Assembly: GCF_900141885.1 (NCBI RefSeq)
Contig: NZ_FQYY01000001.1
Location: 248,001-312,000 of the forward strand
DNA length: 64,000 nt
Reading direction: 5' to 3'
Source of the DNA: Mesonia phycicola
GTDB taxonomy: Bacteria; Bacteroidota; Bacteroidia; Flavobacteriales; Flavobacteriaceae
The notes beneath the pieces are model-generated. The model did no database searches. It saw only the letters and a program-made list of their open reading frames with translations, and was not told the DNA's origin. The position numbers and the translations under genes were made by a program. This document shows positions 1-64,000 of this stretch, one piece after another (position 1 is the first letter of the stretch; each line of letters begins with the position of its first letter).

Positions 1-366
1 AATGGTTATTATTTAGAACCAACGATTATTGAAGTTCAGTCGAATCGTTGTCAACTAAATCAAGAAGAAATATTTGGTCCGGTCGTTACAATTTTACCAT
101 TTAAAACAGAAGAGCAAGCGCTAGAAATGGCAAACGACGTTCGCTACGGACTTTCGGCTACGGTTTGGACGAGCAATTTAGATCGAGCTATGCGATTAAG
201 TAACACTTTAGAAGCAGGTATTATTTGGGTAAACACTTGGTTAAATCGCGATTTACGTACACCATTCGGCGGGACGAAAGACAGTGGCGTTGGTCGCGAA
301 GGAGGCTTTGAAGCTTTGCGCTTTTTTACCGAACCTAAAAATGTGTGTATTCAGTATAAAAATTGA
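1..366 (+). CDS. Aldehyde dehydrogenase, C-terminal part (probable 2-aminomuconate semialdehyde dehydrogenase)
   Basis: Only the last 121 codons are in the window. The frame is open from base 1, so the ATG at 127 is internal and the true start lies upstream. The fragment shows the aldehyde dehydrogenase C-terminal half: the EEIFGPVV segment that follows the catalytic domain, then NRDLRTPFGG and SGVGREGG near the end. The NRDLRTPFGG form resembles NAD-dependent 2-aminomuconate semialdehyde dehydrogenases (ALDH8-like). That enzyme acts right after ACMSD in 3-hydroxyanthranilate degradation, and an ACMSD gene lies 1.1 kb downstream on the same strand. The catalytic Cys and Glu are outside the window. 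The family is certain; the substrate is inferred from motif and context. Confidence 0.85.
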   Translation, partial: NGYYLEPTIIEVQSNRCQLNQEEIFGPVVTILPFKTEEQALEMANDVRYGLSATVWTSNLDRAMRLSNTLEAGIIWVNTWLNRDLRTPFGGTKDSGVGREGGFEALRFFTEPKNVCIQYKN

Positions 367-417
367 AGTTGAACAATATAAGAAACGAACGTATTCTATA
401 ATTTTTAAATAATTTAT

Positions 418-476
418 CAGCGTCTTTTTGAGCTTGACTCAGAATCTCATTCAGATGGGAAACAAATTTCGGCTGA
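418..476. repeat. Degenerate copy of a palindromic intergenic repeat (copy 1)
   Basis: This is the left of two related intergenic sequences flanking the SDR gene. Bases 418-452 align without gaps to 1351-1385 at roughly 24 of 35 positions, both beginning CAGCGTC and both ending in a TCTCAT core. The right arm, ending GGCTGAC at 476, is only weakly complementary to the left, so the palindrome is decayed. It probably belongs to a dispersed REP-like repeat family, judged from these two copies only. Confidence 0.5.
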
Positions 477-515
477 CTTTTTTAAATAATTATAGATAAG
501 TAAAATAAAAAAGAA

Positions 516-1301
516 ATGAATTTAAATTTAAAAAATAAAAATGCTCTCGTTTGTGGCGCCACTGGCGGAATAGGAAAAGCCTCTGCTTTAGCACTTGCTG
601 AAGAAGGTGTAAATGTAACACTTGTTGCCAGAAACGAAGATAAATTAAAATCGGTATTAGAAGAATTAGACCAAAATCAAAATCAGAGTCATACTTATTT
701 GGTAGCTGATTTTTCAAATCCTTCTGAATTAGAAAACAAAATAAAAGAAGCAACCCAATCCAAAGCATATCACATTTTATTGAATAATACGGGAGGACCT
801 CCGGGTGGGAAAATTTCTGAAGCTAAAACCCAAGAATTTTTAGCAGCATTTAACCAGCACCTTATCTGTAATCATATTTTGGTACAAACTTTATTACCAG
901 GAATGAAAGAGCGCGGTTACGGCCGAGTAATCAATGTAATTTCTACATCGGTAAAACAACCTTTAGATGGTTTGGGAGTTTCTAACACCATTCGTGGTGC
1001 AGTTGCCAATTGGAGCAAAACTTTGGCTAATGAATTAGGTGAATTTGGTATTACCGTAAACAATATTTTACCAGGTGCAACTGCCACAGGAAGATTAACA
1101 GAAATTATTAAAAATAAAGCCAATAAAACGGGAAAAACGGAAGAAGAAGTTACTCAAGCTATGCAAAGTGCCATTCCTGCAAAAAGATTTGGACAACCAG
1201 AAGAGCTGGCTAATGTGGTAACTTTTTTAGCTAGTGAAGCTGCTGGATATATTAACGGAATTAACGTTCCGGTAGATGGTGGAAGAACAAAAAGTTTGTA
1301 A
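516..1301 (+). CDS. Short-chain dehydrogenase/reductase family protein with atypical active site
   Basis: This 261-residue protein has the SDR Rossmann fold. The nucleotide-binding glycine motif GATGGIG is at residues 14-20, the NNTGG motif at about 90-94, and PGATATGRL and a C-terminal VDGG are also present. Spacing places the catalytic Ser at 143, but the position 13 residues on (normally Tyr) is Ser156 and the next triad position (normally Lys) is Arg160, within SNTIRGAVANWSKTLA. It may therefore bind a cofactor without standard SDR chemistry. It lies between the aldehyde dehydrogenase and ACMSD genes, with about 150-200 bp of repeat-bearing spacer on each side, so it may be an insertion into the kynurenine cluster. 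Its substrate is unknown. Confidence 0.85.
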   Translation: MNLNLKNKNALVCGATGGIGKASALALAEEGVNVTLVARNEDKLKSVLEELDQNQNQSHTYLVADFSNPSELENKIKEATQSKAYHILLNNTGGPPGGKISEAKTQEFLAAFNQHLICNHILVQTLLPGMKERGYGRVINVISTSVKQPLDGLGVSNTIRGAVANWSKTLANELGEFGITVNNILPGATATGRLTEIIKNKANKTGKTEEEVTQAMQSAIPAKRFGQPEELANVVTFLASEAAGYINGINVPVDGGRTKSL

Positions 1302-1350
1302 TTTCGCTTGCGTGGATCAAGTATGGCACTCAAAACTTTCAAAACAAAAC

Positions 1351-1430
1351 CAGCGTCACACTGAACTCGTTTCAGGGTCTCATCCTTATAAAAAAATTAG
1401 AATGAGATACTGAATCAAGTTCAGCATGAC
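1351..1430. repeat. Palindromic intergenic repeat (copy 2)
   Basis: The left arm (1355-1384) and right arm (1401-1430) are imperfect inverted repeats. The reverse complement of the right arm matches the left at about 23 of 30 positions, around a 16-base AT-rich loop. The transcript could form a long hairpin between the SDR and ACMSD genes. Copy 1 lies at 418-476. Confidence 0.7.
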
Positions 1431-1497
1431 AAAACAGTTTAACCATAGAAATTTCAGATAACTTAAAACACGCCACAAACCAACTAGAAACACAACT

Positions 1498-2580
1498 ATG
1501 AAAAAAAAGCTACGTATAAACGGTCATTCTCATTTACTGCCTTACCCAGAACAAATTCCGCAGTTTATGAAAGAAAAAGAAATTTTTTGGGTAGATGAAG
1601 AGCGTAAATTTATGCTGCAAAAAAATTGGAGCAGACCGGTAACCGATTCTAGTTTTTTCTTAGATGAAAAATTAGAATGGATGGAGCGTTACAAATTAGA
1701 TCATGCGGTGGTTTTAAATCTTTCTCAACTATACGGTAATGGTTTGCGTGTAGAAGAGATGAAAAAAGCATTAAGATTTCAAAATGATTTTAATGCACGT
1801 GTACAGCACGATCACCCTTCTAAATTTACTTGTGGTTTTGTGGTGCATCCGGGTTTTGTACGTGGTGCTTTGTGGGAAATTGAACGTTGTGTAGAAGAAT
1901 TAGGTATGCGTTTATTATGCTTACCTACTCACTATATGGACAGTATTGGTACTTGGCGTTGTATTTTTGATGCAGAAAATGAGCCAATTTTTGAAATGGC
2001 AAACAAGTACAACTTAGCGGTAGAAATACACCCGTATGATGGAGAAAAATTTATTAAACTAGAAAATACCTCTTGGCGTTTTCACCTAATCTGGATGTTG
2101 GCGCAATGTGCAGATGCTTATCACTTTTTAACTTTAAACGGTTACCCTGATAAATACCCCAATATGCGTGTTTGCTTTGCGCACGGCGGACAGTTAGCTC
2201 AGATAAATTTAGGACGAAGAATTCAAGGTTTTGATGGTAGACCAGATTTGTTTGAAGGTAAAACACACCCAAGAAAATCTGTAGGGCACAAAAATATCTT
2301 TTTTGATACTTTGGTACACGATACAGGTTCTTTAAAACTTTTGGTTGAAAACCAAAAACCAAAACAAATAATTATGGGCTTAGATGATCCTTATCCGTTA
2401 GGAGAAATGGAAAGTGAAAAACAGTCATCTTACCCAGGGAAAATATTAGATTTAGCAGTAGATCGTGAAATTATTACTCCAGAACAATATGATGATATTT
2501 GGGAGAATAACGTGATTACTTGGCTATGTGGAGATGACCAAGACGCTAAAGATAAACTTGTAAAACGTATTTTAGAATAA
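1498..2580 (+). CDS. 2-amino-3-carboxymuconate-6-semialdehyde decarboxylase (ACMSD)
   Basis: This 360-residue amidohydrolase-superfamily enzyme matches ACMSD. It removes CO2 from 2-amino-3-carboxymuconate semialdehyde made by 3-hydroxyanthranilate dioxygenase, diverting tryptophan carbon from quinolinate/NAD synthesis to 2-aminomuconate. The expected metal-ligand motifs appear in order: HSH at residues 10-12, EIHPYDGE near the middle, CFAHGG, and GLDDPYPLGE with the catalytic aspartate. It is slightly longer than the usual 330-340 residues. The ATG start is preceded by AT-rich spacer. The stop codon overlaps the next start (TAATG), so translation of the O-methyltransferase is probably coupled. 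The semialdehyde dehydrogenase at the window edge would take the product. Confidence 0.93.
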   Translation: MKKKLRINGHSHLLPYPEQIPQFMKEKEIFWVDEERKFMLQKNWSRPVTDSSFFLDEKLEWMERYKLDHAVVLNLSQLYGNGLRVEEMKKALRFQNDFNARVQHDHPSKFTCGFVVHPGFVRGALWEIERCVEELGMRLLCLPTHYMDSIGTWRCIFDAENEPIFEMANKYNLAVEIHPYDGEKFIKLENTSWRFHLIWMLAQCADAYHFLTLNGYPDKYPNMRVCFAHGGQLAQINLGRRIQGFDGRPDLFEGKTHPRKSVGHKNIFFDTLVHDTGSLKLLVENQKPKQIIMGLDDPYPLGEMESEKQSSYPGKILDLAVDREIITPEQYDDIWENNVITWLCGDDQDAKDKLVKRILE

Positions 2581-3221
2581 TGCATTTTTTACCAAAAGAA
2601 ATAGATATTTATGCTGAGCAACATTCTCAAGCAGAGCCTAAATTATTAGCAGAATTAAATAGAGAAACGCACCAAAAAATACTACAACCAAGAATGTTGA
2701 GTGGTCACTTTCAAGGTAGGGTTTTAAGTATGCTTTCTAAGTTGATTAGACCTCAACATATTTTAGAAATTGGCACGTATACAGGTTATTCTGCTTTGTG
2801 TTTAATGGAAGGTATTCAGGAAAAAGGAACGCTGCATACTATTGATAAAAATGAAGAATTGTATGATTTTCAGCGTAAGTATTTTGATAAGTCTGGTTGG
2901 GGAGAACAAATGCATCAGCACGTAGGGAAAGCTTTAGATATAATACCTAAAATTGAGCAAAAGTTTGATTTAGTATTTATTGATGCCGATAAAAGTAATT
3001 ACTTAAATTATTTTGAAATAATTCTTCCTAAAATGAACAAAGGTGGTATAATTTTATCTGACAACGTTTTGTGGAGCGGTAAAGTTGTGGAAGATTTGAA
3101 AGCTGGTGATAAAGACACCGAAGTTTTATTGGCATACAATAAAAAATTAGCAACCGATAATCGTGTAGAAACAGTTTTACTACCAATTAGAGATGGGTTA
3201 ACTGTGACTAGAGTTTTATAA
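2580..3221 (+). CDS. Class I SAM-dependent O-methyltransferase (caffeoyl-CoA/catechol O-methyltransferase-like)
   Basis: This 213-residue protein has the methyltransferase_3 fold. Motif I is EIGTYTGYSALCL, and the metal-binding FIDADKSNY is followed by ILSDNVLWSG. Family members use a divalent metal to methylate vicinal hydroxyls. The start overlaps the ACMSD stop by one base, indicating a shared transcript. 3-hydroxykynurenine, 3-hydroxyanthranilate or xanthurenate are conceivable substrates, but this is inferred only from context. The 3' end overlaps the convergent DinB-like gene by six bases. Confidence 0.88.
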   Translation: MHFLPKEIDIYAEQHSQAEPKLLAELNRETHQKILQPRMLSGHFQGRVLSMLSKLIRPQHILEIGTYTGYSALCLMEGIQEKGTLHTIDKNEELYDFQRKYFDKSGWGEQMHQHVGKALDIIPKIEQKFDLVFIDADKSNYLNYFEIILPKMNKGGIILSDNVLWSGKVVEDLKAGDKDTEVLLAYNKKLATDNRVETVLLPIRDGLTVTRVL

Positions 3222-3734
3222 ATTAAAGCCTTTGTATAAAAGGTTTAAGTGATGTTGATTGTGACCTACTATTAACCACGCTAAAATTCTTGGACTAAGT
3301 ATTGTGCCTTTATAAGTGGAAGTCACCTCTAAAAATGCTGCATTTGAATTTTTAATTAGTTGTATACTAGCTTCTCTTACAGCTTTATATTCATCTAATA
3401 ATTCTGTGATAGAAAGGTTTGGGTTTTCATTTTCTGCAAAAAGTATTCGATCAAAACCTAAGGTAGGAGAAGTATCACCTCTATTTAATCTTAAAAACCG
3501 ATAAGCTAATATTCTTTCACAATCAGATATATGATGTAATATTTGCTTGGCACTCCAAACTTCTGCAGAGGGTTTGAGTGTTGCTTTTTCTATAGACAAT
3601 TGTAGGTAAAAATCTTCTGTTGCTTTTTTTACCGTTTTTAAACATTCTAATAAATTGTCTCCTACAACAGTATTTATATAAGGAGTATAATATGCCTCTT
3701 GTGCTAAATCTTCTGGTCTTGAAATAAAATTCAT
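3216..3734 (-). CDS. DinB-like superfamily protein
   Basis: This 172-residue protein resembles the DinB_2 four-helix bundle family of putative metal-dependent thiol transferases and hydrolases. Likely metal-binding histidines are in QILHHISDCE (about residues 66-75) and in HNQHHLNLL near the C terminus, the usual placement. It has no signal peptide, so it is cytoplasmic. The start is an ATG one base downstream of the PAP2 gene stop, suggesting co-transcription with PAP2. The physiological substrate is unknown; related enzymes use bacillithiol or other low-molecular-weight thiols. Confidence 0.8.
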   Translation of the reverse strand: MNFISRPEDLAQEAYYTPYINTVVGDNLLECLKTVKKATEDFYLQLSIEKATLKPSAEVWSAKQILHHISDCERILAYRFLRLNRGDTSPTLGFDRILFAENENPNLSITELLDEYKAVREASIQLIKNSNAAFLEVTSTYKGTILSPRILAWLIVGHNQHHLNLLYKGFNL

Positions 3735-3735
3735 A

Positions 3736-4296
3736 TTAATCTGAAATTCTACTTAAAAAATACTGAATTACTTTGTGTAAGATAATAGCTACTAGAACTC
3801 CCAAACAAGCTCCTGCTGCCAAATCTGAAGGGTAATGGACACCTACGTAAACTCTACTTGTGGCAAATAAAAGTGGCCATAAGTAAAATAGGTAAATCCA
3901 TTTATATTTATGTCTTAAAGATAAAACGATAAAAGTAGTAATTGCCATAGATGTAGAAGTATGGCCAGATACAAAACTATAATAAGTTGGTTCTTGCAGT
4001 ACTCTAATAACTTCTTTTAAACTTTCTACATTATTAGGTCTTATTCTAGCAACCGTAGCTTTAATAATTCTAGTAATCCCAAAAGTGATTAAAAAGCTAG
4101 AAAGAAAACCTATACAAACTATAGCAGCCTTTTTGAGTTTATAAGAAGAAAATATAAGAACAAACATTACAAGATAAAGCGGTATCCAAGTTTCTTCTTG
4201 AGTTATAAATATCCAAAAAGAATCAAAATCTTCTATACCTAATCCGTTAAGATAAATAAATAGCTCTCTGTCCCACTCTTTTAATTGCTTAAACAT
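3736..4296 (-). CDS. PAP2-family membrane phosphatase
   Basis: This 186-residue integral membrane protein has the three phosphatase motifs of the PAP2 family: KATVARIRP, FVSGHTSTSMA (with His) and SRVYVGVHYPSDLAAG. Several hydrophobic segments lie between them. Members dephosphorylate lipid phosphates such as undecaprenyl diphosphate, phosphatidate or phosphatidylglycerophosphate, or lipid A. Which one applies cannot be read from the sequence. It lies 14 bases after tatA and one base before the DinB-like gene on the same strand. Confidence 0.9.
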   Translation of the reverse strand: MFKQLKEWDRELFIYLNGLGIEDFDSFWIFITQEETWIPLYLVMFVLIFSSYKLKKAAIVCIGFLSSFLITFGITRIIKATVARIRPNNVESLKEVIRVLQEPTYYSFVSGHTSTSMAITTFIVLSLRHKYKWIYLFYLWPLLFATSRVYVGVHYPSDLAAGACLGVLVAIILHKVIQYFLSRISD

Positions 4297-4310
4297 TTAT
4301 CTATTTAAAA

Positions 4311-4589
4311 TTATCTTTTTCTACTTATAGAACCTGTAATTTCTTCAATATCATTTTTGACTTTATCTACTTCTTTTTTTAAGTCTTCACCACCTGCGCC
4401 TTCTAAATGTTTTTCTGCACTATTGGTAATTTCTGTCTTAATATCGTTGGTTGCATCTTTTAAAGTACGCATTCCTTTACCTAAACCTCGAGCTATTTCA
4501 GGAATTTTATCTGCGCCAAAAACCATCACCAATATAAAAACGATGAAAGCTATTTCTGCACTACTAATAAATAATGGTATTGTAAGCAT
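4311..4589 (-). CDS. tatA: Sec-independent protein translocase subunit TatA
   Basis: This 92-residue protein has one N-terminal membrane helix (about residues 8-24), the FGADKIPEIARGLGKGMRTLK amphipathic-helix region with the conserved FG-x-x-K-x-P hinge, and a charged, disordered tail. This is the TatA/TatE layout. TatA oligomers form the channel for folded twin-arginine substrates together with TatC. No tatC is adjacent, so it must be elsewhere. It starts an apparent three-gene run with PAP2 and DinB. Confidence 0.92.
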   Translation of the reverse strand: MLTIPLFISSAEIAFIVFILVMVFGADKIPEIARGLGKGMRTLKDATNDIKTEITNSAEKHLEGAGGEDLKKEVDKVKNDIEEITGSISRKR

Positions 4590-4620
4590 ATTGTAAAAAT
4601 ATAATAATGTAAAGGTAGTA

Positions 4621-4653
4621 CAAAAAAAAAAGCTGACTCGTTAAAGTCAGCTT
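4621..4653 (-). terminator. Rho-independent terminator after the M1 peptidase gene
   Basis: A perfect 9-bp stem (AAGCTGACT with AGTCAGCTT, 6-base loop) at 4630-4653 is followed on the minus strand by nine Ts. It lies just past the stop codon of the M1 peptidase gene and before tatA, so tatA must have its own promoter. Confidence 0.9.
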
Positions 4654-4673
4654 AAAAATAAGATTTTCCTCTT

Positions 4674-6992
4674 TTAGCCTTTGGTTTGATTTTCTTTGAA
4701 ATTTTCAAACTCACTAGGTTGTTCTTTTTGTGGCCAAGAATTATTTTCTGTGTTTACATCTGCAGTTTCCATATCTGGATCTACTACAACACTTTCTAAT
4801 TCTTTATCTGTTGCCAATACTTTACTTACTTCATTTTCATTTTTTCTCCATATTTGAGCTGGATAAGTTATTCTTTCTGAAGTTCCGTCCTTGTATTTAT
4901 ACTCTACAATCAACGGCATGATTAAACCTCCTGGCTTTTTAAAAGAGATTTGATAAAAATGCTTAGGAACTTTCATATTTCTACGTTCTTGTTCGCTAAA
5001 ATTATCCATCATATATTCTTTTAAAGTCGATGCATTATCTAAAGGAGATTTTGTTTTTAAATCTTCTGTAAACTCATCACTAGATTCTTCTACAACATAA
5101 ACTGCAGGAATTTGGCTAGGATCTTCTATACCATAACGCTTTAAAATTTCTTTACCAGCTTTTGTTGGTTGGTCTGTTATAAAATAAGATTTTACATCAT
5201 CTACTGCAATATCTACATAATCTGTAGTATAGAACCATCCTCTCCAAAACCAATCTAAATCTACACCAGAAGCGTCTTCCATAGTTCTAAAGAAATCTTC
5301 TGGAGTTGGGTGTTTAAACATCCATCTTTTAGAGTAAGTTGCAAATGCGTGATCAAATAACTCTCTACCCATTACGGTTTCTCTAAGAATATTTAATGCA
5401 GTAGCTGGTTTACCGTATGCATTGTTACCTAATTGGTAAACATTTTCTGGATTACTCATAATAGGAGCAATAAAATCTTGGTTTCCTTTCATGTAACCAG
5501 TAATCTTTGTTGGCTCTCCTCTACGAGATGGGTATTTATCTAATGGCGCAATAGCCTCTGGATATTTCTCTCCAAATTCTTGCTCAGACATATATTCTAC
5601 AAAACTGTTTAGACCTTCGTCCATCCAACCCCATTGGCGCTCATCACTATTCACAATCATTGGAAAAAAGTTGTGTCCAACTTCGTGAATAATTACGCTA
5701 ATCATTCCGAATTTAGTTCTATCGGTGTAAGTACCATCTGCATTTGGTCTTCCATAGTTCCAACAAATCATTGGGTACTCCATCCCTTGATTTTTTGCGT
5801 GTACAGAAATTGCTTTATGGTAAGGGTACTCAAATGTATGGTCACTATAAGAAGTTAAAGTATGCGCTACAGCTTTAGTAGAGTACTCTTCCCAAAGCGG
5901 ATTACCTTCTTTTGGATATAAAGAAACTGCCATTACATTTTTCTTTCCAACTTTTACATTCTGCATATCCCAGATGTACTTTCTTGAAGTTGTAAATGCA
6001 AAATCTCTAACCATCTCTGCTTCAAACTCCCAAGTTTTAGTTTTATTAGAAAAACCTTTTTCTGCTTTTTCTGCTTCTTCTTGCGTTACAATTAAAACAG
6101 GCTTATCAAAAGATTTTTTAGCTTGCTCGTAACGACTCATCATAGTTTTAGAGAAAACTTCTTTTCTATTTTGAAGTTCTCCTGTACCATCTAAAATATG
6201 ATCTGCAGGAACAGTTATTTTTACTTTATAATCTCCAAATGGAAGAGCAAACTCTCCACTACCCCAAAATTGGTAGTTTTGCCATCCTTCTACATCATTA
6301 TAAACCGCCATTCTTGGAAAAAATTGAGCTATTACATAAGCGTAATTGCCATCTTCTGGAAAATACTCATAACCAGAACGACCTCTGTTTACTACGTGGT
6401 CGTTAATATTATACCACCATTTGATAGAAAACTCAAAATCATCACCAGATTCTAATGGTTCTGGTAAATCTATTCTCATCATGGTTTGGTTAATAGTATA
6501 TTTTAAAGCTTTACCATCTTGAGTTACTTCTTGAATATTAAAACCTCCATCAAAAGGTTCTTCTACATATTGAGAAACAAAACGACCTGGCTGACTTACA
6601 GGACTTACGCCATCTCCGTTTCTTAAAGGAGACTTGCTATCTTTAGCTCTAACATTTTGATCTAATTGTACCCATAGGTAGGTTAAATCGTCTGGTGAGT
6701 TATTAATATAAGTAATAGTCTCGTAACCAGAAAGTTTTTGGTTTTTATCATCTAGAACAACTTCCATATCATAGTTTGCCATATTTTGGTAATAGGCAGG
6801 TCCTGGAGCTCCAGAGGCAGTTCTATATTGGTTAGGGGTAGAAAACTCTTGGTAAAGCTGTCTAAATTTGTTTTGATTTAGATGTCCTTCTTGTGGTTCA
6901 TCTTTTTTCGCGCTTTCGCTATCTTCCTGTGCGTAAGACGTTAAAGAAAAAACTACAAAAAGAAAAGCAAATATAAATTTAGCTTTTTTCAT
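4674..6992 (-). CDS. M1-family metallopeptidase, secreted
   Basis: This 772-residue protein starts with a signal peptide (MKKAKFIFAFLFVVFSLTSYAQ). It has the gluzincin signature HEVGH at about residues 436-440 and a third zinc ligand in WMDEG at residue 459, the HEXXH-x18-E spacing of M1 aminopeptidases. The classic GAMEN exopeptidase motif is replaced by NQGMEYP at about 401-407, as in other Bacteroidota M1 paralogs. It is likely periplasmic and acts on peptides. It heads no obvious operon, but the DUF6702 gene and three CarboxypepD_reg-like genes lie upstream on the same strand with a 28-bp gap. The strong terminator after it suggests it is the last gene of that unit. Confidence 0.92.
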   Translation of the reverse strand: MKKAKFIFAFLFVVFSLTSYAQEDSESAKKDEPQEGHLNQNKFRQLYQEFSTPNQYRTASGAPGPAYYQNMANYDMEVVLDDKNQKLSGYETITYINNSPDDLTYLWVQLDQNVRAKDSKSPLRNGDGVSPVSQPGRFVSQYVEEPFDGGFNIQEVTQDGKALKYTINQTMMRIDLPEPLESGDDFEFSIKWWYNINDHVVNRGRSGYEYFPEDGNYAYVIAQFFPRMAVYNDVEGWQNYQFWGSGEFALPFGDYKVKITVPADHILDGTGELQNRKEVFSKTMMSRYEQAKKSFDKPVLIVTQEEAEKAEKGFSNKTKTWEFEAEMVRDFAFTTSRKYIWDMQNVKVGKKNVMAVSLYPKEGNPLWEEYSTKAVAHTLTSYSDHTFEYPYHKAISVHAKNQGMEYPMICWNYGRPNADGTYTDRTKFGMISVIIHEVGHNFFPMIVNSDERQWGWMDEGLNSFVEYMSEQEFGEKYPEAIAPLDKYPSRRGEPTKITGYMKGNQDFIAPIMSNPENVYQLGNNAYGKPATALNILRETVMGRELFDHAFATYSKRWMFKHPTPEDFFRTMEDASGVDLDWFWRGWFYTTDYVDIAVDDVKSYFITDQPTKAGKEILKRYGIEDPSQIPAVYVVEESSDEFTEDLKTKSPLDNASTLKEYMMDNFSEQERRNMKVPKHFYQISFKKPGGLIMPLIVEYKYKDGTSERITYPAQIWRKNENEVSKVLATDKELESVVVDPDMETADVNTENNSWPQKEQPSEFENFKENQTKG

Positions 6993-7020
6993 TAGGTAAG
7001 TTTGATTTTGGATTAGTAAA

Positions 7021-7527
7021 TTAAAATTTTATGGTGTCTTTTGGTTTATCTTTTATCAACATTATACTTTCTGTGCGTTCATCTTTTTTTACATGAACTA
7101 AGTTTTTTTGATCTTCAAACAGATCTGTTAAAACAAGGTTAGAAATGGTAATGCTTTTAAAGTTTTCTACATTTACGGCTTCAAAATAACAAATAATCAT
7201 ATCATCTTCATAGCGTTTGCCTATAAAATTTAATGACAGCTGCTTATTTTTAATGATTATTTCAAATTTATCTTGAAAGTATTTTTTTATATACTCATTG
7301 TTTTCAGGGTTGTTTTGCCCTTTTATTAATTGAGCAGAATCATCATACCTCGTTTGTAATAGTTTTTCCAAGTCATCTACAAAAATTCTACTTACAATTT
7401 GTAGTGATTTTTTTTGCGGTACATATTCTATATCTGTAACACTCATATAGTATTTATGGGCACTTGTTGTAAATGAAGAAAAAGAGATAATTAATGTGAA
7501 AAGAAAGGTGATTCGTATTAATTTCAT
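7021..7527 (-). CDS. DUF6702 family secreted protein
   Basis: This 168-residue protein has an N-terminal signal sequence ending near TTSAHKYY. It matches a Bacteroidota family that I recognise as DUF6702 and that is often found beside an M1 peptidase. The conserved start of the mature domain is HKYYMSVTDIEYVPQKKSLQI. No catalytic motif is visible. It begins one base from the end of the preceding CarboxypepD_reg-like gene and is followed by the M1 peptidase, so the genes are probably co-transcribed. Function is unknown; a role assisting the peptidase is only inferred from conserved neighbourhood. Confidence 0.75.
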   Translation of the reverse strand: MKLIRITFLFTLIISFSSFTTSAHKYYMSVTDIEYVPQKKSLQIVSRIFVDDLEKLLQTRYDDSAQLIKGQNNPENNEYIKKYFQDKFEIIIKNKQLSLNFIGKRYEDDMIICYFEAVNVENFKSITISNLVLTDLFEDQKNLVHVKKDERTESIMLIKDKPKDTIKF

Positions 7528-8304
7528 TTAAGGTAGTTTTTTAATCTTTTTGTATGATTCAGACTTCTCTTCATAAAAAGTAGAAAGTTTAAAAGTATTT
7601 TCACTTTTGACTAATAAACTTCTGAAAGGTTTAAATTCTGTGCAGTAATATAGAAAATCTTCTACTAAATCTTCTGGTATTCCTAAATCTGTTATAAAAT
7701 AATCTAACGGTCTAGAGTTATAGCCTTTAATCATGAGATTAGTTTCTTTTTCATAATCTCTCTGCCTTTCTAACATGGCTAATCTACCAGTCATAGCATT
7801 TATAATAGGATCTAAAGGAACAATACCATTACCTGTTTTTGCGGTATACAGTCTTCTTTGTGCGGTAGTGGGTTTTGGTTTTGTATTAACAGGTAAATCA
7901 TAATCTAAAGGATTAAAATATGCATCTACTTCTATATTTGTAACATCTTTTAATAAATCTCCTGTAAGATCTATATTACTAATATTAACTTCTTCTAACT
8001 CGTTAACCTCTGGAAATAGGTATATAATGTTTGTTGATTGCTGAAGAGTTTCTTCTGTAATTGTAACTTGGTAAGGCTCATACTGTAAAGAAGAAAATAC
8101 AATTTCATCTCCTACAATTGCATCAATCACAAATTCACCTTTTGTATTGTTAATTGTTCCTGTTTCTTGAGTTAAATTTACAATGTTTACTTGAGAAAAT
8201 GCAATTGAATCTGCTATAATTTTTCCTCTGTATTGTTGAGAAAGTGCTACAGCGGTAGTAAAAAAAATTAATATACTTAAGTATTTAGGTTTCACTATTT
8301 CCAT
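7528..8304 (-). CDS. CarboxypepD_reg-like domain protein (tandem paralog 3)
   Basis: This 258-residue exported protein has a signal peptide, then a CarboxypepD_reg-like beta-sandwich at about residues 25-100 with the typical NNTKGEFVIDA and GDEIVFSSLQYEPY segments, ending in LEEVNIS. This is the same domain that precedes TonB-receptor plugs, but no barrel follows. The C-terminal half (about 110-258) has the RRLYTAKTG and PEDLVEDFLYYC motifs shared with its neighbour. It overlaps the upstream paralog by ten bases. It is probably periplasmic or surface-anchored; its function is unknown. Confidence 0.85.
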   Translation of the reverse strand: MEIVKPKYLSILIFFTTAVALSQQYRGKIIADSIAFSQVNIVNLTQETGTINNTKGEFVIDAIVGDEIVFSSLQYEPYQVTITEETLQQSTNIIYLFPEVNELEEVNISNIDLTGDLLKDVTNIEVDAYFNPLDYDLPVNTKPKPTTAQRRLYTAKTGNGIVPLDPIINAMTGRLAMLERQRDYEKETNLMIKGYNSRPLDYFITDLGIPEDLVEDFLYYCTEFKPFRSLLVKSENTFKLSTFYEEKSESYKKIKKLP

Positions 8305-9044
8305 TCTTTATGCTTAAGGTATAATTCTTTTTTTGAATTTAAAAAAACTATCATTTTAAGTTTATCATTAGTATTGACTATTTTTTTAAAATTTTCATCT
8401 TCAGAACAGAAATAAAAAAAATCATCTATATAGTCTTCTGGTATTTGTAAATCATTTACTATAAAATGAGTAGTAACCATTTTTTTTGATTTGCTAATCA
8501 CTCCCTCAGCATCTGCTATTTCTTTCATTCTTTTAAGCATTGCCATTCTTCCGCTTAAAACATCTACAAGTAAACCCACCGGACCGCCAGTTCTTGCACT
8601 ATACAATCTTCTCTCTTCTACACTCAACACTGGTGCTGCATTTGGCAAACCTACAGATGAAGGATAAAAATAAGGTGTCGTTTTTAAATTAGCAGCATCT
8701 TTAGTAAGATTTCCCGTTAAAGATATATTACTAATTTTAACTTCTTCTAATTCATTCACCTCAGATAAGAGATATATGGTTGTATTTTCTAAAAAATTTT
8801 CTTGAGTAAGGGTTATTTGGTAAGTTTCATACTGGATGGAAGAAAAAATGATTTCGTCTCCAATATTGGCATTAATGGCAAATTCTCCCTTTGTATTATT
8901 TACCGTCCCTATTTCTTGAGTTAAATTAACAATGTTTACTTGAGTAAATGCAATAGAATCTGCTATTATAACTCCTGAAAATTGTTTTTCTTGAGATAAT
9001 ACCACATTGAAAATTAAGAAAAATAGAATAGTAGTGTTTCTCAT
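8295..9044 (-). CDS. CarboxypepD_reg-like domain protein (tandem paralog 2)
   Basis: This 249-residue protein has a signal peptide (cleavage near VVLSQ) and a CarboxypepD_reg-like domain almost identical in motif to the next gene (NIVNLTQEIGTVNNTKGEFA versus NIVNLTQETGTINNTKGEFV), followed by ERRLYSARTGG and IPEDYIDDFFYFC. The high similarity and direct adjacency show a recent tandem duplication, with divergence concentrated in the C-terminal halves. No enzyme motif is seen. It overlaps the following gene by ten bases, so the two are translationally close-coupled. Confidence 0.85.
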   Translation of the reverse strand: MRNTTILFFLIFNVVLSQEKQFSGVIIADSIAFTQVNIVNLTQEIGTVNNTKGEFAINANIGDEIIFSSIQYETYQITLTQENFLENTTIYLLSEVNELEEVKISNISLTGNLTKDAANLKTTPYFYPSSVGLPNAAPVLSVEERRLYSARTGGPVGLLVDVLSGRMAMLKRMKEIADAEGVISKSKKMVTTHFIVNDLQIPEDYIDDFFYFCSEDENFKKIVNTNDKLKMIVFLNSKKELYLKHKEWK

Positions 9045-9079
9045 AAATTAACAACTCTATTCTATAAGACGCAGGTTAA

Positions 9080-9862
9080 TTAGTTTTGTTGCAACTTGTA
9101 AGATTTACTTTTATCTATTAAAAACTCTATAAGCATTAACTCATTACCTTTTTTAAGCATATCTTGCTGTAAACCATGCTCTTCTGCATAGTAAATAAAA
9201 TCGTTTATATTTTCTCTTTCAATATCCAGATTTTTCTTAAAAAACTCATCGTTATAAACTTTTCTTACGTGAACATCTATTTCATCTCTAGTATCTACAT
9301 CACCTTCATTTTTCGAGCTAAATATTGTTCTAAAAATATTAGCTACGTTAAGTCCGTTTGTTAAGTAGCTTTTATCTATAGCATCATTCTTTACCGCAGT
9401 GTGGCTATCTGGTCTTAGTTGATAATCATACGTCTCTACCATTTCTATACTACTCTGCTGTGGAGTTTTTACATCTACGGTGTTAATTTTTCTAGCATCT
9501 ACCTCTACATTACCAGATAAATCATAAGGTTTTACAGTTACCTCATCTAATTCTGTCACTGCTTCATTGATAGTAATATTTAAAACTCCTTTTTTTACCA
9601 CATTTTCATCTATAATAACATTAAAATCTTGGTATTGAATTCCGGAAAAATATAGCTTATCTCCTTCTTTTACAGAAATTAAAAACTCTCCATAATCATT
9701 AGTAATTGTACCATCGGTAGTGTTGTAATTGTATACATTAATGTCTTTTGCAATAGAATTTGCATCTACATTAATTTTTCCCTTCACTAAGGTTCTGGTA
9801 TCTATTTGAGCAGAGAGAGAAAAGGTAAATAATACAGAGAATATAAAAAGTAGCTTTTTCAT
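9080..9862 (-). CDS. CarboxypepD_reg-like domain protein (tandem paralog 1)
   Basis: This 260-residue protein has a signal peptide ending near FSLSAQ and a CarboxypepD_reg-like domain (NDYGEFLISVKEGDKLYFSG), then ELDEVTVKPYDLSGN and a C-terminal part with INDFIYYAEEHGL. It is the most divergent of the three tandem paralogs and the first gene of the set, 35 bp before paralog 2. The 112-bp gap to the divergent pepE gene would hold its promoter. The molecular function is unknown. Confidence 0.83.
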   Translation of the reverse strand: MKKLLFIFSVLFTFSLSAQIDTRTLVKGKINVDANSIAKDINVYNYNTTDGTITNDYGEFLISVKEGDKLYFSGIQYQDFNVIIDENVVKKGVLNITINEAVTELDEVTVKPYDLSGNVEVDARKINTVDVKTPQQSSIEMVETYDYQLRPDSHTAVKNDAIDKSYLTNGLNVANIFRTIFSSKNEGDVDTRDEIDVHVRKVYNDEFFKKNLDIERENINDFIYYAEEHGLQQDMLKKGNELMLIEFLIDKSKSYKLQQN

Positions 9863-9928
9863 TATAAAATTTTAAGTTAAAGTTACCCACAAAGTGTCTT
9901 ATAAAAAAACTAAATCGCGTGTAAACTT

Positions 9929-9958
9929 TTGTTAAAGCAAGAGTTTACTATAAATTTA
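9929..9958 (+). promoter_or_regulatory. Candidate Bacteroidota promoter for pepE
   Basis: TTG at 9929-9931 and TAAATTTA at 9951-9958 are separated by 19 bases, the spacing expected for the -33/-7 elements of the Bacteroidota primary sigma factor (TTTG and TAnnTTTG). The last base of the -7 box departs from consensus. The pepE start is 17 bases downstream. Confidence 0.5.
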
Positions 9959-9974
9959 CAAAAAAACAGCAAAA

Positions 9975-10679
9975 ATGAATTGTATTATCGCCAGTACTTC
10001 TACTATTCACGGAAGTGATTATTTAGCATATTTAAAAGAGCCTTTACAAAATCTTTATAAAGGGGTTAGCCAAATTTTATTTATACCCTACGCAAGACCT
10101 GGAGGGATTTCTCACGAAGAATATACCGCACAAGCACAAAAAGGATTGGCATTTTTAAACGTAGAAGTAAAAGGCATACACGAATTTGAAAATGCTGCAC
10201 AAGCTGTAAAAAATGCGCAAGCTATTTTCACAGGTGGCGGAAACACTTTTTTATTAGTATCTCAACTTTATAACCAGAAAGTGATAGAAACTCTAAAGGA
10301 AGTAATTAAACAAGGTACACCATATTTAGGCACAAGTGCAGGTAGTAATATTTGCGGACTTACGATAGGAACCACTAACGATATGCCTATTGTATATCCT
10401 CCAAATTTTAAGACTTTAGGGATTATACCATTTAATATTAATCCACATTACTTAGATCCAGATCCAAATTCTAAACATAAAGGAGAGACAAGAGAAACTA
10501 GAATAAAAGAGTTTCATAAGTTTAATGCTATCCCAGTTGTTGGTTTACGAGAAGGAAGTTGGTTAAGAGTTAAAAACAATTCTATAATTTTAGAAGGCAC
10601 ACTTAATGCTAGAGTTTTTGAACAAAACCAAGAACCTTATGAAGTAGAACCAAATACTTCTTTTAAAGATCTTTCTTAA
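9975..10679 (+). CDS. pepE: Dipeptidase E (peptidase family S51)
   Basis: This 234-residue protein is an alpha-aspartyl dipeptidase. It has the nucleophile elbow LGTSAGSNICG with the catalytic Ser, GGGNTFLLVSQLY upstream, and INPHYLDPDP downstream, all typical of peptidase E. It cleaves dipeptides with N-terminal Asp and has no signal peptide, so it acts in the cytoplasm. The stop overlaps the glutaminase start (TAATG), so the two form an operon that would release aspartate and glutamate. Confidence 0.92.
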   Translation: MNCIIASTSTIHGSDYLAYLKEPLQNLYKGVSQILFIPYARPGGISHEEYTAQAQKGLAFLNVEVKGIHEFENAAQAVKNAQAIFTGGGNTFLLVSQLYNQKVIETLKEVIKQGTPYLGTSAGSNICGLTIGTTNDMPIVYPPNFKTLGIIPFNINPHYLDPDPNSKHKGETRETRIKEFHKFNAIPVVGLREGSWLRVKNNSIILEGTLNARVFEQNQEPYEVEPNTSFKDLS

Positions 10680-11593
10680 TGAATTATCAAGCTATATTAA
10701 ATGTAATAGAAAAAGAATTAGCAAATTTTGATGCTGGTGGTAAAGTCCCAACCTACATCCCAGAACTTGCCAAAGTACCTGCCAATAAATTTGGATTAAA
10801 CCTGTATTGCCAAAACGGAGAACATTTTAATTTTGGAGATTACGATGAACTTTTTTCCATACAAAGTATATCTAAAGTTTTTACGCTAACCTTGGCTAAA
10901 AAATTTGGAGGTAAAAAAATATGGGACCGTGTAGATGTAGAACCATCTGGAGATCCTTTTAATTCACTTTTACAACTAGAAAATGAAAAAGGAATACCTA
11001 GAAACCCATTTATTAATGCTGGCTCTCTTGTTATTGCAGATATATTAATTTCTGAACTAGAAAACCCTAAAAAATATCTTTTAGAATTTGTAAGAAAAAT
11101 AAGCAACGATCAAACTATTAATTATGATGAAAGTGTTGCTGCTTCTGAAAAAGAAAACGGTTATCGTAATATTGCTCTAGTTAATTACATGAAATCTTTA
11201 GGTAACATAAAAAATAACGCTGAAGATGTATTAGACTTTTATTTCTACCAGTGCTCATTAAAAATGTCTTGCTACCAACTTTCTAAAGCTTTTATGATTT
11301 TTGCTAATAAAGGTAAAATTTTAAGCACAGGAGAAAAAGTAATTACTACCAACAATACTAAACGGATAAACGCAATTATGCAGACTTGTGGCTTTTACGA
11401 TGAGGCTGGCGAGTTTAGTTTTAGAGTAGGTTTACCTGGTAAAAGTGGTGTTGGCGGCGGCATTGTAGCCGTACACCCAGGTCAATATTCTGTTGCAGTT
11501 TGGAGTCCGTTATTAAACGAAAAAGGAAACTCTGAAAAAGGGATGAAAGCTTTAGAAGAGCTTACTTCACTTACTGGTTTGTCAATTTTTTAA
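10679..11593 (+). CDS. glsA: Glutaminase A
   Basis: This 304-residue serine-dependent beta-lactamase-like glutaminase converts glutamine to glutamate and ammonia. The catalytic SxxK motif is in QSISKVFTLTLA at about residues 60-70. Other family motifs follow: NPFINAGSLV, YDESVAASE, GLPGKSGVGGGI and VWSPLLNEKGNS. The length matches the bacterial GlsA family. It overlaps pepE by one base and ends just before a strong bidirectional terminator. Confidence 0.95.
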   Translation: MNYQAILNVIEKELANFDAGGKVPTYIPELAKVPANKFGLNLYCQNGEHFNFGDYDELFSIQSISKVFTLTLAKKFGGKKIWDRVDVEPSGDPFNSLLQLENEKGIPRNPFINAGSLVIADILISELENPKKYLLEFVRKISNDQTINYDESVAASEKENGYRNIALVNYMKSLGNIKNNAEDVLDFYFYQCSLKMSCYQLSKAFMIFANKGKILSTGEKVITTNNTKRINAIMQTCGFYDEAGEFSFRVGLPGKSGVGGGIVAVHPGQYSVAVWSPLLNEKGNSEKGMKALEELTSLTGLSIF

Positions 11594-11626
11594 ACTACTA
11601 ACTAAAAATAAATACTTTATAAAAAC

Positions 11627-11656
11627 AAAAAACCCATCTAAAAAGATGGGTTTTTT
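11627..11656. terminator. Bidirectional rho-independent terminator shared by glsA and tRNA-Gly
   Basis: The stem is AACCCATCT with AGATGGGTT around an AAAA loop, extended by flanking A and T runs. The Ts follow the stem on both strands, so it can end glsA transcription on the plus strand and tRNA-Gly transcription on the minus strand. Confidence 0.93.
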
Positions 11657-11660
11657 AAGA

Positions 11661-11732
11661 GCGGGAGACCAGGTTCGAACTGGCGACATTCAGCTTGGAA
11701 GGCTGACGCTCTACCAACTGAGCTACTCCCGC
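11661..11732 (-). tRNA. tRNA-Gly (anticodon TCC)
   Basis: The minus strand folds as a 72-nt cloverleaf. The acceptor arm is GCGGGAG with CTCCCGC, the D-arm contains AGCTCAGTTGGTAGAGC, the anticodon loop is CTTCCAA with TCC in the middle, and the T-arm contains GTTCGAA. The 3' CCA is not encoded. It is a single tRNA with its terminator four bases downstream. Confidence 0.97.
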
Positions 11733-11871
11733 AAAGCGATTGCAAATATAATATAACTTAATGTTAACTACCAAATAAAAAATAGAAAAAAATTTCACCA
11801 ATTAAATAGCCTTTTTAACTATGGTTTTTATTCAAAAAAATCTATTTTTAAACAAATAAAAAAAATCAAAA

Positions 11872-12423
11872 ATGAAAAATAAAACAGGAAAAATTCAAGA
11901 CCTGATAGACAATAATTTTTTAGAAGAACGTAAAGTATTTCTTTGGGGGCAAGTAGATGATAAATCTGCTAAACACGTGGTAGAAAGATTAATGTACTTA
12001 GATGCTGTAGGCTCTGGAGATATTCAATTCTACATTAACAGCCCTGGTGGTTATGTAACTTCTGGTTTTTCTATTTATGACACTATGCAATCTTTATCTT
12101 CAGATGTTTCTACCATTTGTACAGGTTTAGCTGCCTCTATGGGTTCTATTTTGCTTTCAGCAGGTACAAAAGGCAAACGTTTTATTATGCCTAATGCAAA
12201 AGTTATGATTCATCAGCCAAGCGGTGGTGCAAGAGGCCAAGCTTCTAATATCGAAATTCAGGCACAAGAAATTTTAAAAACAAAAGAAGTAAGCGCACAA
12301 ATATTAGCCGATAATTGCGAGCAATCATTTGAAAAAGTAATGAAAGATTTTAATCGTGATTATTGGATGGATGCTAGTGAATCTTTAGCTTATGGAATTG
12401 TAGACGGGGAGTTTAAAAAATAA
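11872..12423 (+). CDS. ClpP-like serine peptidase (second ClpP-type)
   Basis: This 183-residue protein has the ClpP fold: INSPGGYVTSGFSIYDTM, the nucleophile Ser in GLAASMGSIL (about residue 90), the catalytic His in MIHQPSG (about 115), and an Asp in NRDYWMDA. It is shorter than typical ClpP and has no propeptide. Flavobacteria usually encode a separate main ClpP beside tig and clpX; no Clp ATPase is adjacent here, so this is probably a paralog with specialised partners. It is followed five bases later by a small GNAT, and the five plus-strand genes from here to 13893 are tightly packed. Confidence 0.88.
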   Translation: MKNKTGKIQDLIDNNFLEERKVFLWGQVDDKSAKHVVERLMYLDAVGSGDIQFYINSPGGYVTSGFSIYDTMQSLSSDVSTICTGLAASMGSILLSAGTKGKRFIMPNAKVMIHQPSGGARGQASNIEIQAQEILKTKEVSAQILADNCEQSFEKVMKDFNRDYWMDASESLAYGIVDGEFKK

Positions 12424-12427
12424 TGTA

Positions 12428-12715
12428 ATGAACTACAATATTTCACATAAAGAAAACCATACTAATGGTATGTTTTACATGAAAGATGAAGAAGGTATTG
12501 TTTGTGAACTTACTTACGTAAAAAAAGAAAACAATATTTTAGTTATTGATCACACCCAGACTAGAAAAAATTTAGAAGGCCAAGGTATTGCTTCTCAACT
12601 CTTAGATCATACAGTAAATTACGCTAGAGAGCACAAGTATAAAATAGACCCTCTCTGCCCTTTTGCTGAGGTTAAATTTGATGAAATTGAAGCATATAAT
12701 GACGTAAAAGCATAA
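12428..12715 (+). CDS. Small GNAT-type N-acetyltransferase (YjdJ/GCN5-related)
   Basis: This 95-residue protein belongs to the minimal GNAT family PF14542. It has a LTYVKKENNILVIDHT strand pair, then the acetyl-CoA loop region NLEGQGIASQLLDHTV and a C-terminal PLCPFAEVKF, a family hallmark with a conserved Cys. Substrates of this group are largely unknown. It sits between the ClpP-like peptidase and a larger GNAT. Confidence 0.85.
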   Translation: MNYNISHKENHTNGMFYMKDEEGIVCELTYVKKENNILVIDHTQTRKNLEGQGIASQLLDHTVNYAREHKYKIDPLCPFAEVKFDEIEAYNDVKA

Positions 12716-12719
12716 TTAT

Positions 12720-13163
12720 TTGATTTTAGAAATTAAAAAAGTTTCTACAAAAGACATTCTTTCTATTAGGCAGCAAGTTTTAAGAAACGGCAAACCTATA
12801 AAAGAATGTCTTTTTGATGGTGATAACTTAGAAACAACACAGCATTTTGGCTTATATAAAGACCAAAAAATTACCGCAATTGCTACTATAATGAAAGATA
12901 GCTGTAATACTTTCTCTAATTCTAACCAATATAGATTACGTGGTATGGCAGTTTTACCAGAATTTCAACACTTAGGTTTAGGTAAAAAACTTCTTTCTCA
13001 TTGCGAAAAAGAAATAGTAAAAAAAACTCCTACTTTATTATGGTTTAATGCGCGCACTAAAGCTGTGCCTTTTTACAAAAAATTACATTTTAAAGTGTAC
13101 GGAGAAGAATTTAACATACCCAATGTAGGTCCGCATTATTTAATGTATAAAATTTATGAATAG
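12720..13163 (+). CDS. GNAT-family N-acetyltransferase
   Basis: This 147-residue protein shows the GNAT core: YRLRGMAVLPEFQHLGLGKKLL contains the beta4 strand and the Q/R-x-x-G-x-G/A acetyl-CoA loop (HLGLGK). The conserved start IRQQVLRNGKP is typical of a bacterial GNAT subgroup. The start is a TTG at 12720, because the next ATG would remove the first strands. It overlaps the following M15 gene by eight bases. The acceptor substrate is unknown. Confidence 0.85.
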   Translation: MILEIKKVSTKDILSIRQQVLRNGKPIKECLFDGDNLETTQHFGLYKDQKITAIATIMKDSCNTFSNSNQYRLRGMAVLPEFQHLGLGKKLLSHCEKEIVKKTPTLLWFNARTKAVPFYKKLHFKVYGEEFNIPNVGPHYLMYKIYE

Positions 13164-13893
13164 AAAAAATTTCATACAAAACACTCTCTTAGGTATTGGT
13201 GCGCTTATTACTCCTACTAATTTTATATGGAATTTATTAGAAGACATTTCTACAAAAGAATTATTGGGTAAAGGCTCCCCTACTCTGTATGGTAAAAACT
13301 ATAAGTTAAGACAAGAAGCTTATCAAGATTTTTTATTAATGAAAAAAGCCGCTTATCAAGAAGCGGGAGTTAATATACAAATTGTATCTAGCTATAGAAG
13401 CTTCTCACACCAAAAAAGAATTTGGAATAGAAAATATAACAATTACCTACAACAGGGCCTTTCTCCTACAGTTGCTATTCAAAAAATAATTGAATATTCT
13501 ACCATTCCTGGTACTTCTAGGCATCATTGGGGTACAGATATAGATATAATTGATGGTACTCCAAAAACTCCTTCAGATTTATTAATAGCTGAAAATTACA
13601 ATAAAAATGGTGTTTTTAGCAATTTAAACACTTGGATGACTAATAATGCACACAAGTATAATTTTTACGTAGTTTATACAGATAACCCTAACAGAAAAGG
13701 GTTTAAACCCGAGCCTTGGCATTTTTCATATGCACCACTGTCAATACCATATTTACAGAAATATAAGACTCTAGATATACTCTCTATTTTACAAAAAGAA
13801 AGTCTAATAGGAAGCGAACACTTTTCAAAACAATTTATTCAAGAATACGTTTTCGCTAATGTTTTAGACATTAACCCCCATCTTTTGGGATAA
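13156..13893 (+). CDS. M15-family D-alanyl-D-alanine carboxypeptidase (VanY-like)
   Basis: This 245-residue zinc peptidase has the two M15 motifs: SRHHWGTDIDI (SxHxxGxAxD type, with His and Asp metal ligands) and PEPWHFSYA (catalytic Glu and third His ligand). The N terminus has a short hydrophobic stretch after NRKNF, consistent with an uncleaved or weak export signal. The likely role is trimming the D-Ala from peptidoglycan stem peptides or recycling muropeptides. It overlaps the preceding GNAT gene. Confidence 0.88.
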   Translation: MNRKNFIQNTLLGIGALITPTNFIWNLLEDISTKELLGKGSPTLYGKNYKLRQEAYQDFLLMKKAAYQEAGVNIQIVSSYRSFSHQKRIWNRKYNNYLQQGLSPTVAIQKIIEYSTIPGTSRHHWGTDIDIIDGTPKTPSDLLIAENYNKNGVFSNLNTWMTNNAHKYNFYVVYTDNPNRKGFKPEPWHFSYAPLSIPYLQKYKTLDILSILQKESLIGSEHFSKQFIQEYVFANVLDINPHLLG

Positions 13894-13944
13894 AGTGCTA
13901 ATTTTTCAAATCTAATTTTAGCAAAAAATTATAATTTAGCACTT
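13893..13944. repeat. Inverted repeat between the M15 gene and gpmI
   Basis: AAGTGCTAA (13893-13901) and TTAGCACTT (13936-13944) form a perfect 9-bp stem around a 34-base AT-rich loop. It starts at the M15 stop codon and could be a weak terminator or an mRNA end-structure. Confidence 0.35.
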
Positions 13945-13980
13945 ATTTAGTTTTTACCTTTACACTAAACTTTTTTTGTC

Positions 13981-15498
13981 ATGTCTAACAAAGCAATTTT
14001 ACTCATATTAGATGGATGGGGGGCTACCCAAAACCCTAAAGCATCTGCTATATATAATGCCAATACTCCTAACTTTGATAAACTTTATAAAAATTACCCT
14101 CACGCAGAGTTACGTACAGATGGGATGAATGTAGGGCTGCCAGAAGGCCAAATGGGAAATAGCGAGGTTGGACATATGAATTTAGGCGCTGGTAGAATTG
14201 TTTACCAAGACTTAGCCAAAATAAATATGGCAGTTAAAGAAAACACTTTAAAAGATGAAAAAGTATTGAAAGATGCTTTTGAATATGCTAAAGCGAATGA
14301 CAAAGCTGTTCATTTTTTAGGTTTATTAAGTGATGGTGGTGTACACTCTCACATTAATCATATAGAAGGTTTAGTTAAAGCCGCTCAAGAATCTGGAGTT
14401 AAAAATAAATATGTTCACGCATTTACAGATGGTAGAGACGTTGACCCTAAATCTGGAAAAGGATTTGTAGAAGAATTAACTACCGTTTTAGATAAAAATG
14501 ATGCAAAACTGGCATCAATAATTGGTCGCTATTTTGCAATGGATAGAGACAAAAGATGGGAAAGAACCAAAAAAGCTTATGACCTAATTGTTAATGGAGT
14601 TGGTAAGGAAACAGAAAACCCTACGACTACCATACAAGAAAGTTATGATAATGGTGTTACAGATGAGTTTATAGAGCCAATAGTTATTACTGAAAACCAA
14701 AAACCTGTTGCTACAATTAAAGAAGATGATGTAGTTATTTTCTTCAATTTTAGAACAGATAGAGGAAGACAATTAACTCAAGCTCTATCTCAAGAAGACT
14801 TTACTGAATTTGACATGAAAAAAATTCCGTTATATTTTGTTACAATGACAACTTATGACGCCTCTTTTAAGGGAGTAAACGTAGTTTTCAAAAAAGATAA
14901 TATCAAAATCACTTTAGGTGAAGCTATAGAAAAAGCAGGAAAAACTCAATTAAGAGCTGCTGAAACAGAAAAATATCCGCACGTTACATTTTTCTTTTCT
15001 GGAGGAAGAGAAGAACCTTTTGAAGGAGAAGAACGCATATTAGTAAACTCACCTAAAGTTGCAACTTATGATCTGCAACCAGAAATGAGTGCCTATGAAT
15101 TAACAGATAAATTAGAAGCAGAAATCAATAAATCAGAAATAGATTTTTTCTGCATCAATTTTGCAAATCCAGATATGGTTGGCCATACTGGTGTTTTTGA
15201 AGCTGCAGTGAAAGCTTGTGAAACAGTAGACAACTGTCTTGGCAGAATTGTAAACAGTGCTAAAGAAAATTATTCTATAATTATTTTAGCAGATCACGGT
15301 AACAGTGAAAAAATGATAAATGAAGACGGTAGCGCAAATACAGCACACACTACCAACCCTGTGCCAGTAATATTGGTTACACCAGATAAAAAAGAAATTA
15401 ATAATGGTATTTTAGGAGATGTAGCTCCAACAATTTTAGAGTTAATGAATATTGACCAACCAGAATTAATGACACAAAAATCGCTTATAAAAAAATGA
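13981..15498 (+). CDS. gpmI: 2,3-bisphosphoglycerate-independent phosphoglycerate mutase
   Basis: This 505-residue enzyme interconverts 3- and 2-phosphoglycerate in glycolysis and gluconeogenesis using two Mn ions. It starts with ILLILDGWG (metal ligand Asp) and has the catalytic Ser in GQMGNSEVGHMNLGAGR, then DGRDVDP, RYFAMDRD, FNFRTDRGRQL, FANPDMVGHTG and ADHGNSEKM. The length matches the family. It overlaps the next gene by four bases (ATGA). Confidence 0.97.
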   Translation: MSNKAILLILDGWGATQNPKASAIYNANTPNFDKLYKNYPHAELRTDGMNVGLPEGQMGNSEVGHMNLGAGRIVYQDLAKINMAVKENTLKDEKVLKDAFEYAKANDKAVHFLGLLSDGGVHSHINHIEGLVKAAQESGVKNKYVHAFTDGRDVDPKSGKGFVEELTTVLDKNDAKLASIIGRYFAMDRDKRWERTKKAYDLIVNGVGKETENPTTTIQESYDNGVTDEFIEPIVITENQKPVATIKEDDVVIFFNFRTDRGRQLTQALSQEDFTEFDMKKIPLYFVTMTTYDASFKGVNVVFKKDNIKITLGEAIEKAGKTQLRAAETEKYPHVTFFFSGGREEPFEGEERILVNSPKVATYDLQPEMSAYELTDKLEAEINKSEIDFFCINFANPDMVGHTGVFEAAVKACETVDNCLGRIVNSAKENYSIIILADHGNSEKMINEDGSANTAHTTNPVPVILVTPDKKEINNGILGDVAPTILELMNIDQPELMTQKSLIKK

Positions 15499-16034
15499 TG
15501 ATAAATTTTTCAACAATAAAAAAATACAGTCTTATTTTATTTTTATTAATAAATATTTCTGCTTTTGCTCAAAAAGAATTAACACCTAATGATGAAGAGT
15601 ATACTGGCTTAATCACTAAAAAAGATTTTGAAACAGGTTACACTCAAGAATGGTTTACAGAAGGTTACAATGCTTATCAAGCAGATACAGATGTTCTAAA
15701 GAAAATTAAAAACAACATTAAAGATTACCATATTAAAGTTTTTATGGGTACTTGGTGTCCAGATAGTAGAAGAGAAACTCCTAAACTATTTAAATTGTTA
15801 GATCAAGTAAACTTTAAACAAGAAAATATAGAGGTATATGCTATGGATGAGTTTAAAACCACCACAGCTAATTACGAAAAAGATTTAGACATAAATCATG
15901 TACCTACTATTATTTTTTACGACAAAAAAGGAAAAGAGGTAAATAGATTTGTAGAGTTTGCTCAAGAATCATTTGAAGAAGATATTCTTAAAATAGTTAC
16001 AAAACAACCTTACCAAAATCCATATGCTGAGTAA
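15495..16034 (+). CDS. Thioredoxin-fold protein, exported
   Basis: This 179-residue protein has an N-terminal signal (about 24 residues, ending near NISAFAQ). The thioredoxin-like domain carries GTWCPDSRRETPKLF in place of CxxC, so only the first active-site Cys is present, and HVPTIIFYDKKG supplies the conserved cis-Pro. It may be a thiol reductase or isomerase acting with an external thiol, or a non-redox relative. The start could be the ATG at 15495 or at 15498. It is sandwiched between gpmI and a HAD-like gene with no gap. Confidence 0.85.
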   Translation: MMINFSTIKKYSLILFLLINISAFAQKELTPNDEEYTGLITKKDFETGYTQEWFTEGYNAYQADTDVLKKIKNNIKDYHIKVFMGTWCPDSRRETPKLFKLLDQVNFKQENIEVYAMDEFKTTTANYEKDLDINHVPTIIFYDKKGKEVNRFVEFAQESFEEDILKIVTKQPYQNPYAE

Positions 16035-16448
16035 ATGATTAGTGATAAATCTTTAATTATAGCCGTAGATTTTGATGGGACAATTGTAGAAAGTAGATAT
16101 CCTGAAATTGGAGAAACTAAAATTTTTGCTTTTGAAACCCTAAAAAAACTAGAACAAGAAGGTCACCGATTAATTTTATGGACTTATAGACACGGTAAAA
16201 GATTACAAGAAGCCGTAGATTTTTGTGAGAAAAACGGAATTAAATTTTACGCAGTAAATCAAAGTTACCCAGAAGAAGAGTTTGACCCTGCAATTAGTAG
16301 AAAAATTAATGCAGACATATTTATAGACGATAGAAACGTAGGTGGTTTTTTAGGTTGGGGAGAAATATATCAAGAAATAACCAACACAAAACCAGAGCAC
16401 TTACAAATAAGTAAAAAGAAGAAAGGTTTATTTTCTTTTTTCAAATAA
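16035..16448 (+). CDS. HAD-superfamily hydrolase-like protein (BT0820 type)
   Basis: This 137-residue protein has the HAD nucleophile motif DFDGTIVE at residues 12-19, LILWTYRHG as motif II, and INADIFIDDRNVGG as motif III/IV. The compact, cap-less architecture matches the BT0820 group of Bacteroidota. The substrate is unknown. It starts directly after the preceding stop and is followed 15 bases later by map. Confidence 0.85.
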   Translation: MISDKSLIIAVDFDGTIVESRYPEIGETKIFAFETLKKLEQEGHRLILWTYRHGKRLQEAVDFCEKNGIKFYAVNQSYPEEEFDPAISRKINADIFIDDRNVGGFLGWGEIYQEITNTKPEHLQISKKKKGLFSFFK

Positions 16449-16463
16449 CAGAATTACAAGTTA

Positions 16464-17270
16464 ATGATCATACCAAAAAATAGCGAAGAACTAGAATTAA
16501 TGCGTGAAAGCGCTCAAGTAGTTTCAAGAACATTAGGAATAATTGCTAAAGAAATAAAACCTGGAGTTACTACACTTCAATTAGATAAAATTGCAGAAGA
16601 CTATATTAGGTCAGAAGGTGCAGTACCTGGTTTTTTAGGATTATATGATTTCCCTAATACGCTATGTGTAAGTCCAAACGCTCAAGTAGTACACGGGATA
16701 CCAAATGATAAACCCTTAGAAGAAGGAGATATTATATCTGTAGACTGCGGAGCTATAAAAAATGGATTTTATGGAGATCACGCATATACTTTTGAAGTAG
16801 GTGAAGTTTCACCAGAAATAAAGCAACTTTTAAAAGTTACTAAAGAGTCGCTTTACCTTGGTATAAGAGAGTTTAAACTAGGTAACCGAGTGGGTGATGT
16901 TGGCTATGCTATACAAAAACACGCAGAAGATCACGGTTACGGGGTAGTAAGAGAACTTGTAGGTCACGGTTTAGGTAGAACTATGCACGAAGACCCAGAA
17001 ATGCCAAACTACGGCAAAAGAGGTCGTGGTAAAAAATTTGTAGAAGGTATGGCCGTAGCCATAGAACCTATGATTAATTTAGGAACAAAACGCATCAAGC
17101 AACTTCGTGATGGCTGGACGATTCTTACTGCAGACGGAAGAGTCAGTGCACATTTTGAGCATGATGTGGCCCTGGTAGATGGAAACCCCCAATTACTATC
17201 TACCTTCGATTATATTTATGAATCCTTGGGAATTAAAAGCGAAGAAGAAAATGAATTTAGAAAAGAATGA
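16464..17270 (+). CDS. map: Methionine aminopeptidase, type I
   Basis: This 268-residue enzyme removes the initiator methionine from nascent proteins. The five metal ligands are in recognisable blocks: SVDCGAIKNGFYGDHAYTF (two Asp), VGHGLGRTMHEDP (His), AVAIEPMI (Glu) and HFEHDVALVDG (Glu). No N-terminal zinc finger is present. The 3' end overlaps the next gene by 20 bases. Confidence 0.96.
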   Translation: MIIPKNSEELELMRESAQVVSRTLGIIAKEIKPGVTTLQLDKIAEDYIRSEGAVPGFLGLYDFPNTLCVSPNAQVVHGIPNDKPLEEGDIISVDCGAIKNGFYGDHAYTFEVGEVSPEIKQLLKVTKESLYLGIREFKLGNRVGDVGYAIQKHAEDHGYGVVRELVGHGLGRTMHEDPEMPNYGKRGRGKKFVEGMAVAIEPMINLGTKRIKQLRDGWTILTADGRVSAHFEHDVALVDGNPQLLSTFDYIYESLGIKSEEENEFRKE

Positions 17271-17829
17271 ATCATTTTACCGAGACAACAACTTAGTTGA
17301 AGAATGGCGTTACTACTATGAAGACGATTGGGCAGAGGGCTATGAAATAGCAATCTCTAGCAAAGGAAGAGTAATGAATTTTGTGAAAAGCAAAAATGGC
17401 ATTATTCTTAAAGGAAGCTCTATTAACGGCTATCAAGTATTTAACACCAAAATGACCAATGGTAAACGTAAAAACTTTTACCTTCACAAAGTACAAGCTA
17501 TTGCCTTTTTAGAAAAACCAGAAGACGGTCTATTTGTTATTCATAAAAATTATAACAAAAAAGACAACAACATTAACAATCTTGCTTGGGTAAACCGCAA
17601 AGAATGGGAAGCTCACCAAGATAAGAATCCAAAAGTAATTGCTAAACGCCAAAGCAAGAGAAGAACTTATACAAAACTCTCTTATGCAGAAGCAACTATT
17701 TTAAAGAAAAAACTTTTAGATCCTAATAGAAAAACTAGACTAAAAGTATTAGCAAAACAATTTGGTGTATCTGAAATGCAATTACACAGAATTAAAACCG
17801 GAGAAAACTGGGCAGATCTTAAAGTATAA
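17251..17829 (+). CDS. NUMOD4/HNH-derived DNA-binding protein
   Basis: This 192-residue protein is called from the ATG at 17251. A longer open frame starts at 17179 but lies deep inside map. Residues 12-40 fit a NUMOD4 motif (EEWRYYY...GYEIAISSKGRVM). The next part is HNH-like (HKVQAIAFLEKP, then NNINNLAWVNRKEWEAH), but the usual D-H-I-D metal site reads VIHKNY, so nuclease activity is doubtful. A helix-turn-helix follows at about 140-185 (VLAKQFGVSEMQLHRIKTG). This is the domain set of homing endonucleases without an intron, probably a domesticated DNA-binding protein. Confidence 0.75.
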   Translation: MNLEKNESFYRDNNLVEEWRYYYEDDWAEGYEIAISSKGRVMNFVKSKNGIILKGSSINGYQVFNTKMTNGKRKNFYLHKVQAIAFLEKPEDGLFVIHKNYNKKDNNINNLAWVNRKEWEAHQDKNPKVIAKRQSKRRTYTKLSYAEATILKKKLLDPNRKTRLKVLAKQFGVSEMQLHRIKTGENWADLKV

Positions 17830-17830
17830 T

Positions 17831-18607
17831 ATGATCAAAAAAGTATTTAAAACTGTATTAAATACAATACCTAGACCTTTGCTTATAAAAGCAAGTTATC
17901 TAGCTAAGCCAGTTTTGGCAATTTTACTAAAAGGGAATAAATACACTGACCCAATAGACGGTAAGAGCTTTTCTAAGTTTTTACCATATGGTTATGAAAA
18001 TCAGAGAGAAAATGTATTATCCCCTTCTGCCCTTTCTTTAGAAAGACACAGATTGTTATGGTTATATTTAAAAAATAAGACAGATTTTTTTACTTCAAAA
18101 AAATCTGTCTTACATTTTGCACCAGAACAAGCATTTTATAAAAGATTTAGAAAACTACCTAATCTAAATTATACCACTACAGACCTTAACTCTCCATTAG
18201 CAGATGTTAAGGCAGATATTTGCAACCTTCCGTTTAAGGATAATCAATATGATTTTATACTTTGTAATCACGTATTAGAGCATATTCCAGATGATACTAA
18301 GGCAATGCAAGAATTATATAGAGTATTAAAACCTGGAGGTACTGCTATTCTACAAATACCACAAGATTTAAGTAGAGCTACTACTTTTGAAGATGATTCT
18401 ATTACAGATGAAAAAGAAAGAGCTAAGATCTTCGGGCAATATGATCACGTGAGGATTTATGGAAGAGATTATTTTGATAAACTTAGAAGTATAGGTTTTA
18501 AGGTAATTGAAGAAAATTATACTAAAAGCTTAACAAACGAAGAGATAGACAAATTTAGAATTAATAAAGAAGAAATTATTCCCGTTTGCATAAAACCTAA
18601 AAACTAA
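17831..18607 (+). CDS. Class I SAM-dependent methyltransferase
   Basis: This 258-residue protein is called from the ATG at 17831, one base after the preceding stop. A longer frame from 17762 runs into the upstream gene. An N-terminal region of about 80 residues precedes the methyltransferase_11-type domain: LHFAPEQAF, FILCNHVLEHIPDDTKAM and LYRVLKPGGTAIL. The classic GxGxG of motif I is replaced by APEQ, which is seen in a Bacteroidota-specific subfamily. The substrate is unknown; glycan, lipid or protein are all possible. It ends four bases inside the convergent apbE gene. Confidence 0.82.
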   Translation: MIKKVFKTVLNTIPRPLLIKASYLAKPVLAILLKGNKYTDPIDGKSFSKFLPYGYENQRENVLSPSALSLERHRLLWLYLKNKTDFFTSKKSVLHFAPEQAFYKRFRKLPNLNYTTTDLNSPLADVKADICNLPFKDNQYDFILCNHVLEHIPDDTKAMQELYRVLKPGGTAILQIPQDLSRATTFEDDSITDEKERAKIFGQYDHVRIYGRDYFDKLRSIGFKVIEENYTKSLTNEEIDKFRINKEEIIPVCIKPKN

Positions 18608-19611
18608 TCTTTTACTAATTGTTTTTTAAATTTAGCAGTAGAGTAAACTTTAGTACTATCATTTTCAGTATAAATTAAATAAGCATCTATTCCTGTAAGG
18701 TTTTCAATCACTAATTTAGATTTTTCTAATCCCATTGCCATAAATGCCGTAGCATAAGCATCTGCTTCTGCGCAAGTAGTTGCTAAAACAGAAGCACTTA
18801 AAATATTACTTTTTTCAGCCTTACCTGTTAACGGGTTTATAGTATGCACAAATCTCTGTCCTGTTATAGAATCTTGTCTAAACTTTCTATAGTTACCAGA
18901 GGTAGCCAATGCTTCATTTTTTAACTCTAAAATAGCTGTAATTTCTCTTTTTAATTCTGTTTGATATGGATTATCTAAACCTACTCTCCAAGCTTGTTTC
19001 TTCTCTTTATTAATACCTTTAACTCTTAACTCTCCACCAAGTTCAATTAAATAATTATCTACATTATTATTTTCTAAAAATATTGCTAATCTGTCTATAG
19101 TATAACCTTTGGCAACAGCATTAAATTCTATATAAGAATTAATATTCTCTTTTTTTAAACGATTGTCTTCACTTAACTCCATTTTATCTATACCAACTAA
19201 TACAAATAAGGAGTCTAATTCTTTATCAGATAAATAATTTAGCTCTTCAGCGCCAAAACCATAGGCATTTACAAGATTTCCAACAGTAGGATCAAAATAA
19301 CCGCTAGTAGATTTATTGATTTCTTTAGAAAGAAGAAAAACTTCTTTAAACATATTATCTACTACGATTGTAGTATCTCCTTTGTTAATTTTAGAAATGT
19401 CAGAATTTGGTAAATATGTACTCATAGATTTATTTACCACTTCATAAATAGAATCTAAACCTTTCTCCCAATTTACTTCTTCTTCAGAAAAAAATTTAAT
19501 ATGATAGGTAGTACCTAAAGCATTTCCTTCAAAATATTTGGTTTTAATAGTCTGTTTAGAATTGCAACCAAACAAACAAATTACTAGTAAAAAAAATAAA
19601 AATTTATACAT
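18604..19611 (-). CDS. apbE: FAD:protein FMN transferase (ApbE), lipoprotein
   Basis: This 335-residue protein is called from the ATG at 19611, two bases after the preceding stop. A longer frame starts at 19635 inside that gene. The start gives a lipoprotein signal, MYKFLFFLLVICLFGC. ApbE uses FAD to attach FMN covalently to a Thr of target proteins such as NqrB and NqrC. Family motifs include YIEFNAVAKGYTIDRL, LIELGGELRVKG, ALATSGNYRKF and ADAYATAFMAMGL. It lies two genes past the nqr operon, the expected context. Confidence 0.93.
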   Translation of the reverse strand: MYKFLFFLLVICLFGCNSKQTIKTKYFEGNALGTTYHIKFFSEEEVNWEKGLDSIYEVVNKSMSTYLPNSDISKINKGDTTIVVDNMFKEVFLLSKEINKSTSGYFDPTVGNLVNAYGFGAEELNYLSDKELDSLFVLVGIDKMELSEDNRLKKENINSYIEFNAVAKGYTIDRLAIFLENNNVDNYLIELGGELRVKGINKEKKQAWRVGLDNPYQTELKREITAILELKNEALATSGNYRKFRQDSITGQRFVHTINPLTGKAEKSNILSASVLATTCAEADAYATAFMAMGLEKSKLVIENLTGIDAYLIYTENDSTKVYSTAKFKKQLVKD

Positions 19612-19612
19612 A

Positions 19613-19969
19613 TTAAAATTCTTGAAAACCGTCATAATTTACCACATAATCACTCTCTGAAGTAAGCTCTTTAGTAAAGTCTTCAGAATTTGCTAAACCT
19701 ACCCCTGCATAAAAAGTTCTTGCATTAAACTTAATTGCATGATCTTTTATTGTACTCATTAAAATTTCATCTAAAAATTTAGGATCATTAGGGTAAGAAA
19801 TAGCCCTAACAATTACAAAATGAAGTTTTTTATCTTTTAAAGCTACAAACTGTGGATTTCTTTTTAATTCACTATTAACTCCTAGAAATTCAAATCCCTT
19901 ATCTTCTAAATCTTTACCCACAATATTCATTGCAAGGTTATGTATTTCTTGTTCTGTTAATTTTGCCAT
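19613..19969 (-). CDS. Conserved hypothetical protein associated with nqr/apbE
   Basis: This 118-residue soluble protein lies between nqrF and apbE. It has no signal peptide or membrane helix and contains no redox motif. Similar Bacteroidota proteins are sometimes mis-named NqrF because of their location. The fold is likely alpha/beta, with FVALKDKKLHFVIVRAISYP in the middle. It shares a tight junction with apbE, so it may assist flavinylation, but that is inferred from position only. A candidate promoter lies about 60 bases upstream. Confidence 0.8.
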   Translation of the reverse strand: MAKLTEQEIHNLAMNIVGKDLEDKGFEFLGVNSELKRNPQFVALKDKKLHFVIVRAISYPNDPKFLDEILMSTIKDHAIKFNARTFYAGVGLANSEDFTKELTSESDYVVNYDGFQEF

Positions 19970-20027
19970 AATGCAATAATACTTATTTTAAAAATTCAAT
20001 AAATAAATTTTTATAGATATAATTTAT

Positions 20028-20035
20028 CAAATCTA
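20028..20035 (-). promoter_or_regulatory. -7 promoter element for the 118-residue protein and apbE
   Basis: The minus strand reads TAGATTTG, an exact match to TAnnTTTG, about 60 bases upstream of the 19969 start and just after the nqrF terminator. No clear -33 TTG is seen at the ideal spacing. Confidence 0.4.
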
Positions 20036-20067
20036 TAAAAAAACTAAATACAGAAATATTAGCGCAT

Positions 20068-20100
20068 AAAAAAGTCCAATATTTTCATATTGGACTTTTT
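20068..20100 (-). terminator. Rho-independent terminator after nqrF
   Basis: A perfect 14-bp stem, including AAAAAGTCCAATAT and its complement around a 4-base loop, lies 17 bases past the nqrF stop on the minus strand. The stem ends in a T-run on both strands. Confidence 0.93.
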
Positions 20101-20117
20101 TAAATAAGATAGAGTTT

Positions 20118-21407
20118 TTATCCTCCAAAATCATCAAATCTAATATTCTCATCAGGAATACCAAAATCTTCTCCCATTTTCTGAACAGCTTTATTCATTA
20201 ATGGAGGACCACAGAAATATAATTCTATTTCTTCTGGTTCATCATGTTTTGAAAGATATTCATCAATTACTGCGTTGTGTACAAATCCTAAAAATCCGTC
20301 ACCTTCGCTATGTATATCTTTTTTAACTTTCCAGTTATCTTCTTCTAAAGGTTCTGAAAGTACAATGTAAAATTTAAAGTTATCAAATTCTCTTTCTAAC
20401 TCTCTAAAGTGTTCTAAGTAGAACAACTCTCTTTTAGAACGACCTCCATACCAGTAAGTAACTTTTCTACCGGTTCTTAAGGTTTTGAATAGGTGATATA
20501 AATGAGATCTCATTGGAGCCATACCAGCACCACCACCAACGTAAAGCATTTCTGCATCACTTTCATTGATAAAGAACTCACCATAAGGACCAGAGATAGT
20601 AACTTTATCTCCTTTTTTTCTAGAGAAAATATAAGAAGAAGCAACACCTGGATTTACATCCATCCAACCATTTTTAGCACGATCAAAAGGTGGTGTTGCA
20701 ATACGTACATTCAACATTACCTCACGTCCTTCTGCTGGGTAAGAAGCCATAGAGTATGCTCTCTCTACAGTTTCAGGATTTTTCATTACTAATGGCCATA
20801 ATTTAAAATTATCCCATTCTTTCTTAAATTTATCAGGCTCTCCAGGATGTTCTTCTGGGTGAGCTTGAATATCTATATCTTGAAATTTGATTTCACATTT
20901 AGGAACTTCAATTTGGATGTAACCACCCGCTTTGTAGTCCATATCTTCTGGTAATTCTACCACAAATTCCTTAATAAAAGAAGCAACATTCCAGTTTCTA
21001 ACTACTGTAGCTTCCCACTTTTTAATACCAAAAACCTCTTCAGGAATTTGAATATCCATATTTTGCTTCACCTTCACTTGGCAACCTAAACGCCAACCTT
21101 CAGCAATTTCTTTTCTGGTAAAGTGAGGTGCTTCTGTTGGTAAAATAGTACCACCACCATCTTTTACAATACATTTACATTGTATACAAGTACCACCACC
21201 ACCACAAGCTGATGGTAAAAATAATTTATTATCACCTAAAGTAGATAACAATGTCCCTCCGGAACCAACTTCTATATCTTTTTCTCCATTTACGTTAATT
21301 TTAACAGGACCTGAAGGAACTAGCTTTGCTTTAGCTCCTAACAGCACTCCTACTAACAATAGTATTAACGCTAAAAATACAATTACACTTGCAACTATTA
21401 CTGTCAT
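20118..21407 (-). CDS. nqrF: Na+-translocating NADH:quinone reductase subunit F
   Basis: This 429-residue protein is the NADH-oxidising entry point of Na+-NQR. It has one N-terminal membrane helix, then a plant-type 2Fe-2S ferredoxin domain with SACGGGGTCIQCKC (and the fourth Cys in GCQV), an FAD-binding domain with RAYSMASYP, and the NADH domain with GGGAGMAPMRSHL and FCGPPLMN. The length is slightly above the Vibrio protein. It ends the nqr operon and is followed by a strong terminator. Confidence 0.97.
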   Translation of the reverse strand: MTVIVASVIVFLALILLLVGVLLGAKAKLVPSGPVKINVNGEKDIEVGSGGTLLSTLGDNKLFLPSACGGGGTCIQCKCIVKDGGGTILPTEAPHFTRKEIAEGWRLGCQVKVKQNMDIQIPEEVFGIKKWEATVVRNWNVASFIKEFVVELPEDMDYKAGGYIQIEVPKCEIKFQDIDIQAHPEEHPGEPDKFKKEWDNFKLWPLVMKNPETVERAYSMASYPAEGREVMLNVRIATPPFDRAKNGWMDVNPGVASSYIFSRKKGDKVTISGPYGEFFINESDAEMLYVGGGAGMAPMRSHLYHLFKTLRTGRKVTYWYGGRSKRELFYLEHFRELEREFDNFKFYIVLSEPLEEDNWKVKKDIHSEGDGFLGFVHNAVIDEYLSKHDEPEEIELYFCGPPLMNKAVQKMGEDFGIPDENIRFDDFGG

Positions 21408-21423
21408 AATGCTTTGTTTTCGA

Positions 21424-22059
21424 CTATAATTTGATTCCCATAAAACTCATAAACCCAATTGCCATTAACCCTGTAATGATAAAGGTAATCCCTAATCCTT
21501 TTAAAGGAGCAGGAACATTTGAGTATGCTATTTTTTCTCTAATTGCAGCAATTGCTAAAATGGCTAAAAACCATCCTATACCACTACCTAATCCATAGGT
21601 TAAAGCTTGACCAACACCTTCAAAACTTTTTTGCTGCATGAATAATGATCCTCCTAAAATTGCACAGTTTACAGCTATTAATGGTAAGAATATACCTAAT
21701 GCACCATAAAGCGCAGGAGCAAATTTCTCTACAATCATTTCTACTAACTGTACCATAGATGCAATTACAGCAATAAACATGATAAAGCTTAAGAAACTTA
21801 AGTCGATAAATTGGCTTCCAGATTCATCTCCAAAAGCAGGATCTAACCAAGCTAAAGCACCAGGTTTTAGTAAATATTGATCCATTAAAAAGTTGATAGG
21901 TACAGTAATTGCTAATACAAAAATTACCGCTGCTCCTAAACCTACTGCTGTTTTAACAGTTTTTGATACTGCTAAATAAGAACACATTCCTAAGAAGTAA
22001 GCAAAAATCATATTCTCTATGAAAATACTTCTAATAAATAAGTTTAAATACTCTTGCAT
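21424..22059 (-). CDS. nqrE: Na+-translocating NADH:quinone reductase subunit E
   Basis: This 211-residue integral membrane protein has the conserved start [31 protein letters not shown]. Its Cys in the first helix and another in VNCAILGG belong to the pair that binds an intramembrane iron site with NqrD. Six membrane helices are expected. It lies 16 bases upstream of nqrF. Confidence 0.96.
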
Positions 22060-22081
22060 AATCTATATTTTTAAGCAGTCT

Positions 22082-22831
22082 CTATGCTTCTTCTATTAAT
22101 TTTCTGTTTCTTGAACGTTGCACCCAGATAATAATACCTACAATAATAAGTGCCATTGGCGCTAATAACATTAATCCGTTATTTTCATATCCAAAAGCAT
22201 ATAAACCTGTAGAATCTGCTAACGTTGCTCCCTTGTGACCTAATACTTCAAAACCAAATAACTTCCCTGAACCTAAAAGTTCTCTAAAGAAAGCTACAAT
22301 TACAAGTATTAATCCGTAACCTGCAGCATTACCAATACCATCTAAAAATGATTTGTAAACTCCGTTACCTAAAGCAAACGCTTCTAAACGTCCCATTACA
22401 ATACAGTTGGTAATAATTAAACCAACAAATACCGAAAGTTGTTTACTTAAATCATATAAAAATGCTTTTAAAACTTGATCTACAAGAATCACTAAAGCTG
22501 CTACAATTACTAACTGTACAATAATTCTAATTCTACTAGGAATTAGATTACGCATCATAGAAATAATCATGTTACTGAAAGCCATTACTACCATTACTGC
22601 AAGAGACATTACGATTGCCGCTTGTAATTGTACTGTAATTGCTAGTGCAGAACAGATACCTAATACTTGCACTGTAATTGGGTTATCATCATTCAAAGGA
22701 TCTGATAATAACTTCATATTTTGCTTAGATAAGAAACTTTCTTTTTCTTCTGAATTAGAAAGGAAAAGAATCATTTCTTTCTTTTTTGCTTCTTTTTCTG
22801 ACATCGCTGTGTTATTATTTTCTTTAGCCAT
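22082..22831 (-). CDS. nqrD: Na+-translocating NADH:quinone reductase subunit D
   Basis: This 249-residue membrane protein has [20 protein letters not shown] and the [22 protein letters not shown] block with the two iron-ligand cysteines. It is about 40 residues longer at the N terminus than the Vibrio subunit because of a charged cytoplasmic stretch (residues 1-40). An alternative start at the internal MKLLSDPL would restore standard length, so the true start is uncertain. It is five bases downstream of nqrC. Confidence 0.95.
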
Positions 22832-22836
22832 AAAAA

Positions 22837-23595
22837 TTATTTTACTGCTACTTTCATATCAGTTTGATTCTTAAAATAAGGTAGGTAATGTTTTAATCTC
22901 TCAGAGATCATATCTGTTACCCCATCTCCAGTAATAGTAGCTCCAGAGATTGCGTCTACTGCATTGTCATCTTTATTGCTACCACCTGTATAACCTTTTA
23001 CTACAGAAACACCTACTAAATTACCAGAGCTATCAAAAATCTTCTCGTCTTCAAAACGTTGCTGAAACCAAGCTTTAGTAATCTCTCCACCTAAACCAGT
23101 AGTTTCTCCTTTATGATCAAAAACAACTCCTTTAATTGTATTTACATCATCTTTTAAAGAAACATATCCCCAGATAGCATCCCATAATCCAGTACCGCGT
23201 AATGGAATAATATAATACTTTGCACCATCAACTTCTGCTTCGTATAAAGGAAACTTCTGCTCTTCTACTGTTCTATTTAATTCTTTAGCTAAATCTACTT
23301 GAAAGGCTTTGTCACCTTCTTCAACTACTTCCCCTTTTGAGTTAAGTGCTATTTGCTTAGTAATATATTTTTTAAAGTTAGCTTCTGCTAAAGGACGAGA
23401 TAAAGGAACCATAGCTCCATTTTGCTCTACAGAATCTACACCTACAGTATAAAGAATGTTTTGCATCTTTTCCTGCTTTACATTAGCGTTTTGTCTATCG
23501 CTTAAAGAAATGGAAGTAAATGCTAACAATGCACCAACCACAACTACCATTATAATCGCGAAAATAAATGTATATGCGTTACTATTTCTATTCAT
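22837..23595 (-). CDS. nqrC: Na+-translocating NADH:quinone reductase subunit C
   Basis: This 252-residue protein has one N-terminal membrane helix and a periplasmic FMN-binding domain. The flavinylation motif is DAISGATIT at residues 214-222; FMN is attached by ApbE to the Thr of SGAT. Other family motifs are [12 protein letters not shown] and [12 protein letters not shown]. It overlaps the nqrB stop by one base. Confidence 0.96.
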
Positions 23596-24764
23596 TACAC
23601 CGCTGTTTTTACTTGTGCCTTAACTCTGTTTTTACGTTTTTTGATATTACCTTCAATAACGTAGTGATCTATTGTTGGAGCAAATACATTCATTAATAAT
23701 ATTGCCAACATAATTCCTTCTGGATAAGCTGGATTGAAGATTCTAATCATCACAGCAAACAAGCCTATTAAAAATCCGTATATCCACTTTCCTTTATAAG
23801 TTTGTGCTGCAGATACTGGATCTGTTGCCATAAACACAATACCAAAAGCAAGACCACCTATTACTAAATGATTATACCAAGGGAAATTAACCAAATCGTT
23901 ATCTGGAAAACTACCACCAATCATATTAAAGATAAAAGCCATACAAGCAGCTCCTAAGAAACCACTTACAATAATTCTCCAGCTTCCCACCTTAGTTAAA
24001 ATAAGTAATAAAGCTCCTGCTAGAATACAAACAGTAGAAGTCTCTGCTACAGAACCAGGTATTAACCCTGAAAACATATCCATTGTACTATAAGGGACCT
24101 CTGTTCCTGCTGCAAGTTTACCTAAAATTGTTTCTCCAGAAACAGCATCTAAATTTCCTGCTTCACTAACCCAAACTGCATTACCAGACATATAAGTTGG
24201 GTATGCAAAGAAAGCAAAAGCTCTAGCTGTAAGTGCAGGGTTTAGAATATTCATTCCTGTACCACCAAAAGCCTCTTTACCAATAAGAACAGCAAAAACA
24301 ACAGAAATAGCTACCATCCATAATGGAATATCTACTGGCATTACCATTGGAATTAACAATCCTGTTACTAAGTACCCCTCATTAACTTCGTGACCTCTAA
24401 AAATTGCAAAAGCAAATTCTATTCCAAGACCTACAGCGTAAGAAACTACAATCATAGGAACTACTTTAATAGCACCTTCTCCTATTGCTTCCCAAAAACC
24501 AACTGTTTCTTGAATTTGACTCAAGTATTGATAACCTGCATTCCAGGTACCAAAAATTAGAGCAGGGATTAAAGCCATTACAACTGTAATCATTACTCTT
24601 TTTAAATCTACCGCATCTCTAACGTGAGCTCCTTTTTGTGTTGTGTGATTAGGCACAAACAAGAAGGTATCCAACGCATTAATTGCTGGAGCGAACTTTT
24701 CGTATTTTTTCCCTTTGGAAAATGGCTCTTTTATACTATCAAGCCTTTGACGTATCCAATTCAT
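23595..24764 (-). CDS. nqrB: Na+-translocating NADH:quinone reductase subunit B
   Basis: This 389-residue protein is the Na+-channel-forming subunit with about ten membrane helices, a covalent FMN and bound riboflavin. Conserved blocks are GAHVRDAVDLKR, FGGTGMNILNPALTARAF and MATDPVSAAQT. The FMN attachment site is DAVSGETIL at residues 206-214: the usual SGAT reads SGET, but Thr212 is kept. It lies between nqrA and nqrC in the usual order. Confidence 0.95.
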   Translation of the reverse strand: MNWIRQRLDSIKEPFSKGKKYEKFAPAINALDTFLFVPNHTTQKGAHVRDAVDLKRVMITVVMALIPALIFGTWNAGYQYLSQIQETVGFWEAIGEGAIKVVPMIVVSYAVGLGIEFAFAIFRGHEVNEGYLVTGLLIPMVMPVDIPLWMVAISVVFAVLIGKEAFGGTGMNILNPALTARAFAFFAYPTYMSGNAVWVSEAGNLDAVSGETILGKLAAGTEVPYSTMDMFSGLIPGSVAETSTVCILAGALLLILTKVGSWRIIVSGFLGAACMAFIFNMIGGSFPDNDLVNFPWYNHLVIGGLAFGIVFMATDPVSAAQTYKGKWIYGFLIGLFAVMIRIFNPAYPEGIMLAILLMNVFAPTIDHYVIEGNIKKRKNRVKAQVKTAV

Positions 24765-24780
24765 AAATATTATGATCCTT

Positions 24781-26124
24781 TTATCCTACTTCAGTAATCA
24801 TTAAATCTAAACCAAGACGAATAATTTCTTGCGCCTCAATTTTAGATGTATTCACATAGTCGATTAATGCAAAATCTTCTGGTATTACTTCATAAATACC
24901 TAAATTTTCCATTTTCTCAATATTTCCTGTCATACAAGCCTTAAGCAATTGCATTGGATAAATATCTAAAGGCATTACCTCTTCCATCTCTCCTGTTACC
25001 ACTAAAGCTCTTTCTTCACCATTTAAATTAGTATTCACATCATACTTTTTATTTGGGAACATCCAAGAAAGTGATGTCTTAGACATCGAGTGAATATTAT
25101 TATATGTAAATGGTAACCAACCAAAAGCTCTATAATTATTTCCTTCAGGTATTACAGTTATTGTATTATCATAAAAACCAACATATTGATTATTAGATAA
25201 TTTTAAACCTGTTAACACATCTCCTGAAATAATACGACTTTTACTTTCATCTACTTGACCAATCAAGTCTGCTACATTAGCCCCTATATATGTTCTAAAG
25301 TATTTTTTCTCTTTAGCATCTGTACCGGCAACAGCTATTGTTCTTTTTGCATCAACTTTACCAGTTAAAAACAAACGACCAATAATTGCTACATCTTCTG
25401 GACCTACAGTCCAAACACGGTCTCCCATATTCATTGGCTCTGTTTCTTGCACATGCACACCAACATTACCTGCTGGGTGAGGTCCAGAAACATTTAATAA
25501 CTCTACACCTTGAAGATCTTTAAAATCTGAAGATTTAGCATTTACCGCCACATAAACTTTTCCTGCTGTAAGTTTTTTTAACGCATTTAATCCTTCTTGA
25601 AACTCTGCTTTTTGATCAGCTAAAACAAATGCTGGATCTGCAGCTAAAGGAGCTGTATTATAAACAGACACATAAATAGCTTTTGGAGAATCATCTGGAT
25701 TTGCTAAAATATCATAAGGACGCTGCTTAATAAATGCACCACAACCACTTTCAAAAATTCTGTTTTTCACAGTTTCTGAATCTGAAGTAGCAACATTTAA
25801 CTGCCCGTATTCCTTATAAGAATTTACAGCATCTGCCTCGATAACAATTTCTAAAACACGTCGTTTTGCACCTCTAACAATTTCTTTAATAGAACCGCTA
25901 ACAGGTGATGAAATTTTTACAGCTTCGTTATACTTTGAATAAAAAAGAACTTCACCGGCTAAAACTTTAGCCCCTTCTTTTAAAACAAGTTTTGGGACAA
26001 CCGCATGAAAATCTGGTGGCTTGATTGCAAAGGTCTTAGATTTAGGAGCATCCACAAGCACTTGCTCTGCTTCGCCCTTAAATCGCAAATTGAGACCTTT
26101 TTTAACTTTAATGTCTTTTGACAT
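24781..26124 (-). CDS. nqrA: Na+-translocating NADH:quinone reductase subunit A
   Basis: This 447-residue subunit starts IKVKKGLNLRFKGEAEQ and has a biotinyl-like domain (VLKEGAKVLAGEVLFYSK), GCGAFIKQRPYD and a C-terminal TGEMEEVMPLDIYPMQLLKA. It faces the cytoplasm and contributes to the quinone site. It is the first gene of the operon nqrABCDEF. A -7 box lies about 30 bases upstream. Confidence 0.96.
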   Translation of the reverse strand: MSKDIKVKKGLNLRFKGEAEQVLVDAPKSKTFAIKPPDFHAVVPKLVLKEGAKVLAGEVLFYSKYNEAVKISSPVSGSIKEIVRGAKRRVLEIVIEADAVNSYKEYGQLNVATSDSETVKNRIFESGCGAFIKQRPYDILANPDDSPKAIYVSVYNTAPLAADPAFVLADQKAEFQEGLNALKKLTAGKVYVAVNAKSSDFKDLQGVELLNVSGPHPAGNVGVHVQETEPMNMGDRVWTVGPEDVAIIGRLFLTGKVDAKRTIAVAGTDAKEKKYFRTYIGANVADLIGQVDESKSRIISGDVLTGLKLSNNQYVGFYDNTITVIPEGNNYRAFGWLPFTYNNIHSMSKTSLSWMFPNKKYDVNTNLNGEERALVVTGEMEEVMPLDIYPMQLLKACMTGNIEKMENLGIYEVIPEDFALIDYVNTSKIEAQEIIRLGLDLMITEVG

Positions 26125-26154
26125 AATTCATTTATAAGTTAATATTCGCGATTG

Positions 26155-26162
26155 CAAATTTA
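26155..26162 (-). promoter_or_regulatory. -7 promoter element for the nqr operon
   Basis: The minus strand reads TAAATTTG, an exact TAnnTTTG match, ending 30 bases before the nqrA ATG. The predicted transcript leader would be about 25 bases. The -33 element is not clear. Confidence 0.5.
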
Positions 26163-26254
26163 GTAATTTAATCCTCATGTTATAGCTCTGTTAAATGGAA
26201 GTTATTTATTTATATTAATTCTAAATAAATTGACTTCATTTTTTATTAAAATCC

Positions 26255-26283
26255 TTGCTGAGAAAAGATTTTAAGTATATTTA
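26255..26283 (+). promoter_or_regulatory. Candidate promoter for the T9SS plug gene
   Basis: TTG at 26255-26257 and TATATTTA at 26276-26283 are separated by 18 bases, close to the Bacteroidota -33/-7 arrangement; the last base of the -7 box differs from TAnnTTTG. The start codon is 24 bases downstream. Confidence 0.45.
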
Positions 26284-26307
26284 ACCCATAATTTAGTAGA
26301 GGTTTTC

Positions 26308-27558
26308 ATGAAAAATACTATCATTTTACTTGTTTCTTTTTTTAGTTTTCTATCTGGTTTTTCTCAAGTTTTAGAAACTACACCCCCTGAGTATATTAGA
26401 ACTATTGAGTTTACAGGGAATTCTGAGTTTAGCGGCACTCCTATTATAAGCCTTGGAGACGAGATTACTTTAACTTTTGATGACTTAATTGGAGATGAAG
26501 CCGACTATTATTACACCATTGAACATTTTGACTTTAGCTGGAAACCTAGCAACTTATCTAAAAATGAATACATGGAAGGTTTTGATAATATGAGAATTAT
26601 GGATTACCAAAATTCTTGGAACACTTTACAATCTTACTCTCATTATTCTCTTACCATACCCAACTCTAACACTAGAAGTTTAAAAGTTAGCGGAAATTAC
26701 ATTATTAAGATTTTTAATACTGATGAAGAACTGGTATTCTCTAGAAAATTTATGGTATATGAAGATATTGCACTAGTACAAGCAGAAGTAAAAAGAGCAA
26801 GAAACCTTAAATATATAAATACTAAACAGACTATCAACTTTACTATAGATGGTTCTGAAAGAATTGTTTTTAGAAACCCATCACAAAATTTAAAAACTTT
26901 AATTATTCAAAATAATAATTTAAAATCTTCTATCTACAACTTAAAACCTCAATATTCTTTAGGCAGTAAACTCATCTATAAATACGATCAAGAATCTGCA
27001 TTTTGGGGTGGTAACGAGTTTCTTGAATTTGATAGCAAAGACGTAAGGTCTGCAACTATGAATATAAGATCTATAGAATTAAAAGATATTTACAATACCT
27101 ATTTATATACCGATAAAAACAGATCTTACGATCCTTATACATACGATCCAGATATTAATGGCCAATTTAAAGTAACCACCTTACAGGGAGATGACGCCAC
27201 AAGAGAATCTGAATATACTTGGGTACATTTCTCTCTAGCTAATTACGAAAAATTAAGAGGAGGCGAAATACACATTTACGGAGCCTTTAATAATTTTAAT
27301 TTAGACAGCTCTACCAAAATGACTTACAATTCTAAAAAAGATGTTTTTGAAGGAAAAAGACTGTTTAAACAAGGTTTTTACAATTATAAATATGTTTTAT
27401 TATTACCTGACGGAAGCATAGACGAAGGCTTTAACAGCGGTAATTTTGACGAGACAGAAAACGAATACACTATTTTAGCATACTACAGAGAAGTAGGCGG
27501 TAGATACGACAGAATAATTGGTGTAGGTAGCGCTAACAGTAGTAACATTAGCAATTAA
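26308..27558 (+). CDS. Type IX secretion system plug protein (DUF5103)
   Basis: This 416-residue protein has a signal peptide ending near SGFSQ and the DUF5103 domain: PPEYIRTIEFTG at the mature start, YYYTIEHFDFSWKPS and YMEGFDNMRIMDYQNSWNT. The protein of this family in Flavobacterium plugs the periplasmic side of the SprA translocon of the type IX secretion system. Length is typical. It is followed five bases later by a DUF3667 gene, with which it is probably co-transcribed. Confidence 0.88.
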   Translation: MKNTIILLVSFFSFLSGFSQVLETTPPEYIRTIEFTGNSEFSGTPIISLGDEITLTFDDLIGDEADYYYTIEHFDFSWKPSNLSKNEYMEGFDNMRIMDYQNSWNTLQSYSHYSLTIPNSNTRSLKVSGNYIIKIFNTDEELVFSRKFMVYEDIALVQAEVKRARNLKYINTKQTINFTIDGSERIVFRNPSQNLKTLIIQNNNLKSSIYNLKPQYSLGSKLIYKYDQESAFWGGNEFLEFDSKDVRSATMNIRSIELKDIYNTYLYTDKNRSYDPYTYDPDINGQFKVTTLQGDDATRESEYTWVHFSLANYEKLRGGEIHIYGAFNNFNLDSSTKMTYNSKKDVFEGKRLFKQGFYNYKYVLLLPDGSIDEGFNSGNFDETENEYTILAYYREVGGRYDRIIGVGSANSSNISN

Positions 27559-27563
27559 AGCCT

Positions 27564-28562
27564 ATGGAGAAGTCTAGATTCTCAAAAAAATACCGCAACA
27601 CCATTTGCCCTAATTGCGAAACCCCTTTAGATACTAACGATAGATATTGCTCTTATTGCGGACAATTAAATTCTAGTAAAAAACTTAGTTTTAATGATTT
27701 TTTTTACGAATTCTTCGGAAGCATTATTTCTTACGACTCTAAGCTTCGCAAAACATTAAGCACCCTTATATTTAAGCCTGGCAGAATTTCTTTAGAATAT
27801 ATAAAAGGTAAAAGAGCTACTTACTCTAATCCATTTAGATTCTACCTAAGTATTTCTATTATATTTTTTATACTATATGTTTTCTCTCTAAAACTGACAA
27901 TAGAAGATCAAGAGGCTATTGCATTTCAGGTGAATGATGGAAATGACTTTGAACTTATAGACGATCTCGATATACCGTTACTTTCAGAAAAAGAGTTAGA
28001 CACTCTCAGTTTTATTTCTGAATTTAAAGAAAAAGTAAAGATCTACTTAGTCTATCACGAAAAAAACCCAGAACACAGTGTCACTAAATCATTAAAAACA
28101 CTAAAACACGAAAACAGCATATACAATAAATGGATTTACAATAGATCTTTATTAATAGAAGAAATAGTAAAATCTCCTGAATCTTTTGTAGTCTTTGCTA
28201 TAGGTAAATTACCGCTAATTATTTTCTTTTTCATCCCACTGTTTACACTAATACTTTGGCTAACCTACGGTAGAAGTTCTTACACCTATATGGAGCATTT
28301 AGTTTTTGCATTTCACTCGCAAACTATGTTGTTTTTCTTGATGAGTTTTAATGTAATTATAGATATTTTTATAGAATCCACTATCATCTCAACCATAATA
28401 ACCATTGCCTACCTAGCCTATCTATTTAAATCATTAATGATATTTTACAAACAGGGTTTTATTAAAACGCTTATAAAATTTGTGTTTTTAAACATTTTAT
28501 TTATTATATTAGCATCAATCACAACAATGATTGCATTTTTAGCATCTTTTGCACTTTATTAG
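27564..28562 (+). CDS. DUF3667 domain membrane protein with zinc ribbon
   Basis: This 332-residue protein has an N-terminal four-cysteine zinc ribbon (CPNCETPLDTNDRYCSYCGQ, residues 13-32), followed by FKPGRISLEYIKGKRATYSNPFRFYL, a DUF3667 signature, and then about five hydrophobic segments (around residues 95-115, 215-235, 250-275, 280-300 and 305-332). It is an inner-membrane protein of unknown function. It starts six bases after the plug gene and ends one base before apaG. Confidence 0.85.
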   Translation: MEKSRFSKKYRNTICPNCETPLDTNDRYCSYCGQLNSSKKLSFNDFFYEFFGSIISYDSKLRKTLSTLIFKPGRISLEYIKGKRATYSNPFRFYLSISIIFFILYVFSLKLTIEDQEAIAFQVNDGNDFELIDDLDIPLLSEKELDTLSFISEFKEKVKIYLVYHEKNPEHSVTKSLKTLKHENSIYNKWIYNRSLLIEEIVKSPESFVVFAIGKLPLIIFFFIPLFTLILWLTYGRSSYTYMEHLVFAFHSQTMLFFLMSFNVIIDIFIESTIISTIITIAYLAYLFKSLMIFYKQGFIKTLIKFVFLNILFIILASITTMIAFLASFALY

Positions 28563-28563
28563 T

Positions 28564-28950
28564 ATGATTCAACAAGTAACTAGAGGAATTAAAATATCGG
28601 TGAAGACTAGTTTTCAAGGCACTTTCTTGAAAAACTACCAAATACACTTTGCTTTTACTTACGAGATTACAATCAAAAACCAAAGCAACGATTCTGTGCA
28701 ACTTAATTCTAGATACTGGAAGATAAAAGACGCTTTAAACAATAATATTATTGTTAAAGGTGAAGGTGTTGTGGGGAAAAAACCAGTTTTAAAACCTGGA
28801 GAATCTCACACTTACACAAGCGGATGCCAATTAACCTCTCCTTTTGGAGCAATGAGTGGTTATTACGATATGATTAACTTCACTTCTACCAGAAAATTTA
28901 AAGTAGATATTCCTTCATTTAAACTTAGTGCTCCTTTTGCTTTGAATTAG
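28564..28950 (+). CDS. apaG: ApaG domain protein
   Basis: This 128-residue protein is called from the ATG at 28564, one base after the previous stop; an in-frame ATG at 28549 lies inside that gene. It has the ApaG immunoglobulin-like fold: SRYWKIKDALN, VKGEGVVGKKPVLKPGESHTY and the glycine-rich TSPFGAMSGYYDM. ApaG has been linked to Co/Mg efflux and to F-box-like protein binding, but its biochemical role remains unsettled. Confidence 0.92.
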   Translation: MIQQVTRGIKISVKTSFQGTFLKNYQIHFAFTYEITIKNQSNDSVQLNSRYWKIKDALNNNIIVKGEGVVGKKPVLKPGESHTYTSGCQLTSPFGAMSGYYDMINFTSTRKFKVDIPSFKLSAPFALN

Positions 28951-29002
28951 TAGAAAATAAAAGATTTTCAGTAGTAACTTGAGCTATAACACAATTTTAT
29001 TC

Positions 29003-29035
29003 AAAAAACTTAGAATTATTTAATTAACTCTAAGT
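29003..29035 (-). terminator. Weak terminator at the end of the 29016 gene
   Basis: A 7-bp stem (ACTTAGA at 29008-29014 with TCTAAGT at 29029-29035) spans the stop codon of the minus-strand gene and is followed on that strand by six Ts. The stem is AT-rich. Confidence 0.4.
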
Positions 29036-29906
29036 CTAATTGAAGATTTCTTTCATCTTTTTTAGAAGATACATAAGGTAATGCTGAATAAGGTCTATAT
29101 GTTGGTTTTTCTGAAAATGAAAATCGTAAAAAAGAAGCAGCTTGATAATAATCATTTACATCGCTTGTTAGTGCAGGACCTCTACTAAAAGGTTTTTCTA
29201 CAAAGTTCATTTGCGAGTCTACTTCTCCTATATGCTCAACCCCTACAGCAAGACCCTCTTCATAAAAAGGTATATATTTATCAATATTCAATTCTACATC
29301 ATCTTTTTCTAAAATATTAATGTAGAAAATTTCTGACATATATAATTTTTCAAAATCATTATCGCTAGAAAATCTATAAAGATTCATACGAAAAACTAAC
29401 TTATGACCTTTTAACATCTTTTTTTTATACTTAAACCCTCTTGGTTTGAGAAAATAAAGTTTCACCTTATTTACCAGATTATTCGCTACTGTACTTTTTG
29501 GGGTTAAAACACTAATAAATTCGGTAGTATTATTTAAGGGACAACTCGTATAAGAACGAGGGCTACTTCCTTTTTCTATAACAATAAACTCTTGTCCGTT
29601 ATTTAATTTTACTTCTGCAAGTTTCTCTACTTTAGGCTCTAAAAAAATAGTATCTAGCTCTTGAAAATTTAATACTGTATTTTTTACTGATTTAAAACCA
29701 AGTATTTCTATAGTCAAAGTATCGTTTAACTGAAATTTATCATTCAATTCCACCCTTCCTTCAACATTAGAATACACACCTGCATTTATACTATAAACCG
29801 AGACATACGGTAATGGTTTTTTAGATTCTTTATCCGCAACTATAAAGTTTTGAGAAAAAGCCAGGTTAAAAAATAAAAAAGCAATTAATATGTTGAAATA
29901 TTTCAT
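29016..29906 (-). CDS. CarboxypepD_reg-like domain protein
   Basis: This 296-residue exported protein has a signal peptide ending near NLAFSQ and an N-terminal CarboxypepD_reg-like domain (LPYVSVYSINAGVYSNVEGRVEL, then LGFKSVKN). A C-terminal region of about 180 residues contains YTSCPLNNTTEF and VGVEHIGEVD, and resembles the protein at 36221-37111, which has the same architecture. No enzymatic motif is visible. It is probably an envelope protein of unknown function. It is a single gene on the minus strand, convergent with apaG. Confidence 0.85.
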   Translation of the reverse strand: MKYFNILIAFLFFNLAFSQNFIVADKESKKPLPYVSVYSINAGVYSNVEGRVELNDKFQLNDTLTIEILGFKSVKNTVLNFQELDTIFLEPKVEKLAEVKLNNGQEFIVIEKGSSPRSYTSCPLNNTTEFISVLTPKSTVANNLVNKVKLYFLKPRGFKYKKKMLKGHKLVFRMNLYRFSSDNDFEKLYMSEIFYINILEKDDVELNIDKYIPFYEEGLAVGVEHIGEVDSQMNFVEKPFSRGPALTSDVNDYYQAASFLRFSFSEKPTYRPYSALPYVSSKKDERNLQLDLELIK

Positions 29907-30402
29907 AGCAAAATTATAAAAGCGGCAAACAAAAATTTGTGGCGCTTAGGTTTAAAATTAACATTTAACAAATCCCTGTCCCTCAATTAATTTCAGAAAA
30001 ATAGAAAATATATTCTGTCTCAACATTGAAAATAATATAAACACCTATCAAATCTTTATATATTAAAGAAATTTTTGCAACTCGGTAAGTTTCTTCTACA
30101 AAACCTATATCTCCACCTGAACAGATTCAACTTTTTCTACAACATAAATATCAGAATAACGATTTTCTAAGAAATCCAGATAAGTTATTTTGTTTCCATG
30201 ATATTAACTAAGAATCATTTCATTTTTTTTACACAATTAATTTCTTCCAAGTTAAACAAATTCTAATTTCTAGAGACAATTCACTCCTTAATAAAACTTA
30301 ACAGAAATTAATAAAACCTTAGTTTCTAGCAGACTTCAAGTTCTTAGATTTTACCTATCTTTAGACCGCAAAAAATAATAAATAAAAAAAACGAAATACA
30401 TT
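29907..30402. other. Intergenic region of about 500 bp with no convincing gene
   Basis: This AT-rich stretch lies between divergent genes. I find only very short ORFs, such as a 23-codon frame near 30200, and no leader structure. A TAATTTTG box on the minus strand at 29909-29916 is very close to the 29906 start. On the plus strand TATCTTTAG at 30356-30364 is a weak candidate -7 box for the dehydrogenase gene. Confidence 0.6.
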
Positions 30403-32031
30403 ATGGGGAAAGGATTTTTTCAAGTTCCGCCGGCTAACAATGAGCCTATTAAAAGCTATGCGCCCGGAACACCGGAAAGAGAAGAAGTATTACTCACTTA
30501 TAAAGAATTATACAACACTAAAGTAGATGTACCACTTTATATAGGTTCTGAAGAAATTAGAACTAATAATACAGCTACTATGCATCCGCCACACGACCAT
30601 CAACATAACTTAGGTGTTTATCATTTGGCAGAAAAAAAACATATAGAACAAGCTATTGAAACTGCTTTAGAAGCTAGAAAAAAGTGGTCTAAATTAGCTT
30701 GGGAGCAACGTGCGGCTATATTTTTAAAAGCTGCAGATTTAATTTCTGGGCCTTACCGTTACAAATTAAATGCTGCTACAATGATTGGGCAGTCTAAAAA
30801 TATTTTTCAAGCTGAAATTGACTCTGCTTGTGAAATTGCAGATTTTCTTCGTTTTAACGTAGAATATATGTCTGAAATTTATAGCGACCAGCCAGAATCT
30901 GACGAAACTGCCTGGAACCGTGTAGAACACAGACCACTAGAAGGTTTTGTTTATGCAGTAACCCCTTTTAACTTTACTGCCATTGCTGGTAATTTACCAA
31001 GTGCACCAGCATTAATGGGTAATGTAGCAGTATGGAAACCTAGTGATAGTCAAGTATTTTCTGCAAAAATTTTGATGGATGTTTTTCAAGAAGCAGGAGT
31101 GCCAGATGGAGTAATCAATATGGTAATGGGTGATCCCGCAATGATTACAGATGTAGTTTTACAGAGTCCAGATTTTTCTGGAATTCACTATACTGGAAGT
31201 ACAGAAGTATTTAAAGATATCTGGGCAAAAATTGGGCAAAATATTCATACCTATAAAACTTACCCAAGAATTGTAGGAGAAACAGGTGGTAAAGATTTTA
31301 TAATTGCTCACCCTTCTTCTAACACAAAAGAAGTTTCTACAGCAATTTCTAGAGGTGCATTCGAGTTTCAAGGACAAAAATGTAGCGCAGCTTCTAGAGT
31401 TTACTTACCAAAAAGTTTATGGCCACAAATAAAAGAAGAACTTATTGAAGATATTTCATCTTTCAAAATGGGTTCTCCAGAAGATATGGGCAACTTTATT
31501 AATGCAGTAATACACGAGCGTTCTTTTGATAAATTAGCTAAATATATTGATCAAGCTAAACAAGATAAAGATGCAGAGATTATTATTGGTGGTAATTATG
31601 ATAAATCTGTAGGGTATTTTGTAGAACCTACGGTAATTGTAACCTCAGACCCACACTATACAACTATGGAGACAGAACTTTTTGGCCCTGTAGTTACTAT
31701 TTACATCTATGAAGATGAAAAGTGGGAAGAAACCTTAGAACTAGTAGACAACACAAGTGCTTATGCATTAACAGGAGCTATTTTCTCTAAAGACAGATAT
31801 GCTGCTGCAGAAGCTACAGATAAACTTCAAAATGCTGCGGGTAACTTCTATATTAATGATAAATGTACAGGTGCTGTAGTAGGTAGACAACCATTTGGAG
31901 GAGCAAGAGCTAGTGGTACTAACGATAAAGCAGGATCTAAACTCAACTTGCAAAGATGGGTATCACAACGTTTAATTAAAGAAACGTTTGTACCAGCAAC
32001 AGATTATAGATATCCTTTTTTAGGAGAATAA
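30403..32031 (+). CDS. pruA: L-glutamate gamma-semialdehyde (1-pyrroline-5-carboxylate) dehydrogenase
   Basis: This 542-residue aldehyde dehydrogenase oxidises glutamate semialdehyde to glutamate in proline and ornithine/arginine catabolism. The length and start match the eukaryote-like P5CDH family (ALDH4). Motifs: HYTGSTEVFKDIW, ETGGKDFIIAHPSS (general-base Glu), FEFQGQKCSAASRVY (catalytic Cys), ETELFGPVVTIYIY, and VVGRQPFGGARASGTNDK. No proline dehydrogenase gene is adjacent; proC and proB lie about 31 kb away in the same window. Confidence 0.95.
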   Translation: MGKGFFQVPPANNEPIKSYAPGTPEREEVLLTYKELYNTKVDVPLYIGSEEIRTNNTATMHPPHDHQHNLGVYHLAEKKHIEQAIETALEARKKWSKLAWEQRAAIFLKAADLISGPYRYKLNAATMIGQSKNIFQAEIDSACEIADFLRFNVEYMSEIYSDQPESDETAWNRVEHRPLEGFVYAVTPFNFTAIAGNLPSAPALMGNVAVWKPSDSQVFSAKILMDVFQEAGVPDGVINMVMGDPAMITDVVLQSPDFSGIHYTGSTEVFKDIWAKIGQNIHTYKTYPRIVGETGGKDFIIAHPSSNTKEVSTAISRGAFEFQGQKCSAASRVYLPKSLWPQIKEELIEDISSFKMGSPEDMGNFINAVIHERSFDKLAKYIDQAKQDKDAEIIIGGNYDKSVGYFVEPTVIVTSDPHYTTMETELFGPVVTIYIYEDEKWEETLELVDNTSAYALTGAIFSKDRYAAAEATDKLQNAAGNFYINDKCTGAVVGRQPFGGARASGTNDKAGSKLNLQRWVSQRLIKETFVPATDYRYPFLGE

Positions 32032-32053
32032 TATATAATTGAATATTATTTAC

Positions 32054-32085
32054 AAAAAAGCCTCGCTAAATAGTGAGGCTTTTTT
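32054..32085 (+). terminator. Rho-independent terminator after pruA
   Basis: The stem is AAAAAAGCCTCGCTA with TAGTGAGGCTTTTTT (one G-T pair) around a 2-base AA loop, probably opening to a slightly larger loop. A T-run follows on the plus strand. It lies 22 bases after the pruA stop. Confidence 0.92.
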
Positions 32086-32113
32086 ATTTTAGTACAAAAT
32101 CTAATTGTCTTTT

Positions 32114-32959
32114 ATGTTTTCCGACCATTTTACAAAATTAAGACCGCAGTTTTTAATTCTTTTTATTCTTTTTAGTAGCGTCTCTATTTTAGCACAAGAA
32201 ACAGTTACTCCACCAAAGTTTAAAGAATGCTTAGAATATGTAGACACCAAAGAAATAAAGGCTTGCGTAAGTAAAAGGATAAGTAATTTAATAAGAAAAA
32301 AACTTAAAGTTGAAAAATTTCAATCTCAACTACATCCTGGTAATAACTTAATTATGGTCGATTTTATTATTGAAAAAGATAAGACTATAAATTATTTTAC
32401 AATTAATCATCCTAATGAAGAAATAAGAAATCAAATTGAAAAAATTCTTTCTAAAATAAAATTTCACACACCTGCAATGCACGATGGCAAGGGTATAAAT
32501 ATTTTTTATACTATACCAATTGTAATAAGAGAATTACCTTCTAGAGTTAAACCAAACCCACTATATAAGAACTCTGGATTAGCTTTAGATAACTCCAATG
32601 TAGAAAATGCTCAAGTTCTTAAATATAATTTAGACGAAAAATTAAATAAAAAAATTGAATTTAGAGATTTTGATGAAATTATTAAACGAAGGTATCTTTC
32701 TAGCTTATACAACAATATAAATATTTATAAAATTTCAAGTTTCTTAGAAAAAGGCACTAATACAATTGATGCTTCATTTACAATAAACAAAAACAGAGAA
32801 CTTATAAATTTATCTGTACATAGTAATTCTGAACATGTAAGCAACTATATTAAAGAAGTGATTCAGAAATTACCAAAATTATCTCCAGTATATAAAAACA
32901 AAGAACCTCAAGAAGCTCATTATAAATTAGTATTAGCTTACAAGAAAGAAAGTAATTAA
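32114..32959 (+). CDS. Exported protein with two TonB C-terminal-like domains
   Basis: This 281-residue protein is called from the ATG at 32114; a TTG nine bases upstream would add three residues. A signal anchor or peptide ends near ILAQE. Residues about 45-140 and 185-280 each look like a TonB C-terminal domain with the pattern of a VDFIIEKDKTINYF or ASFTINKNRELINL strand, then an EEIRNQIEKILSKI-like helix. It lacks the proline-rich spacer of TonB itself. It may be an energy-transduction-related or unrelated periplasmic protein; its function is unknown. It converges with rsmG and overlaps it by four bases. Confidence 0.65.
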   Translation: MFSDHFTKLRPQFLILFILFSSVSILAQETVTPPKFKECLEYVDTKEIKACVSKRISNLIRKKLKVEKFQSQLHPGNNLIMVDFIIEKDKTINYFTINHPNEEIRNQIEKILSKIKFHTPAMHDGKGINIFYTIPIVIRELPSRVKPNPLYKNSGLALDNSNVENAQVLKYNLDEKLNKKIEFRDFDEIIKRRYLSSLYNNINIYKISSFLEKGTNTIDASFTINKNRELINLSVHSNSEHVSNYIKEVIQKLPKLSPVYKNKEPQEAHYKLVLAYKKESN

Positions 32960-33585
32960 CCCTTATACTTCATAGGAAGATGTACCACCTTTTTGGTCTC
33001 AAAGAAATCTTCTTCAAAATAACTAGAAAGATTATATATTTTAGCTGTTTTATATAATGCTAACTCTTCAGTTAAATCTCCACCTTTTAAATATAAAATA
33101 CCATTTTTAAGTTCGTGCTCACTTTTTTTCTTCACTTTACCTCTTACCCAACGTACAAAAGTTTCCATTTGAGCCACTGCTCTACTTACAATAAAGTCGT
33201 ATTGCTCATCTATTTCTTCTACTCTACAATTAGATGATTTTACATTTTCTAAGCCAAGCCCATCTTTCACTTCGTTTACAACTTTAATCTTTTTACCTAT
33301 ACTATCTACCAAATGGAACTGAGTTTCAGGAAAAAGAATAGCTAACGGAATACCAGGAAAACCACCGCCTGTACCAACATCCATCACGGTTGAACCTGGT
33401 TTAAATTGCTGAATTTTAGCTATACCTAAAGAATGAAGTACGTGTCTTAAATAAATTTCGTCAATATCTTTACGAGAGACTACATTTATCTTCAAATTCC
33501 AATCTTTGTAAAGATCTTGTAATTGGTTAAACTTTTCTTTTTGGTCTTCTGTTAAATCAGGAAAATATTTTAGTATTTCTTTCAA
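32956..33585 (-). CDS. rsmG: 16S rRNA (guanine527-N7)-methyltransferase RsmG
   Basis: This 209-residue SAM-dependent methyltransferase modifies G527 of 16S rRNA. It has the RsmG hallmarks: NVVSRKDIDEIYLRHVLHSL near the N terminus, MDVGTGGGFPGIPLAI as motif I, HLVDSIGKKIKVV, and FIVSRAVAQ. The start is a TTG at 33585; a TAATTTTG -7 box lies about 20 bases upstream, which leaves no room for a longer protein. Confidence 0.95.
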   Translation of the reverse strand: MKEILKYFPDLTEDQKEKFNQLQDLYKDWNLKINVVSRKDIDEIYLRHVLHSLGIAKIQQFKPGSTVMDVGTGGGFPGIPLAILFPETQFHLVDSIGKKIKVVNEVKDGLGLENVKSSNCRVEEIDEQYDFIVSRAVAQMETFVRWVRGKVKKKSEHELKNGILYLKGGDLTEELALYKTAKIYNLSSYFEEDFFETKKVVHLPMKYKG

Positions 33586-33602
33586 AGTGATATTTTTTTT
33601 TA

Positions 33603-33610
33603 CAAAATTA
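33603..33610 (-). promoter_or_regulatory. -7 promoter element for rsmG
   Basis: The minus strand reads TAATTTTG, matching TAnnTTTG, about 17 bases upstream of the TTG start. The predicted transcript leader is short, about a dozen bases. Confidence 0.45.
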
Positions 33611-33810
33611 ATGTAATAAGTGGATTGAAAAAATACATTTACAAATTCTTGGTTTTATTACACTAACAGTTTTATATTTTTAAACATATAAATTCTATTA
33701 TTAGAAAAATCTGAAAACAAATTAAGTACTAAATCTAATCTATAATTCGTTTTAAAGTAATTAAATCAAATCTTTATGAAACTTAAGACAGTTTTAAACT
33801 GATTAATTTT

Positions 33811-33818
33811 TAACTTTG
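33811..33818 (+). promoter_or_regulatory. -7 promoter element for the desaturase gene
   Basis: TAACTTTG is an exact TAnnTTTG match about 23 bases upstream of the ATG at 33842. No convincing -33 element is present. Confidence 0.4.
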
Positions 33819-33841
33819 GCAATATTTAAGTAGAAATAATA

Positions 33842-34942
33842 ATGACACAATCCCCTATAAAATTTTCTAGAGTAGATTCAGCAAAATTCTTTAGAACATT
33901 AAATAAACGCGTAAATAGTTATTTTAAAGAGAATAATATACCAAGAACTGGTAATTGGAAGCTTCATTTAAAGACCATTATCATGTTTTCTCTTTTTTTA
34001 ACTCCATATTTTTTAATTCTAACTTTAGACATTTCTCAATGGTGGATGCTACTTTTAACCGTAGTAATGGGTATTGGTATGGCCGGAGTTGGGATGAATG
34101 TGATGCACGATGGTAATCATGGTGCTTATTCTTCTAAAAAATGGGTAAATAAAATAATGGGTGGTAGTATGTATATATTAGCAGGAAATGTATACAACTG
34201 GCAAGTACAACACAATGTACTTCACCATACCTACACTAACATTCACGGTCACGACGAAGATTTAGAAGCTGGTAGAATTATTAGATTTAGTGAACATTCT
34301 CAATGGAGAAGATTTCATAAATTTCAACACTATTACTCAATCTTTTTATACGGTCTACTTACTTTTAACTGGGTATTAACTACAGATTTTAAACAAACTA
34401 GACGTTATTTAAAAAGAAAATTAGCTTACGGTAAATTACCTAGCCCAATTAAACAATGGAGTACTCTTGCAATTACCAAAGCTCTATATGTGGCTATTTG
34501 GATTGTTATTCCTATGATATTTTTACAAATTTCTTGGTGGAAAATTTTATTAGGCTTTTTTATCATGCATTATACTGCAGGTTTAATTTTAAGTATTGTC
34601 TTTCAATTAGCTCACGTAGTTGAACATACAGAAATGCCTTTACCTGATGATAAAGGAACAATGAAAAATACTTGGGCTATTCACCAATTATTTACAACAG
34701 TAAATTTCTCTACAAAAAATAAAATTGTAAACTGGTTTACTGGAGGTTTAAACCATCAAGTAGAACACCATATTTTCCCGAATATTAGTCATATTCACTA
34801 CGGAAAAATTTCTAAGATAGTAAAAGAAACTGCTAACGAATTTAATTTACCATATCACGAATATAAAACTACTAGAGCAGCTATTATGGCTCATTTCAGA
34901 CATTTAAAAGAAATGGGAACAAAACCAGCCGTAGCTGTTTAA
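33842..34942 (+). CDS. Membrane fatty acid desaturase (front-end type)
   Basis: This 366-residue di-iron membrane desaturase carries the three histidine boxes: HDGNHGAYS, HNVLHHTYTN and NHQVEHHIFP. The HxxHH first-His-to-Gln variant (QVEHH) in the third box is typical of front-end (delta-5/6-like) acyl-lipid or acyl-CoA desaturases. Four or more hydrophobic segments are present. It probably introduces double bases into membrane acyl chains for cold or fluidity adaptation. No ferredoxin partner gene is adjacent. It is separated by 22 bases from the downstream aminotransferase gene. Confidence 0.93.
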   Translation: MTQSPIKFSRVDSAKFFRTLNKRVNSYFKENNIPRTGNWKLHLKTIIMFSLFLTPYFLILTLDISQWWMLLLTVVMGIGMAGVGMNVMHDGNHGAYSSKKWVNKIMGGSMYILAGNVYNWQVQHNVLHHTYTNIHGHDEDLEAGRIIRFSEHSQWRRFHKFQHYYSIFLYGLLTFNWVLTTDFKQTRRYLKRKLAYGKLPSPIKQWSTLAITKALYVAIWIVIPMIFLQISWWKILLGFFIMHYTAGLILSIVFQLAHVVEHTEMPLPDDKGTMKNTWAIHQLFTTVNFSTKNKIVNWFTGGLNHQVEHHIFPNISHIHYGKISKIVKETANEFNLPYHEYKTTRAAIMAHFRHLKEMGTKPAVAV

Positions 34943-34964
34943 CTAAACTTTTTTTTGAAAAACC

Positions 34965-36152
34965 ATGCAAGAACAATTATCTGAAAGAATTAACAAGCTA
35001 GAAACTTCTGCTACTTTAGCAATGGCAGCAAAAGCCAGAGAATTAAAAGCTGAAGGGAAAAACATTATTGGTTTAAGCTTAGGTGAACCAGATTTTAATA
35101 CACCAGATTTTATAAAAGAAGCTGCTATACAAGCAATTAATGATAATTATAACTCTTACACACCTGTAGATGGTTATGCTGAGTTAAAAGAAGCTATCAT
35201 AGAAAAATTTCAAAGAGATAATAATCTTACATATAACCCTTCTCAAATAGTTGTTTCTACAGGTGCTAAACAATCTTTAGCTAATGTAGCAATGGTAATG
35301 CTTAACCCTGGAGATGAAGTAATTTTACCATGCCCTTACTGGGTAAGTTACCGTGATATTGTAAAAATTGCAGAAGGTACTCCGGTAGAAGTACAAACTT
35401 CTATTGAGAATGATTTTAAAATGACTCCAGAGCAATTAGAAGCTGCTATTACTCCTAAAACAAAAATGCTATGGTATAGCTCACCTTGTAACCCAAGTGG
35501 TTCCTTATATAGTAAAGAAGAGTTAAGAGCTTTAGCAGACGTATTACAAAAGCACCCACAAATAATTGTAGTTAGTGACGAGATTTACGAACATATTAAC
35601 TTTGTTGGTGGTCACGCTTCTATGGCTGAGTTTGAAGATATGAAAGAAAGAACTGTTACTGTAAATGGTGTATCTAAAGCTTTTGCAATGACGGGATGGC
35701 GTATTGGTTACATTGGAGCTCCTACTTATATTGCTAGAGCTTGTAATAAAATTCAAGGGCAAATTACTAGTGGAGCAAATTGTATTGCACAAAGAGCAAC
35801 CATTACAGCTTTAAAGGCTCCAGTAAGTAAAATACAATACATGATAGATAAGTTTAAAGAACGTAGAACTTTAATCTTAAATTTATTAAGTGAAATAGAC
35901 GGTTTTCAATGTAATGAGCCAGAAGGTGCTTTTTATGTATTCCCTAATGTTTCTGCCCTATTCGGGAAAACTTTTAAAGGAGTAAAAATTAACAATGCTA
36001 CAGATCTTTCTATGTTTTTACTAGAAGAAGCAAACGTAGCTACGGTTACCGGTGAAGCTTTTGGTAACCCTAATTGTATTAGAATTTCTTACGCAGCAAG
36101 TGAAGAAAATATCACAGATGCTATTAAACAAATAAAAGAAGCTTTAGCTTAA
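34965..36152 (+). CDS. Class I/II pyridoxal-phosphate aminotransferase (aspartate aminotransferase type)
   Basis: This 395-residue fold-type I aminotransferase shows SLGEPDFNTPDFI, STGAKQSLANV, YSSPCNPSGSLY, VVSDEIYEH, and the PLP lysine in VNGVSKAFAMTGWRIGY. It ends with the substrate Arg in NCIRISYAAS. It most resembles the AspC subgroup Ib. The likely reaction is aspartate with 2-oxoglutarate, but related enzymes accept other amino acids. It follows the desaturase gene with a 22-base gap and ends in a terminator. Confidence 0.92.
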   Translation: MQEQLSERINKLETSATLAMAAKARELKAEGKNIIGLSLGEPDFNTPDFIKEAAIQAINDNYNSYTPVDGYAELKEAIIEKFQRDNNLTYNPSQIVVSTGAKQSLANVAMVMLNPGDEVILPCPYWVSYRDIVKIAEGTPVEVQTSIENDFKMTPEQLEAAITPKTKMLWYSSPCNPSGSLYSKEELRALADVLQKHPQIIVVSDEIYEHINFVGGHASMAEFEDMKERTVTVNGVSKAFAMTGWRIGYIGAPTYIARACNKIQGQITSGANCIAQRATITALKAPVSKIQYMIDKFKERRTLILNLLSEIDGFQCNEPEGAFYVFPNVSALFGKTFKGVKINNATDLSMFLLEEANVATVTGEAFGNPNCIRISYAASEENITDAIKQIKEALA

Positions 36153-36191
36153 TTTAGGTTACTAGTTATACAAATTAGTTTTCTTTTATAT

Positions 36192-36229
36192 AAAAAATAA
36201 GCCGTTACAGTTGTGACGGTTTATTTTTT
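36192..36229. terminator. Bidirectional terminator between the aminotransferase and the 36221 gene
   Basis: AAAAAATAAGCCGTTAC pairs with GTGACGGTTTATTTTTT (G-T pairs) around an AGTT loop, with a T-run on each strand. It overlaps the stop codon of the minus-strand gene that ends at 36221. Confidence 0.88.
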
Positions 36230-37111
36230 ATATTTTACATTCAATTTAACTAAAGGTATGCTATACATATTTTTTTTAAAATAAGACAACCTACGCTTTT
36301 TCTTCCAAGGTTTACCTCGGTAGCTTCCCCAACTTAATGGTTCTTTAGAATGTGTGTAAACCTGATAAGGATAAGTTGAAGCCATAGTTTTCCCTGTAAC
36401 CACATCTGCTGGCTTTACTGTTTCTATACCTACGCAAATACCTTGTTTAGGGAACAATATATTTAAACCTTCTACCTCTAATTTTACCGTAGCTTTTTTA
36501 TTTTCTGGCTTTATGAGTATGGGTTTTACATTTAGAAGTTCTCCTGGTATTCTCTTCTCTTCGTCATACCTATAAAATTTGATTAAAAAATGAGCTTGAT
36601 TACTTTGCCACTTTTTATTTCTAGAAGAATTCTTTTTAAAATAAAGATAAACATCAGTTAGTTTTCCAGAACGTTTTTTTTCATTTTTAATTAAAACACA
36701 TTCTTCTAAACCGTAAGCAGACGCAACCCTTATGTCACCATTTCTTTGTAAACCTGCTTTCTTTTCTGAAGTATATTTTGCTTTTTTTACTTTTAATTGA
36801 ACCTCTTCTATTTCTGCTATTTGCTTCTGAAGAGTAACAGTTATAAATTGTTTATTTATAGCTTTTATAGGAATAATTTTAGGTTTATAACCCAAAAACG
36901 ATACAAGTAATGTATCGTTTTTATTTTCTTCCGATAAATTCAATTTAAATTCACCATCCGTATTTGTGCTTGCCCCTTTATCTGAATTTAACAATGTTAT
37001 ATTCACATAAGGCAATGCTTCCATAGTAATGCTATCTTTTACAACTCCTGTAATTATTTGCGCTTGCGTATTCACAAAAACAAATAATAACAAAGTAAAA
37101 ATATAACGCAT
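36221..37111 (-). CDS. CarboxypepD_reg-like domain protein
   Basis: This 296-residue exported protein has a signal peptide ending near NTQAQ and a CarboxypepD_reg-like domain (LPYVNITLLNSDKGASTNTDGEF, then SFLGYKPK). The C-terminal region resembles the 29016-29906 protein in length and layout (VGIETVKPAD versus VGVEHIGEVD). Its start lies two bases from the trkH stop, so it is the third gene of the trkA-trkH operon. Function is unknown. Confidence 0.85.
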   Translation of the reverse strand: MRYIFTLLLFVFVNTQAQIITGVVKDSITMEALPYVNITLLNSDKGASTNTDGEFKLNLSEENKNDTLLVSFLGYKPKIIPIKAINKQFITVTLQKQIAEIEEVQLKVKKAKYTSEKKAGLQRNGDIRVASAYGLEECVLIKNEKKRSGKLTDVYLYFKKNSSRNKKWQSNQAHFLIKFYRYDEEKRIPGELLNVKPILIKPENKKATVKLEVEGLNILFPKQGICVGIETVKPADVVTGKTMASTYPYQVYTHSKEPLSWGSYRGKPWKKKRRLSYFKKNMYSIPLVKLNVKYKK

Positions 37112-37113
37112 AT

Positions 37114-38610
37114 TTATCTATTTCTCCAAAAGAATGGGGTTAGTATAATTAATACTGTAAATAGCTCTAATCTACCAATTAACATTAAAAAAGAACACCA
37201 CCATTTACCTGCAGGTGGCAATACATCAAAATTATTTACAGGACTTAAAGCTCCTAACGCCGGACCAATATTACCTAAAGATGAAGCTGCTCCTGCTATA
37301 GAAGTAGGAAAATCTAACCCCAAAGAGGCTAAACCAATAGCTCCAATTATAAATGCTAACATGTATAAAATAAAGAATCCTAGTATATTAAAAACAATCT
37401 CGCCTTTAATACTTCTTCCGTTATAACGAACAGGTAAAACAGCATTTGGGTGCAGAGTTCTTTTAAACTCTGTAATACCGTTTCTAATCATTATAATATG
37501 TCTTACCACTTTTACTCCTCCAGAGGTTGAACCTGCAGAACCACCCAAGAAAAACATTCCGAAGAAAAATATAGTTAAAAAAGGCGTCCACAAACTAAAA
37601 TCTGCCGATACAAATCCTGTAGTAGTAATTACGGTTAACACTTGAAATAATGCATGACGAAAAGCACTTTCTGCTTCTCCCCAAACCATAGGATGCGCTA
37701 TAGAAGAAAGACCTACATCTGCTTGATAATAGACTAAAACAGCTGCAATTGCCGTAAACCCGAATACAAAAATACAGTACCATTTAAATTCCTCGTCATG
37801 AAGTACTTTTTGTATTTTTCCTTTAAAACTAAAGTAACTCAATACAAAGTTTGTACCTGCTAAGAACATAAACAATATTAATATATACTGAATGATTGGC
37901 TGGTCATTCCAATAGGCAGCACTAGCATTTTTAGTAGAAAAACCTCCTGTAGAAAGTGTACTTAACGCATGATTAATAGCATCAAAAAAGCTCATTCCGG
38001 CTACTTTTAACAGTATAGTTTCTGCAAATGTATAGCCTACGTATATAAACCAAAGTCTTTTAGCGGTATCTGTAATTCTTGGTTTTAACTTATCTGCACT
38101 TGGCCCTGGAGCTTCTGCTGCAAATAATTGCATTCCACCAATTCCTAAAAGTGGCAAAATAGCTACCGCCAATACAATAATCCCCATTCCACCTATCCAG
38201 TGGGTTAAACTTCGCCAAAACAAAATACCTTTAGGCACTACTTCAATATCGTTTAAAATAGTAGCTCCTGTGGTGGTGTAACCAGACATGGTTTCAAAAA
38301 AAGCATTAGTTACGGTAGGTATACTTTCAGAAAAAAGATAAGGTAACATTCCGCTTAAGGTCATAAAAACCCAACCAAAAGTTACAATAATATAACCTTC
38401 TCGTTTTTTCATTTCTTTACGGTGGTGGCGAGTAAAAAACATAAGCCCTACCCCTACAAGCATGGTAGTAATTGCTGCACCCGTAATTTGCACAGTAACT
38501 CCATCTGCATAATACCAACTTACTAAAGAAGCAAAAATCATAAACCCTCCGTTACAAACTAACAGAAGCCCCATAATGTGCAAAATAATTCTATAGTTTA
38601 GTTTCGGCAT
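37114..38610 (-). CDS. trkH: TrkH-family potassium uptake protein
   Basis: This 498-residue inner-membrane channel protein has four P-loop-like repeats with selectivity-filter glycines: TTTGATIL, STGGFSTKN, TTTGFVSADF and SLGNIGPALG. The many hydrophobic segments agree with the TrkH/KtrB topology. Together with TrkA it takes up K+. Its start overlaps the trkA stop by one base. Confidence 0.96.
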   Translation of the reverse strand: MPKLNYRIILHIMGLLLVCNGGFMIFASLVSWYYADGVTVQITGAAITTMLVGVGLMFFTRHHRKEMKKREGYIIVTFGWVFMTLSGMLPYLFSESIPTVTNAFFETMSGYTTTGATILNDIEVVPKGILFWRSLTHWIGGMGIIVLAVAILPLLGIGGMQLFAAEAPGPSADKLKPRITDTAKRLWFIYVGYTFAETILLKVAGMSFFDAINHALSTLSTGGFSTKNASAAYWNDQPIIQYILILFMFLAGTNFVLSYFSFKGKIQKVLHDEEFKWYCIFVFGFTAIAAVLVYYQADVGLSSIAHPMVWGEAESAFRHALFQVLTVITTTGFVSADFSLWTPFLTIFFFGMFFLGGSAGSTSGGVKVVRHIIMIRNGITEFKRTLHPNAVLPVRYNGRSIKGEIVFNILGFFILYMLAFIIGAIGLASLGLDFPTSIAGAASSLGNIGPALGALSPVNNFDVLPPAGKWWCSFLMLIGRLELFTVLIILTPFFWRNR

Positions 38611-39959
38611 TATAAAAACAGTTTTTCTACTCTTTTAATAGATCTTGGTAAACAACAAACCACTACACGGTCTCCTTCTACTATTTTAAAATCTCCTAGT
38701 GCAATAATTCCTTGCCCCTCTCTTATTACTCCACCTATAATAGAAGATCTAGGCAAGTCTACATCTATTATTTTTTTGCCGCACACTTTAGAAGATTTAT
38801 TTACAATAAATTCTAATAACTCTGCATTCATGTTGGTCAGCTTGGTCATTGCTACCACTTCTCCTTTTCTTACATATCTAAATATATTATTAGCGGCAAG
38901 AAGTTTTTTATTGATTAGCGTATTAATACCTATAGAATGACTTAGTTGAAAATAATCCATATTTTCAACTAAAGCGATTGTTTTTCTAACAGTTTTTGAT
39001 TTTGCTACTAAAGAAGACATGATATTAGTTTCAGAATTACCTGTTAACGCAATAAATGCATCCATATCTTGTATATTCTCTTCTTCTAACAGCTCTACAT
39101 TTCTACCATCACCATTTATTACCAAAACTTTAGGTAATTCGTCTGCTAAATCAAATGCTTTCTCTTTATCACTTTCTATAAGCTTAACATTAAATTTAGC
39201 TTCACTAAGATGCTTGGCAGTCTTTTTTCCTATTTTACTACCACCAAGAATCATAATATTTTTAATCTCTTGTTTTACTTTTCCTGTTAGTTTAAATAGT
39301 TCTTCTACTCCATCTTGTGTGGTAACAAAATACACTTGATCTCCCTCTCTAAATTGGGTATCTCCTCTTGGTATTAAGGTATATTGTGTACTAAAACGCT
39401 GAATTGCTATAGGTACAAAATGTATTTTCGGATAAATTTCTGCGGCCTCTCTTATGCTTTTTCCTACGAAAGAAGAGTTTTTAGACAATTTAAAACCTAC
39501 CATAGTTAAGGCTCCGTCTTCAAATTGAAAAGTATCGTTAAAGGCAGATTGACTTAGAAGAAGCTTAATTTCTTTAGCGGCTAATGCCTCTGGTGAAATT
39601 AACTCATCTATTCCAAAACGCTTAAAACCTATTTCATCTTTATTTTCTAAAAATTCTGTGTTAGAAATTCTAGCCACCGTACGTTTAGCCCCTAATTGTT
39701 TAGCTAATACACACACGGTAATATTAGTTGTCTCACTAGAAGTTACACTAATTAATAAATCTACTCCATTTATATGGGCGTCATGTAAAACTTGAATAGA
39801 AGTAGCGTCTCCCTTAATAGTTCTAATATCTAGGTGTGTATCTGCATACTCTAGATTGTTTTTATCTGGATCTATTAAGGTAATATCTTGAGACTCAAAA
39901 GAAAGTAATTTTGCTAAATGAAATCCCACTTCTCCAGCTCCTGCAATAATTATTTTCAT
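38610..39959 (-). CDS. trkA: Trk system potassium transporter TrkA
   Basis: This 449-residue cytoplasmic regulatory subunit has two RCK (TrkA-N and TrkA-C) units: MKIIIAGAGEVGFHLAKLLS at the start and IMILGGSKIGKKTAKHLS mid-protein, each with a nucleotide-binding glycine motif. I chose the ATG at 39959; an in-frame ATG at 39989 lies within the probable promoter (-7 box at 39987-39994). It is the first gene of the trkA-trkH-36221 operon. Confidence 0.95.
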   Translation of the reverse strand: MKIIIAGAGEVGFHLAKLLSFESQDITLIDPDKNNLEYADTHLDIRTIKGDATSIQVLHDAHINGVDLLISVTSSETTNITVCVLAKQLGAKRTVARISNTEFLENKDEIGFKRFGIDELISPEALAAKEIKLLLSQSAFNDTFQFEDGALTMVGFKLSKNSSFVGKSIREAAEIYPKIHFVPIAIQRFSTQYTLIPRGDTQFREGDQVYFVTTQDGVEELFKLTGKVKQEIKNIMILGGSKIGKKTAKHLSEAKFNVKLIESDKEKAFDLADELPKVLVINGDGRNVELLEEENIQDMDAFIALTGNSETNIMSSLVAKSKTVRKTIALVENMDYFQLSHSIGINTLINKKLLAANNIFRYVRKGEVVAMTKLTNMNAELLEFIVNKSSKVCGKKIIDVDLPRSSIIGGVIREGQGIIALGDFKIVEGDRVVVCCLPRSIKRVEKLFL

Positions 39960-39986
39960 ATTAAGATGAAATTTTTCAAAGTGAAG

Positions 39987-39994
39987 CAAATATA
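39987..39994 (-). promoter_or_regulatory. -7 promoter element for trkA
   Basis: The minus strand reads TATATTTG, an exact TAnnTTTG match, 28 bases upstream of the 39959 start. It covers the alternative upstream start at 39989 and therefore argues against it. Confidence 0.5.
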
Positions 39995-40071
39995 GGTTAT
40001 TTTACAAATATGAGATAAATGCTTAGGAAGCAATTTTTTAAATGATGAAGTTATATCTAATACATAAATCT

Positions 40072-40079
40072 TATCTTTG
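40072..40079 (+). promoter_or_regulatory. -7 promoter element for ubiE/menG
   Basis: TATCTTTG is an exact TAnnTTTG match, ending 14 bases before the ATG at 40094. The -33 element is unclear. Confidence 0.5.
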
Positions 40080-40093
40080 TAGAAATTTTTGCT

Positions 40094-40822
40094 ATGTCTA
40101 AAAAAGTGATTCCTTATAAAGACTCTACCCTTACTAAAAAAAAGCAGGTAGAGCAGATGTTTGATAATATTTCTGAAAATTATGATGGTTTAAACCGCGT
40201 AATTTCATTTGGTATTGACACTTCTTGGAGAAAAAAAGTAATTCAGCTTGTAACAGATAAAAAACCAGAAAGTGCTTTAGATATTGCTACAGGTACTGGT
40301 GATTTAGCTATAAGTTTGGCTCAAGCGGGAGTACCTAAGGTTATTGGCCTAGATTTATCTGAAGGTATGCTTAGCGTAGGTAGAAAGAAAATTGAAGACT
40401 CTTCTCTATCTGGAAAAATTGAAATGATTCAAGGAGATTCTGAAAATTTACCTTTTGAAGATAACAGTTTTGATGCTATTACCGTTGCGTTTGGTGTTAG
40501 AAATTTTGAAACGCTTGAAAATGGACTTCAAGAAATATATAGAGTATTAAAGCCTGGTGGTGTTTTTGTGGTTTTAGAAACTTCTGTACCTACTAAATTC
40601 CCTTTTAAGCAAGGGTATAAAATACACTGTAAATTGGTATTACCAACTATTGGAAAACTATTTTCTAAAGATAAGGTTGCCTACAAATATTTAAGTGATA
40701 GTGCTGCTGTTTTTCCTTACGGAGAAAAATTCAACAATATTTTAAAGAAAATTGGGTTTATAAATGTAAACGATAAGCCTCAAACTTTTGGGGTAGCCAC
40801 CATTTATACGGCTTCAAAATAA
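40094..40822 (+). CDS. ubiE: Demethylmenaquinone methyltransferase (UbiE/MenG)
   Basis: This 242-residue SAM-dependent methyltransferase makes menaquinone from demethylmenaquinone. Family motifs are VEQMFDNISENYDGLNRVISFGID, DIATGTGDLAI (motif I), ITVAFGVRNFE and EIYRVLKPGGVFVVLE. Length is typical for Bacteroidota. It is followed four bases later by porT, a linkage conserved in flavobacteria. Menaquinone is the electron acceptor used by the Na+-NQR encoded in this window. Confidence 0.96.
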   Translation: MSKKVIPYKDSTLTKKKQVEQMFDNISENYDGLNRVISFGIDTSWRKKVIQLVTDKKPESALDIATGTGDLAISLAQAGVPKVIGLDLSEGMLSVGRKKIEDSSLSGKIEMIQGDSENLPFEDNSFDAITVAFGVRNFETLENGLQEIYRVLKPGGVFVVLETSVPTKFPFKQGYKIHCKLVLPTIGKLFSKDKVAYKYLSDSAAVFPYGEKFNNILKKIGFINVNDKPQTFGVATIYTASK

Positions 40823-40826
40823 TTGT

Positions 40827-41519
40827 ATGAAGAGAATAGTTTTAATTTTAGTCTTACTTTTTGGGTATCAACAAACACAAGCTCAACTTTTTACTAAAGA
40901 AAAAATAAGAAACCTTGAAAACTTTGATAAAGCTAGATTATCGTGGGGTTACTATTTAGGGTTTAACTCTTATGACTTTAAATTTGATTACAAAGACCAT
41001 CCGTCTGAAGATGTTTTGGTAGATAAAAGTATGGGATTTAATGTTGGGCTAGTTGGTAATTTACGTATTAACGATTACTTTGATATAAGATTAGAGCCAG
41101 GTGTTGTTTTTGCCAGCAGAAATTTAACTTACCCAGAACTTACAGAAGATAATTTTAGAGAAGTTAAATCTACTTATGTTCACATCCCGCTATTATTAAA
41201 ATTTTCTACTAAAAGAATAAATAATTTTAAGCCGTTTATTGTAGGAGGGGTATCTACTTCTTTCAATTTATCTAGTAACCAAGATAACCCAGATGATAAT
41301 AGCTCTGGTGAATTTAGAATGATGAAAAACACCTACTATTATGAAGTAGGTTTTGGTATAGATTTATACCTAATGTTCTTTAAATTTACACCATCTATTA
41401 GAGGCGTATTTGCGCTAAATGACGAGCTTAAAAGAGATGTCGATCCAAATAGCGCATATACAGGTAATATAGATAAAATGTCTACAAGAGGTATATTTAT
41501 CAACTTTACATTTCAATAA
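40827..41519 (+). CDS. porT: Type IX secretion system protein PorT, outer membrane beta-barrel
   Basis: This 230-residue protein has a signal peptide ending near QTQAQ and an eight-strand beta-barrel of the PorT/OMP_b-brl_2 type, with LSWGYYLGFNSYDF at the start, RLEPGVVFASRNL, YVHIPLLLKFSTKR and PFIVGGVSTSFNL, ending in the aromatic terminal residue FTFQ expected for barrel assembly. PorT is required for T9SS secretion and maturation. It is co-transcribed with ubiE/menG and overlaps convergent argH by 14 bases. Confidence 0.9.
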   Translation: MKRIVLILVLLFGYQQTQAQLFTKEKIRNLENFDKARLSWGYYLGFNSYDFKFDYKDHPSEDVLVDKSMGFNVGLVGNLRINDYFDIRLEPGVVFASRNLTYPELTEDNFREVKSTYVHIPLLLKFSTKRINNFKPFIVGGVSTSFNLSSNQDNPDDNSSGEFRMMKNTYYYEVGFGIDLYLMFFKFTPSIRGVFALNDELKRDVDPNSAYTGNIDKMSTRGIFINFTFQ

Positions 41520-42792
41520 TATTTTTAAATTTTGTTTTAATCTCTTCTAAACAAAGATTACCAAGGCTACCTTCGTGCGTGTGATTAACAGCTCTATCTC
41601 CTGTAAAATCACCATCCATAATTTGCTTACCTACTTCTCGGTAAGCATCTCTAAACGAAGAACCATTCATTACTAATTTATTTACTTCTTCTACACTGTA
41701 GAGATAGTCATACTTACTATCTTCTACTATAGAGGTGTTTACTTCTATATGCTGTAACATAAAATTAGTTACCTCTAAATTATCTTTCATCAGCTCGATA
41801 CCTTCCATAAAATTTTCTTTTAACAACTGAAAATCTCTATGATAACCACTAGGCAAATTATTTGTAATCATCATTATTTCTGATGGTAATTGCTGTATTT
41901 TATTAGATTTTGCTCTAATTAGCTCAAAAACATCCGGATTTTTCTTGTGAGGCATAATACTAGATCCCGTAGTTAATTCCTTCGGAAAACTAATGAAGTT
42001 GAAGTTTTGATTGATATACAAACATACATCTGAAGCAAATTTAGCTAAGGTTCCAGATACTGATGCTAAAGCAAAAGCTACGGTCTTTTCTAGCTTACCT
42101 CTGCTCATTTGTGCAGCTGTAACATTATATTTTAAGGTATTAAAACCTAATAACTCTGTAGTCATTTTTCTATCTATAGGAAAAGAGCTACCATAACCTG
42201 CTGCAGAACCTAACGGATTTTGATCTGCAATTTTGTATGCAGCATTCAGCATAATTACATCATCTATCAAACTTTCTGCATAACCAGAAAACCACAACCC
42301 AAATGAAGAGGGCATTGCTACTTGTAAGTGCGTATACCCTGGAATAATAATTTCTTTATGCTTTTCTGCTAACTCTAATAAAGTATTAAATAATTGCTGA
42401 GTAAGTTTCTTTATTTCTGTAATTTGATCTTTAGCGTACAAATGTAAATCTACCAAGACTTGATCGTTTCTAGATCTTGCAGTGTGTATTTTTTTACCCG
42501 TATCGCCTAATTTCTCTACTAAAATATGCTCTACTTTACTGTGTACATCTTCAAATTCTTCTTCTATAGTAAAGGTACCTTCATCTATTGTTTTTTCAAT
42601 TTCATCTAGAGCTATTAATAAATTTTTTAATTCTTCTTCAGATAATATTTCTATTTTTTGAAGCATTTTAGCGTGTGCTTTACTCCCCAAAACATCATAT
42701 TTTGCTAATTGAAGATCTAACACTCTATCTTTACCTACGGTAAATTTATCTACTATATTATTTACGGTATATCCCTTATCCCAAAGTTTCAT
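41506..42792 (-). CDS. argH: Argininosuccinate lyase
   Basis: This 428-residue enzyme cleaves argininosuccinate to arginine and fumarate. The signature GSSIMPHKKNPDVFELIRAK is at about residues 270-290, with the HTARSRNDQV block earlier. It is the last gene of the arginine operon, 43 bases after argE, and its 3' end overlaps porT by 14 bases. It is a little shorter than the usual 455-465 residues. Confidence 0.96.
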   Translation of the reverse strand: MKLWDKGYTVNNIVDKFTVGKDRVLDLQLAKYDVLGSKAHAKMLQKIEILSEEELKNLLIALDEIEKTIDEGTFTIEEEFEDVHSKVEHILVEKLGDTGKKIHTARSRNDQVLVDLHLYAKDQITEIKKLTQQLFNTLLELAEKHKEIIIPGYTHLQVAMPSSFGLWFSGYAESLIDDVIMLNAAYKIADQNPLGSAAGYGSSFPIDRKMTTELLGFNTLKYNVTAAQMSRGKLEKTVAFALASVSGTLAKFASDVCLYINQNFNFISFPKELTTGSSIMPHKKNPDVFELIRAKSNKIQQLPSEIMMITNNLPSGYHRDFQLLKENFMEGIELMKDNLEVTNFMLQHIEVNTSIVEDSKYDYLYSVEEVNKLVMNGSSFRDAYREVGKQIMDGDFTGDRAVNHTHEGSLGNLCLEEIKTKFKNIIEM

Positions 42793-42835
42793 CTTACTAT
42801 TTTTAAGTGTGTTGGTTTGTTTATTTTAATAAATT

Positions 42836-43900
42836 CTAATAAAGTATTTTAGAAAATAATTCAACATAAAGCTGAATTCCTTCTTTTACTTCATCTACAT
42901 AAATATACTCATCTGCACTATGAGAGCGAGTAGAATCTCCTGGCCCCAATTTTAAAGAAGGGCAACTTAATACTGCTTGATCTGATAGTGTAGGCGAACC
43001 ATAGGTTTCTCTACCTAACTCAACTCCTGCTATAACAATAGGATGATCTAACGGAATTGATGAAGAATTTAACCTAAATGAACGTGCCTTCAATTCAGAT
43101 TTGGTGTTTTCTTGCAAAAACTTAAAAATCTCCTTATTGCTATATTTATCTGTTATTCTAACATCTATTACAAAATGACAAGTTGCTGGCACTACATTGT
43201 GTTGCTCTCCTGCATTTATCTGCGTAACATTCATTTTTACTTTTCCTAAAGTTTTAGAGACTTTAGAAAACTCATAGTTTTTAATCCATAAAATATCTTC
43301 CAACGCGTTATAAATGGCATTATCTGTATTCTCGTGTGCCGCGTGTCCTGCAATACCTGGTGCATAACCATCTATTACCAGTAAACCTTTTTCTGCTACT
43401 GCCAATTGCATTTGCGTAGGTTCACCAACGACAGCAAAATCTATTGCTGGTAATTCTGCCAACAAACTATTTAAACCGTTGGAACCAGAACTTTCTTCTT
43501 CTGCAGTAGCAGCAATTACTATATTGTATTTTAAATTTTCTTGTTCATAATAATAAACAAATAAACTTAACAGAGAAACCAAACAACCACCAGCATCATT
43601 ACTGCCTAAACCAAACAACTTACCATCTTTAATTTCTGCTTCAAATGGATTATTTGTATATGCTTTATTTGGTTTTACCGTATCGTGATGCGAGTTTAAT
43701 AAAACCGTTGGCTTTTGCTCGTCAAAATATTTATTGGTTGCCCAAATATTATTTTTAGTTCTATTAGTTTCAATATTAAATTGATGTAACCACGCTTCTA
43801 TTAATAATGCAGTTTTATCTTCTTCTCCAGAAAAAGATGGTGTTTCTATAAGTTGTTGTAACAGATGTAATGCTTTTTCTTGAAGTTTTTCTATACTCAT
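42836..43900 (-). CDS. argE: M20-family N-acylornithine deacylase (ArgE-type)
   Basis: This 354-residue zinc hydrolase has the M20 motifs NSHHDTVKP, FGLGSNDAGGCLVSL, ATAEEESSGSNGL (catalytic Glu pair) and HSADEYI. In arginine synthesis it removes the N-acyl group after carbamoylation, giving citrulline. Its location between argB and argH supports ArgE function. Whether it hydrolyses acetyl- or succinyl-citrulline depends on the pathway version (see argF). Confidence 0.9.
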   Translation of the reverse strand: MSIEKLQEKALHLLQQLIETPSFSGEEDKTALLIEAWLHQFNIETNRTKNNIWATNKYFDEQKPTVLLNSHHDTVKPNKAYTNNPFEAEIKDGKLFGLGSNDAGGCLVSLLSLFVYYYEQENLKYNIVIAATAEEESSGSNGLNSLLAELPAIDFAVVGEPTQMQLAVAEKGLLVIDGYAPGIAGHAAHENTDNAIYNALEDILWIKNYEFSKVSKTLGKVKMNVTQINAGEQHNVVPATCHFVIDVRITDKYSNKEIFKFLQENTKSELKARSFRLNSSSIPLDHPIVIAGVELGRETYGSPTLSDQAVLSCPSLKLGPGDSTRSHSADEYIYVDEVKEGIQLYVELFSKILY

Positions 43901-43903
43901 AAC

Positions 43904-44683
43904 TTATAAACTTAACTGGGTGAATAATGTTGAATTTGATTGAAGCAATTTTGAACTACCAATTACCACATTTGCTACTCCGTTTTTTAAAGCATAAAAA
44001 CAATTTTGCATTTTAGGTAACATACCTTGGTGAATTTGCTGATTAGCTTTTAACGCTTCATATTTTGCAGTATTTATTTTCGGAATTACCGAATTTTCGT
44101 CTTCTACATTTTCTAACACACCATTCTTTTCAAAACAATACATTAATTCTACCTCATAATATTTACTCATAGCAATGGCAATCTCTGCAGTAACTGTATC
44201 TGCATTTGTATTGAGTAACTGCCCCTTACCATCGTGACTAATAGCGCAAAAAACAGGAGTAAGTTGAGCTGTAAGTAATTGCTGAATTATTGCTGAATTA
44301 ATATGATTTACATCTCCTACAAAACCATAATCTACAGGTTCTTTATGCCTTAAATTTGCTTGAACACAATTAGCATCTGCTCCAGACAGACCTAAAGCAT
44401 TACAATTATTAGCTTGTAATTGAGCAACTATATTCTTATTAAGTAAACCTGCATACACCATTGTAATTACTTCTAAATCTTCTGCAGAGGTTATTCTTCT
44501 GCCTTCTACAAGTTTGCTCTCAATTCCTAATTTTTTGCTAGTTGCCGTCGCAATTTTGCCGCCACCGTGAATTAGTATTTTTGGTTCTTTTATTGCTGAA
44601 AAATCTTTTAATAGTGTTGCTAAAACTTCAGCATCATCTATTAAATTTCCTCCAATTTTTACAATTTTCAGTTTAGTTTTCAT
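43904..44683 (-). CDS. argB: N-acylglutamate kinase (ArgB)
   Basis: This 259-residue amino acid kinase phosphorylates N-acetyl- or N-succinyl-glutamate. It starts KIVKIGGNLID and has LIHGGGKIATATSKKLGI, AGLLNKNIVAQL, LGLSGADANCVQ and LNTNADTVTAEIA. It lies three bases before argE, and its start overlaps the argF' stop by 11 bases. Confidence 0.95.
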   Translation of the reverse strand: MKTKLKIVKIGGNLIDDAEVLATLLKDFSAIKEPKILIHGGGKIATATSKKLGIESKLVEGRRITSAEDLEVITMVYAGLLNKNIVAQLQANNCNALGLSGADANCVQANLRHKEPVDYGFVGDVNHINSAIIQQLLTAQLTPVFCAISHDGKGQLLNTNADTVTAEIAIAMSKYYEVELMYCFEKNGVLENVEDENSVIPKINTAKYEALKANQQIHQGMLPKMQNCFYALKNGVANVVIGSSKLLQSNSTLFTQLSL

Positions 44684-45623
44684 AATCCAATAATTTTAAA
44701 AGTACCGTTTGTGCAGAAAAAGTTCTGTTATTAGCCTGCTCAATAACTAAAGAAGCATCACTATCTAACACCTCATCACTAACCACTACGTTTCTTCTTA
44801 CTGGCAAACAATGCATAAATTTTGCTTGTTGTGTTAGTTTCATTTTCTTAGAAGTAATAGTCCAATCTGTTAACTCTGGAGCAGATTTACCATAATTTTG
44901 ATAAGAAGACCAGTTTTTAGCATATACAAAATCTGCATCTTTTAAAGCTTCATCTTGGTTATGAATAACCTTTGCACTTCCTGCAAACTCTTTAGATAAA
45001 TCAAAGCCTTCTGGATTTGCAATTACAAAATCATAATCGGTAGCATTTATCCACTGCGCAAAAGAGTTGGGTACCGCTTGCGGTAAAGGTTTTGGGTGCG
45101 GTGCCCAACTTAATACCACTTTGGGTTTTGCTATTTTTTTATGCTCTTCTATAGTTAAAACATCTGCTAGAGATTGTAGCGGATGTAAAGTGGCGCTTTC
45201 TAAAGATATTACAGGAACCAAAGCGTGCTTTATAAACTTACTCAAAAAAGCCTCTGCATAATCGTCTTCTTTATTTGTCAACGAAGCAAAAGTTCTTACC
45301 CCAATCACATCACAATATTGAGAAATTACAGCAGCTGCTTCTTTAATATGCTCTTGTTTCCCTTGGTTCATTACCGCACCATCTTCCATTTCTAACACCC
45401 AACCATCTTTATCTACATTCATCACCATTACTTGCATGCCTAAATTAAAAGCTGCTTTTTGACTGCTTAAACGGGTACGCAAACTCGGATTGAAAAACAA
45501 TAAACCTAATGTCTTATTTTCTGTATGTTTTTTAAAACCAAACGGATTTTTCTTCACCTCAGCAGCTAGCTGAACAAGTGCATCTAAACTATCAACATTG
45601 TTTAAACTAATAAAATTTTTCAT
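44673..45623 (-). CDS. argF': N-acylornithine carbamoyltransferase (ArgF')
   Basis: This 316-residue transcarbamylase is of the acetyl/succinyl-ornithine type, not the standard ArgF. It has the carbamoyl-phosphate motif NPSLRTRLSS, GWVLEMEDGAVMNQGKQEHI, LVPVISLESATLHPLQSLAD and MHCLPVRRNVV. In Bacteroides fragilis the corresponding enzyme is specific for N-succinylornithine and carries Pro90; the Xanthomonas acetylornithine enzyme has Glu92 at that position. Here residue 90 is Gln, so the acyl specificity cannot be assigned. It overlaps argD by four bases. Confidence 0.93.
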   Translation of the reverse strand: MKNFISLNNVDSLDALVQLAAEVKKNPFGFKKHTENKTLGLLFFNPSLRTRLSSQKAAFNLGMQVMVMNVDKDGWVLEMEDGAVMNQGKQEHIKEAAAVISQYCDVIGVRTFASLTNKEDDYAEAFLSKFIKHALVPVISLESATLHPLQSLADVLTIEEHKKIAKPKVVLSWAPHPKPLPQAVPNSFAQWINATDYDFVIANPEGFDLSKEFAGSAKVIHNQDEALKDADFVYAKNWSSYQNYGKSAPELTDWTITSKKMKLTQQAKFMHCLPVRRNVVVSDEVLDSDASLVIEQANNRTFSAQTVLLKLLDYEN

Positions 45624-46750
45624 GATAATAAGCTTTTTAAAGCATTGGTAAATTGTAGAATTTCTTTTTGCTGAATAGTTAACGGCGGAAGAATTCTTAA
45701 TAAATTAGGATTTGCTGAAGCTCCTGTAAAAATGTTATGTTCTTCCAGTAATTGAATTCTTAACTCTTTAATAGGAAAATCAAACTCTACCCCTAACATT
45801 AAACCTTTACCTTTCACTTGCTTTACTTGCGGGATTTTAGCAAATTCTTCTTTTGCAAAAGCACCTATAGCAATTGCGTTTTCTAAAAGATTTTCTTTTT
45901 CTATTACCTCTAAAACAGCCAAACCTGCTGCGCAAGCCAGATGATTACCACCAAATGTGGTCCCTAACATACCAAATTGAGCTTTAATTTTTGGATGAAT
46001 TAATACGCCAGCCACAGGAAAACCATTTCCCATACCTTTTGCCATTGTAACAAGATCTGCTTCTATATTAGCATATTGATGTGCAAAAAACTTTCCGCTT
46101 CTACCATAACCGCTTTGTATTTCATCTAAAATCAATAATGCCTGATGCTTTTCACATGTTTGCTTTAAAAATTTCAGAAAATCTTCTGTAGGCATATCTA
46201 AACCTCCTACTCCTTGAATTCCCTCTACAATTACGGCGGCAACATCATCGTTTTTAAAAGCAGATAACACCGCTTCTTCATTATTTAAAGACAAAAATTC
46301 TACTGGAAAATTATCTACATTTAACGGAGCAGATAATTTTGCATTATCGGTTACATTTAAACTTGCAGCAGTTCTTCCGTGAAAACTATTTTTAAAAGCT
46401 ATTATTTTTTTCTTCCCAGTAAAAAAAGAAGCTATTTTTAAAGCATTCTCATTAGCTTCTGCCCCACTATTACAAAAGAAAAGTTCGTGATTTTGATAAC
46501 CGCTTAATTGCTGAATTTTCTTTGCTAATTCTTCTTGCAATGGCATTTGAATAGAATTAGAGTAAAAACCAATTTTGGCTACCTGTTGCTGTATTTTTTC
46601 TACATAATGCGGATGCGAATGACCTATAGATATTACCCCGTGACCACCATATAAGTCTAAATATTTTTGCTCATTTTCATCAAAAACATAAGCTCCTTCT
46701 GCGTGAGTTGGCGTGATAGCAAACCTTGGATATACGTTGAATAAACTCAT
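45620..46750 (-). CDS. argD: N-acylornithine aminotransferase (ArgD)
   Basis: This 376-residue class III PLP aminotransferase converts N-acylglutamate semialdehyde and glutamate to N-acylornithine. It has FCNSGAEANENALKIA, KNSFHGRTAASL, LDEIQSGYGRSGKFFA and the PLP Lys in MAKGMGNGFPVAGVL. The length and operon position fit ArgD. It is one base downstream of argC. Confidence 0.95.
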   Translation of the reverse strand: MSLFNVYPRFAITPTHAEGAYVFDENEQKYLDLYGGHGVISIGHSHPHYVEKIQQQVAKIGFYSNSIQMPLQEELAKKIQQLSGYQNHELFFCNSGAEANENALKIASFFTGKKKIIAFKNSFHGRTAASLNVTDNAKLSAPLNVDNFPVEFLSLNNEEAVLSAFKNDDVAAVIVEGIQGVGGLDMPTEDFLKFLKQTCEKHQALLILDEIQSGYGRSGKFFAHQYANIEADLVTMAKGMGNGFPVAGVLIHPKIKAQFGMLGTTFGGNHLACAAGLAVLEVIEKENLLENAIAIGAFAKEEFAKIPQVKQVKGKGLMLGVEFDFPIKELRIQLLEEHNIFTGASANPNLLRILPPLTIQQKEILQFTNALKSLLS

Positions 46751-46751
46751 T

Positions 46752-47726
46752 TTAAAAATAATTTGCTTTTAGTTGAAGTCCCGCATTCTCTGGAAAATCA
46801 AATAATAAATTCATATTTTGTATGGCTTGGCCAGCCGCTCCTTTTAATAAATTATCTATTACAGAAGTAATTAAAACCTTGCCATCTATTTTTTGTACCT
46901 GAATAAATGCCATATTGGTATTTACTACTTGTTTTAGATTAATAGTTTCTTCTGTTACGTGTACAAACTCACTATCTTGATAATAGGTTTTATAATGCTG
47001 AAATAATTCTTCTTGACTTAAAGAAGATTTCGTGTAAACTGAAGCAAAAATTCCTCTAGTAAAATCTCCTCTTAGCGGTAAAAAATTTATTTCTTCAGAA
47101 AAACCTGATTGTAAATCTTTTAACGTCTCCCCAATTTCATCTAAATGTTGGTGCTGAAAAGCTTTATAAATAGATACATTTTGATTTCTCCAACTAAAGT
47201 GTGAGGTTTCAGTTAATTTTTGTCCTGCACCTGTAGAACCTGTTAATGCATGAATATGAAGCTCATCTTTTAATAATTCATTTTTAGCCAATGGTAATAA
47301 TGCAAGCTGAATTGCAGTAGCGAAACAACCTGGATTAGCAATATGTTTGGCTTGCTTTATCTTTTCTTTATTAGCTTCAACTAAACCATATACAAATTCT
47401 TTTTCTTGAAAAACTGCATCTTTATTCAATCTAAAATCGTTACTTAAATCGATAATTTTTGTAGTTTTTGCAAAAGAATATTTTTCTAAAAACTTTTTAG
47501 AATTTCCGTGACCTAGACACAAAAACAATACATCTACCTCTGCATTTACTTGATCTGTAAATTGTAAATCTAAATAACCTAAATCTTGGTGAATAGAGCC
47601 TACCAATTCTCCTGGTTGAGAATGGCTATATAAAAAATCTACCTCTACTTTTGGGTGATGCTGTAAACATCTTATTAACTCTCCTGCTACGTAACCCGTA
47701 CTACCTACAATACCTACCTTAATCAT
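46752..47726 (-). CDS. argC: N-acylglutamyl-phosphate reductase (ArgC)
   Basis: This 324-residue NADPH enzyme reduces the acyl phosphate to the semialdehyde. It has GIVGSTGYVAGELIR, the catalytic Cys in NPGCFATAIQLAL, and the HxxEI region as HQHLDEI. It belongs to the type 1 ArgC length class. The start overlaps the argG stop by eight bases. Confidence 0.96.
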   Translation of the reverse strand: MIKVGIVGSTGYVAGELIRCLQHHPKVEVDFLYSHSQPGELVGSIHQDLGYLDLQFTDQVNAEVDVLFLCLGHGNSKKFLEKYSFAKTTKIIDLSNDFRLNKDAVFQEKEFVYGLVEANKEKIKQAKHIANPGCFATAIQLALLPLAKNELLKDELHIHALTGSTGAGQKLTETSHFSWRNQNVSIYKAFQHQHLDEIGETLKDLQSGFSEEINFLPLRGDFTRGIFASVYTKSSLSQEELFQHYKTYYQDSEFVHVTEETINLKQVVNTNMAFIQVQKIDGKVLITSVIDNLLKGAAGQAIQNMNLLFDFPENAGLQLKANYF

Positions 47727-48915
47727 TTTTCTTGTTTACGTGGTTATAAATTTGCATAGAATTGGCTAAAATTTTGGTAAAGCCTTTTACATCGTCTCCA
47801 GACCAATTTTTATTCATTTCTCCATATTCTCCAAAATCAGATGTCATTAAATCATGCTTAGACTCTATACCTTGAATCACAAATCTGTAAGGATGCAGTT
47901 CTATAAAAACTGTACCGCTTACATTCTGCTGAGTTTCTTCTAGAAAAGTTTCTATATTTCTCATTACAGGCTCAAAATATTGCGACTCGTGTATAAACAT
48001 ACCATACCAATTACCTAATTGTTCTTTCCAATGTTGTTGCCATTTAGAAAGTGTATGTTTCTCTAAATGATGATGTGCTTTAATAATTAAGGTAGAAGCT
48101 GCGGCCTCAAAGCCAACTCTTCCTTTTATACCTATAATGGTATCTCCCACATGAATATCTCTACCAATAGCATATTTACTTGCTATCGCTTCTATTTGTT
48201 GTATACACGCAACTGGAGTTAGTTCTTTTCCGTTTAGACCAACTGGTTCTCCATTTTTAAATTCAATAGAAATAGTTTTAGATTCTTTTTCTTGCAACGG
48301 ACTAGGGTAAGCTTCTTCTGGTAACGGCTGATGAGAAGTTAAAGTTTCTGCACCGCCAACACTAGTACCCCACAAACCTTTGTTGATGGAATACTGAGCC
48401 TTTTTCCAATCAATTTCATAACCGTGTTTTGCCAAATAGTCTATCTCATCTTTTCTAGAAAGTTGTAAATCTCTAATAGGTGTAATAATTTCTATTTCTG
48501 GTACAATTAATTGAAAAATTAAATCGAACCTAATTTGATCGTTTCCTGCTCCCGTACTACCGTGAGCAATGTAGCTTGCTCCTGTTTTTTTTGCGTATTC
48601 TGCTAAAGCTATGGCTTGATAAATACGCTCTGCACTTACAGAAAGCGGATAAGTATTATTTTTTAGCACATTACCAAAAATTAAATACTTGATAATGTTA
48701 TTGTAATACGCATTGGTTTGCTCTAGAGTTGTGTGTTGCTTTACCCCTAAAACATATGCTTTCTCTTCTATTTCTTGTAATTCTTCTGCTGAAAAACCTC
48801 CTGTGTTTACAATTGCAGAATGAACTTCTAAATTTTTCTCGTGAGTTAAATATTTTACACAATAGGAAGTATCAAGGCCTCCGCTAAAGGCTAGTACTAC
48901 TTTATTATTTTTCAT
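47719..48915 (-). CDS. argG: Argininosuccinate synthase
   Basis: This 398-residue ATP-dependent ligase joins citrulline and aspartate. The P-loop-like motif AFSGGLDTSYCVKYL is at the N terminus, followed by YIAHGSTGAGNDQIRFD and KGLWGTSVGG. Length is typical. It is the second gene of the operon, following the GNAT gene by five bases. Confidence 0.96.
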   Translation of the reverse strand: MKNNKVVLAFSGGLDTSYCVKYLTHEKNLEVHSAIVNTGGFSAEELQEIEEKAYVLGVKQHTTLEQTNAYYNNIIKYLIFGNVLKNNTYPLSVSAERIYQAIALAEYAKKTGASYIAHGSTGAGNDQIRFDLIFQLIVPEIEIITPIRDLQLSRKDEIDYLAKHGYEIDWKKAQYSINKGLWGTSVGGAETLTSHQPLPEEAYPSPLQEKESKTISIEFKNGEPVGLNGKELTPVACIQQIEAIASKYAIGRDIHVGDTIIGIKGRVGFEAAASTLIIKAHHHLEKHTLSKWQQHWKEQLGNWYGMFIHESQYFEPVMRNIETFLEETQQNVSGTVFIELHPYRFVIQGIESKHDLMTSDFGEYGEMNKNWSGDDVKGFTKILANSMQIYNHVNKKND

Positions 48916-48920
48916 TTTAG

Positions 48921-49577
48921 TTATTTTTTTTGATGGTTAAAGTGAAATAAATTTGCTTTTTTCTGAAGTCTCAACTTTCTTTCTTGCATAAAAGTTTTAA
49001 AACTATCCCAAGCTCTTTTTTTATTGATTTCTGTTTGTGCTTGAGAAATTTTACTTAAATCGCACACCATGCCTGTACACAAACACATTTTACGCTCTGT
49101 ACGTTGTAAAATATCGTGATTACGGCAACTTTGGCAACCTTTCCAGAAAGTTTCATCTTGAGTAAGTTCAGAAAAAGTAACTGGTCTATACCCTAAGTCT
49201 GAATTAATCTTCATGACAGCCATACTAGTGGTTATACCAAATAGTTTAGCATTAGGATATTTTTGTTTAGATAAATCAAAAATTGCTTTTTTGATAGCTC
49301 TAGCAAGTCCAGAATTTCTAAAATCTGGATGTACAATAAGACCAGAGTTGGCTACGTACTTCTCTCCTTCCCAGTTTTCTATATAACAAAAACCAATTAC
49401 TTTTTCATTTTGAAAAGCAATAACAGCCTTACCTTCGGCCATTTTTTTTTGTATGTATTCTGGTGCTCTTTTTGCTATACCTGTACCTCTAATTTTGGCA
49501 GCTTCTTCCATCATAGTACAGATGGTTTCAGCCCAAGAATAATGGCTAGCATTTGCCACACATAGTGTAAACTCCAT
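48921..49577 (-). CDS. GNAT-family acyltransferase, candidate N-acylglutamate synthase, with Cys-rich segment
   Basis: This 218-residue protein has a GNAT core: GFCYIENWEGEKYVANSGLIV and HPDFRNSGLARAIKKAIFDL with the acetyl-CoA loop. A cysteine cluster FWKGCQSCRNHDILQRTE and CLCTGMVCD follows at about 163-190 and could bind zinc or iron-sulfur. It is the first gene of the arginine operon, which has no argA, argJ or argO. The simplest inference is that it makes N-acetyl- or N-succinyl-glutamate from glutamate. The C-terminal charged tail (about 195-218) is of unknown function. Activity is not proven by sequence. Confidence 0.8.
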   Translation of the reverse strand: MEFTLCVANASHYSWAETICTMMEEAAKIRGTGIAKRAPEYIQKKMAEGKAVIAFQNEKVIGFCYIENWEGEKYVANSGLIVHPDFRNSGLARAIKKAIFDLSKQKYPNAKLFGITTSMAVMKINSDLGYRPVTFSELTQDETFWKGCQSCRNHDILQRTERKMCLCTGMVCDLSKISQAQTEINKKRAWDSFKTFMQERKLRLQKKANLFHFNHQKK

Positions 49578-49635
49578 ATAAAATCGAGTTTTAAAATTAA
49601 AAAAAATTGAATTGTATCGTCCTGAGAATAATGCA

Positions 49636-49684
49636 GAGGTACGTAACCTCGCTAAAAAAATATTACGCCCTTAGGCGGGGACGT
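49636..49684 (-). promoter_or_regulatory. Attenuator-like alternative hairpins before the arginine operon
   Basis: On the minus strand, ACGTCCC within the leader ORF can pair with GGGCGT (span 49665-49684, one bulged T) and is followed by AATATTTTTTT, the form of a terminator. A second hairpin GAGGT/ACCTC lies at 49636-49650. A third, mutually exclusive stem could join ACGTCCCCGC (49675-49684) to GCGAGGTTACGT (49641-49652). This pattern is what attenuation needs; which state means antitermination is not decided. Confidence 0.55.
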
Positions 49685-49785
49685 CGTAAGCGGATTTCTG
49701 TAAGACTAAAAAGCACAGCAGTAGCTTCAGAAGAAGAAATTTCTTTTGAAGTTAAATAGAAGTTATGTACGTTTTGATCTTTCAT
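49663..49785 (-). CDS. Candidate arginine leader peptide (40 residues)
   Basis: This ORF is too short for standard gene calling. It begins ATG at 49785, ends TAA at 49663, and translates to MKDQNVHNFYLTSKEISSSE, a 10-residue link and IRLRRPRLRA. Arginines are at 32, 34, 35, 37 and 39, coded CGC, CGA, CGT, CGC and AGG, whereas AGA predominates in genes around it. The stop is 85 bases before the first arginine operon gene, with no other gene between. The last codons lie inside the terminator-like hairpin. A stalled ribosome at scarce arginyl-tRNA would change hairpin choice. I infer an attenuation leader; no homolog search was possible. Confidence 0.7.
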   Translation of the reverse strand: MKDQNVHNFYLTSKEISSSEATAVLFSLTEIRLRRPRLRA

Positions 49786-49793
49786 TATAAAAA

Positions 49794-49801
49794 CAAATAT
49801 A
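49794..49801 (-). promoter_or_regulatory. -7 promoter element for the arginine leader and operon
   Basis: The minus strand reads TATATTTG, an exact TAnnTTTG match, ending nine bases before the leader ATG. The transcript would have almost no 5' leader before the peptide start, so it is nearly leaderless. Confidence 0.5.
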
Positions 49802-49840
49802 AATGAAAAATTTAAGATACGTCACATAAGTATTAAAAAA

Positions 49841-50563
49841 TTATCTACGTTTAAATTCACTTAAAAGTACAGCAGTAGCTGTTGCTACGTTTAGACTTTC
49901 TGTATTTTTATTTTCACCAAATTGTGGTATAGATATTTTAGAGGTTGCTAAACGCTCTATTTGAGGCGAAATACCATTAGCTTCATTACCTAAAACTAAT
50001 ATTCCTTTTGAAGAGATTTCACTTTCATAAATATTTTCGCCATTCATAAACGTGCCATAAACAGGCATTTTTAATTTAGAAATCTCGTCTGTTAAATTTC
50101 CATATACAACTTCTACTCTAGATATTGACCCCATGGTTGCTTGTATTACTTTAGGGTTGTAACAATCTACTGTATCTTCAGAACATAAAAGTTGCTTTAC
50201 ACCAAACCAATCACAAAGTCTAATAATAGTACCTAAATTACCAGGATCTCTAACGCCATCTAAAGCCACTATAAAATCTTCTGTGATTTTTGATGGTTCT
50301 TGAGGGATTTCAAACAAAGCTAAAGCAGTTTGAGAGTTGGTTAGTTTTGTAATTTTTTTTAACTCATTAGGCTCTAATAGCTGAATTTTATTTTTATCAG
50401 TAAAAAAAATATCTGCTTCAGAAAATAAACGTTCTAATTTAAAGTTAGAATTTAAAAGCTCTTTAATCACTTTAATCCCTTCTGCTACAAACAAAGCATT
50501 TTTTTGTCTATATTTTTTTTGAGATAGGCTGTTTATTAACTTTATTTGGCCTTTGCTAAGCAT
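49841..50563 (-). CDS. SpoU/TrmH-family RNA 2'-O-methyltransferase
   Basis: This 240-residue SPOUT methyltransferase has an N-terminal substrate-binding domain (KKYRQKNALFVAEGIKVIKELL) and the knot motifs VALDGVRDPGNLGTIIRLCDWFG, LVLGNEANGISPQI and TESLNVATATAVLL. The target nucleotide (tRNA or 23S rRNA) cannot be assigned. It is divergent from tamL with a shared 35-bp promoter region. Confidence 0.9.
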   Translation of the reverse strand: MLSKGQIKLINSLSQKKYRQKNALFVAEGIKVIKELLNSNFKLERLFSEADIFFTDKNKIQLLEPNELKKITKLTNSQTALALFEIPQEPSKITEDFIVALDGVRDPGNLGTIIRLCDWFGVKQLLCSEDTVDCYNPKVIQATMGSISRVEVVYGNLTDEISKLKMPVYGTFMNGENIYESEISSKGILVLGNEANGISPQIERLATSKISIPQFGENKNTESLNVATATAVLLSEFKRR

Positions 50564-50580
50564 AAAATGATGTATTTTTG
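50553..50580 (+). promoter_or_regulatory. Candidate promoter for tamL
   Basis: TTG at 50553-50555 and TATTTTTG at 50573-50580 (exact TAnnTTTG) are 17 bases apart. The -7 box covers the TTG at 50578, making that an unlikely start and favouring the TTG at 50599. Confidence 0.5.
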
Positions 50581-50598
50581 AAATTTAATTTTTTTTAT

Positions 50599-53172
50599 TT
50601 GAAATCTGTAACTACAAAAATATCATTTATTCTGTTGGTACTGCTCATTATTTCTTGTAATGCAGTAAAAAAGGTTAAAGACAATCAACATTTATTAACA
50701 GAAAATAAAATTTTTGTAAATAATGAAGAAATTAGCACTAGACAGATTTACGACCAACTCTACCAAGAACCTAATGCTAAATTACCTCTATTTGGTATCC
50801 CTTTAAAACTACACATTTACAACGCTGCTAATCCGCAACCAGACACTTTATTTTACAATTGGCTACACAAAAAACCTAAACGTGAAAAACGTTTAATTAG
50901 GTGGTTTTCTAAAAAACAATTAGAACAAATTGGCCAATCTTATGTTGGTTTACATAAATATTTAGAAGAAATTGGAGAAGCTCCTGTAGTAGTAAGTGAA
51001 CAAAAATCTGAAAGTTCTTCTACAAGGCTTAAAGCTTGGTACTGGAACCACGGTTGGTTTAATGCAGAAACAGATTACAAAATAAATAAATTAGAACATA
51101 AACGAGCAAAAGTAGATTATTACATTAAAACCCATCAACCTTATAAATTAGACTCTATATCAGAAAGAATAGCATCACCACAAGCAGATTCTATTTATCA
51201 ATTACATAAAGAAGAATCTTTTATAAAAAAAGGAGCTCAATTTGAAACCGATAAATTTAATGCAGAGCGAGAAAGAATTGTAAATTTATTTAGAAATAAT
51301 GGTCTTTACCATTTTGAGCAAGAATACATAAGTTTTGAAGCCGATACTATTAATACAGACCACCAAGTAAATATAGACTTAGTAATTGCAGATAGACAAA
51401 TTACTAAAGAAGACACTACTTACACTGTACCTTACCATGCGCACTTTATTAGTGATGTAAACATTATTACAGACTACAAATACCAAAACAGAAATAACGC
51501 AATTAAAGACTCTGCTAGTTATAAAGGGTACACTCTCTATAGTTTTGATGAATTAAAATACAAGCCAGAAGCCATTGCTGATGCCGTATTTATAAAAAAA
51601 GGACAAGTTTACCGCGACTTAGACAGATCTCTTACTTATAGAAGAATGAATCAACTAGGGATATTTAAATATCCAGATATTCAATACATGGCAGATCCAA
51701 GAGATAGTACTGGTACTAACTTAATAACTAATATATTTTTAACTCCTAAACCTAAATTTGGAGTAAATTATGATTTTGATATTTCTAGAAGTAATATTCA
51801 AGATTTCGGGATTGGCTTTGGAGGTTCCTTATCTATAAGAAATATTTTTGGTGGAGCAGAAACTTTAGAAATTGGAGGAAGAGGAAGTATAGGTTCTTCT
51901 AAAGATGCAGCAGATAGTGATGATAAGTTTTTTAATATTTCTGAAATTGGTGCAGACGTAAACTTATCTTTCCCTAAAATCGCTTTTCCTATTAATACAG
52001 ATGGTATTATACCAAAATCCATGTTTCCATTCACTACTATTAGTGCAGGGGTAAGCTCACAACAAAACATAGGTTTAGATAAACAAAATGTAACAGGGAA
52101 ATTTAATTACAAATGGTATCCTAGTCAAGAATTAACACAAAAATTAGACTTAGTAGATCTACAATATGTTAGAAATTTAAACTCAGGAAATTACTTTAAT
52201 GTTTATGAAAATTCATTTAGCAGATTAAATGAAATTGCACAAGATAATTACGACCAAGTAAACGCTTCATACTTTGAAACAGACGATGACCCTACTGACG
52301 ACAATCTACCAGATTTAAGCATACCTGATGGGACAACAGCTTTTATTAATGATATAAATAATGGTGTTTACACATTAACTTCAGACGAAAGCCAGACTGC
52401 AAGTGATATTATTGAAAGAAGAGACAGACTTACCCAAGACAACTTAATACTTGCTACTAGTTTTAGTTACATAAAAAACACTAGAGAAAATATTTACGAT
52501 CAAGAATTTACGCAATTTAGACTTAAGCTAGAAATGGCAGGTAACACACTATCGTTAATTGCACCTTTACTTAATTTTGATAAAAACAGCAGTAACAATT
52601 ACAACCTGTTTGGCGTACAATTTTCACAATACGGAAAAGTAGAAACAGATTTTATAAAGCATTGGGATCTTGGGCAACAAAACGTATTAGCCATAAGAGC
52701 ATTGGGCGGAATAGCAATACCATACGGAAACTCTAATGATATCCCTTTTGCTAGAAGTTTTTTTGCAGGAGGAGCAAATGATAATAGAGGTTGGCAAGCA
52801 TATGATTTAGGTCCTGGTAGTACAGGAGGTATCAATGAATTTAATGAAGCTAATATGAAAATTACCCTTAATGCAGAATACAGATTTAACCTATTTGGGC
52901 AATTAAACAGTGCTTTTTTTGTAGATGCAGGTAATATTTGGAATGTGTTAGACAATGTAGAAGATGAAGAATCTAAATTCACTTCTCTATCAGATTTAAG
53001 TGAGTTAGCAGTATCATCTGGTCTCGGACTTAGATACGATTTTAGCTTTTTTGTAATTAGATTAGATGTAGGTTTTAAAACCTACAACCCAGCATATAAC
53101 AAGCAAAAATGGTTTCAAGAATATAACTTTTCAAATGCTGTTTATAATGTTGGAATTAATTATCCTTTCTAA
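50599..53172 (+). CDS. tamL: Outer membrane BamA/TamA-family lipoprotein (TamL)
   Basis: This 857-residue protein is called from the TTG at 50599, since a TTG at 50578 lies in the -7 box. The start gives a lipoprotein signal with lipobox LIISC. POTRA-like repeats occupy about residues 30-400 and a 16-strand Omp85 barrel the C-terminal half, with RSFFAGGANDNRGWQAYDLGPG (VRGF/Y-like motif) and a terminal NVGINYPF. TamL is the Bacteroidota lipidated TamA counterpart that works with TamB in outer membrane assembly and lipid transport. No tamB is nearby. Confidence 0.9.
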   Translation: MKSVTTKISFILLVLLIISCNAVKKVKDNQHLLTENKIFVNNEEISTRQIYDQLYQEPNAKLPLFGIPLKLHIYNAANPQPDTLFYNWLHKKPKREKRLIRWFSKKQLEQIGQSYVGLHKYLEEIGEAPVVVSEQKSESSSTRLKAWYWNHGWFNAETDYKINKLEHKRAKVDYYIKTHQPYKLDSISERIASPQADSIYQLHKEESFIKKGAQFETDKFNAERERIVNLFRNNGLYHFEQEYISFEADTINTDHQVNIDLVIADRQITKEDTTYTVPYHAHFISDVNIITDYKYQNRNNAIKDSASYKGYTLYSFDELKYKPEAIADAVFIKKGQVYRDLDRSLTYRRMNQLGIFKYPDIQYMADPRDSTGTNLITNIFLTPKPKFGVNYDFDISRSNIQDFGIGFGGSLSIRNIFGGAETLEIGGRGSIGSSKDAADSDDKFFNISEIGADVNLSFPKIAFPINTDGIIPKSMFPFTTISAGVSSQQNIGLDKQNVTGKFNYKWYPSQELTQKLDLVDLQYVRNLNSGNYFNVYENSFSRLNEIAQDNYDQVNASYFETDDDPTDDNLPDLSIPDGTTAFINDINNGVYTLTSDESQTASDIIERRDRLTQDNLILATSFSYIKNTRENIYDQEFTQFRLKLEMAGNTLSLIAPLLNFDKNSSNNYNLFGVQFSQYGKVETDFIKHWDLGQQNVLAIRALGGIAIPYGNSNDIPFARSFFAGGANDNRGWQAYDLGPGSTGGINEFNEANMKITLNAEYRFNLFGQLNSAFFVDAGNIWNVLDNVEDEESKFTSLSDLSELAVSSGLGLRYDFSFFVIRLDVGFKTYNPAYNKQKWFQEYNFSNAVYNVGINYPF

Positions 53173-53187
53173 CCCATTTTATTTTAT

Positions 53188-53195
53188 TAATTTTG
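53188..53195 (+). promoter_or_regulatory. -7 promoter element for fbaA
   Basis: TAATTTTG matches TAnnTTTG and lies 28 bases upstream of the fbaA ATG. No TTG is found at ideal spacing. Confidence 0.4.
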
Positions 53196-53222
53196 TAATT
53201 CGTTTAATTTAAAAGATAATTC

Positions 53223-54290
53223 ATGAGTCATAATATCAAGCCGGGAGTTGCTACCGGAAAAGAAGTACAAGAAATTTTTAATCATGCAAAAGAAAACGGT
53301 TACGCAATACCTGCGGTAAACGTTGTTGGTTCTGATACCATCAATGCAGTTATGGAAACTGCTGCAGAATTAAACTCACCTGTAATCCTTCAATTTTCTA
53401 ACGGTGGTGCTATTTTTAACGCTGGTAAAGGCCTTTCTAATGAAAACCAACAAGCAGCAATTTTAGGTGGAGTAACTGGAGCAAAGCATGTTCATGATTT
53501 AGCAAAAGCTTATGGAGCTACAGTGATTCTTCACACAGATCATTGTGCTAAAAAATTATTACCTTGGATAGACGGTTTATTAGATGCTGGTGAGCAATTT
53601 TACAAAGAGCACGGTAAACCATTATACAGCTCTCATATGATTGATTTAAGTGAAGAGTCACTTGAAGAAAACATTGAAATTTGCAAAACATACTTAGAGC
53701 GTATGAGCAAAATGGGAATGACTTTAGAAATTGAATTAGGTATTACTGGTGGTGAAGAAGACGGTGTAGATAATACAGACGTAGACTCTTCTAAATTATA
53801 CACTCAACCAGAAGAAGTAGCTTACGCCTACGAAGAATTAAGCAAAGTAAGTGATCAATTTACAATTGCTGCTGCTTTTGGTAACGTACACGGTGTTTAT
53901 AAGCCAGGTAACGTAAAATTAACTCCAAAAATTCTTAAAAACTCTCAAGAGTTTATTACAGAAAAATACGGAGTTGAAGAAAACCACATTGATTTTGTTT
54001 TTCACGGAGGAAGTGGTTCTACTGTAGAAGAAATTAGAGAAGCAATTGGTTACGGAGTTATTAAAATGAATATTGATACAGATTTACAATATGCATTTAC
54101 AGAAGGTGTACGTGATTATGTATTAGCTAACAAAGATTACTTAGCTACACAAATTGGTAACCCTGATGGAGATGAACTACCTAACAAAAAATATTACGAC
54201 CCAAGAAAATGGTTAAGAGAAGGTGAAATCACTTTCAAAAACAGACTTAAAAAAGCTTTTGAAGACTTAAACAATGTTAATAGTCTTTAA
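53223..54290 (+). CDS. fbaA: Class II fructose-bisphosphate aldolase
   Basis: This 355-residue zinc aldolase cleaves fructose-1,6-bisphosphate. It has the zinc His and catalytic Asp in VILHTDHCAKK, GNVHGVY, FVFHGGSGSTVEEI and MNIDTDLQYAF. The length and the long N-terminal half match the type A class II enzymes of E. coli FbaA. It is followed 33 bases later by accD. Confidence 0.96.
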   Translation: MSHNIKPGVATGKEVQEIFNHAKENGYAIPAVNVVGSDTINAVMETAAELNSPVILQFSNGGAIFNAGKGLSNENQQAAILGGVTGAKHVHDLAKAYGATVILHTDHCAKKLLPWIDGLLDAGEQFYKEHGKPLYSSHMIDLSEESLEENIEICKTYLERMSKMGMTLEIELGITGGEEDGVDNTDVDSSKLYTQPEEVAYAYEELSKVSDQFTIAAAFGNVHGVYKPGNVKLTPKILKNSQEFITEKYGVEENHIDFVFHGGSGSTVEEIREAIGYGVIKMNIDTDLQYAFTEGVRDYVLANKDYLATQIGNPDGDELPNKKYYDPRKWLREGEITFKNRLKKAFEDLNNVNSL

Positions 54291-54323
54291 TTAGTTAACC
54301 TTTTACTACCCAAATAAATACAT

Positions 54324-55181
54324 ATGGCTTGGTTTAAAAGAACAAAAAAAGGAATTCAAACAGCTACAGAAGACAAAAAAGATGTCCCTAAAGGCTTGTG
54401 GTACAAATCCCCTACCGGTAAAATTGTTGACGCAGAGCAATTAGAGAAAAATTTTTATGTGAGTCCAGAAGATGGTTACCACGTAAGAATTGGTAGTGAA
54501 GAGTATTTTGAAATTCTTTTTGACGATAAAAAATACAAAGAACTAGATAAGAATCTTACTTCTAAAGATCCGCTTAAGTTTGAAGACACCAAAAAGTACC
54601 CAGACCGTTTAAAAGACGCTCAAGAAAAAACGGGACTTAAAGATGCTATTAGAACTGGAGTTGGTAAATCTAAAGGAAAAGATTTAGTAGTAGTTTGTAT
54701 GGATTTTAGATTTGTAGGAGGTTCTATGGGATCTGTAGTAGGTGAAAAAATTGCCAGAGCTGCAGACTATTGTATAGAAAAAAAGCTACCTCTTATGATT
54801 ATTTCTAAATCTGGAGGAGCAAGAATGCAAGAAGCTGTATACTCATTAATGCAAATGGCAAAAACTTCTGTAAAACTAGCACAGTTAGCAGAAGCTAAAT
54901 TACCATACATTTCTTTATGTACAGACCCAACTACTGGTGGTACTACGGCATCTTTTGCAATGTTAGGAGATATTAATATTTCTGAGCCTGGTGCATTAAT
55001 TGGTTTTGCCGGTCCACGTGTAGTAAAAGACACTACAGGTAAAGACTTACCAGAAGGTTTTCAGCGTTCTGAGTTCTTACTAGAACACGGTTTCCTTGAT
55101 TTTATCACTGCGAGAAAAGAATTAAAAAATAAAGTGAACCTTTATTTAGATTTAATTTTAAATCAGCCGGTTAGAGCATAA
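54324..55181 (+). CDS. accD: Acetyl-CoA carboxylase carboxyltransferase subunit beta, zinc ribbon lost
   Basis: This 285-residue subunit catalyses carboxyl transfer to acetyl-CoA together with AccA. The carboxyltransferase core is intact: [51 protein letters not shown] and IGFAGPRVV. The N-terminal region matches AccD around VPKGLWYK, but the four zinc-ribbon cysteines of E. coli AccD are replaced (S29, T31 or gap, S47, D50). The same lack appears, as I recall, in flavobacterial AccD proteins. It ends before a perfect terminator. Confidence 0.95.
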
Positions 55182-55188
55182 CAAAAAC

Positions 55189-55218
55189 AAAAAAAGCGAC
55201 CAATTGGTCGCTTTTTTT
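55189..55218. terminator. Bidirectional terminator between accD and the 55249 gene
   Basis: AAAAAAGCGACC pairs with GGTCGCTTTTTT around an AATT loop, with T-runs on both strands. It serves accD and the convergent gene. Confidence 0.95.
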
Positions 55219-55248
55219 ATACTCTTATTTCATTTTAATTTACCACAA

Positions 55249-56169
55249 TCACCTTTTAACAATTCGCTGAACGCTTTCTCCTTCAGCGCTTTGTATTTTT
55301 ACAAAATACAATCCAACAGGCAAGTTAGAAATATCATAATCTTGTTGTGAACTAAAGTGTGCTATTTTTTTACCTGTTACTGAAAACAAACTTACCTCGT
55401 CTACTTTTTCTGAAGTTTTTATTTGAAAACTGTTTTGTACAGGGTTAGGGTACAAAGCAATTTCTAGTTTATTTAGAGGATCTACTTTTAATGTGCAAGC
55501 TCCTTGTTCATAAAAATTAGGAGTAATCCCATACAGTGTCCAGCTATTATAAGGAGCATTATTATTTGTTGCCGCAGTAGCATCATCTACCTTTATACAA
55601 ATAGGGCGAGCAGAAGTATTATAGACAGAAATTTCCATATTTAGCATATTAATATTATTTCCATTTTGTAAATTGATTTGCTCTAAATGCTGTAAATATC
55701 CTGTAGACAGATATGTAATATTAGGATTAGTGCTTAAATCTATTTCTTCAATAAACATAGTTTCCACATCATTTTGCCCTTCCATTACCATTAATTCTTC
55801 TAAATTCACTAAACCTGTTAGGTCTATTTTTTTTAATCCCTCATAAGTCCAAATTTCTAAAATTTTTAAATTGGTATTAGCTGTTAAATCTAGTGTTATA
55901 TTATTATTATTCTGAAAAGGCACATCAGATATTTCTAATATTTCTAAAGCCGTAAAATCTTCTAATCCAGTAAAATTTCCTACCCATTGTAATTGTAAAC
56001 TGAGCAAAGTATTAATATCACTAGTTAATACTTGCCCATTAATTACACCGTCACTATCTATACTCTGATTGATAAGGTATTGCTCAAAATTTTGGTCTGG
56101 TATGCTAGTAGTTTGTGCCGTAATACCAATACAGAAGAATAGACTTAAAAGGTTTATATATATTTTCAT
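55249..56169 (-). CDS. Secreted protein with leucine-rich-like region and T9SS type A sorting domain
   Basis: This 306-residue protein has a signal peptide ending near GITAQ and starts SIPDQNFEQYLINQSIDSDGVINGQV, a common opening of flavobacterial LRR-type surface proteins. A region of irregular leucine-rich repeats follows (LTANTNLKILEI, LVNLEELMVM, INLQNGNNINML). The C-terminal 70 residues form a T9SS type A sorting domain: ALYPNPVQNSFQIKTSE, VSLFSVTGKKI, DISNLPVGLYFVKIQ and a basic end. It would be cleaved and anchored or released by the T9SS machinery. Confidence 0.88.
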   Translation of the reverse strand: MKIYINLLSLFFCIGITAQTTSIPDQNFEQYLINQSIDSDGVINGQVLTSDINTLLSLQLQWVGNFTGLEDFTALEILEISDVPFQNNNNITLDLTANTNLKILEIWTYEGLKKIDLTGLVNLEELMVMEGQNDVETMFIEEIDLSTNPNITYLSTGYLQHLEQINLQNGNNINMLNMEISVYNTSARPICIKVDDATAATNNNAPYNSWTLYGITPNFYEQGACTLKVDPLNKLEIALYPNPVQNSFQIKTSEKVDEVSLFSVTGKKIAHFSSQQDYDISNLPVGLYFVKIQSAEGESVQRIVKR

Positions 56170-56180
56170 AAGGTTTTGTT

Positions 56181-56498
56181 TTATTGAATGACTAAATTTT
56201 TGGTAGCTATAATTACTCTATTACATGTTAATGCTACCACTAGGGTAAGTAGAAACATCTATGTTTACTGAGCCTGTATTTACATCTAGAATATAATTAT
56301 TACTTATTACGGTTTGAGTTGAGGTAATACTTATATAATATGAATAAGGTGATGATACTGCTCGGTTTAAATTAATTTCTTCCCTTACAAAACCACAAGG
56401 TTCCTCATATTCAACTTGAGCAAAAGCTATTAAATTAAAAAACAAGAAAATAATAAAAAAACACCATCTAAGTTGGTTGGTTGGTAAAATTGTTTCAT
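56181..56498 (-). pseudogene. Broken gene for a small secreted protein (two frame lesions)
   Basis: The intact open stretch 56221-56445 begins within a signal peptide and ends prematurely. Upstream, ATG at 56498 gives MKQFYQPTNLDGV and shifts frame in a seven-T run; one extra T would restore the hydrophobic signal ending FFNLIAFAQ. Downstream, after VNIDVSTYPSG, the next frame reads VALTCNRVIIATKNLVIQ and a stop at 56181, exactly the expected end of a sorting-domain-like tail. A small deletion probably removed two or three codons there. It may be a decayed gene or an assembly error. Confidence 0.65.
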
Positions 56499-56622
56499 AC
56501 TATTAGATTTTAATTGGTTAATTTTAAAACAATTACACCTAAAGTACTTAAAAAAATGAATATTTCATTTAAAAAGTATTAAAAACATAAGATTAACCTT
56601 TTTAAAATTCTATTTTATCAAT

Positions 56623-56659
56623 AAAAAAAGCCCTTAAAATTTAATTTCAAAGGCTTTTT
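56623..56659 (-). terminator. Terminator after the HMA-domain gene
   Basis: AAAAAGCCCTT and AAAGGCTTTTT pair with one mismatch around an AT-rich loop of about 14 bases. On the minus strand it lies just past the stop of the HMA gene and ends in seven Ts. Confidence 0.7.
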
Positions 56660-56680
56660 AAAAATTTTTAATTATTCTGC

Positions 56681-57046
56681 TTACTTGCTTTCCTCGTCTT
56701 TATGATCATCTTTTATTTCTTCATCGCGGTAAAGACAACAAGGGTGAACGCTATGATAAGCTTCATCTGTAGCTTTTAAATCTTCCACATCGTGCCCTAC
56801 TGCTAAAATGCTTTCTTTTATGGTCGCTAAATCTGTCTTCTTTTCATTGTAAATAAGTTTTAACTCGTGTGTTTCTACATTCCAAATAGCACTTTTTACG
56901 CCTTTGGTTTTTATACTTGCTTTTTCGATACGTTCTTTACACATCGCACAAACACCATCTACCTCTAGGGAGGTTCTAGCATTTTTATTTTGAGCAAAAA
57001 CAATGGTTGTCACCATTAAACATACAATACTTACTAATTTTTTCAT
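56681..57046 (-). CDS. Exported heavy-metal-associated (HMA) domain protein
   Basis: This 121-residue protein has a signal peptide ending near IVFAQ, a single HMA ferredoxin-like domain with the metal-binding CxxC in DGVCAMCKERIEKA, and a tail with HPCCLYRDEE. HMA domains bind copper or similar metals. It follows the TonB receptor gene by 17 bases and is probably the last gene of a metal-related operon. Confidence 0.9.
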   Translation of the reverse strand: MKKLVSIVCLMVTTIVFAQNKNARTSLEVDGVCAMCKERIEKASIKTKGVKSAIWNVETHELKLIYNEKKTDLATIKESILAVGHDVEDLKATDEAYHSVHPCCLYRDEEIKDDHKDEESK

Positions 57047-57063
57047 CTTTATTTATATTTTAA

Positions 57064-59295
57064 TTATTTAATTTTATAACGTAACCCTGCGTAATATAAA
57101 CTTCCAAAGATAGGTCCATATACAAAAGTACTATCAAAGGTAGAACCAAACGGATTATCAGTTCCTAATATAGGTCTATCTTGTCTTACATTGGTAATGT
57201 TTTCTCCACCCACATAAATTTCAAATTTAGGAGAAAATACTTTTGTTACTTGCGCATTAATGGTATTCACTTCTGGTGAATAATTTGGCAACTGAAACTC
57301 TACAGAATTTGCTGCTGTAGAAGAAAAACGTTGTTTACCCAACCAGTTACAAGTAACATCAAACTTCCACATACTATTATTTTTAATTTCAGTATCGTAA
57401 GAAAGGTTAGTGAAGAAACGATGTTGAGCTGTAAGTGGCTTTATTTTTTCTCCAGATAAATACTTGGTTTTAATATCATAATACTTATATGCTAACCTAA
57501 TATCAAAACGCTCAAAAGCATTGTAATTTACTTCTGTTTGAAAACTATTTGCGTAGCTATCGTGCTCTAAATTATAAAAACTTACTTGCTGAGCGTTTTC
57601 CCAATCTACCACTACTTGATTAGTAAAGTCTGTTCTGTAAAAATCAACCGTAACATCTGCTTTTCTATTAAATAGATTAAAACCTTGCAGATAAGACACT
57701 CCATAATTCCAAGCAATTTCTGGATCTAAACCATAAGTCCCTCCTTCAGAAGCACCTAAAATATTTATAGACCTATTGGTAGAAAATAAACTTTGATTTT
57801 CAGCAAAAATATTAGCAATTCGCTTACCTCTTCCTATAGACGCTCTAAAAGCAGATTTTTCCCAAGGAGTGTATTTTACATGTACACGAGGAGTTAAAAA
57901 GAAACCTAATCTATTGTGATAATCTGCTCTTAAACCAGCTGTTAGATTAACTTTTTCTAAATTATCAAAATTATATTCAAAAAAACTACCTACCGAGTTA
58001 TCTTTACGTTGGTATGACATTTCTTGTACTTGCTCATCATACTCATCATAAGTAAAACTTAAACCTGTTTTAATTTTGTGGCGTGAATCACTAATGATTG
58101 AGCTATAAATAAAATTAGAATAAATGCTGTTATGCTCAATATCATAATTACGTAAACCAAAATAAGATTCTTGATTATGGTGACTTACCGCAAATTGTAA
58201 TCCCATATTCTGCCAAGGTAAATCAGGGTTTACATAGCCTATTTTACTAGAAAAATCGTAACGTTGGGTATCTATCTCACTACCCCAAGCATTAGTTGTT
58301 AATTTATCTGTATCTGGATCAAAATCTAACTCTCCAGTTTGTTTATGGTCGTTAAGCACTCTTAGATTAAAAAAACCTACAATACCATTTTCATTATCTG
58401 TATACTGCCAACGATTCATTAAATTTATTTGATGATACATAGGCATATCTAAGAAGTTATCATGATTCACATCGTGTTTTTCTTGATGTGAATTACCATG
58501 AAGATAAATACCTGTGCTCCATTTTTCACTTACTTTAGTATTATAGTGGGTATTCAACTCTACTCGTTGGCTACTTGCTCCATATACATTTAAAAAGAAT
58601 TTATTATCTTTTGTAGGTTTTTGCAACTCTGCATTAATTTGACCTGCAATACTCTCATAACCATTTACAACACTTCCTGCTCCTTTGGTTATTTGTATAC
58701 TTTCTACCCAAGTACCTGGAGTAAAAGTTAATCCGTAAGCTTGTGATGCTCCTCTCACAGTAGGAATATTTTCCATAGCAATTAAAATATACGGACTTGT
58801 AAGCCCTAACATTTTAATTTGTCTGGTACCAGAAATAGCATCAGCAAAATTAACGTCTATAGAAGGGTTGGTTTCAAAACTTTCTGATAAGTTACAACAA
58901 GCTGCTTTTAGCAACTCATCACTACTAATATTTATTACATTTTTAGCATCAATGTAAGATCTAGAAGTGGCTTTCTTTTTTGATACCACATTTACCTCAT
59001 CAAGATTGCTAGTAGGGCTTAATGCTAGATCTATTTTATTTTTAGGGTTATTAACTATTAAAGTATCTGTAGAAAATCCCACATAACTCACTACAAGTTT
59101 TTTATAAGATTTTTTATAAGGAATAGAAAACTCCCCATCAAAATTGGTTACAACACCTACCTCTGTCCCTAACCAATACACGTTGGCTCCTAAAAGTGGT
59201 GTATTTGTTCCTTCTTCTTTCACTATTCCCTCTACTGTTTCTTGAGCAAAGCTGAATAAAGGAAAGAGAAAAATAACTAATAATATTTTTTTCAT
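57064..59295 (-). CDS. TonB-dependent receptor with CarboxypepD_reg-like domain
   Basis: This 743-residue outer membrane receptor has a signal peptide ending near SFAQE, a CarboxypepD_reg-like domain (about residues 25-100), a plug domain with SDELLKAACCNLSESFETNPSIDVNF and a 22-strand barrel ending GLRYKIK. The plug carries an AACC Cys pair, unusual and consistent with metal handling. Its neighbours encode an HMA protein and a Cys-rich protein, so copper or another metal complex is a likely ligand, by inference. Confidence 0.92.
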   Translation of the reverse strand: MKKILLVIFLFPLFSFAQETVEGIVKEEGTNTPLLGANVYWLGTEVGVVTNFDGEFSIPYKKSYKKLVVSYVGFSTDTLIVNNPKNKIDLALSPTSNLDEVNVVSKKKATSRSYIDAKNVINISSDELLKAACCNLSESFETNPSIDVNFADAISGTRQIKMLGLTSPYILIAMENIPTVRGASQAYGLTFTPGTWVESIQITKGAGSVVNGYESIAGQINAELQKPTKDNKFFLNVYGASSQRVELNTHYNTKVSEKWSTGIYLHGNSHQEKHDVNHDNFLDMPMYHQINLMNRWQYTDNENGIVGFFNLRVLNDHKQTGELDFDPDTDKLTTNAWGSEIDTQRYDFSSKIGYVNPDLPWQNMGLQFAVSHHNQESYFGLRNYDIEHNSIYSNFIYSSIISDSRHKIKTGLSFTYDEYDEQVQEMSYQRKDNSVGSFFEYNFDNLEKVNLTAGLRADYHNRLGFFLTPRVHVKYTPWEKSAFRASIGRGKRIANIFAENQSLFSTNRSINILGASEGGTYGLDPEIAWNYGVSYLQGFNLFNRKADVTVDFYRTDFTNQVVVDWENAQQVSFYNLEHDSYANSFQTEVNYNAFERFDIRLAYKYYDIKTKYLSGEKIKPLTAQHRFFTNLSYDTEIKNNSMWKFDVTCNWLGKQRFSSTAANSVEFQLPNYSPEVNTINAQVTKVFSPKFEIYVGGENITNVRQDRPILGTDNPFGSTFDSTFVYGPIFGSLYYAGLRYKIK

Positions 59296-59397
59296 GAATT
59301 AGGTTAATAAATTTTATGAATTACAATTAAAAAGTGCGTATTCCCTACTCCATTATATAGAAGAAAGAGAATTATTCAATTCATTAAAATTTAAAAA

Positions 59398-59817
59398 TCA
59401 AATCAAAAATGTCTGGTGATCTACCAACTTATTGGTAATTAAAAAGGGAGAACTATAGTTTTTATACCTTGTTTTAGATACAGAAGTAAAATTAAATAGC
59501 TCATTAAAAGAAACTGTAAAAGCAAATAAGAAAACTTGCTGATTATAATCTAAATCATCAAAATCTTTTGCAGGAAAAACATCTTGCCCTTCCACTACAT
59601 CTATTACATCACTACAACAGTCTGCATCTGCAATATTCTCATTTTGGCATTTATCGGCACAAGGGATATCATCGCATTTTTCTAAATTATTAAATAAAGA
59701 AAAATTTATTAAAAACCCTTCACAAAAGTGCTTCTCTATAGTAAATGAAGAGGTTGACACTAGTATCAAAATAGCTAGTGACAAAGAAAATATTTTATGA
59801 AAGAATTTGTTTTCCAC
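59398..59817 (-). CDS. HYC_CC_PP family small Cys-rich protein
   Basis: This 139-residue protein is called from the GTG at 59817; a longer frame starting at 59853 overlaps the -7 box. It has a membrane anchor or signal (about residues 8-28) and the family cysteine motifs KHFCEG, CDDIPCADKC and DADCCSD, then YSSPFLI near the end. This matches the HYC_CC_PP family, usually linked to TonB receptors and metal proteins in Bacteroidota. It is the first gene of the trio with the TonB receptor and HMA protein. Confidence 0.75.
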   Translation of the reverse strand: MENKFFHKIFSLSLAILILVSTSSFTIEKHFCEGFLINFSLFNNLEKCDDIPCADKCQNENIADADCCSDVIDVVEGQDVFPAKDFDDLDYNQQVFLFAFTVSFNELFNFTSVSKTRYKNYSSPFLITNKLVDHQTFLI

Positions 59818-59821
59818 CTTA

Positions 59822-59829
59822 CAAAAGTA
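59822..59829 (-). promoter_or_regulatory. -7 promoter element for the HYC_CC_PP gene
   Basis: The minus strand reads TACTTTTG, an exact TAnnTTTG match, ending five bases before the GTG start. If real, the transcript would be nearly leaderless. Confidence 0.4.
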
Positions 59830-60016
59830 AAAAAATATTTTCAGAAAAAACACCCTTCTTTATTCTTAAGCCTTCCACAACTTAATTTATACTATTATAT
59901 TAATTACAGAATAATAAAATATCTTACTAAACATCAAATTTATTTCTACAAAAATAGCACCTGAAATAAGTAATTAATTGAATTTAAAATTTTATCTGAA
60001 AAATAAATAATAAGTG

Positions 60017-60024
60017 TATATTTG
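60017..60024 (+). promoter_or_regulatory. -7 promoter element for rpsO
   Basis: TATATTTG is an exact TAnnTTTG match. The predicted transcript leader is about 48 bases and contains the hairpin at 60029-60047. Confidence 0.55.
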
Positions 60025-60028
60025 CCGC

Positions 60029-60047
60029 TGAATAGAAAAACTATTCG
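60029..60047 (+). promoter_or_regulatory. Hairpin in the rpsO 5' leader
   Basis: GAATAG and CTATTC form a perfect 6-bp stem around AAAAA (60030-60046), with one extra U-G pair. It lies in the predicted rpsO leader about 30 bases before the start. E. coli S15 represses its own mRNA by binding a leader structure, so it may have a similar role, unproven. Confidence 0.4.
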
Positions 60048-60076
60048 TACATAATAATCATTGAAATAATATTGGA

Positions 60077-60346
60077 ATGTATTTAACAAAAGAAGAAAAA
60101 CAACAATTATTTGAAAAGCACGGTAACGGTAAAAACGATACTGGTTCTGCAGAAGGGCAAATTGCTTTATTTACAAAAAGAATCGCTCACATCTCTGATC
60201 ACTTAAAAACGAACAGAAAAGATTTTAACTCTGAGCGTTCTCTAGTTATGCTAGTAGGTAAAAGAAGAAGCTTACTTGATTACTTAATGAAGAAAGATAT
60301 TTTAAGATATCGTGCTATTGTTAAGGAATTAGGATTGAGAAAATAA
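60077..60346 (+). CDS. rpsO: 30S ribosomal protein S15
   Basis: This 89-residue protein has the S15 consensus: DTGSAEGQIALFTKRI, ISDHLKTNRKDFNSERSL and LVGKRRSLLDYL. It binds 16S rRNA at the central-domain three-way junction. It is followed by its own terminator and then pnp, the conserved rpsO-pnp order. Confidence 0.98.
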   Translation: MYLTKEEKQQLFEKHGNGKNDTGSAEGQIALFTKRIAHISDHLKTNRKDFNSERSLVMLVGKRRSLLDYLMKKDILRYRAIVKELGLRK

Positions 60347-60353
60347 AAACACT

Positions 60354-60379
60354 AAAGGGGCTTTATGCCCCTTTTTTTA
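60354..60379 (+). terminator. Rho-independent terminator after rpsO
   Basis: AAAGGGGC (60354-60361) and GCCCCTTT (60367-60374) form a perfect 8-bp stem with a TTTAT loop, followed by further Ts. Some read-through to pnp is possible, as in other bacteria. Confidence 0.92.
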
Positions 60380-60391
60380 TAGAATAAATTG

Positions 60392-60477
60392 TTACCCTAG
60401 ACAGTCAAGGGTAGTTTTTCATTGGTCAACAACACACACAACAACACAACTCTGACCGTCCGATAAGACGGAGACCA
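60392..60477 (+). promoter_or_regulatory. Structured pnp leader with two hairpins
   Basis: A first hairpin TACCCT/AGGGTA (60393-60413) is followed by five Ts and looks like a weak terminator. A second unit has CCGTC/GACGG (60456-60471) enclosed by TGGTC/GACCA (60423-60427 and 60473-60477). E. coli PNPase controls its own mRNA through a processed leader stem, so a comparable role is plausible but not shown. Confidence 0.45.
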
Positions 60478-60499
60478 TTGTTTAATAACAAAACAAATT

Positions 60500-62716
60500 A
60501 TGATTCCAAAAACATTTAAAGAGGTTATCGACTTAGGAGATGGAAGAGAGATCTCTATCGAAACCGGAAAATTAGCAAAACAAGCACACGGATCTGTGGT
60601 TGTACAATCAGGGAAGTGTATGTTGCTTTGTACGTTAGTATCTAACTACAAACAGAGTGATGTTGATTTCTTACCATTAACTGTAGATTATAGAGAAAAA
60701 TTTGCTGCTGCAGGTCGTTACCCAGGTGGTTTCTTTAAAAGAGAAGCAAGACCTAGTGACGGTGAAGTATTAACTATGCGTTTAGTAGACCGTGTGTTAA
60801 GACCACTTTTCCCTAAAGATTATCACGCAGAAACTCAAATCATGATTCAATTAATGTCTCATGATGATGATGTTATGCCAGACGCTATGGCTGGTTTAGC
60901 TGCATCAGCTGCTATTCAACTTTCAGATGCTCCATTTGAATGCCCTATTTCTGAAGCAAGAGTAGGTCGTGTAAACGGAGAATTTATTATTAACCCTACT
61001 CGTGCACAGTTAGAAGAATCTGACATCGATATGATGATTGGTGCTTCTGCAGACTCTGTAATGATGGTAGAAGGGGAAATGAATGAAATTTCTGAAGAAG
61101 AAATGACAGAAGCTATCAAGTTTGCTCACGAAGCTATTAAAAAACAATGTGAAGCACAGGTAAAACTTGCAGAAGCTTTTGGTAAAAAAGAAACACGTGA
61201 GTATGAAGGGGAAAGAGAAGATGAAGCTCTTCAGCAAAAAATTCACGAAATGGCATATGATAAAGTATATGCTGTAGCAAAAGCAGGATCTTCTAAAAAA
61301 GAACGTTCTACTGCTTTTGGAGAAATAAAAGAAGAAATAAAAGCTAGTTTTAGCGAAGAAGAAATTCAAGATTTTGGAGATTTAATCTCTAAATACTACG
61401 CTAAAGCTGAAAAAGCTGCAGTTAGAGATTTAACTCTTAACGAAGGTTTACGTCTTGACGGAAGAAAAACTGACGAGATTAGACCTATTTGGTGTGAGGT
61501 AGATTACTTACCATCTACACACGGGTCTGCTATTTTTACTAGAGGAGAAACTCAAGCATTAGCAACCGTTACTTTAGGTACTTCTAGAGAAGCAAACCAA
61601 ATAGATATGCCTAGTTTTGAAGGGGAAGAAACTTTCTATTTACACTATAACTTCCCTCCTTTTTCTACAGGAGAAGCTAGACCAATTCGTGGTACATCTC
61701 GTAGAGAAGTAGGTCACGGTAACTTAGCACAAAGAGCTTTAAAAGGAATGATTCCTGCAGACTGCCCTTACACAGTACGTGTAGTTTCAGAAATCTTAGA
61801 ATCTAACGGTTCTTCTTCTATGGCAACAGTTTGTGCTGGTACTATGTCTTTAATGGATGCTGGTGTAAAACTTACAAAACCTGTTTCTGGTATTGCAATG
61901 GGATTAATATCTGATGCAGATTCTGGTAAATATGCTGTTCTTTCAGACATATTAGGTGATGAAGATCACTTAGGTGATATGGACTTTAAAGTTACAGGTA
62001 CTGCAGATGGTATTACTGCTTGCCAAATGGATATTAAAGTAAAAGGATTAAGTTATGAAATTCTTACCAATGCTTTAAAACAAGCTAGAGATGGTAGACT
62101 TCATATTTTAGGAAAAATTACCGAAACCATAGATGCTCCTCGTGAAGATGTGAAAGGGCACGCTCCAAAAATGATTACTCGTAGAATCCCTAACGATTTT
62201 ATTGGTGCATTAATTGGGCCTGGTGGTAAAGTGATACAAGAACTTCAAAAAGAAACAGGTACAACTATCGTGATTAACGAAGACCCTGTTACAGAAGAAG
62301 GTATTGTAGAAATACTTGGTACAGCTCAAGATGGAATAGATAAAGTAATGGCTAAAATTGACTCTATTACTTTTAAACCTGTTAAAGGAAGTGTTTACGA
62401 AGTAAAAGTAATTAAGATTTTAGATTTTGGTGCGGTTGTAGAATATACAGAAGCTCCAGGAAACGAAGTATTATTACATATTTCTGAACTTGCTTGGGAA
62501 CGTACTAATAATGTGACTGATATTGTAAATATGGGTGACGTATTAGATGTAAAGTATTTTGGTACAGACCCAAAAACTAGAAAAGAAAAAGTTTCTAGAA
62601 AAGCTTTACTTCCAAAACCAGAAGGTCATACAGAAAGAGCTCCTAGAGAAAATAAAGGTAGAGACAATCGCTCACGTGATGATCGTAAGCCTAGAGAAAA
62701 CAAGAAAGAAGAATAA
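60500..62716 (+). CDS. pnp: Polyribonucleotide nucleotidyltransferase (PNPase)
   Basis: This 738-residue 3'-5' phosphorolytic exoribonuclease has two RNase PH domains ([20 protein letters not shown] and [17 protein letters not shown]), a KH domain ([16 protein letters not shown]) and an S1 domain ([23 protein letters not shown]), followed by a charged tail rich in Arg, Glu and Lys (about residues 715-738). Length is typical. It is the second gene of the rpsO-pnp pair, ending before a terminator. Confidence 0.97.
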
Positions 62717-62737
62717 ACCTCATTTTTTCTAATATAT

Positions 62738-62771
62738 AAGTCCTATAATTAATTTTATAGGGCTTTTTTTA
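62738..62771 (+). terminator. Rho-independent terminator after pnp
   Basis: AAGTCCTATAA pairs with TTATAGGGCTT (one G-T pair) around a 6-base loop and is followed by seven Ts. Confidence 0.9.
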
Positions 62772-62807
62772 TCTATCACTTTACACCCTACCATATTTTA
62801 TACAGTG

Positions 62808-62837
62808 AAAAAGCCCAAGTTAAATCTTGGGCTTTTT
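62808..62837. terminator. Second terminator between pnp and proC
   Basis: AAAAAGCCCAAG pairs perfectly with CTTGGGCTTTTT around a TTAAAT loop. The T-run is present on both strands. It stands alone 37 bases after the first terminator, with no gene between them. Confidence 0.85.
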
Positions 62838-63010
62838 TATTTTTTAAGATTTCATTAACTGACAGCTTAACACCTTTTAGACGCTTTGGCAGTATGACAA
62901 AAAGTAAAAAATTATTTCAATTTAGATTATGCAAGCTAATATCCTAAAATAATGTCAAAGTGCTAACATATAGACCTGTTAATTGCTAAATTCAAGAAAC
63001 CGATACATTT

Positions 63011-63056
63011 ACCTATTATTTAGGGAGGTCTGCATAGTACTTGCACCTAATAAGGT
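63011..63056 (+). promoter_or_regulatory. Inverted-repeat structure before proC
   Basis: ACCTATTA (63011-63018) pairs with TAATAAGGT (63048-63056, one bulged A), enclosing a second inner pairing AGGT/ACCT and GCA/TGC. It lies 31 bases before the proC start and could be part of the transcript leader or a protein-binding palindrome. Confidence 0.4.
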
Positions 63057-63086
63057 AAATAAATACTAAACCAAGAAATAAAAAAG

Positions 63087-63890
63087 ATGAAAGTATTAGT
63101 AATTGGAGCAGGAAATATGGGATTAACTTATTCTGAAGGAATGGTAAAATCACCTCTCTTAGGAAAAGAAAATCTAATGATATATGACACTGACCCAGAA
63201 AAGATCTTATCACTTAAAGAAATTTCACATTTTGATGTTTTTGAAAAACTAGAAGACTGCTTACCTCAAGCAGATTTGGTATTTATTGCTGTTAAGCCTT
63301 ATCATAGCGATGAGCTTTTTGAGCAAATGAAAACAATGATTAATGAAAGTCAAATATTTATTTCATTAATGGCAGGTGTAACTATAGAATCTATTCAAGA
63401 AAGACTAGGAGCTAAAAAAGTAGTAAGAACAATGCCTAACCTACCAGCACAAGTTGGTAAAGGTGTTACCTCTTACACAGAATCTAAAGAAGTTTCAAAA
63501 GTAGAATTATTAGCTATTAAAAACTTACTAGATACTACTGGAGCATCTATACATGTAACTTCTCAAAATTTTATTGATGCCTCTACAGGTATCTCTGGTA
63601 GCGGTCCAGCATATGTATTTTACTTTATGAACTCTATGCTAGAAGCTGCTAAAAAAATGGGATTTTCAGATAAAGATTCTAAAACACTTGTAAGTAACAC
63701 TTTTGAAGGTGCTGTAGAACTTTTTAATAGAAATGATTTATCTCCACAAACCTGGATGAACAGAGTTGCCTCTAAAGGAGGTACTACTAGAGCAGCCTTA
63801 GATTCAATGGACGACAATAATGTGAAAGATTTAATTAAAGAAGCAGCATACGCTGCATTTAATAGAGCAATAGAACTAGGTAAACAATAA
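63087..63890 (+). CDS. proC: Pyrroline-5-carboxylate reductase
   Basis: This 267-residue NADPH enzyme makes proline from pyrroline-5-carboxylate. It has VIGAGNMGLTYSEG at the N terminus, VVRTMPNLPAQVGKG, GISGSGPAYVFYFMNSM and SKGGTTRAALDSM. The next gene is proB on the same strand 11 bases later, the usual proline synthesis cluster. Confidence 0.96.
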   Translation: MKVLVIGAGNMGLTYSEGMVKSPLLGKENLMIYDTDPEKILSLKEISHFDVFEKLEDCLPQADLVFIAVKPYHSDELFEQMKTMINESQIFISLMAGVTIESIQERLGAKKVVRTMPNLPAQVGKGVTSYTESKEVSKVELLAIKNLLDTTGASIHVTSQNFIDASTGISGSGPAYVFYFMNSMLEAAKKMGFSDKDSKTLVSNTFEGAVELFNRNDLSPQTWMNRVASKGGTTRAALDSMDDNNVKDLIKEAAYAAFNRAIELGKQ

Positions 63891-63901
63891 TATAAATTAT
63901 T

Positions 63902-64000
63902 ATGAGTAAGAAAAGAGTTGTAATAAAAGTCGGTACGAATGTAATGACCAATAAAGACAACCGAATTTTAGGCCCAGTGCTTAAAGAACTAGTGAGACAA
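63902..64000 (+). CDS. proB: Glutamate 5-kinase, N-terminal fragment
   Basis: The first 33 codons are present, starting with the ATG at 63902 and running off the window. RVVIKVGTNVMT is the amino acid kinase N-terminal motif of ProB. It follows proC by 11 bases. The enzyme phosphorylates glutamate in the first step of proline synthesis. Confidence 0.9.
   Translation, partial: MSKKRVVIKVGTNVMTNKDNRILGPVLKELVRQ

What the first reader, a model, noticed from the sequence alone, without database searches (positions are those of the whole stretch)
49663..49785. Probable arginine leader peptide ahead of the arginine biosynthesis operon
A 40-codon ORF too short for usual calling sits on the minus strand directly before the operon. 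It ends IRLRRPRLRA with five Arg in the last nine codons, using CGC, CGA, CGT, CGC and AGG, whereas genes nearby mainly use AGA. It has a -7 box nine bases upstream, and its last codons lie in a hairpin followed by a T-run. Amino-acid-rich leaders that control their own synthesis operon are well established in enterobacteria; I know of no described arginine leader of this type in Bacteroidota.
Basis: partly seen in the sequence, partly recalled or inferred. Interest (0 to 1): 0.88.

Follow-up and report, generated by a model that had tools for sequence, protein, structure and literature searches.

The report
Arginine-sensing leader before arginine genes
A tiny arginine-rich gene and two RNA hairpins sit in front of the arginine-making genes in most of the related bacteria sampled that carry them, and probably switch those genes on when arginine runs out.

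Summary
In detail: a 40-codon ORF (49785..49663, minus) ends IRLRRPRLRA, with five Arg in its last nine codons, a TATATTTG box 8 nt upstream, and Arg codons inside a hairpin followed by T7. It stands 85 nt before an eight-gene arginine operon. The usual form ends CGY-CGC-CCG-TAA, with the stop codon in the loop of hairpin 1. A second hairpin, 22-27 nt after the stop in 92 measured loci, covaries strongly, matches no Rfam 15 family in the loci tested, and was found almost only before arg operons. The window's copy is diverged. Up to a third of the genomes have two leaders in tandem. ArgR was absent from all 20 family genomes tested. Best reading: ribosome-mediated attenuation in which a ribosome stalled at Arg codons sits directly on the terminator; a new variant of a known kind. 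Hairpin 2's role is unknown. Nothing is shown experimentally.

The parts
49794..49801 (-). TATATTTG, Bacteroidota-type -7 promoter box (TAnnTTTG; consensus recalled), 8 nt before the leader ATG
   Evidence: Sequence; in 27 of 116 loci examined a TAnn(n)TTTG box lies 4-8 nt before a leader ATG, 7 nt in 20 of them (denominator)
49663..49785 (-). Leader ORF, 40 codons, MKDQNVHNFYLTSKEISSSEATAVLFSLTEIRLRRPRLRA*; Arg codons 32, 34, 35, 37, 39
   Evidence: conserved Arg-rich leader in 124 of 130 same-family genomes
49725..49751 (-). Hairpin inside the leader ORF (CUUCA..UGAAG), possible pause hairpin
   Evidence: Fold of 49700-49785 z -2.06; over 27 leaders the mean z is only -0.65, 7 of 27 under -1.5, so weak
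49665..49684 (-). Hairpin 1: ACGUCC/GGGCGU, terminator-like stem holding Arg codons 34 (last base), 35, 37, 39
   Evidence: Terminator scan; fold; same place as the conserved CGCCC-GUAA-GGGUG hairpin of relatives
49654..49660 (-). T7 tract after hairpin 1
   Evidence: Sequence, terminator scan
49633..49652 (-). Hairpin 2 (diverged copy): GC-GAGGU-UACGU-ACCUC-(U)-GC
   Evidence: Fold z -2.30; R1 model match only 11.3 bits, E 0.4, but the best in the window; nearest relative L002 matches at 21 bits
48921..49577 (-). First operon gene: GNAT acetyltransferase (acetylglutamate synthase role inferred)
   Evidence: Pfam PF00583; no NCBIfam equivalog; role inferred from position
47719..48915 (-). argG, argininosuccinate synthase
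   Evidence: TIGR00032 above cut-off
46752..47726 (-). argC
   Evidence: TIGR01850 above cut-off
45620..46750 (-). argD-like transaminase
   Evidence: TIGR00707 best match, below its cut-off
44673..45623 (-). N-acetylornithine carbamoyltransferase
   Evidence: NF003384 above cut-off
43904..44683 (-). argB
   Evidence: TIGR00761 above cut-off
42836..43900 (-). M20 deacylase (argE role inferred)
   Evidence: PF01546, TIGR01910 below cut-off
41506..42792 (-). argH
   Evidence: TIGR00838 above cut-off

Best explanation
It is an arginine-specific, ribosome-mediated transcription attenuator. Transcription starts a few bases before the leader ATG, and a ribosome follows the polymerase into the leader. 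With arginine plentiful, the ribosome finishes and releases at the stop codon in or beside hairpin 1, hairpin 1 folds, and polymerase terminates at the U-rich tract. With Arg-tRNA short, the ribosome stalls on the clustered Arg codons (CGY in most relatives; CGC, CGA, CGT and AGG here) that form part of hairpin 1, covers it, and polymerase reads through into the eight arginine genes. Hairpin 2 is an arg-specific accessory element in register with the leader stop codon rather than with the gene start; its task is unknown, my best guess being a brake or pause that keeps ribosome and polymerase in step. Shown here: anatomy, conservation, covariation of hairpin 2, specificity. Inferred: the start of transcription, translation of the leader, termination at hairpin 1, the response to arginine, the direct-occlusion step, and any role of hairpin 2.
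For: Arg-rich leader in 124 of 130 operon-bearing genomes, versus 12 on the reverse strand and 8.2 on average in shuffles. 93% of 469 Arg codons in leader ends are CGT/CGC against 27% of 862 in the downstream gene. In 96 leaders picked by a pattern that fixes the last codon as Pro and limits codon -2, codon -3 is Arg in 90, as CGT 70, CGC 19, CGA 1. Promoter box 4-8 nt before an ATG in 27 of 116 loci. Hairpin 2: 99.0% of cells paired and 6 of 8 pairs with two-sided changes on 38 chosen rows; 0 of 500 shuffles reach the whole-structure values (relatedness can do this in part, but sliding the partners drops pairing to 20.6-59.7%). Stop-to-hairpin-2 spacing 22-27 nt, sd 1.1, in 92 pattern-picked loci, against sd 11.1 for hairpin-2-to-gene in the same loci. 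Model R1: best hit beside the first arg gene in 37 of the 39 family genomes, of 60 searched, that have the gene, and no hit in the 21 without it (compared; 7 of the 37 were training rows). Exact module pattern in genome contigs: 116 of 119 stretches lie under 400 nt upstream of the gene, one more before a variant arg operon, two cut too short to tell. No ArgR in 20 genomes while 9 of 14 control genomes ring. Terminator-like hairpin plus T7 in the window.
Against: The U tract after hairpin 1 is weak in relatives: T is 0.30-0.82 at positions 3-14 after GGG in 105 loci (background 0.35) but no clean run. Hairpin 1 is nearly invariant, so covariation says little for it, and its outermost pair is unpaired in 14 of 38 rows. 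No convincing conserved antiterminator helix in 25 aligned single-leader sequences. The leader interior is not clearly folded (mean z -0.65 over 27). The window's own hairpin 2 is diverged and R1 does not find it significantly, nor in its whole genome. 89 of 116 loci lack the box before a leader ATG by the strict pattern. Six of 130 genomes have no ORF by the criterion (two of these, L108 and L116, also lack the hairpin 2 pattern). No expression data.
Confidence: 0.82

Rival explanations
1. Arrest peptide: the nascent ...RRRP chain senses free arginine (or a pathway intermediate) in the ribosome tunnel, rather than tRNA charging.
For: RRP-stop is the commonest C-terminus; in the 96 pattern-picked leaders codon -2 is always Arg although the pattern also allowed Pro. 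Leaders with Arg codons near polyamine genes respond to pathway metabolites (orf34/speF, PMC6386406, abstract read).
Against: The rest of the peptide varies widely between genera; the Pro and last Arg codons are also constrained by hairpin 1; some lineages end RRPLGV, RRLVRV or RPRLRA instead of RRP.
Confidence: 0.1
2. Control at the level of translation or mRNA stability: the leader and hairpin 2 govern translation or decay of the first gene rather than transcription.
For: Hairpin 1 has a weak U tract in relatives; arginine-codon leaders acting on RNA decay or translation are published (orf34, PMC6386406, abstract; rbfL of S. aureus, PMC13009471, passages read).
Against: Hairpin 2 keeps its distance to the leader stop (sd 1.1) and not to the gene start (sd 11.1); the window copy has a T7 tract.
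Confidence: 0.15
3. Hairpin 2 is the real regulator (a protein- or ligand-binding site), the Arg-rich ORF being secondary.
For: Hairpin 2 is the best-supported structure, with a near-invariant GG-UGNGU-CC core and a bulge, and is arg-specific in the genomes searched.
Against: Arg-rich ORFs persist where hairpin 2 is diverged (the window, L002); synonymous drift in the Arg codons points to selection on codons.
Confidence: 0.08
4. Chance ORF over the terminator of the upstream SpoU-family (rlmB-like) gene.
For: That gene ends 55 nt before the leader ATG and a hairpin with T7 follows.
Against: Conservation in 124 of 130 genomes and a promoter-like box between that gene and the leader, also found in 26 other loci. 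Whether the upstream gene differs among genomes was not examined systematically.
Confidence: 0.01

Closest known systems
Enterobacterial trp/his/leu-type leader-peptide attenuators (recalled; general model in PMC1183508, abstract start seen in a search listing only)
   Same: Short ORF rich in the operon's own amino acid, upstream of the cognate operon, with a terminator-like hairpin
   Different: Control codons and usually the stop lie inside the terminator-like stem; no convincing conserved antiterminator helix; start codon a few bases from the promoter box; an extra conserved hairpin 2; tandem leaders in up to a third of the genomes
hisG leader of the same family (own genome MRDLNLHHHHFHIHAQAR; PMC9723704, section 19, names 5' elements before hisG and pheA and, in general terms, leader-peptide clues before amino-acid operons)
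   Same: Same family, same logic, same genome
   Different: In L308 the His leader precedes a separate terminator with a T6 run, and a stretch complementary to it lies in the leader (read by eye); the Arg leader overlaps its terminator
orf34/speFL of Salmonella (PMC6386406, abstract; the name speFL is recalled)
   Same: Arg codons in a leader ORF sense arginine
   Different: Controls ornithine decarboxylase through Rho and RNase G, not an arginine biosynthesis operon
rbfL of S. aureus (PMC13009471, passages)
   Same: Arg codons in a leader sense arginine limitation
   Different: Represses translation of a biofilm regulator by covering its ribosome-binding site
E. coli pyrBI attenuator (recalled)
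   Same: Leader ORF overlaps the terminator, so the ribosome itself blocks it
   Different: Senses UTP through polymerase pausing, not an amino acid
Tandem attenuators of Salmonella mgtCBR (PMC3641672, abstract)
   Same: Two leader ORFs in one leader RNA
   Different: The two sense different signals (ATP, proline); here both are Arg-rich or end in Arg-Arg-Pro

Membership tests
Ribosome-mediated amino-acid attenuators (trp/his type) | Short ORF with clustered codons of the regulated amino acid | tested here: met
   Conservation and synonymous codon drift; translation itself not measured
Ribosome-mediated amino-acid attenuators (trp/his type) | Located in the 5' leader of the cognate biosynthesis operon | tested here: met
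   arg genes identified; module before the arg operon in 117 of 119 pattern hits, 2 undetermined because the stretch is cut; the transcript itself not mapped
Ribosome-mediated amino-acid attenuators (trp/his type) | Intrinsic terminator after or over the control codons | tested here: inconclusive
   Terminator-like in the window (T7); U tract weak in relatives
Ribosome-mediated amino-acid attenuators (trp/his type) | Mutually exclusive antiterminator helix | tested here: inconclusive
   None convincing in 25 aligned sequences, power limited
Ribosome-mediated amino-acid attenuators (trp/his type) | Read-through rises when the amino acid is scarce | not testable with these tools
   Needs expression data
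Any Rfam 15 family | Covariance-model match | tested here: not met
   At E up to 1 only one chance-level match each, far below the gathering score, in the window leader and in six relatives
ArgR-controlled arg operons | ArgR repressor present | tested here: not met
   0 of 20 family genomes, own included; 9 of 14 control genomes ring
T-box riboswitches | Match to the Rfam T-box model | tested here: not met
   No T-box match at E up to 1

The most novel reading that the evidence does not exclude
Hairpin 2 (bulged stem with a GG-UGNGU-CC cap) is the receptor of an undescribed, arginine-operon-specific trans-acting factor or an RNA-polymerase signal, so that this leader integrates Arg-tRNA charging with a second input; tandem Arg leaders in many genomes add a second checkpoint. 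That would be a new regulatory RNA class restricted to this family, in genomes without a recognisable ArgR.
Probability: 0.3. Interest if true: 0.78.

Novelty: new variant of a known kind. Interest (0 to 1): 0.62.

Why it matters
It offers an answer to how arginine synthesis may be controlled in a large bacterial family in which no ArgR was found in the genomes tested. It gives a leader attenuator with an unusual layout: Arg codons and stop inside the terminator-like hairpin, a start codon almost at the promoter box, and a second hairpin at a locked distance. It also yields a compact, arg-specific structured RNA that matched no Rfam family and is testable by simple reporters.

Tried and rejected
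Rfam search of the window leader and six relatives: only chance-level matches. NCBIfam search of the leader peptide: no match at E up to 1. ArgR: absent in the own genome and in 20 family genomes. Idea that hairpin 2 is a general part of flavobacterial leaders: not supported. Model R2 over 41 genomes gave 24 hits, 21 at the arg operon and three elsewhere (E 0.006, 0.02, 0.4); 27 of the 41 have the first arg gene, so 6 were missed (G000, G002, G003, G020, G033, G034) (compared). Module outside the family: weak hits (E 1.8e-4 to 0.008). Eleven loci (L172-L182, one of them, L178, a weak same-family hit) were looked at in three forward frames by eye; I recognised no arginine biosynthesis gene behind them. 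L183 was not looked at. L175 lies before what looks to me like argS, upstream of that gene's own promoter-like box. Idea that hairpin 2 is a Shine-Dalgarno-like site (AGGUGA): set aside by me because GG/CC varies to GA/UC and, in L112, L001 and L002, to GU/AC. Kissing of hairpin 2 with hairpin 1: only considered by eye, not computed. Conserved antiterminator pairing: no convincing support. A clear fold of the leader interior: weak. First RNAalifold run on A1 mixed bulge lengths and gave a poor structure (8 pairs, -2.24 kcal/mol); I then built R1 from 38 of the 117 rows, those mostly with a two-base bulge, so the count is on a chosen subset. Literature: eight searches of the open library listed no arginine-biosynthesis leader peptide in Bacteroidota. 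I saw titles and abstract starts in the listings, passages of PMC7366714 (short ORFs reminiscent of leader peptides in B. thetaiotaomicron), PMC4997734, PMC13009471, PMC2965389 and PMC4833913, section 19 of PMC9723704, and abstracts of PMC6386406 and PMC3641672. Subscription papers, notably a 2010 comparative study of attenuation (Lopatovskaya et al., seen only in a reference list), were not available, and no supplement could be read.

Full report
Observation. The ORF precedes, by 85 nt, an operon whose genes are by family search a GNAT acetyltransferase, argG, argC, an argD-like transaminase, N-acetylornithine carbamoyltransferase, argB, an M20 deacylase and argH. In 15 neighbouring genes AGA makes up 75.5% of 151 Arg codons; the leader uses none. 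Only one other of 1544 short ORFs in the window has as many as 5 Arg in its last 10 codons.

Conservation. A family-wide search found the first operon gene in 130 of 199 genomes, own included. I took the DNA upstream of all 130 (30 loci, 100). Within 330 nt of the gene start, 124 of 130 have an ORF (8-60 codons, ATG/GTG/TTG) with at least 3 Arg in the last 10 codons, 100 have at least 4 and 44 at least 5; the reverse strand gives 12, 5 and 3; 100 dinucleotide shuffles of each give means of 8.2, 0.9 and 0.04. The six that miss are L103, L108, L116, L122, L124 and L130; four of them still have the hairpin 2 motif. Leader ends use CGT for 40% and CGC for 53% of 469 Arg codons, against 18% and 9% of 862 in the downstream gene. 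Among 96 leaders picked by a pattern that fixes the last codon as Pro and limits codon -2, codon -3 (not fixed) is Arg in 90, split CGT 70, CGC 19, CGA 1, and codon -4 is Arg in 48 (CGC 29, CGT 19): synonymous drift as expected of coding sequence. In 27 of 116 loci a TAnn(n)TTTG box lies 4-8 nt before a leader ATG, 7 nt in 20 of them, so in these the leader mRNA is probably nearly leaderless (inference; the place of the start site relative to this box is recalled).

RNA anatomy. The common end of the leader is CGY CGC CCG TAA GGGTG: the last Arg and Pro codons and the stop form hairpin 1, CGCCC-GUAA-GGGUG, with the stop in the loop. A U-rich stretch follows (T 0.30-0.82 at positions 3-14 after GGG in 105 loci, background 0.35). 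Then comes hairpin 2: a stem of about 6 pairs, usually a 5' bulge of 1-4 nt most often ending in A, two pairs (usually GG/CC) and a UGNGU loop, for example GGAAAU-A-GG-UGAGU-CC-AUUUCC. Its core motif is within 300 nt upstream in 117 of 130 loci; of the 13 others, six match model R1 at E under 0.001, L001 (the window), L116 and L121 weakly (E 0.18-0.63), and four not at all. On 38 chosen rows hairpin 2 pairs in 99.0% of cells with two-sided changes at 6 of 8 pairs, and none of 500 shuffles reaches the whole-structure values; hairpin 1 pairs in 88.4% but hardly varies. In 92 pattern-picked loci the distance from stop to hairpin 2 is 22-27 nt (sd 1.1), while the distance on to the gene start has sd 11.1, so hairpin 2 is in register with the leader, not with the gene.

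The window's copy. It is a diverged member: hairpin 1 is ACGUCC...GGGCGU with T7, the ORF runs through it (…RPRLRA), and hairpin 2 is GAGGU-UACGU-ACCUC. Model R1 ranks this place first in the window but only at 11.3 bits, E 0.4, and does not report it in the whole genome. The link is L002 (G033), whose first gene is the nearest in the sample (68% identity), whose leader ends FRRRLLA, whose hairpin 2 is GAUGU-UCCGU-ACAUC (one compensatory change against the window, by eye), and which R1 finds at 21 bits. A same-genus genome, G646, has a canonical hairpin 2 (49.7 bits) and, read by eye, two Arg-rich stretches.

Specificity and spread. R1 hits 37 of 60 family genomes, each best hit beside the first arg gene; 39 of the 60 have that gene, the two misses being the window's genome and G033, and the 21 without it have no hit; one extra weak hit (E 0.006) lies elsewhere in G043 (compared; 7 of the 37 were training rows of R1). 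Hairpin 2 alone (R2) over 41 genomes also points to the arg operon: 21 of 24 hits, from 27 genomes that have the gene. In samples of the order (196 genomes) and phylum (296), which overlap, the same 12 same-family genomes have strong hits (E at most 1.3e-9); the rest are weak, one of them (E 0.01) in genus g127, of which the 16 other genomes listed have none. In genome contigs the exact pattern gave at least 119 stretches (the scan stopped at its limit); the 80 titles shown are genera that I recall as Flavobacteriaceae or unnamed Flavobacteriaceae, Flavobacteriales or Bacteroidetes bins (not looked up). 116 of the 119 lie under 400 nt upstream of the GNAT gene on the same strand, and in these 116 the frame ending at that stop has at least 2 Arg in its last 10 codons (at least 3 in 109). 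L198 precedes an arg operon with a different first gene, then argG- and argC-like ORFs (named by my reading); two stretches are cut too short to tell.

Tandem leaders. In 44 of the 117 loci with the hairpin 2 motif another Arg-rich ORF with an ATG lies upstream, its stop 158-177 nt before hairpin 2 (one 207), for example MKNLKNKIRCTTPGLPVRNRRRF; 14 of the 44 have the strict promoter box 4-6 nt before that ATG, and many others a TAGTTTTAC-like one by eye. At least L030 is probably spurious. In an alignment of 31 of these, the start codon of the second leader falls in one column as ATG (3), GTG (12) or TTG (15), with one exception, L082, and the frame runs on to the Arg-Arg-Pro end in most, which suggests that both leaders are translated.

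Mechanism. Shown: anatomy, conservation, covariation of hairpin 2 and specificity. Inferred: with arginine scarce, ribosomes stall on the clustered Arg codons and sit on hairpin 1, so the terminator cannot form; with arginine plentiful they release and it forms. No convincing conserved antiterminator helix appeared in 25 aligned single-leader sequences, so I favour direct occlusion over the textbook switch, at moderate confidence. No ArgR was found in 20 family genomes, so a leader would be a sensible substitute. By contrast a His-rich ORF lies before 24 of 25 hisG loci examined (own genome MRDLNLHHHHFHIHAQAR, no shuffled control), followed in the own genome by a separate terminator with T6.

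What is known. PMC9723704 (passages and section 19 read) reports clues for leader-peptide attenuation before amino-acid operons in F. psychrophilum and structured 5' elements before hisG and pheA, among others; that section does not name arginine. PMC7366714 (passages) mentions short ORFs reminiscent of leader peptides in B. thetaiotaomicron. Arginine-sensing leaders are known elsewhere: orf34/speF (PMC6386406, abstract) and rbfL (PMC13009471, passages). Tandem attenuators: mgtCBR (PMC3641672, abstract). PMC2965389 (passages) states that its authors knew in 2010 of leader peptide systems only in Proteobacteria and Actinobacteria before their own Firmicutes find. My eight searches (listed in Tried and rejected) showed no arginine-biosynthesis leader in Bacteroidota, within an open-access library only.

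Verdict. Hairpin 2 and the tandem leaders are the novel parts and are mechanistically open.

Noticed in passing
Own genome G000 contig C21 109509-110051 (L308), outside the window: hisG is preceded by a His-rich leader, MRDLNLHHHHFHIHAQAR, and a terminator with T6; 24 of 25 family hisG loci examined have a His-rich short ORF upstream.
   Followed up: partly
window 41506-49785: The first arg gene is present in 2 of 16 genomes of the window's genus, and the window's copy is closer to another genus (68%) than to its congener G646 (57%): possible horizontal gain or differential loss.
   Followed up: no
window 49705-49726 and 49859-49880: A 22-nt direct repeat (91%) is shared by the leader (ATAVLFS) and the end of the upstream SpoU-family gene (ATAVLLS); the leader may have borrowed from the gene tail, or it is coincidence.
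   Followed up: partly
window 225-311 (+): The only other short ORF with at least 5 Arg in its last 10 codons: LGKHLVKSRFTYTIRRDERQWRWSRRRL, TTG start.
   Followed up: no
L175: A weak R1 hit in another family lies just before what looks like argS (my reading), but upstream of that gene's promoter-like box; probably a plain terminator.
   Followed up: partly
L198 4287-4982: Arg operon with the conserved leader module but a different first gene in place of the usual GNAT gene.
   Followed up: no
31 tandem-leader loci, between leader 1 and hairpin 1: A further hairpin, GUUAUU..AAUAAC with apparent compensatory changes, lies inside leader 2 of many tandem-leader genomes (seen by eye).
   Followed up: no
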